From assembly GCA_017465545.1 (NCBI GenBank), contig JAFTVY010000040.1:1-32239 (forward strand): 32,239 nucleotides of DNA. The letters run 5' to 3'. This document shows, piece after piece, positions 1-32,239 of the stretch. The stretch's first letter is position 1. Every line of letters starts with the position of its first letter. Origin of the DNA: Ruminiclostridium sp. (GTDB lineage Bacteria; Bacillota; Clostridia; Oscillospirales; Ruminococcaceae). The translations under genes and the position numbers were made by a program. The notes beneath the pieces are model-generated. The model was given only the letters and a program-made list of their open reading frames with translations, was not told the DNA's origin and ran no database searches.

Positions 1-9
1 ATTGTCCAC
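1..9 (-). CDS. Start of a truncated gene, possibly IS200-type tnpA
   Basis: Only three codons are visible (GTG GAC AAT, M-D-N). They sit 8 nt downstream of an AAAGGAGG Shine-Dalgarno sequence and about 50 nt from an extended -10 promoter element. M-D-N is a common beginning for TnpA-type Y1 transposases of gut Firmicutes, and the hairpin at 108-130 supports this. Three residues cannot prove an identity. Confidence 0.35.
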
Positions 10-57
10 TTGAACAACCTCCTTTGGTTTTTGAATTTTGGTTGGCAGACCTCTTTC

Positions 58-66
58 ATTATACCA
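58..66 (-). promoter_or_regulatory. Extended -10 promoter element for the gene leaving the window
   Basis: The minus strand reads TGGTATAAT, an extended -10 (TGn plus TATAAT). No good -35 lies 17 nt upstream, which an extended -10 can tolerate. It is about 50 nt before the GTG at 9. Confidence 0.4.
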
Positions 67-147
67 TTGGAGGTTTTTATTTTCTACTCATAGGCATAGC
101 CTTTTGGAACCACCTGCATAGCAGGTGGTTTTCGTTGCACAATAAAG

Positions 148-181
148 ACAGGAAAGCCGGGAACAGCTTTCCTGTTTTTTT
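148..181 (-). terminator. Hairpin terminator after cas13d (probably bidirectional)
   Basis: The stem ACAGGAAAGC/GCTTTCCTGT (148-157 and 166-175) starts about 15 nt after the cas13d stop. On the minus strand it is followed by a moderately T-rich CTTTATTGT. On the plus strand it is followed by seven T's, so it is stronger against plus-strand transcription. It would insulate cas13d from the neighbouring IS-like element in both directions. Confidence 0.65.
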
Positions 182-190
182 ATGCCTTTT

Positions 191-3034
191 TTACTGTTCA
201 GGGTTTTCGCCCTTCAACTCGTTGCGGTCAAAAAGTCCTTCGATAGAAAGATTCTTGAAGCGTGGTACGTTGTAGGCAAAGGGTGAATTGAGCGCCTTCA
301 CCATATCCATCACGTAAGATTTGTGTTTATCGAGTAAATCAAAATATCTGTGCTTGATTCTGTTCATCTGATGCTGCATGATATAGTGGTACAAAGCAAA
401 ATAAGAATCTATTTTTGCGGGACCGATATCCTCGTTTATATGTGCCGTGCAGTTTCTGATAGCAGTGAGATGTGCAATGATATTTCTGTAATTGGTGAAT
501 ACGGGGAATTTTCCCTGTGCTTTTGCTTCAGCTTCCATCTCGCTGAGATTATCGATATTTTCCTTTGTGTACTTTCTTACCCTTTTGTTTTTTGCAAGAT
601 AATGGTTGTGGGAGTTTTCTCCTTTATCCCACAGTTCTTTTGCAAGCTGGGTATGGCTTATCTTCTTATCTTCTGCCAGTCCGTACAGCTTGTTATATAG
701 CTCGGTATCACGCTCAAGGCAATGAATGGCAATTACGTATCTGGCATTGACGTTTGCAAGATTCTTGATAAGCTGATATGCCACGGTGAGATAAAGCCCC
801 GTTACAGCGATATTTCTTGTTTTACGTCTGCCGTCCTCGGCGGATTTTGTCCTTATATCTTCAAAGCTTCCCAGATTCATTTCTGTTACAGCTGTTGTAA
901 GAGCATTTACCTTCTGTCCTACAGATGCGCCCTCATCGATCATCTCTACGCAGGACGTATAATAACGGTGAAGCTGTTCGGGCGGTATTCTGCTTAGTAC
1001 AAAGTGGACTGCCGCCTTATTTTTGCACAGTCTTCTTACGGTTTTCGGGTTGCAGAATTTTATTGTATAGGTAATAAAACGGCGATTCTTTATAACGTTG
1101 TTTGTTATAAAGTTGCGGAAATCACGGGGGCCTTTCTTGTTACCGCTTTCCGCCTTCAGAAACTCGCTGATTTTTTTCTCAAGCTGTTCCTGCGTCATAT
1201 TACCTTCCATACCGAGAATGTATATCGCATCCCTTACAAGAGCATTTCTTGAACCTGCATCCGCTCTATGCATTCTTGCAAGGTTCTTTACAAGATTCAT
1301 TTCTCTTGTATGCTTTTCGCTGTTATCGAAAAATTCATAACTTTTCTTGAAATCAACGTCAAGTCTCAGCTCTTTTGCAGTGGCAATAAAGCTTGATATA
1401 TCGCTGAATTTACTGATAAGAGTAGTCAGCAGGTCGTTTATCTCCTTGCCGTCAAGGAAAAAGCACATAGCGTAAATCAGCTTTGCGAAAAGAGATACGT
1501 CATTGTATTTTTCTTTGAAGGCAGAAACGTCAACCGACAGCTCAGAAAAATCCGCCTTGGCTTTTTCGTTCTTTACGCCAAGCTTTTTAGACAACTCTTC
1601 CAGGTTATACTTGCCGTTCTTTTCGCAGAAGGAAGTGAAGAGTTCTCCGTGCTTGTTCCACAGCTTTGCCGCTTCCGTCTTATACAGCTCTTCCTTGTCC
1701 TCTTCCATAAGAGTAGAACGAAGAGCGTTTACAAGGTCATCCATTTCTCCTATATTGCAATAATAATAGTAGAAGATGCAGAAATCCATCAGCTTGTAAA
1801 GCTTCGGGCGGATGCTGTCGTATTCGTTATCCTTAATAAAGGATGCTTCTTCAGGCAAAAGCATCTGCTCCCTTAGTTTCTTTATTGAAAAGCCGATATT
1901 CTTATAGTTTTTCTCAACGATGAAATCGTAGTAAAGCCCTGAAACTTCCTTCCATTTTTCTTCACCGTATATATCCTTCAGTATATAAAGATTTACCCTG
2001 TTCTGACTTGAGAAATTGTCGGTTATTTCGGTGAATCTTCTGTCGAAATAATAGTTCAGCGTGTCTTTATATTCCTTGTGTATCTGACCTTCTAAATTAT
2101 ACAGCTTGTTGCTTCTGTCATGGAAGCACCACTGACGCAGAAATCCAGCCAGCGCAATAAGATGGTACATCCTTTTCTGACTATTGTTACCTACGTCAAG
2201 TATACCCTTGCCACGAAGATTCCTTGAATCCTCTATATCAAAATATCCGAGTCTGCCGTTTTTAATCAGCTTTTCAAATTTATCACGGGTTCCTCTGATA
2301 TTATTCTTTGCCTTCTCATTACCGGTAAGCGACGGCTCAGAATCAGGATCGATAAAAGCCCCGTACGTATTCTGAGCACTCATATAGCCCATGAATTCTT
2401 CCCTCTCAACGTTAACCGATTCGTCAACCATATTGTCAAGGGTGGCAACTATATTAGCGGAATATACCGCAAGTATCTTTTCTATGTCAAGGATATTGTA
2501 GATTATCTGAATGTGAAGGTTATCGTCAAAGGTTTTACCAAAGAATCTTTTCTCAAGCTCCGATTTAAGACCAAGAAGATCTATAGGCTTTCTTGAATCA
2601 TTCTGTTGTTTGCCATGGCGGGGATTGTCAGCAATCAGCTCTCTGTCAATTCTGATATTGCGCTTGCTTTCAAAGGATGCGCCTCTTTTTTCAACGTTTG
2701 TTACCGTAATCGAGCTTTCTTCAGCTACCTTTTCAGGCTTCAGCCCGCCGTCTATCTTATATTCAACTATGGCGTCATTGCCTCTGCCAAAGGTGGTAAG
2801 ATAAAGCTCCTCACCCACAACAAGAGTAGATTTAAGTCCGGCACTTTTATTGACGGATTTTTTATTTGTGGCTTTTGCCTTTTTTTCCTGTACCTCTACC
2901 GTCTTTTTCTGCTCAGGCTTTTCAGCTTTTGCCGTCTGCTCCGTCTGCTTATCAGCATCTTTTTGCTTAAAGCGTTCAGCCTGCGCCTTCTTCTGCGCTT
3001 CTCTTAAATCCCTTGCCTTCATTTTCTTTGCCAT
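191..3034 (-). CDS. cas13d: CRISPR-associated RNA-guided RNase Cas13d (type VI-D)
   Basis: This is the single effector of a type VI-D CRISPR system. The family processes its own pre-crRNA and, once it pairs with a target RNA, cuts RNA non-specifically with a composite HEPN nuclease site. I see 947 residues, within the usual 900-1000 of Cas13d and far below Cas13a/b. Both catalytic RX4H motifs are intact: RQWCFH at about residues 300-305 (HEPN1) and RNCTAH at about 860-865 (HEPN2). The first ~65 residues are Lys/Glu/Ala-rich and look disordered. Sequence resembles the E. siraeum protein, for example ARDLRE near the start, FGRGNDA, NILDIEKILAVYS and NLVNVNARYVIA-like blocks. I start at 3034 (MAKKMKARDLRE) because AAAGGAGCG ends 7-8 nt upstream; an in-frame ATG at 3061 adds nine residues but lacks a ribosome site. 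No cas1/cas2 or WYL accessory gene is nearby. The CRISPR array lies upstream on the same strand, and no convincing promoter separates it from the gene. Confidence 0.97.
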   Translation of the reverse strand: MAKKMKARDLREAQKKAQAERFKQKDADKQTEQTAKAEKPEQKKTVEVQEKKAKATNKKSVNKSAGLKSTLVVGEELYLTTFGRGNDAIVEYKIDGGLKPEKVAEESSITVTNVEKRGASFESKRNIRIDRELIADNPRHGKQQNDSRKPIDLLGLKSELEKRFFGKTFDDNLHIQIIYNILDIEKILAVYSANIVATLDNMVDESVNVEREEFMGYMSAQNTYGAFIDPDSEPSLTGNEKAKNNIRGTRDKFEKLIKNGRLGYFDIEDSRNLRGKGILDVGNNSQKRMYHLIALAGFLRQWCFHDRSNKLYNLEGQIHKEYKDTLNYYFDRRFTEITDNFSSQNRVNLYILKDIYGEEKWKEVSGLYYDFIVEKNYKNIGFSIKKLREQMLLPEEASFIKDNEYDSIRPKLYKLMDFCIFYYYYCNIGEMDDLVNALRSTLMEEDKEELYKTEAAKLWNKHGELFTSFCEKNGKYNLEELSKKLGVKNEKAKADFSELSVDVSAFKEKYNDVSLFAKLIYAMCFFLDGKEINDLLTTLISKFSDISSFIATAKELRLDVDFKKSYEFFDNSEKHTREMNLVKNLARMHRADAGSRNALVRDAIYILGMEGNMTQEQLEKKISEFLKAESGNKKGPRDFRNFITNNVIKNRRFITYTIKFCNPKTVRRLCKNKAAVHFVLSRIPPEQLHRYYTSCVEMIDEGASVGQKVNALTTAVTEMNLGSFEDIRTKSAEDGRRKTRNIAVTGLYLTVAYQLIKNLANVNARYVIAIHCLERDTELYNKLYGLAEDKKISHTQLAKELWDKGENSHNHYLAKNKRVRKYTKENIDNLSEMEAEAKAQGKFPVFTNYRNIIAHLTAIRNCTAHINEDIGPAKIDSYFALYHYIMQHQMNRIKHRYFDLLDKHKSYVMDMVKALNSPFAYNVPRFKNLSIEGLFDRNELKGENPEQ

Positions 3035-3061
3035 AATATCACGCTCCTTTATTATACTCAA

Positions 3062-3084
3062 CTCCCCTGCTATACGCAGGGGAG
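3062..3084 (-). promoter_or_regulatory. Repeat-like hairpin in the cas13d 5' leader
   Basis: A perfect 9-bp stem CTCCCCTGC/GCAGGGGAG with a 5-nt loop lies 28 nt upstream of the cas13d start codon, just before the ribosome site. Its CCCCTGC...GCAGGGG core copies the stem of the CRISPR repeats, especially the palindromic terminal repeats at 3793 and 4045. It has no T-run on the minus strand, so it is not a terminator for cas13d; on the plus strand it is followed by six T's. It may be a decayed final repeat or a site bound by Cas13d. Confidence 0.5.
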
Positions 3085-3117
3085 TTTTTTGTTGTGTATC
3101 TTAATATGTACTTTATG

Positions 3118-3638
3118 ATTTCAGACCCCTTCAGAATTACAGGGGTGTAGTTCGAACGGAGAGTTTTTCTTGTCGGCTGACTAGTTTTAGACCCCTTCAA
3201 AATCGCAGGGGTGTAGTAGGGGACGATGTCCTCAACGCCCCGTTTTATTAGAAATATCAATCTTTCGGATGTAAACCAGACCCCTGTAAAATTACACGGG
3301 TGTAGTTCCTTGCGGTAATGATGTCGAAAAGCGAAATGGTTTTAGACCCCTGTAAAATTACACGGGTGTAGTTCGAATTTACAACTCGAGATGAATCACG
3401 TCTCGTTTTAGACCCCTTCAGAATTACAGGGGTGTAGTTCTCATACTTGAAGGAATAACAGCATTCGCCTGTTTTAGACCCCTTCAGAATTACAGGGGTG
3501 TAGTTCGAGACTATTCCTTTACCGCAGGCGGTAAGGGTTTTAGACCCCTTCAGAATTACAGGGGTGTAGTTCCCGCTTGTCTTTGAGCTTGATGACGCTT
3601 CGGTTTTAGACCCCTTCAGAATTACAGGGGTGTAGTTC
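3118..3638 (-). CRISPR. CRISPR sub-array A (8 repeats, adjacent to cas13d)
   Basis: Eight 36-nt repeats start at 3118, 3184, 3273, 3339, 3405, 3471, 3537 and 3603. As crRNA they begin GAACTACACC and end GGGGTCTAAAAC, with a 6-bp stem ACCCCT/AGGGGT, the short-stem shape of Cas13d repeats. There are six 30-nt spacers (3154-3183, 3309-3338, 3375-3404, 3441-3470, 3507-3536, 3573-3602). The gap 3220-3272 holds a REP-like element instead of a spacer. Transcription is on the minus strand from leader 1. The repeat at 3118-3153 is degenerate at its 3' end (CTGAAAT rather than CTAAAAC), as expected for the trailer end. No terminator follows it before cas13d. Confidence 0.97.
3216..3272. repeat. REP-like element 1 inside sub-array A
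   Basis: It begins GTAG and continues with a variable hairpin bounded by GGGGACG and ACGCCCC. A conserved tail TTTTATTAGAAATATCAATC follows, ending in CGGATGT. The flanking repeats are altered at the junctions: the left one ends GTAGTAG instead of GTAGTTC, and the right one begins AAACCAG instead of GTTTTAG. It occupies a spacer position. Confidence 0.8.
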
Positions 3639-3790
3639 CTCAAAATAGCCAAATTTACTCGGCTGTTTTGGGTTATTTTCCACAATCCATCGTTTGCGAA
3701 AAGTTTTCTTTCTTACATTTTACTACATATATCTCCTTTTGTCAACATAAATCTGCATAGGGGTTGGTTTGACGCCAGCGGCATATAAAA
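3639..3790 (-). promoter_or_regulatory. CRISPR leader 1 with promoter (drives sub-array A)
   Basis: This ~150-bp sequence is nearly identical to leaders 2 and 3. On the minus strand it contains TTGACA (3740-3745), a 17-nt spacer and TAAAAT (3717-3722), a strong sigma-A-type promoter about 80 nt from the first repeat. Next to the repeat, AAAATA...AGCC...GGCTATTTT can form a hairpin. As no terminator follows sub-array A, this promoter probably also supplies cas13d mRNA. Confidence 0.88.
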
Positions 3791-3826
3791 CAAACTACAC
3801 CTCTGCGAAAATGCAGGGGTGTAGTT
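3785..3826 (-). terminator. Terminator built from the last repeat of sub-array B
   Basis: On the minus strand, AACTACACCCCTGC and GCAGAGGTGTAGTT form a 14-bp stem with one C-A mismatch and a 6-nt loop, followed by TGTTTTATAT. The 5' half is a normal direct repeat; the 3' half has been replaced by its complement. The same structure ends sub-array C. Confidence 0.75.
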
Positions 3827-3890
3827 CTCGAAACAAAAATGATTTAATGAAAGGGTTTTAGACCCCTTCAAAATTGCAGGGGTGTAGTTC
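3792..3890 (-). CRISPR. CRISPR sub-array B (2 repeats, 1 spacer)
   Basis: A minimal array behind leader 2: a normal repeat at 3855-3890, one 27-nt spacer (3828-3854) and the palindromic terminal repeat at 3792-3827. The 27-nt length, instead of 30, recurs only in the terminal spacer of sub-array C. Confidence 0.9.
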
Positions 3891-4042
3891 CTCAAAATAG
3901 CCAAATCTACTCGGCTGTTTTGGGTTATTTTCCACAATCCATCGATAGCGAAAAGTTTTCTTTCTTACATTTTACTACATATATCCCTTTTTGTCAACAT
4001 AAATCTGCATAGGAGTTGACTGAATGTTGACGGCATATAAAA
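3891..4042 (-). promoter_or_regulatory. CRISPR leader 2 with promoter (drives sub-array B)
   Basis: A near-identical copy of leader 1. On the minus strand TTGACA (3992-3997), a 17-nt spacer and TAAAAT (3969-3974) form the promoter. The copy includes the GGCATATAAAA segment at its far end and abuts the palindromic terminal repeat of sub-array C. Confidence 0.87.
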
Positions 4043-4078
4043 CAAACTACACCTCTGCAAAAATGCAGGGGTGTAGTT
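4037..4078 (-). terminator. Terminator built from the last repeat of sub-array C
   Basis: Same design as at 3785-3826: the stem arms are 4045-4058 and 4065-4078 with a 6-nt A/T loop, followed on the minus strand by TGTTTTATAT. It would stop transcripts of sub-array C before leader 2. Confidence 0.75.
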
Positions 4079-4138
4079 CATGTCATTCTCAAAACAGTCC
4101 AAAAATGTTTTAGACCCCTTCAAAATTACAGGGGTGTA

Positions 4139-4194
4139 GTAGGGGTCGGCCTCCGGACGACCCGTTTTATTAGAAACATCAATCTTTTGGATAT
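4139..4194. repeat. REP-like element 2 inside sub-array C
   Basis: GTAG, then the hairpin GGGTCGGCC-TCC-GGACGACCC (one mismatch), then a tail related to that of element 1. The repeat on its right begins GAACCATACCCC, a damaged repeat start. Confidence 0.8.
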
Positions 4195-4556
4195 GAACCA
4201 TACCCCTTCAAAATTACACGGGTGTAGTTCTATTAGGTAACTCTCCTATATGTTTTTCTTGTTTTAGACCCCTGTAAAATTACACGGGTGTAGTTCATCG
4301 AATGTTACAAGAAGGAACAAGCAAAAGTTTTAGACCCCTTCAAAAATACAGGGGTGTAGTTCGATGAAATCGTGTTTTATCACGAAGAGTTGGTTTTAGA
4401 CCCCTGTAAAATTACACGGGTGTAGTTCGCATTATGTGTAATTTTTCGGATGCATCTAGTTTTAGACCCCTGTAAAATTACACGGGTGTAGTTCGAGGAT
4501 TCTTTCCTAATTTCCCTCGCAAGAGTTTTAGACCCCTTCAAAATTTCAGGGGTGTA

Positions 4557-4650
4557 GTAGGGGGCGACGAGCAGTCCAAAGGACTGCGGCACCCTTCAGG
4601 GTATGTCCTCTGACGCCCCGCTTATTGATAAACATCAATCTTTCGTATAT
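4557..4650. repeat. REP-like element 3 inside sub-array C (long form)
   Basis: The same GTAG foot and GGGGGCG...CGCCCCG outer stem, but the inside is extended by two extra small hairpins (GCAGTCC/GGACTGC and ACCCT/AGGGT). The tail is the CTTATTGATAAACATCAATC variant. The interstitial length is 90 bp instead of 52. Confidence 0.8.
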
Positions 4651-4682
4651 AAACCAGACCCCTGTAAAATTACACGGGTGTC

Positions 4683-4738
4683 GTAGGGGTCGGCCTCCGG
4701 ACGACCCGCTTATTGATAAACATCAATCTTTTGGATAT
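4683..4738. repeat. REP-like element 4 inside sub-array C
   Basis: GTAG plus GGGTCGGCC/GGACGACCC and the CTTATTGATAAACATCAATC tail. It sits next to element 3 in a repeat-element-repeat-element run. The repeat on its left ends GTGTCGTAG, showing a further junction change. Confidence 0.8.
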
Positions 4739-4770
4739 AAACCAGACCCCTTCAGAATTACAGGGGTGTA

Positions 4771-4826
4771 GTAGGGGTCGGCCTCCGGACGACCCGTTTT
4801 ATTAGAAATATCAATCTTTTGGATGT
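4771..4826. repeat. REP-like element 5 inside sub-array C
   Basis: Same hairpin as elements 2 and 4 with the TTTTATTAGAAATATCAATC tail. With the following repeat and spacer (to about 4928) it is nearly identical to 4143-4296, which indicates a segmental duplication. Confidence 0.8.
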
Positions 4827-4994
4827 AAACCAGACCCCTGTAAAATTACACGGGTGTAGTTCTATTAGGTAACTCTCCTATATGTTTTTCTTGTTTTAGA
4901 CCCCTGTAAAATTACACGGGTGTAGTTCAACTACGATATAACAATTTCTAAAGAAGCCGTTTTAGACCCCTGTAAAATTACACGGGTGTAGTTC

Positions 4995-5140
4995 CTCAAA
5001 ATAGCCAAATTTACTCGGCTGTTTTGGGTTATTTTCCACAATCCATCGATTGCAAAAAGTTTTCTTTCTTACATTTTACTACATATATCCCCTTTTGTCA
5101 ACATAAATCTGCATAGGAGTTGACGCCAGTGGCATATAAA
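4995..5140 (-). promoter_or_regulatory. CRISPR leader 3 with promoter (drives sub-array C)
   Basis: Third leader copy and probably the original outer end of the locus. On the minus strand TTGACA (5096-5101), a 17-nt spacer and TAAAAT (5073-5078) form the promoter. Similarity to the other leaders stops at GGCATATAAA (5131-5140), where the poly-hairpin block begins. Confidence 0.88.
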
Positions 5141-5141
5141 C

Positions 5142-5196
5142 AAAAAGAGAGCTCCGAGAGAGACACTTCGTAAAGAAGTGGTCTCTCTCGGTTTTT
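5142..5196. terminator. Strong hairpin at the end of the transport operon
   Basis: The stem CCGAGAGAGAC...GTCTCTCTCGG with inner CTTC/GAAG pairing lies at 5154-5191. On the plus strand it is followed by TTTTT. On the minus strand it is followed by AGCTCTCTTTTTG, so it can act as a bidirectional terminator. It would stop minus-strand transport-operon transcripts just before CRISPR leader 3. Confidence 0.6.
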
Positions 5197-5534
5197 AACC
5201 ACACAAAGCAAATGACACTTTACACATCGGTGTGAAAGTGTCATAGTGGGTTATATACTATGAAAAAGTAAATACTTGCCGAAAATAAAGGATATATTTC
5301 TCAGCAGATAAAGTAATATTGCAAACTACTCGTTTGCAGGGATATTTTTACCAAAAGGTAAAAGTGATATGAAAACCTATCGGTTTTCGTGATATTATAT
5401 TCGCCTTAAAACTGTCCGAGGGACAATATCACTATGCGAAGCATAATACCACTGCGAAGCAATATAACTCGCCGTAAGGCGAATATAACTGAGGCGCACT
5501 TCCTTACGGAGTGCGCCTCGAAAAGCTCTCTTTT
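5143..5534. other. Gene-free poly-hairpin block enclosed by an 11-bp inverted repeat
   Basis: No gene is visible. The block is bounded by AAAAGAGAGCT (5143-5153) and AGCTCTCTTTT (5524-5534). Inside are about ten short hairpins: 5154-5191, 5212-5244, 5320-5338, 5346-5363, 5371-5388, 5413-5425, 5434-5444, 5453-5461, 5469-5482 and 5491-5519. Loops are mostly 3-5 nt (GAA, GAG, GTAA, AAAA). Linkers repeat GATAT, GTGATAT, AATATCAC or AATATAAC. A 9-bp long-range pair ATATTCGCC (5397-5405) / GGCGAATAT (5478-5486) could enclose three of the hairpins. It may be a structured RNA, a decayed palindrome cluster or a compound terminator for the transport operon. Confidence 0.7.
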
Positions 5535-5545
5535 ATTATTTGTGT

Positions 5546-6817
5546 TTAGCCTACAAGACCTGAACGCTCAACACCTTCTACGAACTGCTTCTGTAAGAAG
5601 ATGTACATGATGAGAATCGGTAAGAGGGAGAGCAGACAGCCTGCTTCGATCCATACCAGATAGTCGGAAGCCATACCATTTGTTTCGCCGGTGAAGTAAA
5701 TCATCATCTTGGTAGCGATACCTTCGATTTCCATAGCGATTGTATAAGGCTCATTGAAGAACATACTTGTTACGTAAGAGTCGTTCCAGTACCATACGAT
5801 TGAGAAAATGAATACTGTTAAGAAGGAAGTCTTTGCGTTGGGGATCATAACCTTTACGAAGGTCTTTACAGGGCCGCAACCATCCAGGTATGCAGCGTCC
5901 TCGAGCTCCTTGGGGAGGCCTCTGAAGAACTGTCTGAACAGAAGGATGAACACGCCTGCTCTGATACCGTTGCAGAAGAATGCCTGCATATAAAGTGCGG
6001 CAGGAGTCTGAACCAGGTTCAGTGCGCTGCCTGTTATCAGCTTGATGATACCGAAAATATCAAAAAGTCTGAACTGCATGTACAGAGGGATAAGAACTAC
6101 CTGTACGGGAACGATGATCTGGAAGATAACGATACCGAACATAAGTCCCTTGCCCTTGAACTTGAATCTTGCGAAGCCGTAACCCGTGATACCGCAGGTT
6201 ACAACCTGAATTACTGAACAAAGCACGTTGATGAGTATTGTTCTGAGTAATACTTCGGGGAATTTGATAGCCTGCCAAACGTCTACGAAGTTTGAGAAGA
6301 TGACGTTCTTAGGAATCCACATAACTGAAGGGTCAGTCATTTCGAGCTGAGGTCTTATTGAAGTGGAAAGCATATAAAGCAGAGGATAGAGAATTACGAA
6401 GCCTAAACCGAACAGAATGAGGAAACGGAATACAGGCCATACCTTTTCAGCGATTCTTCTGCCGAAAATGTATCTGTAGTGTGCTCTTTCCTGCTTGTTG
6501 TAGGTACGGTAGTTCTTGATTATCTGCCAGTTGCTTACGTGGTAGATATTCTTAGCTTCCTTAGCCTGCTTCTTTTCTAACTTCTTTTCCTTACGTGACT
6601 GCTTACGTTCGATGGGAGTAACGCCGGACTGAAGCTCGTCAGCGGATACGGAAGTAATTGACTTTACCGTTTCCTCTGCGGCTTCTGCCTGCTCAGCCAC
6701 TTCAGCACTTGCCTCAGCTACTGCTGAAGCTTCATCTACGGGTGTAGATGCGGCGTCATTATTAACGAGTAAATCGTCAAAAGAATCGTTGTTCTTGATT
6801 AAATCTTTTTCGCTCAC
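5546..6817 (-). CDS. Carbohydrate ABC transporter permease, MalG type (second pair)
   Basis: An inner-membrane permease of the binding-protein-dependent sugar family, 423 residues against a usual ~280. Residues 1 to about 115 are a cytoplasmic extension rich in Ala, Glu and Lys; the membrane part starts near residue 130 (FRFLILFGLGFVILYPLLYML). The conserved EAA loop that contacts the ATPase is present at about 303-323 (EDAAYLDGCG...VMIP). Five to six membrane segments are visible. The start codon is GTG at 6817, with GGAGG ending 7 nt upstream, 12 nt after the stop of the preceding permease; the two are surely translated together as a MalF/MalG pair. It is the last gene of the operon. The substrate is unknown. 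Confidence 0.9.
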   Translation of the reverse strand: MSEKDLIKNNDSFDDLLVNNDAASTPVDEASAVAEASAEVAEQAEAAEETVKSITSVSADELQSGVTPIERKQSRKEKKLEKKQAKEAKNIYHVSNWQIIKNYRTYNKQERAHYRYIFGRRIAEKVWPVFRFLILFGLGFVILYPLLYMLSTSIRPQLEMTDPSVMWIPKNVIFSNFVDVWQAIKFPEVLLRTILINVLCSVIQVVTCGITGYGFARFKFKGKGLMFGIVIFQIIVPVQVVLIPLYMQFRLFDIFGIIKLITGSALNLVQTPAALYMQAFFCNGIRAGVFILLFRQFFRGLPKELEDAAYLDGCGPVKTFVKVMIPNAKTSFLTVFIFSIVWYWNDSYVTSMFFNEPYTIAMEIEGIATKMMIYFTGETNGMASDYLVWIEAGCLLSLLPILIMYIFLQKQFVEGVERSGLVG

Positions 6818-6829
6818 AACTACACCTCC

Positions 6830-8080
6830 TTAATCATTTTCATAGAATACGAACTTGGATACAATAAGTACGATGATGCCAAGTGCTACCGCTACTATTG
6901 CGAAGTAAATCCACGCCATAGCCGCTGATAAACCGTAGTTAAGCTCTCTTGACTGAGTCATAACGATTTCCATTACGGGGTTTTCAGAATCTACGAAGGT
7001 ATCGATAACCGTATAAATAAGGTTTGCCAATATCATCGGGCTTATCATCGGGAAGGTTATCTTCCAGAAGAATTCCCAACCGGTAGCACCCTCCATAGAA
7101 GCCGCTTCCTTAGCGGAGGTAGGAATCTGCTGGAGTGCCGCCAGGAATATCAGTATCTGAATACCTGCCGCCCAGATAAGGTTGAAGATGTCTGAGGTAA
7201 TGGTTTCGATGAAGGTTGTCAGCTCCTCACTCAGGTTATAGATACCGAGGAAGGATAGCAACTCATCAACAAGGTCCGTCTGGAACAATGCGCTGAACTG
7301 TTCTGCACCCGATACGCCGTTTGTGGAAATATCACCACGGATAACCGCGATAACAGGACCGGTCGCAACGAGTACGGGGAGGAAGAATACCGCACGGGCA
7401 AGTGTTCTGCCTCTGAACTTCTGGTTTAAGAGAAGTGCGATGAACAGAGAGAATAACATTACTACAGGTACCTGCGTTGCCATATTACCGAGCGATTCGG
7501 TAAGAGCGGGCAGGAACTTGGTGTTTCTGAATAATGCTTCGTGATAGTTTGCGAAGCTGTTCCACTCTGTATAGATACCTACGGAGCTCATACCGTATTC
7601 CTGAGCCATAGTCATATCTGTTACAAGAGCTGTCTTACAAAGTGAGTACCATAAAGACTGAACAAGTGGAATGATGAACATATAGATTACACCGACAATC
7701 CATATTGCGATGAAGCCATAACCGTAAAGCTTTTTCTTTCTTTCGTAAGAAATACGTGTCTTCTTTATCTTGGTTTCCTTCTTGGGTTGTCTGCGGCGGA
7801 TGTCCACCTCTTCGCCTTCGGCATTCATAGCAGCCGCAGAAGCGGTCATATGTACTGCCTTTTTCTTTGCGGGCTTATCTTCTACTGCTTCTTCAGCGGC
7901 TTCTGCTACTTCATCAGCAGCTTCTGCTACTTCTTCAGCCGCCTTTGCTACCTCTTCGGTAGCTCCGGCAACTTCATCAGCGGCTTCTGTTACTGCTTCT
8001 TCTGCATTTTCTACAGCTTCTGCAGCTTCGTTTTTAAGCTCGTTTAATTCTTCGTTCTGATTGAAATTTGATTCGCTCAT
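6830..8080 (-). CDS. Sugar ABC transporter permease, MalF/UgpA type (second pair)
   Basis: Partner of the following MalG-type permease. It has 416 residues. The first ~65 are a striking Ala/Glu low-complexity helix (repeats such as EEVAEAADEVAEAAEEAVE), followed by a basic stretch (KKETKIKKTRISYERKKK), then the first membrane segment near residue 125 (YGFIAIWIVGVIYMFIIPLV). The EAA loop is at about 322-344 (SAKEAASMEGATG...ITFP). The membrane core fits the MalF/UgpA family; the N-terminal helix is not part of it and may form a coiled coil with the similar extension on its partner. It follows the DUF5696-like gene by 2 nt. Confidence 0.9.
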   Translation of the reverse strand: MSESNFNQNEELNELKNEAAEAVENAEEAVTEAADEVAGATEEVAKAAEEVAEAADEVAEAAEEAVEDKPAKKKAVHMTASAAAMNAEGEEVDIRRRQPKKETKIKKTRISYERKKKLYGYGFIAIWIVGVIYMFIIPLVQSLWYSLCKTALVTDMTMAQEYGMSSVGIYTEWNSFANYHEALFRNTKFLPALTESLGNMATQVPVVMLFSLFIALLLNQKFRGRTLARAVFFLPVLVATGPVIAVIRGDISTNGVSGAEQFSALFQTDLVDELLSFLGIYNLSEELTTFIETITSDIFNLIWAAGIQILIFLAALQQIPTSAKEAASMEGATGWEFFWKITFPMISPMILANLIYTVIDTFVDSENPVMEIVMTQSRELNYGLSAAMAWIYFAIVAVALGIIVLIVSKFVFYEND

Positions 8081-8082
8081 TA

Positions 8083-10428
8083 TTATTTATCTCCTTTCAA
8101 TCCGTAGTTAGCAAGATCAACTTCCTTGCCATCGATGCTTACTGTAAGATTTCTTGTATCTACAGTAACTGTTGTTCCATCCTCAAAGGTTGTCTTTGTA
8201 ACGTCATTTGAAACACGCTCGTAGCCTGTAATCTTCTGATTTGTGAGATCAGCAAAATTCTCCTTGTAGAGCTTGTATGCGTTTGCAGAAGGTTCAAGCC
8301 AGCCCTTGTAGTTTGAATAGAACAGAGTTTCGTAATCACTGTCTGTGAACTTGTTGGGGTTTGTGTACATCATGTCATAGTTTACAGGTGTTGCTGTAGC
8401 AAGTGATAACATGATGATGTCTGTTGCGTTTGCACTTGCATTGATAGCCTTTGTTGTATAAGGAACAACGCCGTGAATTACAAGTGAATAGAAGGGAATA
8501 TCATAGTCAAACAGGTCGTAGTTGCTGGATGTCAGCGGAACGTTTGTTACGTAGTCAACGTAAGGAAGTGCATAAGCGTTTGCGCCGTCTGCAAGGATCG
8601 TAAAGCCTTCTTCCTTGAACTTCTTGAGACCGTCAACGATTTCCATCATTGTATCGTGTCTTGTGTAATCACCACGGCTGAAGTCACTGTAAAGAAGTGT
8701 TGTTGCATCGCCGATGCTGATTGTCTTAATATTCTCGCTTGTAAAGGATTCTCTGAGCTTTCTGAAAAGGTCAGGCCAGTAGTAAGGAGAAAGTGTTGTC
8801 TTTGTAACAAGTCTTACCTGATGAGGAATACCGAATGCAATATCCCAGTTGTTAACTGTTGCATATGCCTTGGTTGTCTGCTTGCAGGCATTGAGTGAGT
8901 AGGAATAACCGTTACCGGAATCCTTCATATAAGTAATGCCAACGCTGGGGAATATCTTACCGTTTACGCTGTCAACGTAGGACTGAAGCTCCTTGAAGTC
9001 ATTCTTGCCACCAAGTGTGCCTGCATAATCAACGCCTGCGCTGATAAGACCTCTGATACCTGCGGTATTGTATTCGCTGTAGGTGAGGTTGATATCGTCA
9101 ACGCCCAGCTCAGCGAGCATCTTCATGATTTCCTGAGCCTGATCGTAGGTTGTGCCGGCTGTTTCAAGGTTTACAGGGAAGCCTGCAACGGACTGTGCCT
9201 TTACAGTACCGCCGAGTAAGTTCAGGTAGTAGCTGGACTTGATTAAGTCCTTCTTTTCCTGAAGTCCCTTTTCTTCCATAAGGTACTGTCTGTAGCGTTC
9301 TGCTACGTCTACGTAGGAAAGCTCCTTATCTGCCATAGGATAGTATGCTACTGAAAGTGTAGGCTGCTTGATCTCGCCTGCCTCGAATACTGTAAGCTTA
9401 CGGTTACCCATATAGTAGGTATCCTCTGTTCTTACCTGGAATTCGAACCAGCAGGTATTGTAGCCTGTAGCATTCTGGTCGGATACGGAAGCGTTTACGG
9501 ATGCACAGGTGTCACCTGATTTGCAAAGTGCCATAAAGCCGTGGTTTGTGCTGTCGCCCATTGTGATAGAACCCATAACGGGGAGGTAAACCTGCTCAGC
9601 CTTTGCGGGACGCTCGGAAAGTGTCACGGAGGTGTCACGTCCGTATACGTCAGCAGAATATTCTCTTGAAAGGATACTCTGGTTGTTATAGTTGATGACT
9701 GCGCCTGAACCGTCGGGAACGATCATATAACCTTCATCCTCAAGACCTGCCGCACCGAAGAACTGTGAAATGGCAATTGAGAGGATGCATTCGCCGGAGG
9801 TTTCTGTTACGGGAGGTTCAACGATTTCCTCACTTAAAATGGATACGTTAACGTTATCCTTTTCAAGAACGATTGTCATAGGAATCGTTGCGTCGATCTT
9901 TGCAATGTGATAATCGATTCTTACGCCGTTATCAATCTTGCTGATCTTAAAATCCTTAGCCTCGATGCTTCCCTCATAGGCACTCATCTTCTGGCTGTTG
10001 TGGGTTTTGATGTCACCATAGTAGATATAGAACGGAGAAAGCATATTGAGTCTCTGTGCAGGCTTTGCGATAGGATCGCTTGCCATATTCAGAGGTGCGC
10101 TCCACCATACGTAGTCATCGTCCTTGGACTGAACTGCATAGGTCGTATCATCCTCGTTCAGGTAAAGTATGAAGTCGCTGTTTTCAGCGTACTTTTTCAT
10201 CTTGGCAAGTCCCTGCTCAGTTGTAAGGAGTGCGGATTCTTCCTTTGCTCCTTCATCCTCACCCTCTGTCTCAGCGTTGTCACCTTCTGTAGCGTCATCG
10301 GATGTTTCTGTCTGAACTGTATCGTCTGTTACAGGCATTTCATCAGACCATGCGACAACGGAGCTCATGGACATAACCATAGCGGCTGTGAGTAAAACAG
10401 CTAAAATTTTATGTTTTAATTTTACCAT
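8083..10428 (-). CDS. Secreted DUF5696-like protein
   Basis: A large exported protein of unknown function. A signal peptide is clear (basic start, hydrophobic ILAVLLTAAMVMSM, then small residues). No lipobox cysteine follows it, and I see no second membrane segment, so it may be released or held by its uncleaved N-terminus. An acidic Thr/Glu/Asp-rich linker spans about 35-70. The rest is a long mixed alpha/beta globular region with many Tyr, Asp and Gly, compatible with a TIM-barrel-like enzyme fold, but I can name no catalytic residues. I recall the DUF5696 label for proteins next to sugar ABC permeases in clostridia. I start at ATG 10428, 8 nt after GGAGG; the GTG at 10437 overlaps that ribosome site. 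Confidence 0.65.
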   Translation of the reverse strand: MVKLKHKILAVLLTAAMVMSMSSVVAWSDEMPVTDDTVQTETSDDATEGDNAETEGEDEGAKEESALLTTEQGLAKMKKYAENSDFILYLNEDDTTYAVQSKDDDYVWWSAPLNMASDPIAKPAQRLNMLSPFYIYYGDIKTHNSQKMSAYEGSIEAKDFKISKIDNGVRIDYHIAKIDATIPMTIVLEKDNVNVSILSEEIVEPPVTETSGECILSIAISQFFGAAGLEDEGYMIVPDGSGAVINYNNQSILSREYSADVYGRDTSVTLSERPAKAEQVYLPVMGSITMGDSTNHGFMALCKSGDTCASVNASVSDQNATGYNTCWFEFQVRTEDTYYMGNRKLTVFEAGEIKQPTLSVAYYPMADKELSYVDVAERYRQYLMEEKGLQEKKDLIKSSYYLNLLGGTVKAQSVAGFPVNLETAGTTYDQAQEIMKMLAELGVDDINLTYSEYNTAGIRGLISAGVDYAGTLGGKNDFKELQSYVDSVNGKIFPSVGITYMKDSGNGYSYSLNACKQTTKAYATVNNWDIAFGIPHQVRLVTKTTLSPYYWPDLFRKLRESFTSENIKTISIGDATTLLYSDFSRGDYTRHDTMMEIVDGLKKFKEEGFTILADGANAYALPYVDYVTNVPLTSSNYDLFDYDIPFYSLVIHGVVPYTTKAINASANATDIIMLSLATATPVNYDMMYTNPNKFTDSDYETLFYSNYKGWLEPSANAYKLYKENFADLTNQKITGYERVSNDVTKTTFEDGTTVTVDTRNLTVSIDGKEVDLANYGLKGDK

Positions 10429-10443
10429 TTTCTTCACCTCCGA

Positions 10444-11082
10444 CTAAATACTGAATCTATACATAAGTTCTGTATAGATAGAGAAACCAAATACGTATAC
10501 CTGCTGGAAAAGGCTCATTAAGAGTACGAGCAGGAAGAGAATAATTACCATTGCTATTACTGTGAAGAACATAGCAAGGAGTGTCTTGGGTACAGAATAC
10601 TGGTGAACAGTCTTCATACCGGAAATCATCAGTACAACGCTCCATACGATACCGAAGTACTGGAAGAACATGATGAATGCGCTTTCGCCTCTTAACAGTA
10701 CGTTACTTGCGATAATTACAACAATCTGTGTAATCAGGTAAGGTACAAGGGCATATGCACTTATACAGCAGATGTTCTTCATTGAACCTTCACCGTCGAA
10801 TAAGGTACAGAGTGACCAGTTACCTATAACCCAGGTGAAGAACAGAACGACTGTCTGAACGAGAAGAGGTACTATATTGAATACCTTAACGTAGCTTGTG
10901 TTGAATAAGAAGCCTGTCATAACCTGCTGGCATACTGTGATGATGAAGAAGCACAGTACGATAACAAGTGACACTCTCATGGAGTATGCCTTCTTCCAGC
11001 GAAGATCCTCAAAGCCCTCGAAGGGATGTCTTGCAACGTAGAAGGGCCACTTCCAAGCGGGCATATCTAAATCAAATCTCAT
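10444..11082 (-). CDS. Yip1-like multi-pass membrane protein
   Basis: 212 residues with about five hydrophobic segments (about 35-55, 70-90, 105-130, 145-160 and 170-195) after an amphipathic start with WKWPFYVARHPFEGFEDLRW. This layout fits the YIP1 family of bacterial membrane proteins, whose biochemical role is not established. It starts at ATG 11082, 9 nt after GGGAGG, only 2 nt from the stop of the NHL/TPR gene, so translation is coupled. Placed between the NHL/TPR anchor and the DUF5696-like protein, it is probably a membrane component of the same complex. Confidence 0.7.
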   Translation of the reverse strand: MRFDLDMPAWKWPFYVARHPFEGFEDLRWKKAYSMRVSLVIVLCFFIITVCQQVMTGFLFNTSYVKVFNIVPLLVQTVVLFFTWVIGNWSLCTLFDGEGSMKNICCISAYALVPYLITQIVVIIASNVLLRGESAFIMFFQYFGIVWSVVLMISGMKTVHQYSVPKTLLAMFFTVIAMVIILFLLVLLMSLFQQVYVFGFSIYTELMYRFSI

Positions 11083-11084
11083 AT

Positions 11085-12977
11085 TTATTTACCTCCCGCT
11101 TTCTTCTGCTTTCTCATTTTGAGAAGCTTGCTTATTACTACACCGAGAACAATAACAACTGCAATGATTATCATAAACAGGTTGAAATTATCACGGATGA
11201 ACTGCATACGGAACTGCTTGAACGCTCTGTCGTAGCCGGGACGGCTGTTGCGGTAGAAGTAGTCCATAGCTTCCTTATAGTTACCCTGAGATAACTCAGC
11301 GTTACCAAGACCGATATATGCGAACCAGTAGTTGGAGTCACGGCTTAATACCTCGTTCCAGGGCTCGCGTGCTTCTTCATACTTACCTTCTGTGTATAAG
11401 CTCATAGCCTCGTGAACGATGTCACCGAACTCTGTACGCTTGAAGGTTGTGATGGATGCCTTACGGGAGTCAAGAACGTAAACAACGTCGTTGTAAGCTT
11501 CAACGGCTCTTACCGTTGTGAATAAGCCCTTCTGGCTACCCTTACCGCCGTAGATGAACAGCAGGTCGCATTCGTCTGTGTACTCGAAGATTCTGCCGTT
11601 GGCAGTATCGAGAAGTCTTATTGTACCGTTTTCGTCAACGTCAACGTCGTTGATACGTGAACCGAAGTTTTCGTTCTTCCACCAGTAGGTGATCTTATCA
11701 CCGTAGATGTAATCGGAGAAGCCTAAGTTGATGAGGATGTTCTCACCTGCAGGGTTCATCTTCTTGAATACGTCTGTGGTTGCGGATTTTGCTTCTGTTA
11801 CTGTGTAGATAAAGCCTTCTTCGTCAATGTCGAAGTTGGAGAATTCCATAGGAACTGCCTGAATGAACTGTGCGGCAGCTTCACGGTCCAAGATGGTCTT
11901 CCAGAACTTGTTGGCGATAGCCTGTGCCGTCTGTTCAACACGGTTAGCACCGAAGTAGTTACTGAAGGTACCGTCGGGTGCGAACATAACCGCACCTGTT
12001 GTGATGGACTTGATGTTTACGTATACGTTACCTGCCACGTCAACAACTACCTTGTTGGGCTGGAAGGTTACCTTGTCCTCATAGAATTCGGAGGAGGGCT
12101 TTGTAAACTCCTGGAATACAGTACCATCCTTATATACGCCGAGTACACGGTTGTTATCGTAGTCAGCGATATAAATCATTGTTGTATCCGTGTCACTTTC
12201 TTCGTCTCTTACGTGACGAACGAAAATGCCGTGGGGATTATTGAGTGTTTCGTACTTCTTTGTCTTGGGGTTGTAGAAGTAATCGAAAATAGTGATTTCC
12301 TTTTCGTAGTTTACGTCGGTAATAAGAATTCTGTTGTTACCGCTGTCAACTATGTAAAGCTCTTCTGTTTCTCTGTCTATAAAGAGGTCAGAAGGTTCTG
12401 AGAAGTTATCGAGCTGAACGGTTGTCATAAGAATGTCGTTAGCCTTGAGCTCCTTAACTTCTTCTACAGGCTCGGGCTTCTTTACCTCGGCAGGCTTTTC
12501 AACCTCCTTGGGCTTTGAAACCTTCTTGGGCTTATCCTTTCCGTCGGGATTTGCCTCATAATCAGCTAAATCCTTCTGGTACTGCTCATAGGCAGCAAGC
12601 TTTTCAAGATAAGTATTGTACTTATCGAGAGCCTTTTCGTACTTAGTGTATTCACTCAGCTTATCCTTGTAAGCTTCGTAAACGGCAAGCTTTGCATTAT
12701 AGTCGTCAACTTCCTGCTGAGAAGCGAAGTACTGTTTGCCGTGCTCTTCTGCAATTTCTTTAAGCTGTGCTTCTGTATTGTAGCGGGTACCTGTCTTGAA
12801 ATCAAGACCTGTAACAACTCTGTCTACTACGTAGCCTGTCTGGGAAGGAACGGGATCGTCCCACCAGTCGTAGTTATAGCCTTCATAGGGCTGATCTGCA
12901 AAGGCTGTAGTTGCCAGAGAGCAAGCCGCCAATACGAATGAAACAACTGCTGTAGCAATTTTCTTCATCTTTGGCAC
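11085..12977 (-). CDS. Membrane-anchored NHL-propeller and TPR protein
   Basis: An envelope scaffold candidate of about 630 residues. In order: a signal peptide (KKIATAVVSFVLAACSLATTAFA); a Tyr/Lys/Glu-rich coiled coil followed by Lys-Pro repeats (about 85-185); six NHL-type beta-propeller blades (motifs such as PSDLFIDRETEELYIVDSGN, IYIADYDNNRVL and VDVDENGTIRLLDTANGRI); a TPR-like helical pair (GKYEEAREPWNEVLSRDSNYWFAYIGLGNAEL); and a single C-terminal membrane helix (about 600-620) with a basic tail. So the propeller and TPR face outside. I choose GTG 12977 because AGAAAGG lies 9 nt upstream; ATG 12968 is possible, and an upstream codon at 13010 has no ribosome site. It follows the first MalG-type permease in the operon. 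Confidence 0.8.
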   Translation of the reverse strand: MPKMKKIATAVVSFVLAACSLATTAFADQPYEGYNYDWWDDPVPSQTGYVVDRVVTGLDFKTGTRYNTEAQLKEIAEEHGKQYFASQQEVDDYNAKLAVYEAYKDKLSEYTKYEKALDKYNTYLEKLAAYEQYQKDLADYEANPDGKDKPKKVSKPKEVEKPAEVKKPEPVEEVKELKANDILMTTVQLDNFSEPSDLFIDRETEELYIVDSGNNRILITDVNYEKEITIFDYFYNPKTKKYETLNNPHGIFVRHVRDEESDTDTTMIYIADYDNNRVLGVYKDGTVFQEFTKPSSEFYEDKVTFQPNKVVVDVAGNVYVNIKSITTGAVMFAPDGTFSNYFGANRVEQTAQAIANKFWKTILDREAAAQFIQAVPMEFSNFDIDEEGFIYTVTEAKSATTDVFKKMNPAGENILINLGFSDYIYGDKITYWWKNENFGSRINDVDVDENGTIRLLDTANGRIFEYTDECDLLFIYGGKGSQKGLFTTVRAVEAYNDVVYVLDSRKASITTFKRTEFGDIVHEAMSLYTEGKYEEAREPWNEVLSRDSNYWFAYIGLGNAELSQGNYKEAMDYFYRNSRPGYDRAFKQFRMQFIRDNFNLFMIIIAVVIVLGVVISKLLKMRKQKKAGGK

Positions 12978-13011
12978 TAAAATCATCCTTTCTGTATAAT
13001 TTAAAAGCAAA

Positions 13012-13875
13012 TTAATCCTTAAGACCGCTGTGAGCCATTGTTTCCATAACGCTGCTCTGACAGAATAAGAATACTATCATAGGAGGCAGCATTGTAATAA
13101 CTACTGCGGCTGCGGCAACGCCTGCACGGGCGATACCTGCGGCACTTATCTGCTGCATAACGGTCGGAATGGGTTTTAATGCCTCATTATAGATAAATGA
13201 ATAACCTGTGATCTGCCAAGCACCCTGGAATGCGAAGATAAGAAGTGTAAGCCAAGCGGGCTTAACGTTGGGCATTACAACCTGCCAGCAGATTCTGATG
13301 TGGCTTGCGCCGTCGAGCTTTGCAGCCTCTATCATACTGTCGGGTATCTGTCCCATGAACTGACGCATGAGGAAGAGTCCCATAGGTGTTGCGATAAAGG
13401 GGAGGATAATAGCGAAGTATGTATCGATCATACCGAGTGTTGCCATTACCATGTACTGCATGATGTAAGTTACAGTGGATGTAAACAGCAGAGCTGTTTC
13501 GATGATCTTGTTCATCGCCTTTACGCCGGGGAACTTAACCTTTGCTAAGGCATAAGCCGCAGATGACGCAAAGAGCAGCTGAGTAACTGTTACAACTACT
13601 GATACGAATGCTGAGTTGAAGATATATCTTGAGAAGGGAACCCACATGTTTGACGCCGTAGCGAGCAGGTCTGCGAAGTTCTGATCTGTGATATTTGATA
13701 CGTACAGACGAGGCGGGAAGAGGAATAATTCTTCAACCGGCTTTAACGACTGTATAATTGAGAGATAAATAGGGAAAAGCATGAAAAGACCGAGCAGAGT
13801 CAGCAGGATGAATATAAATATATCGCCGCCGAGGGAGCCGCCGTATCTTTTTCTTCCCTTCTTAGCTATTTTCAT
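13012..13875 (-). CDS. Carbohydrate ABC transporter permease, MalG type (first pair)
   Basis: 287 residues, the normal family length, with six membrane segments and the EAA loop at about 181-200 (EAAKLDGASHIRICWQVVMP). It lacks the long acidic N-terminal extension of the second pair, having only a short basic start (MKIAKKGRKRYG). The start is ATG 13875 after AAGGAAGG. It is paired with the MalF-type permease just upstream and is likely to work with the large solute-binding protein encoded two genes upstream. Confidence 0.92.
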   Translation of the reverse strand: MKIAKKGRKRYGGSLGGDIFIFILLTLLGLFMLFPIYLSIIQSLKPVEELFLFPPRLYVSNITDQNFADLLATASNMWVPFSRYIFNSAFVSVVVTVTQLLFASSAAYALAKVKFPGVKAMNKIIETALLFTSTVTYIMQYMVMATLGMIDTYFAIILPFIATPMGLFLMRQFMGQIPDSMIEAAKLDGASHIRICWQVVMPNVKPAWLTLLIFAFQGAWQITGYSFIYNEALKPIPTVMQQISAAGIARAGVAAAAVVITMLPPMIVFLFCQSSVMETMAHSGLKD

Positions 13876-13918
13876 AACTTCCTTCCTTTCTTAGAAAACG
13901 TTCATAACGTTCTCCGAA

Positions 13919-14854
13919 TTAGTCGAGATACTTGCCCAGGAGCTTTTTGATAGCCCAGTTGGCAAGAAGCATTACTGCGAACAGCACGAAGCATATTGCT
14001 GATGAATAACCCATTTCGTAACGGATTGAACCGTAGTCGTAGGCGTGAGTCATAATTGTGTGTGCTGCGTAGTCTGTACTCGGGAAAGCTGTTAAGAAAC
14101 GGCCAACGTCACCTGCTGTGAAGGATGCTGTGATCTGCATAACCGCTGCGAACAGGAGCTGAGGGCCCATAGCGGGTACTGTAACGAGCAGAAGCTGCTG
14201 TGTGCGGTTCTTGATGCCTTCGATAGCGCCTGCCTCGTATCTGTCCGTAGGAATACCCTGAAGACCTGCACGAAGAGCAAGGAAGCCTGCACCCAGTGAA
14301 ATCCAGAGCTGCACTATAATAACTACACCCATGATGTAGTTAGCGTCTGTCAGCCACTGACGAGCACTGTTGATGATACCTAAGTCAAGCAGGTAGGAGT
14401 TTGCGATACCGTAGGTGTCACCTGAGAAGATGAGTTGCCATGTGGTGTAGATGTTACCTGCAAGAGTGGGTGCATAGAAAATGAATGTGAATACTGTCTT
14501 TAACGCTCTGGGCATTTCATTGATGAGCCATGCCAGGATAAAGCAGAGTACGTAACTTAAAGGACCTGTAATGATAGCAAATACCAGAGTGTTCTGGATA
14601 GCTGTTAAGAATACCTCGTCCTCAAGGATAAGTGCATAGAAATTGTTAAGTCCTACAAACTGTGGGAACTGTACCATGTTAAAATTCGTAAAGCCCATAG
14701 GCAAAGCGAGTATAACCGGTATAATTGTGAATATTGTAAAGAGAATAAAGTAAGGTGCCATCAGCAGATAAACGCTGCTGTTCTTCTTCATCTCACGCAG
14801 AGTATATCTGAACTTATTATCTTCGATATACTGCGATTTTTCTTTGTTGAACAA
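13919..14854 (-). CDS. Sugar ABC transporter permease, MalF/UgpA type (first pair)
   Basis: 311 residues, typical length, with six membrane segments and the EAA loop at about 203-224 (YEAGAIEGIKNRT...VTVP). The start codon is TTG at 14854, 8 nt after GGAGG. It sits between the solute-binding protein gene and its MalG partner, the usual order for sugar importers (binding protein, MalF, MalG). A stable hairpin at 14880-14905 separates it from the binding-protein gene and may lower its expression relative to that gene. Confidence 0.92.
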   Translation of the reverse strand: MFNKEKSQYIEDNKFRYTLREMKKNSSVYLLMAPYFILFTIFTIIPVILALPMGFTNFNMVQFPQFVGLNNFYALILEDEVFLTAIQNTLVFAIITGPLSYVLCFILAWLINEMPRALKTVFTFIFYAPTLAGNIYTTWQLIFSGDTYGIANSYLLDLGIINSARQWLTDANYIMGVVIIVQLWISLGAGFLALRAGLQGIPTDRYEAGAIEGIKNRTQQLLLVTVPAMGPQLLFAAVMQITASFTAGDVGRFLTAFPSTDYAAHTIMTHAYDYGSIRYEMGYSSAICFVLFAVMLLANWAIKKLLGKYLD

Positions 14855-14879
14855 ACCGATAACCTCCTCAGTATTTATA

Positions 14880-14905
14880 GGAGAGAGGGGCGTCCCCTCT
14901 TCTCC
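14880..14905 (-). promoter_or_regulatory. Intercistronic hairpin after the solute-binding protein gene
   Basis: GGAGA.AGAGGGG pairs with CCCCTCT.CTCC around a 3-nt loop. No T-run follows on the minus strand, and a ribosome site follows at once, so this is not a full terminator. Such hairpins commonly protect the 3' end of the binding-protein message so that it exceeds the permease message. Confidence 0.6.
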
Positions 14906-14922
14906 GTTTTAAAATCAGCATT

Positions 14923-17900
14923 TTACTTCATGCTGGCAAGCTCCTGATACTTACGAACGATTTCAGACTTGATCTGATCGTTATAGCTCATAAGAGTGTA
15001 TCTGGGGTTGCCTGCATCGTTAACTACCATTCTGAATGCGTTGTTAACGTGTCTTGTTACTGCGTATGAAGCGGGAATGATCGGTACTTCACGAAGCTCA
15101 GCCTGCTGTGCGCTGATCTTCTCGTATTCTTCCGTTGACCAGGGAAGCTGTTCGAGAGCGTTTACGTTAGCTGTATCGAAACGTCCCATAGGACCCATGA
15201 GAGCTTCGATCTGCTTACCGTAGTCTACCTGAGTATCTGTCTCGGTAAACCACTTTACGAATTCCCAGGCAGCCGCCTGATTGGAAACCTTGTTGAAGAT
15301 GATAGCGCCTGCGCCTGCAGAGTTTGCAGCGTGGCTTATAGTACCGTCAGCTCTAACTGTGCCGGGAACTGTTGTGAAGTCCCAAAGACCCTTGATTTCG
15401 GGTGCGGCAACTGATAACTGGTTGTAGAAAGTATAGTGCTGAACTACAAGAGGCATTTCGCCGGTTCTGAATCTTGAGAATGCGTCGAAGGCCTGATCAA
15501 AGCTGAATACTGTGTAGAACTTTGTCCACTTTTCAAATACCTTGATAGATTCCTGAGACATGAAGTTTGTAAGATTCAGGTTCTTGATGTCTGCTGTCTT
15601 TATCTGGCTGTAGTCGGTTGTGTAGAGGTCTTCGTTGTAAAGATCCTGACCAGACTGAAGCATAAGCATTACGAAGGTGTTACCTAAGTCAAAGGTGTTG
15701 GAAGAGATGTTCTGGGGAAGGATAAGACCTACGTCGAGGTACTTTCTCTGAAGTGTGGGGAGCATTTCGATAAGCTCATCCCAGGTCTTCGGAGGTCCTT
15801 CGAAGCCAAGCTCTTCGAGAACGTCGGTACGGTAGAACAGCATCGGGAAGTTCTGTGAAACAGGAAGACCGTAAACGCCTGTCTTTGTACCGTCGTTATA
15901 TTCATAAAGTGTCATTGCGTCGTCTGCAAAGCGCTTTGTTACTTCTTCATAGTCCTTGAACTGTGTTACGTCTACGAGAAGTCCTCTTGCCGCAAGCTGG
16001 ATGGGGAAGTCGCCGCCGATGAAGAGGGCGATTTCAGGACCCTTACCTGCGAGGGTAGCTTCAAGGATTGAACCCTGAACGAGGTTGATGGAAGCCTGTG
16101 TGCCGTTGAATTTGGGGTTGGAGTTGAACTTGTTGTCAACTAAGTTCTTAACTACCGTTGCCTGGTCACGTGCGAGGGATACCCATACGTCAAGTGAAGT
16201 AGCGCTGGAGTCGGAAAGAACTGTATAGTCTTCAAAGAATGAACCGATGAAGGAGTTGAAGCCGAATAAGAATTCGCTGAAGAAGTTGCCCTGAGGAGCG
16301 GAGAAGCTCTCGTGGCAGGTTGCGATTTCGATGTAGTCAAGCTCTAAGGGCTGATCTCTGTAGTCACGCATCCATGCAGATACGGAGGAGATACTATCCT
16401 TGATGCTTGCCGCCATTATCGGAATATCTTCTTCCCTTTCGATACATCTTTCAAGGTAGATAGCCATTGTTTCGAGAGCAGCGGCTTCTGAACCCTTCTT
16501 TGTGAGCTTTTCAATGCCTTCCTTCTCTGCACGGAGTGCCTTTACGATTCTTTCGAATGCAGGGAGAAGATCGGGAATCTTCTTTTCTACGAAGTAGTCG
16601 TTGAATTCGTCAGGGTTAGGACCTGTGATCATGAGTATTCTTCTGTAGTACTGGTTAAGCTCTAATACGAGATCGTCAAGTCTCTGCATAACAGCACCGA
16701 TAGAACCGGGGATAGCTTCCATTGTAATGGTGTGCTCCTCGCCCGCCTTTAAGAAGATGTAGATGTCGTTGCCGGCTTCGTCCTTGGGAGTTACTGCCTG
16801 CCAGTCGGGTGAATATACGAACTGTACGTCATCAAGCTCCTTGCAGGGAACCTCGCCGTCGATGTAGATTCTTCTGTTGGAGAAGAAGCCACGCATCTGG
16901 TTCTGTCTTGCCTTGAAGTTGAAGCGGTAGTAACCATCGTTTTCAACCTTGAATTTATAAGTGATGGACTGTGTTGACTTATTCCACGTTGCCTGACCTA
17001 CAGTGTTGTATCTCTGCTTTGTAGGATGGCTGGGATTTGTCATATAGGTTGTTCTGTCATATGTAGCATAAAGTGTGGATGCTGTCTTGTACAGGGGCTC
17101 TTCAGCCTGAAGGAAGATGGTGTTTGTACCAAGCTCTTCGTTCTTGGATGTGAGCGCAGGTGTGTTCTGGATCTGATCCTCTGTAGGCTTGATGCTCTCG
17201 TAAGAAGGAAGCTCATCGTAGTTCTTGAAGGTGAAGGAATGGAAAACACCGTAGGTTCTGATACCTTCGATTTCAAGTGTGTGCTCGCCCTTTTCGAGAT
17301 AGAAGAAGTAAGGATCGTTGTAAAGACCTTCCTTATCCTTGATAGGATACTTTACCCAGCAATCGTAAGTGATCTGACCGGGACGCAGGTCGTTGTCCTT
17401 ACCGTCACGCTTGATTTCGGATTCATCCTTCCAGTAACGGTCGAGGGTTAAGTCCTTTGCCGCTGTAAAGGGATATTCACCGTCAAGCTTTAAGCCTATA
17501 TCAAGCACGGTATTGGAGGTTTCCTTACCTGAGATGGGGTAATAGATAGCCTCTAAGTTGTAAAGACCTGTTTCAGCAACTGTAAACTTGTAGGTAAGCG
17601 TAAGCTTATCGTCCTTCCACTTGATAGCGTCAAGAGTAGTTGCCTCAAGCTCTGTGTTTTCTGCTAAGAAATTCTTGAGATTCTGGAAGCCGTTGTTTTC
17701 CTTGATGGTTTCTACAGCGCTTGTGATAGCCTCGTCTGTAGAGCCCTTCTGGAAGGCTTCTCCATCTATCGTACCGCCTGTATAGTCGGATGCGTAGATG
17801 GTGATTTCCTTATCGGGCTTTGCTACGCCCTGATTAAGATAATCATTGTAGTACTTGCTGTACTTGCCATCGATGCCTGCGATCTCTATAGAGGACACCG

Positions 17901-18036
17901 ATGAATCTGTTGTTGTGCCGGACTGTGTTTCTTCTGCACCTGCCGCGGGAGTTGAAATAATAACCGATGACATTATTGTTGTCACGGAAAGCATTCCTGC
18001 GATTATTCGTTTCATCCTGCTCGTTCTGATTGCCAC
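14923..18036 (-). CDS. Giant extracellular solute-binding protein with N-terminal sandwich domains
   Basis: About 1037 residues, more than twice a normal binding protein. A signal peptide (MKRIIAGMLSVTTIMSSVIIS...AGA) has no lipobox cysteine. Two beta-rich segments at about 80-300 and 310-465 resemble carbohydrate-binding sandwiches (FTVAETGLYNLEAIYY, YKFKVENDGYYRFNFKA). A helical linker spans about 470-600. From about 615 to the end there is a family-1-like binding protein (QGSILEATLAGKGPEIALFIGGDFP, YGLPVSQNFPMLFYRTDVLEELGF, PKTWDELIEMLP, AWEFVKWFTE). It presumably delivers a carbohydrate to the permeases encoded downstream. I choose GTG 18036, 8 nt after AAAGGTGG; another GTG at 18048 overlaps that site. 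How it stays at the surface without a lipid anchor is unclear. Confidence 0.88.
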   Translation of the reverse strand: MAIRTSRMKRIIAGMLSVTTIMSSVIISTPAAGAEETQSGTTTDSSVSSIEIAGIDGKYSKYYNDYLNQGVAKPDKEITIYASDYTGGTIDGEAFQKGSTDEAITSAVETIKENNGFQNLKNFLAENTELEATTLDAIKWKDDKLTLTYKFTVAETGLYNLEAIYYPISGKETSNTVLDIGLKLDGEYPFTAAKDLTLDRYWKDESEIKRDGKDNDLRPGQITYDCWVKYPIKDKEGLYNDPYFFYLEKGEHTLEIEGIRTYGVFHSFTFKNYDELPSYESIKPTEDQIQNTPALTSKNEELGTNTIFLQAEEPLYKTASTLYATYDRTTYMTNPSHPTKQRYNTVGQATWNKSTQSITYKFKVENDGYYRFNFKARQNQMRGFFSNRRIYIDGEVPCKELDDVQFVYSPDWQAVTPKDEAGNDIYIFLKAGEEHTITMEAIPGSIGAVMQRLDDLVLELNQYYRRILMITGPNPDEFNDYFVEKKIPDLLPAFERIVKALRAEKEGIEKLTKKGSEAAALETMAIYLERCIEREEDIPIMAASIKDSISSVSAWMRDYRDQPLELDYIEIATCHESFSAPQGNFFSEFLFGFNSFIGSFFEDYTVLSDSSATSLDVWVSLARDQATVVKNLVDNKFNSNPKFNGTQASINLVQGSILEATLAGKGPEIALFIGGDFPIQLAARGLLVDVTQFKDYEEVTKRFADDAMTLYEYNDGTKTGVYGLPVSQNFPMLFYRTDVLEELGFEGPPKTWDELIEMLPTLQRKYLDVGLILPQNISSNTFDLGNTFVMLMLQSGQDLYNEDLYTTDYSQIKTADIKNLNLTNFMSQESIKVFEKWTKFYTVFSFDQAFDAFSRFRTGEMPLVVQHYTFYNQLSVAAPEIKGLWDFTTVPGTVRADGTISHAANSAGAGAIIFNKVSNQAAAWEFVKWFTETDTQVDYGKQIEALMGPMGRFDTANVNALEQLPWSTEEYEKISAQQAELREVPIIPASYAVTRHVNNAFRMVVNDAGNPRYTLMSYNDQIKSEIVRKYQELASMK

Positions 18037-18106
18037 AGTTAAATCCACCTTTCTGAAAATTTACTTTCTATGCTGGGTCGAAAATTCGACGTGTTGAGGA
18101 TATTTA

Positions 18107-19066
18107 TCAGTGTTGGTTGAAGTCGGAGTTGTAAACGGAGATCCTTCCGTCCTCCAGCTCTACCCTCACCTTGTCTCCACCCCTGATGCCAAGGGCCTCA
18201 AGATATTCTTTGGGAATCTGCAGTCTGCCTGCACGGTCAATTACGACAAGCTCTTCCTGTTCGCTCTTTGCCTTGAGAAGTGCCTCGTGTTCGGCTCTCT
18301 GCTGTTCGCTCATCTTCTGAAGCTCGTCGAAGGAGAGGTTTGCGGCGGGGCGTCTCAGCATTTCGCTGGAGGTTCTGCCGTCTCTTATTGCAACCACTCG
18401 GTCGATGGACTTTGAAAGATTCGTATCGTGGGTTACGATGATTATCGTAACGCCCATCTGTCTGTTCAGATCCCTGAACACGTCCAGTACCATTGCCGCC
18501 GTCTTTGTATCTACGGCACCCGTAGGCTCGTCGGCAAGCAACAGGCTTGGATTATTGGAAAGAGCAATGGCAATGGCAACTCGCTGTTGCTCACCGCCTG
18601 AAAGCTGTCCTAAAAGGGAATTCTTTCTTGCTCCCAGACCAACCATTTCAAGAAGCTCCGTCGCTCTCTCATGTCTGTTCTTATGCCCTGACAGAAGCAG
18701 AGGCATTTCAACGTTCTGGATAGCTGACAGATACGGAATAAGGTTTCTGGCGTTGTTCTGCCATACGAAGCCTACCGTTTCTCTCTTGTATTTTATCAGA
18801 TCCTCTTCATCAAACTTCAGAAGATCCTTTCCGTCTACGTAAAGACTTCCCGCCGACGGCTTATCTAATGCACCGAGCATATTGAGAAGGGTGGATTTAC
18901 CGCTACCGCTGGCACCCACAATGCCCATCAGCTCGCCTCGCTCAACCGTAAGGTCAAGTCCCTGTAAAGCCATAACCTCGACGTCCGTCGTCTTGTAGAT
19001 CTTAACTAAGTTTTCACATTGCACCATTACGTTATCGGGTGGTGCAAGCATTACCCTTTTTGGCAT
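18107..19066 (-). CDS. LolD/MacB-type ABC ATPase fused to an AbrB-like domain
   Basis: 319 residues. The ATPase core has Walker A GASGSGKST (51-59), Q-loop region VWQNNARNLIP, signature LSGGEQQR (155-162), Walker B LLLADEP (175-181) and the H-loop His near 213. The pattern is that of lipoprotein-release/MacB ATPases (LolD group), not of sugar-importer ATPases such as MsmX, which carry a long regulatory C-terminus. After a charged helix (about 245-270) comes a swapped-hairpin domain like AbrB/SpoVT/MazE at 273-313 (LVVIDRAGRLQIPKEYLEALGIRGGDKVRVELEDGRI; key residues G280, P285, G293, G296-G297, D298). That domain usually binds DNA, so here it may be a dimerisation or docking module, or a regulator. 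The start is ATG 19066, 6 nt after AGGAGG. Confidence 0.88.
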   Translation of the reverse strand: MPKRVMLAPPDNVMVQCENLVKIYKTTDVEVMALQGLDLTVERGELMGIVGASGSGKSTLLNMLGALDKPSAGSLYVDGKDLLKFDEEDLIKYKRETVGFVWQNNARNLIPYLSAIQNVEMPLLLSGHKNRHERATELLEMVGLGARKNSLLGQLSGGEQQRVAIAIALSNNPSLLLADEPTGAVDTKTAAMVLDVFRDLNRQMGVTIIIVTHDTNLSKSIDRVVAIRDGRTSSEMLRRPAANLSFDELQKMSEQQRAEHEALLKAKSEQEELVVIDRAGRLQIPKEYLEALGIRGGDKVRVELEDGRISVYNSDFNQH

Positions 19067-19131
19067 ACGATACCTCCTGTTCTGTGTGTGTGATGTTGTT
19101 TTGAATAACGATTACTTTTCCGCAAAGGCTG

Positions 19132-19833
19132 TCAGCCTTCGTCCTCGTTCACCTTTACGTCGGTTATAACACCGTCCTCAAGGGTATAAACAACGTCGCA
19201 CAGCTCCATCATTGCTGTATCGTGTGTCGTCATTACTATCGTGAGTCCGTCGGAACGTACAAGCTCCTTGAAAAGATTCATTACCGCAAGACCTGTGGGG
19301 GTGTCCAGCGCCGCTGTAGGCTCATCCGCAAAGATAAGCTTCGGCTTATTGGAAATAGCTCTTGCAATGGCAACTCTCTGCTGCTCACCGCCTGAAAGCT
19401 CGCCCGGTCTGTGATGCATTCTCTTTTCAAGTCCGACTCTTATGAGGCATTCCTTAGCTCTCTTTACTCTTTCGGAGTAGGGTGCGCCGGTAAGTCTCAT
19501 AGCAAACTCAACGTTTTCGTACGCAGTCATTGTCGGGATAAGCGCTACAGACTGGAATACAAAGGACATATCCTTTCTTCTCAGCTTATCCATACCCGTG
19601 TCGGAAAGACCTGTAATGGCGTTTCCGTCAAAGATAACCTCGCCCGACGTAGGTCGGTCAAGAGCACCGAGTATGTTTATAAGCGTGGTCTTACCCGAGC
19701 CTGAACGGCCTCTTAAAACCACCAGCTTGTTTCTTTCCACCTCGATGTTTATATCCTTTAAGGCGTGGACAGTAGTCTTATCATTGATTTTAAAACTGCG
19801 TGTGATATTGACCGCTTTTAAAATCGTTTCCAT
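19132..19833 (-). CDS. LolD/MacB-type ABC transporter ATPase
   Basis: 233 residues, the complete length for a LolD-like subunit. Walker [10 protein letters not shown] (42-50), Q-loop FQSVALIP (about 93-100), signature LSGGEQQR (146-153), Walker B LIFADEP (166-172) and the H-loop His at 204 are all present, so it should be active. No FtsX/MacB-type permease is encoded in the window, and the operon instead carries four sugar-type permeases. It is the first gene of the operon, behind a ~160-nt leader; its ribosome site GAGGA lies about 11 nt before ATG 19833. It may form a heterodimer with the next ATPase. Confidence 0.9.
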
Positions 19834-19857
19834 ATGTAAAAAATCCTCTTGTCCGTT

Positions 19858-19952
19858 CTTGCCGTATTTTGCGGCAAGGCTTGTTCCTATGTCCTGTGCA
19901 TTTAAGCAATATGTACAATATAACCCGATTTATTCCGTTATATTAACATTGC
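19858..19952 (-). promoter_or_regulatory. Structured 5' leader of the transport operon
   Basis: Two hairpins lie between the promoter and the first ATPase gene. The first (19906-19952) has AATATAAC/GTTATATT with outer GCAAT/ATTGC pairing. The second (19858-19878) is CTTGCCG/CGGCAAG with a 7-nt loop, ending about 25 nt before the start codon. I recognise no known riboswitch. Neither is followed by a clean T-run. Confidence 0.45.
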
Positions 19953-19998
19953 TTTTAGATGAAATACACAAAACGCATAAAGAGTCTATAACACATTA

Positions 19999-20027
19999 AT
20001 TATAACAAATTTTCACTGAACTGTCAA
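19999..20027 (-). promoter_or_regulatory. Consensus sigma-A-type promoter of the transport operon
   Basis: The minus strand reads TTGACA (20022-20027), exactly 17 nt, then TATAAT (19999-20004): both hexamers match the consensus. Transcription should begin near 19992, giving a ~160-nt leader before the first ATPase. Strong basal expression is implied. Confidence 0.9.
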
Positions 20028-20040
20028 GAAAAAAGGGGCA

Positions 20041-20349
20041 GTTTTCACCTTAGCCGACTATGTATAATATAAGGTTTTTCCGTTCAGATTTCGTTCGGCA
20101 TAATTACTAAAATCAGACTTTGATTTTTGTAAAAAAAGTCAAGTTAACATTCTCTTAACACAATATCTTGCGATTTTTGTCGCAAAATCTTCTATTTTCT
20201 GTGTAAACGATTTCCAATTTTAAAGGTTTTTCTGTAAGGGAAAATGTAATCGTTTTTATAGTTTCAGAAAAGTTTGTAAAAATTGCACAAATAAATTCGT
20301 TGAATTTTATTAGCTAATTTTTGCACAATTTACTTAATAACCACTATAT
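20041..20349. other. AT-rich intergenic stretch without a gene
   Basis: Between the operon promoter and the ABC-F stop codon I see no open frame worth calling. It contains an inverted repeat AAACGATT (20205-20212) / AATCGTTT (20248-20255), a small palindrome TTGCGA/TCGCAA around 20168-20186, and a direct repeat TTGTGCAA (minus strand) near 20282 and 20320. No clear terminator for the ABC-F gene is visible. Confidence 0.5.
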
Positions 20350-22254
20350 TTACTCAGCTGATTCCAATTCCTCGGAAATTTCCATCCATTTTGCCGTCAG
20401 CTCTTCTTCCTTTTGTCTGAGTTCATCTATCTCGACTGACAGCTTCATAGCCTTCTCATAATCGGAGGAATACTCAGGAGTTGACAGAAGCTCCGTCAAT
20501 TCCGCTATTCTCTGCTCCGTCTCCTCAATCTCCTTCTCCGTGCGGGAAAGAGCGGTTTTCAGCTTTCTGAGATTGCTCTCCTTTTCCTTGCGGAGCTTAT
20601 AATCGTTGGGCTTTTTCTCCGTCTTTTCCACCTGTGGCTTTTCTTCCTCAGCCTCAGTCATAGCAACATAGGTATCGTAGTTTCCATTCACCTTAACAAT
20701 GCCGTCAGGTTTAAGCAATATTATTCTGCCTGCCAGCTTGTTGATGAGGTATCTGTCATGGGATACCACCACAAGAGTTCCGCCGTATTCGGATAAAGCC
20801 TTTTCCAGAGCCTCTCTTGAATGTATATCAAGGTGGTTTGTCGGCTCGTCAAGGAACAGCAGGTTGCCACCCTTCAGCATCAGCTTTAAAAGGGAGATTC
20901 TCGCCTTTTCGCCACCGCTCAGCTTACCCACCAGCTTGAAAACGTCGTCTCCGTGGAACATGAAGGAACCAAGTGCCGTTCTGACCTCGGTCTGCGTCAT
21001 ACGGGGAAAATCATCCCAAAGCTCGTCAAGTACGGTCTTGGTGGGAGTAAGGCTACTCTGGGACTGATCGTAATAGCCCCATTCTATCTCACTTCCGTAG
21101 CGGTAGCTACCAAAATCCGCAGGGAGCTGTCCCGTCAGTATCTTTAAGAGTGTGGTCTTGCCACAGCCGTTTTCACCCAATATGAAAACTCTTTCGTTCT
21201 TCTTTATATCAAGGTCAACCGCTGAAAAGAGCTTTTCTCCGTCGAAGGACTTGCAGAGCTTTTCCGCCATCAATACGTCGTTGCCGCCGCCTTCCTTACA
21301 TCTTAAGCGGAAGCGAAGCTCTTCGGGAGCGTCCTCAGGCTTGTCGAGAGTCTCCTTCAGTCTGTCCACCTGCTTTTGCTTTGAAAAGGCGGTGATATAG
21401 TTATGCTCTACCTTCCAGCTTCTCTGCTGTTCGATGATTCCCTCTATGCGGTGAATTTCCTTCATAGTCTTGTCATACTGTCTTTGCTGAGCCAGTCTTG
21501 CCTCAGCCTTCAGCTCAAGAAAGCGACTGTAATTGCCCCTGTACTCGTGCAGTCTGCCGTTTTCCATCTCGTAGGTAACAGTCGTCACCTTGTCAAGAAA
21601 ATATCTGTCATGGGAGATAACGATATACGCTCCCTTATACTCGGAAAGGAATTTTTCCAGCCATTCGCAGGCTTTTATGTCAAGGTGGTTTGTCGGCTCG
21701 TCAAGGAGCAATATATTGCTGTCGGATAAAAGGAGCTTCGCCAGCTGTGCCTTGCTCTTCTGTCCGCCGGATAATACGCTTATGGGACGGGATAACATTT
21801 CCTTATCAAAGCCAAGGCCAAGAAGCGCAGAGGTGGTTTTCGACTTGTAGACAAGGCCGCCCTCCTGCTGGAATTTTTCATTCAGCTGCATCTGTCTTTG
21901 CAGAGTCTTTTCGCTGTGATCTCCCGAATCTATGGCAACCCCGATTTCGTAAAGCTCCTGCTCCATATCGATAAGGGGACGGAAAATCTCCAGCACCTCA
22001 TCGTAGAGAGTCATCTCCTCGTCACGGATGACGTACTGCTCCATATAGCCTATTTTTACGCCCGCCACTTTATTTATATAACCGTTTGTCGGCTCGCATT
22101 CGCCATTTATCACCTTGAAAAGGGTAGTTTTTCCGCATCCGTTTACTCCCACCAGCGCCACTCTGCCGTCATTTTCAAGACGGAAGCAGGCGTCGGAGAA
22201 AAGCACCTCGCCACCGAATTCCACCGCTATATCAGTACCGCTTAAAACTATCAT
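20350..22254 (-). CDS. ABC-F family ATPase (translation factor-like)
   Basis: 634 residues with two ATPase domains and no membrane segments, the hallmark of ABC-F proteins, which act on the ribosome to rescue stalled translation or protect it from antibiotics. Domain 1: Walker A GVNGCGKTT (36-44), signature LSGGQKSK, Walker B ILLLDEPTNHLD. Domain 2: Walker A GENGCGKTT, signature LSGGEKAR, Walker B LLFLDEPTNHLD. Between them is the linker that reaches the ribosome (about 235-325). The C-terminus (about 540-634) is a charged coiled coil, as in YdiF/Uup-type members. Start ATG 22254, 9 nt after AAAGGAAA. It stands alone; resistance versus housekeeping subfamily cannot be decided here. Confidence 0.92.
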   Translation of the reverse strand: MIVLSGTDIAVEFGGEVLFSDACFRLENDGRVALVGVNGCGKTTLFKVINGECEPTNGYINKVAGVKIGYMEQYVIRDEEMTLYDEVLEIFRPLIDMEQELYEIGVAIDSGDHSEKTLQRQMQLNEKFQQEGGLVYKSKTTSALLGLGFDKEMLSRPISVLSGGQKSKAQLAKLLLSDSNILLLDEPTNHLDIKACEWLEKFLSEYKGAYIVISHDRYFLDKVTTVTYEMENGRLHEYRGNYSRFLELKAEARLAQQRQYDKTMKEIHRIEGIIEQQRSWKVEHNYITAFSKQKQVDRLKETLDKPEDAPEELRFRLRCKEGGGNDVLMAEKLCKSFDGEKLFSAVDLDIKKNERVFILGENGCGKTTLLKILTGQLPADFGSYRYGSEIEWGYYDQSQSSLTPTKTVLDELWDDFPRMTQTEVRTALGSFMFHGDDVFKLVGKLSGGEKARISLLKLMLKGGNLLFLDEPTNHLDIHSREALEKALSEYGGTLVVVSHDRYLINKLAGRIILLKPDGIVKVNGNYDTYVAMTEAEEEKPQVEKTEKKPNDYKLRKEKESNLRKLKTALSRTEKEIEETEQRIAELTELLSTPEYSSDYEKAMKLSVEIDELRQKEEELTAKWMEISEELESAE

Positions 22255-22281
22255 CGCTAAATTTCCTTTATTTGTTACAGC

Positions 22282-22319
22282 ACAAAAAGCGGTCAGCGAA
22301 TTTAACCGTTGACCGCTTT
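22282..22319 (-). terminator. Terminator after the SurA/PrsA-like lipoprotein gene
   Basis: On the minus strand the stem AAAGCGGTCA/TGACCGCTTT (10 bp, arms at 22310-22319 and 22286-22295) is followed by TTGTG, with the last stem bases giving a run of five T's. It begins about 6 nt after the stop codon at 22326. Confidence 0.75.
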
Positions 22320-22325
22320 ATTTAC

Positions 22326-23534
22326 TTATCTATTGATCTTGTCAGGCTTGTAAGCGTCAAGTGCGCTCTGTGAGAAGTCTACCTTGTAGTCCTTTGCGAA
22401 CTCGTTGAGCTTTTCGTTGAATTCGCCATCCTTCATTTCGTGGAGAAGGTCGCTTCTGTATTCTTCCTGCCAGTCCTCACGCTCTTCGATAGGTCTTCTT
22501 ACTACTACGTAATATACCGTAGCATCCTTGTAAACCTTACCCTCGTTGTCCTTCAGCTCAAATGCCCACTTGATAAAGTCAGCGCTGGGGGAGGTGTCAG
22601 CCTTGTTTAAAAGGAAGTCGTGATCGTGCTCCTCTTCCTCTTCATCTGAAGAGCCACTGCTGGTTATATCCTCCGCTTCAGCCTCGCTGCTTTCTGTCTT
22701 GCTGCTTGTAGTTGAAGAAGCGTTGCTGTTGTTCTTTTCCTCTTCTTCCTTGGCAAGCTTTTCCTGCTCTTCAACGTACTTTTCGTAATCGTGGAATACT
22801 GCGTCGTAGTCTTCACCCTTTAAAAGTCTGTCGAGGTAACCTTCTGCCAGCTTGAGCATATCAGCCTTGCCCTGCTCTGTATCGATTTCGTCGCCATTGG
22901 CATCCTTCAGTGCAACCTGAATGAGTTCGAAACGACCGTAATTGTCTGCAAAGTAAACGTCAATATCCTTCTGATCTGTAGGTGTGAGACCATTTTCTTC
23001 GTAATACTTATCAAAAAGCTTGTTACGTAAGGAGTTTACCAGCTGTACCTGTGTATAGGACTGTCTGCTGATACCTGCCTTTTCATAGTTTTCGCCATAG
23101 GTAACGCCTGTTGAATAACCGTAGTATGTGATTTCTGTCTTCCACAGATCCTTGGCATTTTCCTTGATAACGCTCTTTTCTTCGTCTGTCAGGGAAAGAC
23201 CCAGCTCCTCGGCCTTCTTTTCGATAGCTACGTGCTGTTTTACAAGCTCAAGCGTCTTTTCCTCTACAAACTGTGCGAAGGGCTTTTCTTCAACATTATA
23301 GTCAAAGTAGCTGAAGTTTTCGATCTGGCTTGCGCTTGTGCCCATATCAGCAAGCTGATTGTCAACAACAGTCTGAGCATCGTCCATAGCCGCATTTACA
23401 AACCACAGATATACGCCTGCGTTTATTTCCTTGTCCTCTACCGTACCCATCTTTGTGATGTCGGCACAGCCTGCTACTGAAACAGCAACTGCCATAGCGC
23501 ATACTGCAGCCGCTATTCTTTTGAAAAATCTCAT
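22326..23534 (-). CDS. SurA/PrsA-like foldase lipoprotein (probable)
   Basis: 402-residue lipoprotein: signal peptide with lipobox VAGC (lipidated Cys23). The region to about 210 is helical and resembles the SurA/trigger-factor N-terminal chaperone domain (EEKTLELVKQHVAIEKKAEELGLSLTDEEKSVI, YFADNYGRFELIQVAL). About 255-315 is a low-complexity Glu/Ser/Asp insert ending in EEEEEHDHDF, which could bind metal. The C-terminal part (DTSPSADFIKWAFELKDNEGKVYKDATVYYVVVRRPI) looks like a parvulin-type rotamase remnant split by the insert. It would assist folding of exported proteins outside the membrane. Start ATG 23534 after AAGGAG; its own promoter lies about 150 nt upstream. PPIase activity is not certain. 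Confidence 0.7.
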   Translation of the reverse strand: MRFFKRIAAAVCAMAVAVSVAGCADITKMGTVEDKEINAGVYLWFVNAAMDDAQTVVDNQLADMGTSASQIENFSYFDYNVEEKPFAQFVEEKTLELVKQHVAIEKKAEELGLSLTDEEKSVIKENAKDLWKTEITYYGYSTGVTYGENYEKAGISRQSYTQVQLVNSLRNKLFDKYYEENGLTPTDQKDIDVYFADNYGRFELIQVALKDANGDEIDTEQGKADMLKLAEGYLDRLLKGEDYDAVFHDYEKYVEEQEKLAKEEEEKNNSNASSTTSSKTESSEAEAEDITSSGSSDEEEEEHDHDFLLNKADTSPSADFIKWAFELKDNEGKVYKDATVYYVVVRRPIEEREDWQEEYRSDLLHEMKDGEFNEKLNEFAKDYKVDFSQSALDAYKPDKINR

Positions 23535-23680
23535 TTCGCAAATCTCCTTAAAGTTTTTACTGTCTTTTCCTACACGCTTAATATCGTGTTGCTATTTATA
23601 AAACGCCTTTTTGTATATCGTGGCGCTTCTCTCCCGATAAGGATAATATGCCCCGCAGAGCATAAATCCACATAATAAGT

Positions 23681-23709
23681 ATTATATCACAGTTGTTTTG
23701 GTTTTGCAA
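23681..23709 (-). promoter_or_regulatory. Promoter of the SurA/PrsA-like lipoprotein gene
   Basis: On the minus strand TTGCAA (23704-23709), a 17-nt spacer and TATAAT (23681-23686). The resulting ~140-nt leader (23535-23675) holds no other gene; small inverted repeats such as CACG/CGTG are present but no known riboswitch is recognised. Confidence 0.75.
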
Positions 23710-23718
23710 CCCCTTTTA

Positions 23719-23747
23719 TAAAAAAAGCAGGGCGAATGCCCTGCTTT
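23719..23747 (-). terminator. Terminator after the pseudopilin gene
   Basis: On the minus strand the perfect stem AAAGCAGGGC/GCCCTGCTTT with a 4-nt loop is followed by more T's and TATAAAA. It lies about 11 nt past the stop at 23758 and immediately before the -35 of the next gene. Confidence 0.88.
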
Positions 23748-23757
23748 CCGCAAATTT

Positions 23758-24486
23758 TTAAATGTATTCGTAGTTGAACATTACGTCGCCTACTCTTCCT
23801 CTGTCTTCAGGGAAAGCGCCAACGATAGTATGGTCGATCTTGTTGTTGTCTATAAACTGGATAGTTTCCTTTGTAAATTCGCCGGTTGTGTTGTTACTTA
23901 AAACGGATATAGGATCGCCTGACCAGTAGGTAGCGATTACACGGCACTTGTAGTCTACAACCGCATAATAATAGCCTGTATCCTCGCTGTTTGAGAAGTT
24001 GTTGAAGGCGTCTACAATATCACCGGACGTGATCTCCTGACGTCTGTAGGTAGCGGAATCAGCCTGGGAAAGTGTAGCTGAAAGGCACTTGTACTGCTGA
24101 GCTGTAGGAATTGAGGTACTACCTTCATAAAGTCCTACCGTAATTTTGGTAAAGCCCTCGTTGGCTGTAGCCTCTGCCTCTATAAAATAGAAGTCGTCCT
24201 CGAAAAGAGCTGAATATTTATTTCCGTCAACGTCGCTGACTATGGTAAAATAGCTGTCTGTGTTGCCGCTATCATCCATATCCACGTCGGGCTTGCTTGT
24301 CTTGTAATCCATAAAGATGCTCTGTGTTGCATAGAAAAAGCTCTTTGCCTTTGCATTTGCCGCATCATCCTTGCCTGAACCCGCAACTACAGGAATTATA
24401 ATTGCCATCAGAACGCCTATAATAGCAAGCACTACTATAATTTCTACTAACGTAAAGCCCTTGCGTCTATTTTTATTCAGCCACAT
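23758..24486 (-). CDS. Type IV pseudopilin-like protein
   Basis: 242 residues beginning MWLNKNRRKG, then FTLVEIIVVLAIIGVLMAIIIPVV: a class III leader cut by prepilin peptidase after Gly10, with Glu5 of the mature protein conserved, and a hydrophobic helix that anchors or assembles it. The remainder is a soluble domain without recognisable family features. I start at 24486 rather than the in-frame ATG at 24543, because a good promoter (-10 at 24557-24562) puts transcription start at about 24550, leaving no ribosome site for the longer form; AAAGG lies 13 nt before 24486, which is somewhat far. No prepilin peptidase, PilB/PilC or other pilin gene is in the window. Confidence 0.85.
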   Translation of the reverse strand: MWLNKNRRKGFTLVEIIVVLAIIGVLMAIIIPVVAGSGKDDAANAKAKSFFYATQSIFMDYKTSKPDVDMDDSGNTDSYFTIVSDVDGNKYSALFEDDFYFIEAEATANEGFTKITVGLYEGSTSIPTAQQYKCLSATLSQADSATYRRQEITSGDIVDAFNNFSNSEDTGYYYAVVDYKCRVIATYWSGDPISVLSNNTTGEFTKETIQFIDNNKIDHTIVGAFPEDRGRVGDVMFNYEYI

Positions 24487-24556
24487 TGATATGTACCAGC
24501 CTTTCCCCTTGGATAAGAGCCAAAAATAAAGATACTGACTCATTCTATATAAGTTT

Positions 24557-24585
24557 ATAATACCACAATTTATTGACTATGTCAA
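24557..24585 (-). promoter_or_regulatory. Promoter of the pseudopilin gene
   Basis: On the minus strand TTGACA (24580-24585), 17 nt, then TATTAT (24557-24562), one mismatch from consensus. It sits directly after the flagellar operon terminator and decides the downstream start choice for the pilin. Confidence 0.8.
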
Positions 24586-24607
24586 CAGTTTTTTGGAAAT
24601 TTCACAC

Positions 24608-24640
24608 AAAAACGGCTATCCTGTTTTTGTAGGATAGCCG
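24608..24640 (-). terminator. Terminator of the flagellar operon
   Basis: On the minus strand the perfect 10-bp stem CGGCTATCCT/AGGATAGCCG with an 8-nt loop is followed by TTTTTGTGTG. It begins about 6 nt after the stop at 24647. Confidence 0.92.
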
Positions 24641-24646
24641 CATATT

Positions 24647-25126
24647 TCATGAATTTGTGCTGAAGGTACGACCTTTACCGCCAAGCTTTACGCTGCTGTA
24701 ATAGTCTATCTTCTTTTTATCAACCTTGAGAGCCTCCAGCTCCGCCTTGACGTCCTCATAGCTCTGAGTTACCACGGCAGTAACCTTCTTGTCCTTCTGG
24801 TCTATTTCCTGCTTTATCTCCTGCAGTCTTCTCATTTTGCCCTGAAGCTGTCTCAGTTCATAAGAAAGCTCAGCGTCAACGGGCTTGTTGTTGAGAATGC
24901 ATCTGAGCAGGTCCCTTTCAGCGGGAATCTGCGCATTGACAACTTCCATTATGGTGCTTTTCACCTGGCGCATGCTGTCCATAAGTTCATTACGGGAAAG
25001 CAGGACCTGTTGAATTATTTCAAGGTCAAAGGTCACCATCCTGTCGGTGCGCTTATTATATTCTGTCATCAGCTCCGTCAGCTTATCCATAAGCTGGAGC
25101 AGGGTGGTTGCATCTGCTTTTTTCAT
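24647..25126 (-). CDS. FliT/FlgN-like helical flagellar protein (candidate chaperone)
   Basis: 159 residues, almost wholly helical and charged (heptad-like LLQLMDKLTELMTEYNKRTDRM, LRQLQGKMRRLQEIKQEIDQKDKKV), with no signal peptide or membrane segment. It is the last gene of the flagellar operon, right after fliS. In many Firmicutes that position is taken by FliT, a chaperone of FliD; FlgN, the chaperone of FlgK and FlgL, has a similar size and fold. I cannot tell the two apart from sequence, so the assignment rests on position and helical character. Start ATG 25126, 9 nt after AAAGGA. No recognised catalytic motif. Confidence 0.55.
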   Translation of the reverse strand: MKKADATTLLQLMDKLTELMTEYNKRTDRMVTFDLEIIQQVLLSRNELMDSMRQVKSTIMEVVNAQIPAERDLLRCILNNKPVDAELSYELRQLQGKMRRLQEIKQEIDQKDKKVTAVVTQSYEDVKAELEALKVDKKKIDYYSSVKLGGKGRTFSTNS

Positions 25127-25163
25127 ACACTGGATTCCTTTCCTTATTATAATAAGGATAACG

Positions 25164-25589
25164 TCAGCTCTGGGGTGCTTCTCCCTGTGGAGTGGTTGCC
25201 TGCTGTTGCTGTGCCATCATCTGCTCACGGGACATGGAGTTTATCTCCTGAAATGCCTCACGAAGCTCCGCTATCATAGGGATAAGCACATCTACCTTCG
25301 CCTTATCCTTCTTGACGTTTGCCTCTACTATCTCACGATTGAAATATTCGTAGATAGAATCAAGATTCTTTGAAATCGGTATTTTCATATCAAGGCAGGA
25401 ACGAAGGGCGTTTATTACGTCCTGTGCCTTTGTCAGTGCCTTATTTGCCCCTTCAAAATTCTTCTGGGGGATATAATAGGATGCACGATTAAGCTGGCGC
25501 TCTGCCTCCATATACAGTCTTACTACCACTTCACCGGGGGTGAGTGTCGTTACTGACTGCTTTTTATATGCCGAAAGTGCATTGGTCAT
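25164..25589 (-). CDS. fliS: Flagellin export chaperone FliS
   Basis: 141 residues. The family binds newly made flagellin in the cytoplasm, prevents early polymerisation and delivers it to the export gate. The start AYKKQSVTTLTPGEVVVRLYMEAERQLNRA and the helix YEYFNREIVEANVKKD match the four-helix FliS fold. The C-terminus carries an extra Gln/Pro-rich tail (from about residue 122), which is longer than usual. It follows fliD, as in Bacillus, separated by a hairpin at 25614-25642. Start ATG 25589 after GGAAGGA. Confidence 0.93.
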   Translation of the reverse strand: MTNALSAYKKQSVTTLTPGEVVVRLYMEAERQLNRASYYIPQKNFEGANKALTKAQDVINALRSCLDMKIPISKNLDSIYEYFNREIVEANVKKDKAKVDVLIPMIAELREAFQEINSMSREQMMAQQQQATTPQGEAPQS

Positions 25590-25613
25590 ATCGGTATTCC
25601 TTCCGTTTAAACT

Positions 25614-25642
25614 GATTTACCTGCCCTATGAGCAGGTAAATC
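25614..25642 (-). promoter_or_regulatory. Intercistronic hairpin between fliD and fliS
   Basis: A perfect 11-bp stem GATTTACCTGC/GCAGGTAAATC with a 7-nt loop follows the fliD stop. The downstream bases (AGTTTAAACG) are not a T-run, so this looks like an mRNA stabiliser, a processing site or a weak attenuator rather than an operon end. Confidence 0.6.
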
Positions 25643-25659
25643 GTTATAATCTGAACTGA

Positions 25660-28263
25660 TCAGAACTGCATCAGCTGCTGGATGTAGGTTGTCTGGCTGT
25701 TTAAGTTACCCATGATGGATTCAAGGGAGGAGAACTGCTTCCAGTATCTGTCCTGCTGATTTTCGTATCTTTCTTCAAGACTGTCTATAAGATTCTGAAT
25801 GCTCTTTAACTGATCGAAAATGGAGTTATCGGTAGCGGCTGTACCTGTCTTCATACCTGCTATCTGAACGAGCGAACCCTTTTCATTTCTTGCACCTGTT
25901 GTCTTAACTGCACTTGTCAGAGTTTCGTCGAGCTTGTGCATGATACCGGTCTTTACAGTCTTGCCTTCCGCGTCTATCGTTGTGCCTGTGAAAAGCTCTT
26001 CGATCTGGGGAGCAAAGTTTTCAAAGGCTTCTTCAAGCTTCTTTTCATCAAGCTCTAACTGACCGTGCTTTGTCCAGTCGTCGCTGGTTGTGATACCCAT
26101 ACTGAAAAGGCTGAAATTCTGTCCGTCAGCGGTCTTTACTGTGGAGTAAAGTACGCTACGCATCTTCTGCATTACGGAGCTTACTGCGGAATCGTTGTAG
26201 AGCAGGCCCTTCTTAGCCATTGTCTCCCACTTTTCCTGCTGCTTTTCAGAAAGATCCATCTCTTCGATATCTTCATCTGTAAGAGCGTAATAGTCCTTGT
26301 TGGGCTTTTCGTCAACGTACTTGAATACGTCTTCAAGAAGCTGGTTATAATCCTTTACAAATTCCTTGATGGCGTCGATTGCTTCGCTGTTGTCCTTCTT
26401 TACTTCGTAGGTAAACTCGCTGCCTGCCGCCGCAGAGGTAAAGGTCATTGTCGTGCCGTCTGCTGTGTAGGAGTTGGAGGAGGTTTCGATAACCTCACCG
26501 TTTACTTCTATCTCAAGGTTTGTACCTGCTGTGAAGGTACCTGACTTCAGTCCGAGGGATGAAAGTAAAGCGTCGCCGTCGCTTCCTGCATCTGCAGTAA
26601 AGTCAAGAGTAGCCTCTGTACCGTACTTGGAGGAGCTTATAGAGAAGCTGTTTGTCAGAGTGCTGAAGCTCATTGTAGCACCAGCTGTCTTGCTGGCGTT
26701 GATTTCGTTCATCATCTTCTTGATCGTGTAATCAGAAGAGAAGGTAAAGCTTACGCCGTTTACCTTTATAGTAGCGTCGCCCTCGATACCAAGCTCCTTT
26801 AAGGTCGTGCCTGTAGTTACCTGACTTGCGGAGGAGGTTGCTGTTGATACGCCGTAGGTATTTACGCTTGAGGGATCAGCCGCAATAGCAATCTTGGAGC
26901 CGTCGCTTGCTGTGATCGTACCGTCATCGGAAAGGGATAAGGTAGCGTCACCGGGGAGCTTTACGTTTGACAGAGCCTTTTCAAGCTCGTGTCTGTTTGC
27001 CCAGGTTGCAAGGTCTTCATTGGAGAGTGCATAGTCATCCTTATTGAGCTTTACTTCCTTATAAGCCGCAAGCTCGTCATAGTTCTTATCGAATTCTGCC
27101 TTGAAGGCTTCTTCGTCAAAGTTTTCGTTGTACTTTTCGTCAAATTCTGCCTTGAAAGCGGCTTCGTCATATTCGGGCTGAGTTGCCTTCCAGTCCTCGA
27201 ATTCGATACCATCAGCTATAGAGCCGTCAGCCTTGCCTGCTTCAAAATCGTTCTTAAGCTGTTCTTCATAAGCGGACTTCTTGATTACAAGCTCCTTATC
27301 ATACTCTGTCTGGTATGCGTCGTTCTTAGCCTTTTCGTAAGCCTCTGCCTTTAATGCATCAGAGTCGATATCTCCTGCTTCCTTAGCCGCATTGTATGCC
27401 TTTTCACCTTCAAGATTGAAGTAGATATTCTGATATTCCTCTCTTGTGATAGCACCGAGAGTTCCATCCTCGTTGCCGAAATATTCTGCATCAAAGCTCT
27501 GGAAGGATACACTGTAGCTGCTTGAACCTATTGTAAGGTTGAGCTTGTTTGTGCCCTGCTTTAAGTTATTCATATTGAGGGAAATGTCGCCATCCATACT
27601 CATAACACCACTCATTGTCATGCTTGTGCGGTCTGAGGAAACGAGCTTTCCACTGTCATTTATGTATACAAGACCTCTGCCTGTTGTAGCTGTCGTGTTG
27701 GACTCACCGTAAGCTGCAGTAAGCTGACTGTTGATCTGCATCTTTATATCATCGGCAGAACCGCCTGTAAAGCTTACGTTTGTAGCCTTATCGCCAACCT
27801 TTAAGCTAAAGGTATAGGTCTGTGAGCTGTCTGTGTAATTTGAGAAATCAATGGAGCTTGTATCCATTGCGCTACCCTGATACTTAGCCTGAGTAGCAGT
27901 CTTGTTCACCTTTACATTATATGTACCGGGCACCGCACCTGACAGAGTCTTAACGCTGACTCCTGCAGGAGAACCCTCTGTAAGCACGCCATTTACATTA
28001 TGAGAAACGGCAGCCTTATATTTATTGAAGGAAGACGCACTCTTTAAGTTTGTCTTGGAGTCTAACATGTCAAAGAACTTTTTCTGGAAGTCTGTAAGCT
28101 TTGTAGTTACGTCCTGATATGCTTCCTGCTTCCACTTAAGAGTGATAGCCTTTCTGTTCTGTTTTGTTATTTTAAGCTTTGTAGCGGCGGTCATTGCCTC
28201 TACGATAGCCTCAGTATCAAGGCCTGAGTTCATACCACTCATTCTGAGAATATTATTTGCCAT
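25660..28263 (-). CDS. fliD: Flagellar filament cap protein FliD with acidic insertion
   Basis: 867 residues, long for FliD (commonly 450-700). The protein caps the filament tip and guides flagellin folding. The N-terminal part is typical (ILRMSGMNSGLDTEAIVEAMTAATKLKITKQNRKAITLKWKQEAYQDV), as is the C-terminal coiled coil (LVQIAGMKTG...LIDSLEERYENQQDRYWKQFSSLESIMGNLNSQTTYIQQLMQF). Extra length comes partly from about residues 265-410, an acidic Glu/Ala/Lys/Tyr helix-rich segment with a visible tandem duplication (DEAAFKAEFDEKY / DEEAFKAEFDKNY). This falls in the surface-exposed variable part of the cap. Start ATG 28263 after AGAGAGGA. It follows csrA by 21 nt. Confidence 0.95.
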   Translation of the reverse strand: MANNILRMSGMNSGLDTEAIVEAMTAATKLKITKQNRKAITLKWKQEAYQDVTTKLTDFQKKFFDMLDSKTNLKSASSFNKYKAAVSHNVNGVLTEGSPAGVSVKTLSGAVPGTYNVKVNKTATQAKYQGSAMDTSSIDFSNYTDSSQTYTFSLKVGDKATNVSFTGGSADDIKMQINSQLTAAYGESNTTATTGRGLVYINDSGKLVSSDRTSMTMSGVMSMDGDISLNMNNLKQGTNKLNLTIGSSSYSVSFQSFDAEYFGNEDGTLGAITREEYQNIYFNLEGEKAYNAAKEAGDIDSDALKAEAYEKAKNDAYQTEYDKELVIKKSAYEEQLKNDFEAGKADGSIADGIEFEDWKATQPEYDEAAFKAEFDEKYNENFDEEAFKAEFDKNYDELAAYKEVKLNKDDYALSNEDLATWANRHELEKALSNVKLPGDATLSLSDDGTITASDGSKIAIAADPSSVNTYGVSTATSSASQVTTGTTLKELGIEGDATIKVNGVSFTFSSDYTIKKMMNEINASKTAGATMSFSTLTNSFSISSSKYGTEATLDFTADAGSDGDALLSSLGLKSGTFTAGTNLEIEVNGEVIETSSNSYTADGTTMTFTSAAAGSEFTYEVKKDNSEAIDAIKEFVKDYNQLLEDVFKYVDEKPNKDYYALTDEDIEEMDLSEKQQEKWETMAKKGLLYNDSAVSSVMQKMRSVLYSTVKTADGQNFSLFSMGITTSDDWTKHGQLELDEKKLEEAFENFAPQIEELFTGTTIDAEGKTVKTGIMHKLDETLTSAVKTTGARNEKGSLVQIAGMKTGTAATDNSIFDQLKSIQNLIDSLEERYENQQDRYWKQFSSLESIMGNLNSQTTYIQQLMQF

Positions 28264-28284
28264 TGTACTTCGTCCTCTCTGTAA

Positions 28285-28509
28285 TTATTTCTTCATGCCA
28301 AGCAACGCTTCCATCGCCGCTTTAGGCAATGCCGCTGATGACTGCTTATTCATATCCTGCGCATCTTTAAGCTCGTTACGGATTATCTTTACATCCTTCG
28401 GAGCTGAAATTCCTATTTTAACTCTGTCCTTTGTTATTTCCAGTACCGTTATCTCAATGTTATCGGAAATTGTAAGGCTTTCGTCAGTTTTTCTTGTTAC
28501 TACCAGCAT
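28285..28509 (-). CDS. csrA: Carbon storage / translational regulator CsrA
   Basis: 74 residues with the core MLVVTRKTDESLTISDNIEITVLEITKDRVKIGISAPKDVKIIRNEL. CsrA dimers bind GGA motifs in hairpins near ribosome sites; in Firmicutes the main target is the flagellin message, and FliW relieves repression. The RNA-contacting N-terminal strand and the GISAP segment are intact. The first base of its ATG is the last base of the fliW stop (TAATG), so the two are translationally coupled. Confidence 0.97.
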   Translation of the reverse strand: MLVVTRKTDESLTISDNIEITVLEITKDRVKIGISAPKDVKIIRNELKDAQDMNKQSSAALPKAAMEALLGMKK

Positions 28510-28949
28510 TACTCATTTTCCTCCTCAAGATATATCGGCTGACGAATTTCATACTTTTCAGGTAAAATGACCTGAGCCGCAAGCTTTTCGTCTGTGTTTA
28601 TAACGATTGGGCACTTCATATTGACTGTTGTCTGCTTGTAATCCTCAGGAACGACCGCTATTGATAAGCATCTCACCTTGCTGTCGTCATTAAGCTTTAA
28701 AAGCTTTCTTTCAGAGCTGTTGAGGGTTATCTGATAGGTGTTGTCGATAAGCTGGGGATCAAATACTATAAAGCAGGGTGCAACACTTTCAACGCACTGC
28801 AGCCACATGGGGTAAACTCCGTCACCCAGAGGGCTTATAAGAGCGAACTGTCTGCACTCTTCAAATGCAAAAACACCTGAAGGAAATGTAAAAATATTAT
28901 TTTCATCCACTTCAATCTTTCCGAAGTCTCTTGTATTTATTTCAACCAT
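28509..28949 (-). CDS. fliW: Flagellar assembly factor FliW
   Basis: 146 residues, normal length. FliW binds flagellin or CsrA in a partner switch: when flagellin is exported, FliW is freed to block CsrA allosterically so that flagellin is translated. Recognisable parts are TRDFGKIEVDENNIFTFPSGVFAFEE, PLWLQ-like PMWLQCVE, FIVFDP and the C-terminal KCPIVIN (here MKCPIVINTDEKLAAQVIL). The gene overlaps csrA by 1 nt. Start ATG 28949 after AAGGAAAGG. Confidence 0.97.
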   Translation of the reverse strand: MVEINTRDFGKIEVDENNIFTFPSGVFAFEECRQFALISPLGDGVYPMWLQCVESVAPCFIVFDPQLIDNTYQITLNSSERKLLKLNDDSKVRCLSIAVVPEDYKQTTVNMKCPIVINTDEKLAAQVILPEKYEIRQPIYLEEENE

Positions 28950-28983
28950 AACTCTTATTACCTTTCCTTGAGGTTTATTTTAA

Positions 28984-29604
28984 TCAGCCCTTGGCTTCGA
29001 ACTTGGGGTCGTAGTTGGGATCTGCGCTTGCGGGAACGTAGATGGGGCCGCCTGTATATTCGATCTCTACCCTTGCCTTTTCCTTGATGATGAATTCAAT
29101 GTTGCCGGGTACGAATTCTACGGGAGACGCCATAAGGTTTTCCCAGTCAATGTTTACGTCAGAGGGCGTGTAGTTGAGGCTTAACGTACCTTTATCAAAG
29201 GAAACGTCGGGGATGCCCTTGGGTAAGAATTCCGTTATCGTTTCGATAGTAGCACCCGCTCTCATCTGCTGAGCCGCTATAGCTGAGGGAGAAACGCCTC
29301 TTGCCAGCTGGTTTCCTTCGTCTATGATTCTTGCAACGCCCTGATAAGCTATCTTCCAGCCCTTATCAGCTTCCTTCTGATTGAAGTCGCCGGCATTGTA
29401 TTCGCCGTAACCCATGCTTGCACGTACTTCGTAGGAGTCAACCTTTATCTGTGCGGGCTGTGACTGCATTCTGAAGCCGCTGGGTGTTGTGCTGATATCT
29501 ACTCTTAAAGGCTCTTTATTTTCAGGCGCCTTGAGAGAACCGTTGGTTACGTTGACCTCGATACTTATCGGGATACTTGTTATTTTAAGCAGATTAGGAT
29601 TCAT
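28984..29604 (-). CDS. yviE: DUF6470 / YviE-like flagellar-operon protein
   Basis: 206 residues of unknown biochemical function. It begins LLKITSIPISIEV and contains the motif region IKVDSYEVRASMGYGEYNAGDF, followed by a helix with QGVARIIDEGNQLARG and a beta-rich C-terminus (VEFVPGNIEFIIKEKARVEIEYTGGPIYVP). This matches the protein encoded between flgL and fliW in Bacillus and clostridia (YviE). No signal peptide. Start ATG 29604 after AAGGAGGGG. Its fixed place suggests a role in hook-filament junction assembly or its regulation, which is inference. Confidence 0.8.
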   Translation of the reverse strand: MNPNLLKITSIPISIEVNVTNGSLKAPENKEPLRVDISTTPSGFRMQSQPAQIKVDSYEVRASMGYGEYNAGDFNQKEADKGWKIAYQGVARIIDEGNQLARGVSPSAIAAQQMRAGATIETITEFLPKGIPDVSFDKGTLSLNYTPSDVNIDWENLMASPVEFVPGNIEFIIKEKARVEIEYTGGPIYVPASADPNYDPKFEAKG

Positions 29605-29635
29605 TTCTTTCCCCTCCTTATTATATACGTATTAC

Positions 29636-30634
29636 TTACTGAAGAAAATCAAATATGGTCATCGGAATAACCGAGGTTGCCATCTGAAGAGACATATTGT
29701 ATATAGCTTCAAGAGTCTTCCAGTTGGTGGACTCTGCACCCATATCGGTACCTTCAAGGTTGTTCTGCTGTTCAAGAAGATTTTCCTTGTTGGTGGTGAG
29801 TCTGTTCTTGTTGTATTCTATATACTGCTCTTTATTACCTATTTCTGCATGGGCGATACTTACGCTGGTCTGGGATTCTCTTATCTTATTAAGATAATCC
29901 ATAGCCTTTATCTTGTCGCCCTCTCTTATTACCTGAGCTACGTCAAGCGTAAGCTGGATAATATTCTTGGGATAGCCGTCCTCGTCTGTACCACAGCCTG
30001 TCACCCATGCACCGTTCATTGTAACGGGGAGCGCTGACTGGGGATCGATTCTGCCGGTTTCCTCGTCAACCATCATACCGATACCGATGTCGGTGAAGGA
30101 GGACTCGGAAAAAGGAAACTCGTTATAATCGTTTAAGGAGTTTATATCTACTTCATTATACTTTACAACTGACTTTCCGTCAAGTCCCTTTTCGATTCTG
30201 AAAACGTCCATACCATTATATACACCACCGAAAAGTCTTCTTTCAGCAACGTCGATATTAAGCGTTCTTACCAGCTCGTCTGCAAAGGTCTCTATCGTTG
30301 TAGCGAGAATTTCTTCTTCGGTAGGTCCCTGAGTACCGTTAGCGGCGTAGGTTACCTTTTCTGCGATGGTATCAATAATATCTACCATATTGAATATCGC
30401 CGTATCAGCCGCATAATAGATCTGCTCTGCGGTATCAAGGTTATCAAGGTAATGGTCTGTGTTGGCGATAGCCTTTCTTACTCTCATTGCCTTTGCCGCC
30501 GCAATAGGATCTTCACTTGCTCTGTTATATTTTCTTGTGGAATTTATCTTACGCTCGGAAGCGTTCTTTCTTTCGAGTGCAGAATTGAGATGTGACAGAT
30601 AATTTCTGTTTGTCATGCTCTGGGTTACTCTCAT
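29636..30634 (-). CDS. flgL: Flagellar hook-associated protein FlgL (HAP3)
   Basis: 332 residues, family-typical. FlgL forms the second ring of the hook-filament junction. The N-terminus MRVTQSMTNRNYLSHLNSALERKNASERKINSTRKYNRASEDPIAAAKAMRVR is the flagellin-like helical domain, and the C-terminus (NNLEGTDMGAESTNWKTLEAIYNMSLQMATSVIPMTIFDFLQ) pairs with it. The usual family ending is TILDFL-like, here TIFDFLQ. It follows flgK by 20 nt, with an AGAAAGGA ribosome site. Confidence 0.95.
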   Translation of the reverse strand: MRVTQSMTNRNYLSHLNSALERKNASERKINSTRKYNRASEDPIAAAKAMRVRKAIANTDHYLDNLDTAEQIYYAADTAIFNMVDIIDTIAEKVTYAANGTQGPTEEEILATTIETFADELVRTLNIDVAERRLFGGVYNGMDVFRIEKGLDGKSVVKYNEVDINSLNDYNEFPFSESSFTDIGIGMMVDEETGRIDPQSALPVTMNGAWVTGCGTDEDGYPKNIIQLTLDVAQVIREGDKIKAMDYLNKIRESQTSVSIAHAEIGNKEQYIEYNKNRLTTNKENLLEQQNNLEGTDMGAESTNWKTLEAIYNMSLQMATSVIPMTIFDFLQ

Positions 30635-30654
30635 TTATCTATCAGTCCTTTCTG

Positions 30655-32217
30655 TTATCTTCCTACAAGTCCCATCTTGCTGATAATGGTATCCAGCGCC
30701 TCGTCAAGAGTGGTGAGCATTCTTGAACTTGCATTGAACCACTTGGAGTAGTTCAGCATATTAACGCCCTCCTCCGTATCGGATACGCCCATTATCGCAT
30801 CTCTGCTGTTGAGCAGGGAGGTTGTGGTTTCGGTGTACATTTCACATTGCTTGTTTGTAAATTCGATATTCTGTGCCAGTCTGTTGTTTAAGAACAGAAC
30901 GAAATCGTAGGTGGAGCCGTAATAATCCGCTTCGCCTATCGTTACGGGATCGTCCATACCCAGTAACAGCTGGTTTACAGCGTCACCGTCAAGGTTTACG
31001 GGGAAGTCATATTCGCCTGTTTCCTCATTGTATATCTTTGCTATCATTGTAGCCTCCTGAAGCCAGGATTCAGATATACGGATGTTGGATGCGTCGATGT
31101 CTCCGCCACCGGTTGCCGCAAACATTGCTCTGTCCTCGCTACGCTCTATGCCGTTGAGTCGGTTCATAAGTCCTGCAAAGGAGCCTGCAAATTCGTTTAA
31201 CGCTCTCTTGTAATATGCGATACCGTATTCGGCATTCTGTCCGCCACCCGTGGAATAGGGGCCGTTGCCGTTTAACATATCGTTATATGCCTTTATGCTT
31301 CCGCTACCGAGGTCTGCCATTGTGCCGTCGGTAAACTTCAGCATTGTGCATCTGTTTTCGTAGAATTTATCTCTGAATTCTTCGTAGGTGCTGTTGGTTA
31401 CGAATATCGTACTCTTTTTACCGTCAACTATCGTAACGCCACCCATCGTAATCTTTACCGAGCCGTCGAAGTTATCCTCAACGTGGATATCTCCAAGCTC
31501 TGATAATCTGTCTATCAGTACGTTTCTTGCGTCCAGCAGTTCGTTAGGACCGTAGCCACCGGTTACGGATATGCCGTTATAGATATTGTCTGCCGCAAGT
31601 ATCGAATAATCGTCAACTATTTCACGGTTGTACTCTACTATTTCCTGAATGAGTGAGTTCGCATCCTCAAGAGTACAATGAAGGTCGTATATCGTCTGCT
31701 CCTCAAGAGCCTCTAAATCCATATGCTGCTGATTGAACAGCTTTGTGATGTTGTAGCACTGGTTTCTTACAAGGCTGGCAAGCTCTTCTCTGTCGGGAGA
31801 GTCCTCAGCGTATTTTCTGAGTGCGGATTTGAGGTTGTCGAACTGCACCGCCATACCCATATCGTCAAAGGTATCGGAGAAGTTTGTGAATACCGTTTCA
31901 ACCTCTTCCATTATAGCCGCCTTCTGGTCATACTCTGCTACAAAGCAGTTATTGTCCCTGAAGCGCTTGTCTAAATAATCGTCTCTTGCCTGACTTACGC
32001 CGCTTGCGAAAACGCCCTGTCCCGAAAGTCCGAGCTTTGCGCTCTTTGTAAGATATGCGCCTCGCATATTTGCATATTCCGCATATACGTCGAGTCTCTG
32101 TCTTACGTAACCCTCCGTATTGGCATTGGACAGGTTGTTACCCGTTATATCAAGGCCCTTCTGAGCCATCTGTACAGAACGCTTCTGTACTTCAAGTCCT
32201 AAAAAAGATGCTCTCAT
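30655..32217 (-). CDS. flgK: Flagellar hook-associated protein FlgK (HAP1)
   Basis: 520 residues, complete. FlgK is the first junction ring on the hook. The start RASFLGLEVQKRSVQMAQKGLDITGNNLSNANTEGYVRQRLD carries the rod-hook family motif NNxxNxxTxGYxRQ, and the C-terminus ends in the conserved helix (GVNMLNYSKWFNASSRMLTTLDEALDTIISKMGLVGR). It is the first gene of this operon inside the window; ATG 32217 follows AGGAAGG by 8 nt, so the start is secure. In Firmicutes flgM and a FlgN-like gene often precede it; they would lie beyond the edge. Confidence 0.97.
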   Translation of the reverse strand: MRASFLGLEVQKRSVQMAQKGLDITGNNLSNANTEGYVRQRLDVYAEYANMRGAYLTKSAKLGLSGQGVFASGVSQARDDYLDKRFRDNNCFVAEYDQKAAIMEEVETVFTNFSDTFDDMGMAVQFDNLKSALRKYAEDSPDREELASLVRNQCYNITKLFNQQHMDLEALEEQTIYDLHCTLEDANSLIQEIVEYNREIVDDYSILAADNIYNGISVTGGYGPNELLDARNVLIDRLSELGDIHVEDNFDGSVKITMGGVTIVDGKKSTIFVTNSTYEEFRDKFYENRCTMLKFTDGTMADLGSGSIKAYNDMLNGNGPYSTGGGQNAEYGIAYYKRALNEFAGSFAGLMNRLNGIERSEDRAMFAATGGGDIDASNIRISESWLQEATMIAKIYNEETGEYDFPVNLDGDAVNQLLLGMDDPVTIGEADYYGSTYDFVLFLNNRLAQNIEFTNKQCEMYTETTTSLLNSRDAIMGVSDTEEGVNMLNYSKWFNASSRMLTTLDEALDTIISKMGLVGR

Positions 32218-32239
32218 CTGTGATTCCTTCCTGCCGATG

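Follow-up and report, generated by a model that had tools for sequence, protein, structure and literature searches.

The window, that is, the whole stretch of DNA that was analysed (32,239 nucleotides), is a complete contig (C41) of the 'home' genome G000, a 2.6-Mb draft of a Ruminiclostridium species which consists of 112 contigs and is 97.7% complete. Found here is a type VI-D CRISPR-Cas locus, i.e., a gene for the Cas13d effector along with an adjoining CRISPR array that is located upstream of cas13d. The array is built of 36-bp repeats which recur, on the minus strand, in 66-bp steps, and it contains 15 spacers, two of them identical. That 66-bp rhythm is interrupted at five slots, all of which hold what will be described as REP units (U1 to U5; Table 1). 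Five such slots, each filled by GTAG, a hairpin, and an A/T-rich tail in place of a 30-bp spacer, had been noticed originally, and the parse of the array bears this out.

When the genome_contigs collection was searched for cas13d, no relative was confirmed. Within the genus a cas13d match is seen in one other genome of 71, G014, the array of which is regular and without REP units, and that genome as a whole contains 0 short GTAG hairpins. As to the surroundings of the home locus, a CCCCTGC/GCAGGGG hairpin that resembles the repeat hairpin, and which is terminator-like on the plus strand, is present between the array and the start of cas13d (3060-3086). Just beyond the array, on the minus strand, is a Gut-1 RNA (Rfam RF01706; 5421-5491). 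The contig begins inside the left end of an IS200 (1-175), adjoining the cas13d 3' end, as based on by-eye comparison with loci L039 and L040. A second CRISPR array, having the repeat GTTTGAGAGTAGTGTAATTTCATAGGGGACTAAAAC, exists elsewhere in the genome (L056:1250-1854, on contig C103), with the REP unit absent from the 605 bases read there.

Table 1. Coordinates of features, as positions in the window except in the last row.
Feature	Position	Strand	Remarks
cas13d (type VI-D effector)	191..3061	-	ORF from first start codon; NF038189, 827.7 bits (cut-off 150)
Type VI-D CRISPR array	3118..4994	-	repeat/spacer parse
REP unit U1	3216..3277	+	hairpin 3216-3242, tail 3243-3277; one A/C mismatch in outer stem
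REP unit U2	4139..4199	+	hairpin 4139-4164, tail 4165-4199; adjoining spacer same as at U5
REP unit U3	4557..4655	+	long hairpin 4557-4620, tail 4621-4655
REP unit U4	4683..4743	+	hairpin 4683-4708, tail 4709-4743; sits between U3 and U5
REP unit U5	4771..4831	+	hairpin 4771-4796, tail 4797-4831
Internal leader copy (far edge approximate)	3639..3787	-	promoter-like 3745-3717
Last repeat of second module, full hairpin and T-rich tail (terminator-like)	3788..3827	-	fold z -5.4
Internal leader copy (far edge approximate)	3891..4039	-	promoter-like 3997-3969
Last repeat of first module, full hairpin and T-rich tail (terminator-like)	4040..4079	-	fold z -6.8
Outer leader (far edge approximate)	4995..5120	-	promoter-like TTGACA-17-TAAAAT at 5101-5073
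Segment with U2 and spacer TATTAGGTAAC...	4112..4297	+	96% identical to 4744-4929 (direct repeat D2)
Segment with U5 and same spacer TATTAGGTAAC...	4744..4929	+	duplicate of 4112-4297 (direct repeat D2)
RAYT-like loci with internal GTAG hairpins	L101, L104, L105, L106, L107, L109, L126, L130		hairpin scan of genes

The array is composite: three modules follow one another in tandem, each headed by a leader, and the middle module has just one spacer. The near-consensus promoter TTGACA-17-TAAAAT is present in all three leader copies, one of which is found at the array start and two of which are internal. The first two modules each end in a terminator-like repeat, although a simple terminator scan flagged neither 3788-3827 nor 4040-4079. 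In the third module the final repeat, which adjoins cas13d, is unconverted. As the array of G014 ends likewise, its last repeat (L097:9024-9063) too possessing the full hairpin followed by seven T, a last-repeat terminator may be a device common to these type VI-D arrays. The units occupy two of the three modules, with U1 and U2 each located one spacer away from the distal end of its own module.

From GTAG to tail end, U1 to U5 are 62, 61, 99, 61, and 61 bp in length, respectively, the 52 to 90 bp originally proposed thus being roughly right versus a measured 61 to 99 bp. Their hairpins, from GTAG to the closing arm, are 27, 26, 64, 26, and 26 nt, and the A/T-rich tail is 35 nt. Whereas a CRISPR spacer should be about 30 bp long, with intact repeats to both sides, the units are 61-99 bp and the repeat edges facing them are altered. 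U3, U4, and U5 lie in tandem without intervening spacers.

On the plus strand, the repeat to the left of a unit ends in GTGTA (GTGTC before U4), after which comes GTAGGGG where GTTC would be expected. The repeat to the right starts with AGACCCC (ATACCCC after U2) and is missing its GTTTT, with the 3' AAAAC of the repeat replaced by GGTTTA or GGTTCA. As the flanking repeats are not intact, a unit replaces a spacer along with both facing repeat edges rather than being an insertion within a spacer. Both junction places are common to all five units, save for point changes at U2 and U4, and this points to one entry followed by copying, as opposed to five separate landings. The suggestion that the GTAG of the CRISPR repeat served as a landing site goes unsupported: the left junction reads GTGTA-GTAGGGG, a few of its bases being ambiguous, and the same two junctions are shared by all units. 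The suggestion that the repeat was instead a recombination partner fits better, but the flank similarities underlying it are weak. Particularly, comparison of three repeat variants with REP flanks gave p values of 0.29, 0.54, and 0.024 (500 shuffles each), which leaves kinship of the repeat with REP flanks too weak to be claimed. A hybrid-junction pattern had three matches in the genome_contigs collection (Modestobacter, Geothrix, and Holophagaceae) and 0 in viral_contigs.

The array units are members of a dispersed, genome-wide family of GTAG hairpins. A short-hairpin pattern, GTAGGGGNCGN{4,40}CGNCCCG, has 61 matches in the 2.6-Mb home genome versus 0 for the same pattern reversed, so these matches are not a product of chance. 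Four of the 61 are array units (U3 exceeds the pattern length), and from the 57 matches outside of the array the removal of three nested double matches leaves 54 short copies. To these can be added at least 12 further copies of the long form, i.e., of the U3 type, also outside the array (17 candidates, 13 scored). A long-form query based on U3 and starting two bases 5' of GTAG was employed in four genomes, and as 30 of its 42 non-self matches begin exactly at GTAG (9 of 12 at home), GTAG is a genuine boundary of the element. The two bases preceding GTAG vary among the 56 distinct dispersed copies for which flanks were read (AT 32, CC 13, GT 6, others 5). Several copies are paired in inverted orientation at a distance of about 54 or 120 bp, examples being C15:7074-/7128+, C17:47945-/48065+, and C70:6316-/6436+. 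Inverted REP doublets are known as REPINs, and in its inverted pairing this family is similar.

Stem covariation, which had been suggested from the array units, could be assessed at one outer pair, other stem positions being fixed by the search pattern, and at that pair standard pairing is seen with 50 of the 54 outside copies (10,000 shuffles: mean 28.2, maximum 43). The dispersed copies are in agreement with the suggestion, though the array units are so only in part, with T-A in three, G-C in one, and an unpaired A/C in the one that breaks the pattern. The family possesses several traits of GTAG REPs: a short palindrome that has GTAG at one of its ends, many dispersed copies that are partly in inverted pairs, and a stem in which pairing is preserved by changes on both sides. 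The original view of the units as GTAG-footed, REP-type elements is in these respects supported.

Hairpins and tails differ in their relationships. The array hairpins are of three types, with U3 just 41% and U1 70% identical to the nearest other array hairpin, versus 94% for U3 (contig C108), 92% for U2, U4, and U5, and 89% for U1 in comparison with a dispersed copy. The tails, by contrast, are 78-97% alike among array units, with the best dispersed tail reaching only 63-72% (56 copies read). With a 60-nt U5 query, across 71 genomes including the home genome, the full-length tail was found only in the array (four of the five units being among the matches listed at the cut-off), and within the home genome the U4 tail too was found at full length only there. 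Kinship of array tails with dispersed tails was assessed using shuffles which preserve single-base composition only, and with p values uncorrected for the number of tests. Over the whole tail, 176, 171, 5, 45, and 619 of 2000 shuffles were as good for U1 to U5, respectively; local scoring gave p values of 0.69, 0.19, 0.04, 0.04, and 0.07; and anchoring of the first 23 nt gave 0.92, 0.29, 0.010, 0.012, and 0.94. Such kinship would seem to hold up for U3 and U4 only. Within the array, a segment of 186 nt containing U2 is duplicated around U5 with 96% identity, the spacer beside the two units being identical, and this duplicate with its shared spacer, together with the U3-U4-U5 row, argues for copying within the array. 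The copy number of that tandem triplet is uncertain.

It had been proposed that REPs such as these are moved by an IS200-related transposase, i.e., a RAYT. In the home genome, a PF01797 search at E values of up to 10 finds three Y1 fragments, every one at a contig end, of which the one that was classified is IS200 (NF033573), and the RAYT model NF047646 has one weak match (E 0.025). A RAYT with an HUH motif, that is, a cognate RAYT, was not found in the home draft by profile searches with PF01797 and NF047646. The home mover of the GTAG hairpins is missing or unassembled. The weak NF047646 match is a 139-aa protein (L122:1489-1908) which is distantly related to RAYT/Y1 transposases but lacks an HUH motif, and which may be decayed or domesticated.

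Among congeners, however, RAYT-like genes were found with NF047646 in 11 of 71 genomes. For those of G012, G021, G046, G023, G017, G055, G057, and G020, NF047646 is the sole NCBIfam match, though at 47-64 bits, which is under the curated cut-off of 80; the RAYT-like genes of G052, G061, and G004 were assigned from reading frames and motifs. Upon re-checking of motifs, 11 further NF047646-matching loci proved to be IS200, and four weak ones (L121, L123-L125), fitting neither class, were counted as no RAYT. All six of the congener proteins that were aligned display MPNH(I/V)H as HUH motif along with a conserved Tyr in WxYI, which we take to be the catalytic Tyr. In eight of 13 RAYT-like loci scanned, GTAG hairpins are found inside of the gene, as an inverted pair in six of the eight (one stem mismatch allowed). 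In G046, the hairpins of both RAYT-like genes match families that are dispersed in that genome. In two congeners, hairpins within the RAYT-like genes are the same as dispersed home copies: in G023, GTAGGGGTCGGCGTCCCCGACGACCCG and GTAGGGGGCGGCGTCCCCGACGCCCCG are letter-identical to 9 and 5 of these, respectively, and in G055, GTAGGGGGCGACGTCCTCGACGCCCCG is letter-identical to 11. Among dispersed copies in G023 itself, other hairpin types outnumber exact RAYT-gene hairpins.

Ten or more short hairpins are present in 9 of 71 genus genomes, with at most 2 in the other 62, and a RAYT-like gene is found in 6 of those 9 hairpin-rich genomes versus 5 of the 62 (Fisher p 2.2e-4, kinship of genomes being ignored). 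Hairpins without a RAYT are seen with the home genome, G044 (98 hairpins), and G066 (10). The proposal of movement by a RAYT gains from the congeners, with their RAYT-like genes holding GTAG hairpins, but not from the home genome, which supplies IS200-type fragments and the HUH-less relative only.

The units are probably REPs of a RAYT-associated type which entered the array once, were copied there by recombination, and exchanged hairpins with dispersed copies. One REP with its tail would have entered an old, i.e., leader-distal, part of the array, where it took the place of a spacer and of the repeat edges to either side of it. The consequence would have been a repeat-REP hybrid unit, of 88 bp with the short hairpin, which homologous recombination between repeats may then have copied within the array, giving rise to the duplicated segment, to the tandem triplet, and to the occupancy of two modules. 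Hairpins, rather than array-type tails, would later have been exchanged with dispersed copies, and such exchange would explain how three hairpin types come to be associated with one tail type. The evidence for entry as well as for copying is from a single assembled contig. From a different perspective, the three hairpin types might also reflect several insertions at one preferred site, and repeated insertion at one site, together with enclosure behind a terminal repeat, is the main rival to hairpin exchange. With repeated insertion, a RAYT would have inserted REPs on several occasions, always at one position in the repeats, with a spacer deleted each time. The sharing of junction places by three hairpin types is as this would have it, as too is the coincidence of the left junction with the REP's own GTAG boundary. 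An array-type tail nevertheless is present in all five units, every unit has the same atypical right junction (AGACCCC, or ATACCCC in the case of U2), and U2 and U5 have a spacer in common. In addition, no fixed target is visible, as the two bases before GTAG vary among dispersed copies, and no HUH-motif RAYT was found at home by the profile searches, all of which leaves repeated insertion unlikely.

Enclosure, in which a REP that lay behind a terminal, terminator-like repeat became internal through end-to-end joining of arrays, is improbable too if not negligibly so. Here the internal leaders and terminator-like repeats are as would be expected, and only one spacer separates U1, and likewise U2, from its module's distal end. 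Furthermore, the tail-abutting repeat at U1, U2, and U5 has 6/6 of the extra edge pairing of terminal repeats versus 3/6 for the canonical repeat, which a random hexamer reaches with a chance of 0.001. The bases giving that pairing may be merely REP tail, however, no T-run follows, and pairing at U3 and U4 is just 3/6 and 4/6, albeit with an altered opposite edge in these two. Misplacement of dispersed REPs into the array by short-read assembly is very unlikely: the draft does consist of 112 contigs, with several REP copies as well as all three Y1 fragments at contig ends, but point changes distinguish the units, and full-length U5 tails (71 genomes) and U4 tails (at home) were found only in the array. 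That the IS200 whose end lies beside cas13d (1-175) moved the units is barely credible. No other clear Y1 transposase than IS200 was found at home, yet its end hairpins (CCACCTGC.. and GCCACCGGC..) have by eye no visible motif in common with the GTAG hairpins and look unrelated to that element, and G014 combines 7 PF01797 matches (IS200 motifs being present in the one that was checked) with 0 short GTAG hairpins; IS200 was rejected as the mover. A long shot, lastly, is that CRISPR repeats and dispersed REPs form one recombining population. REP flanks would then be similar to the repeat (AAAATTA-AGGGG...GTAG, on the left), and REPs would enter the array, be multiplied within it, and swap hairpins with other parts of the genome, with the 30 nt behind a hybrid repeat serving as a guide against the cell's own REP tails in mRNA such that array copies are pressed to diverge.

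GTAG REPs and REPtrons/RAYTs have been well described (Di Nocera 2013, PMC3733652; Bertels and Rainey 2011, PMC3116915; TnpAREP 2021, PMC8266576). In those systems, as here, GTAG is found at the palindrome end, copies are dispersed, and some form inverted pairs, while a Y1 transposase gene has REPs beside or inside it. The main text of PMC3733652 does not contain the terms siraeum, Ruminococc, Clostridi, or Faecalibacterium. What differs here is that the congener hairpins are inside the reading frames of RAYT-like genes, and that some of the home copies are part of a CRISPR array. Small, non-autonomous repeats in CRISPR arrays have a precedent in Haloquadratum walsbyi HBSQ001, where the MITE HqIRS37 is inside a CRISPR spacer (PMC3119063). 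That, however, is a single MITE in a single spacer, and the array is a remnant lacking cas genes, whereas here there are five multiplied REP units, repeat edges are replaced, and cas13d is open. Larger mobile DNA in CRISPR-Cas loci is known as well: cas genes or CRISPR loci may be interrupted by an IS (PMC10359306), and in Sulfolobus islandicus a CRISPR locus contains a pING1-like insertion (PMC3718332). These are autonomous and, in the parts of those papers available, apparently without multiplied repeat-element hybrids. The speculation on a REPIN origin for CRISPR, as found within PMC3116915, also links REP-like DNA with CRISPR arrays, but as origin, whereas here an array that already existed would have been invaded secondarily. 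As to REP, RAYT, MITE, or transposon insertions in CRISPR arrays, the literature searched yielded only these cases, and neither REPs within such an array nor REP-CRISPR hybrids were found reported in it, most subscription journals being outside its reach. REPs are known, that is, while REP-CRISPR hybrids apparently are unreported in the papers searched.

The units cost the array spacers and change its repeat edges, with no sign of benefit, and most likely they are passive parasites which take the place of spacers and are tolerated. Fold prediction gave the REP hairpin in each of three pieces, with repeat hairpins present beside it at U5 and U1 and flanking repeats pairing with each other around U4. 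An array transcript would include the units as hairpins next to altered repeats, and repeats with altered edges should, going by what is generally known of Cas13d, guide poorly. If the present reading is right, then a CRISPR array that targets RNA has been colonised by a small, passive repeat, which recombination between the array's own repeats has multiplied, with spacers lost as a consequence. The locus would lend itself to the question of whether structured inserts along with altered repeat edges are tolerated by Cas13d in its array, and the RAYT-like genes that contain hairpins in their reading frames would make a clean system in which to determine hairpin recognition by each RAYT.
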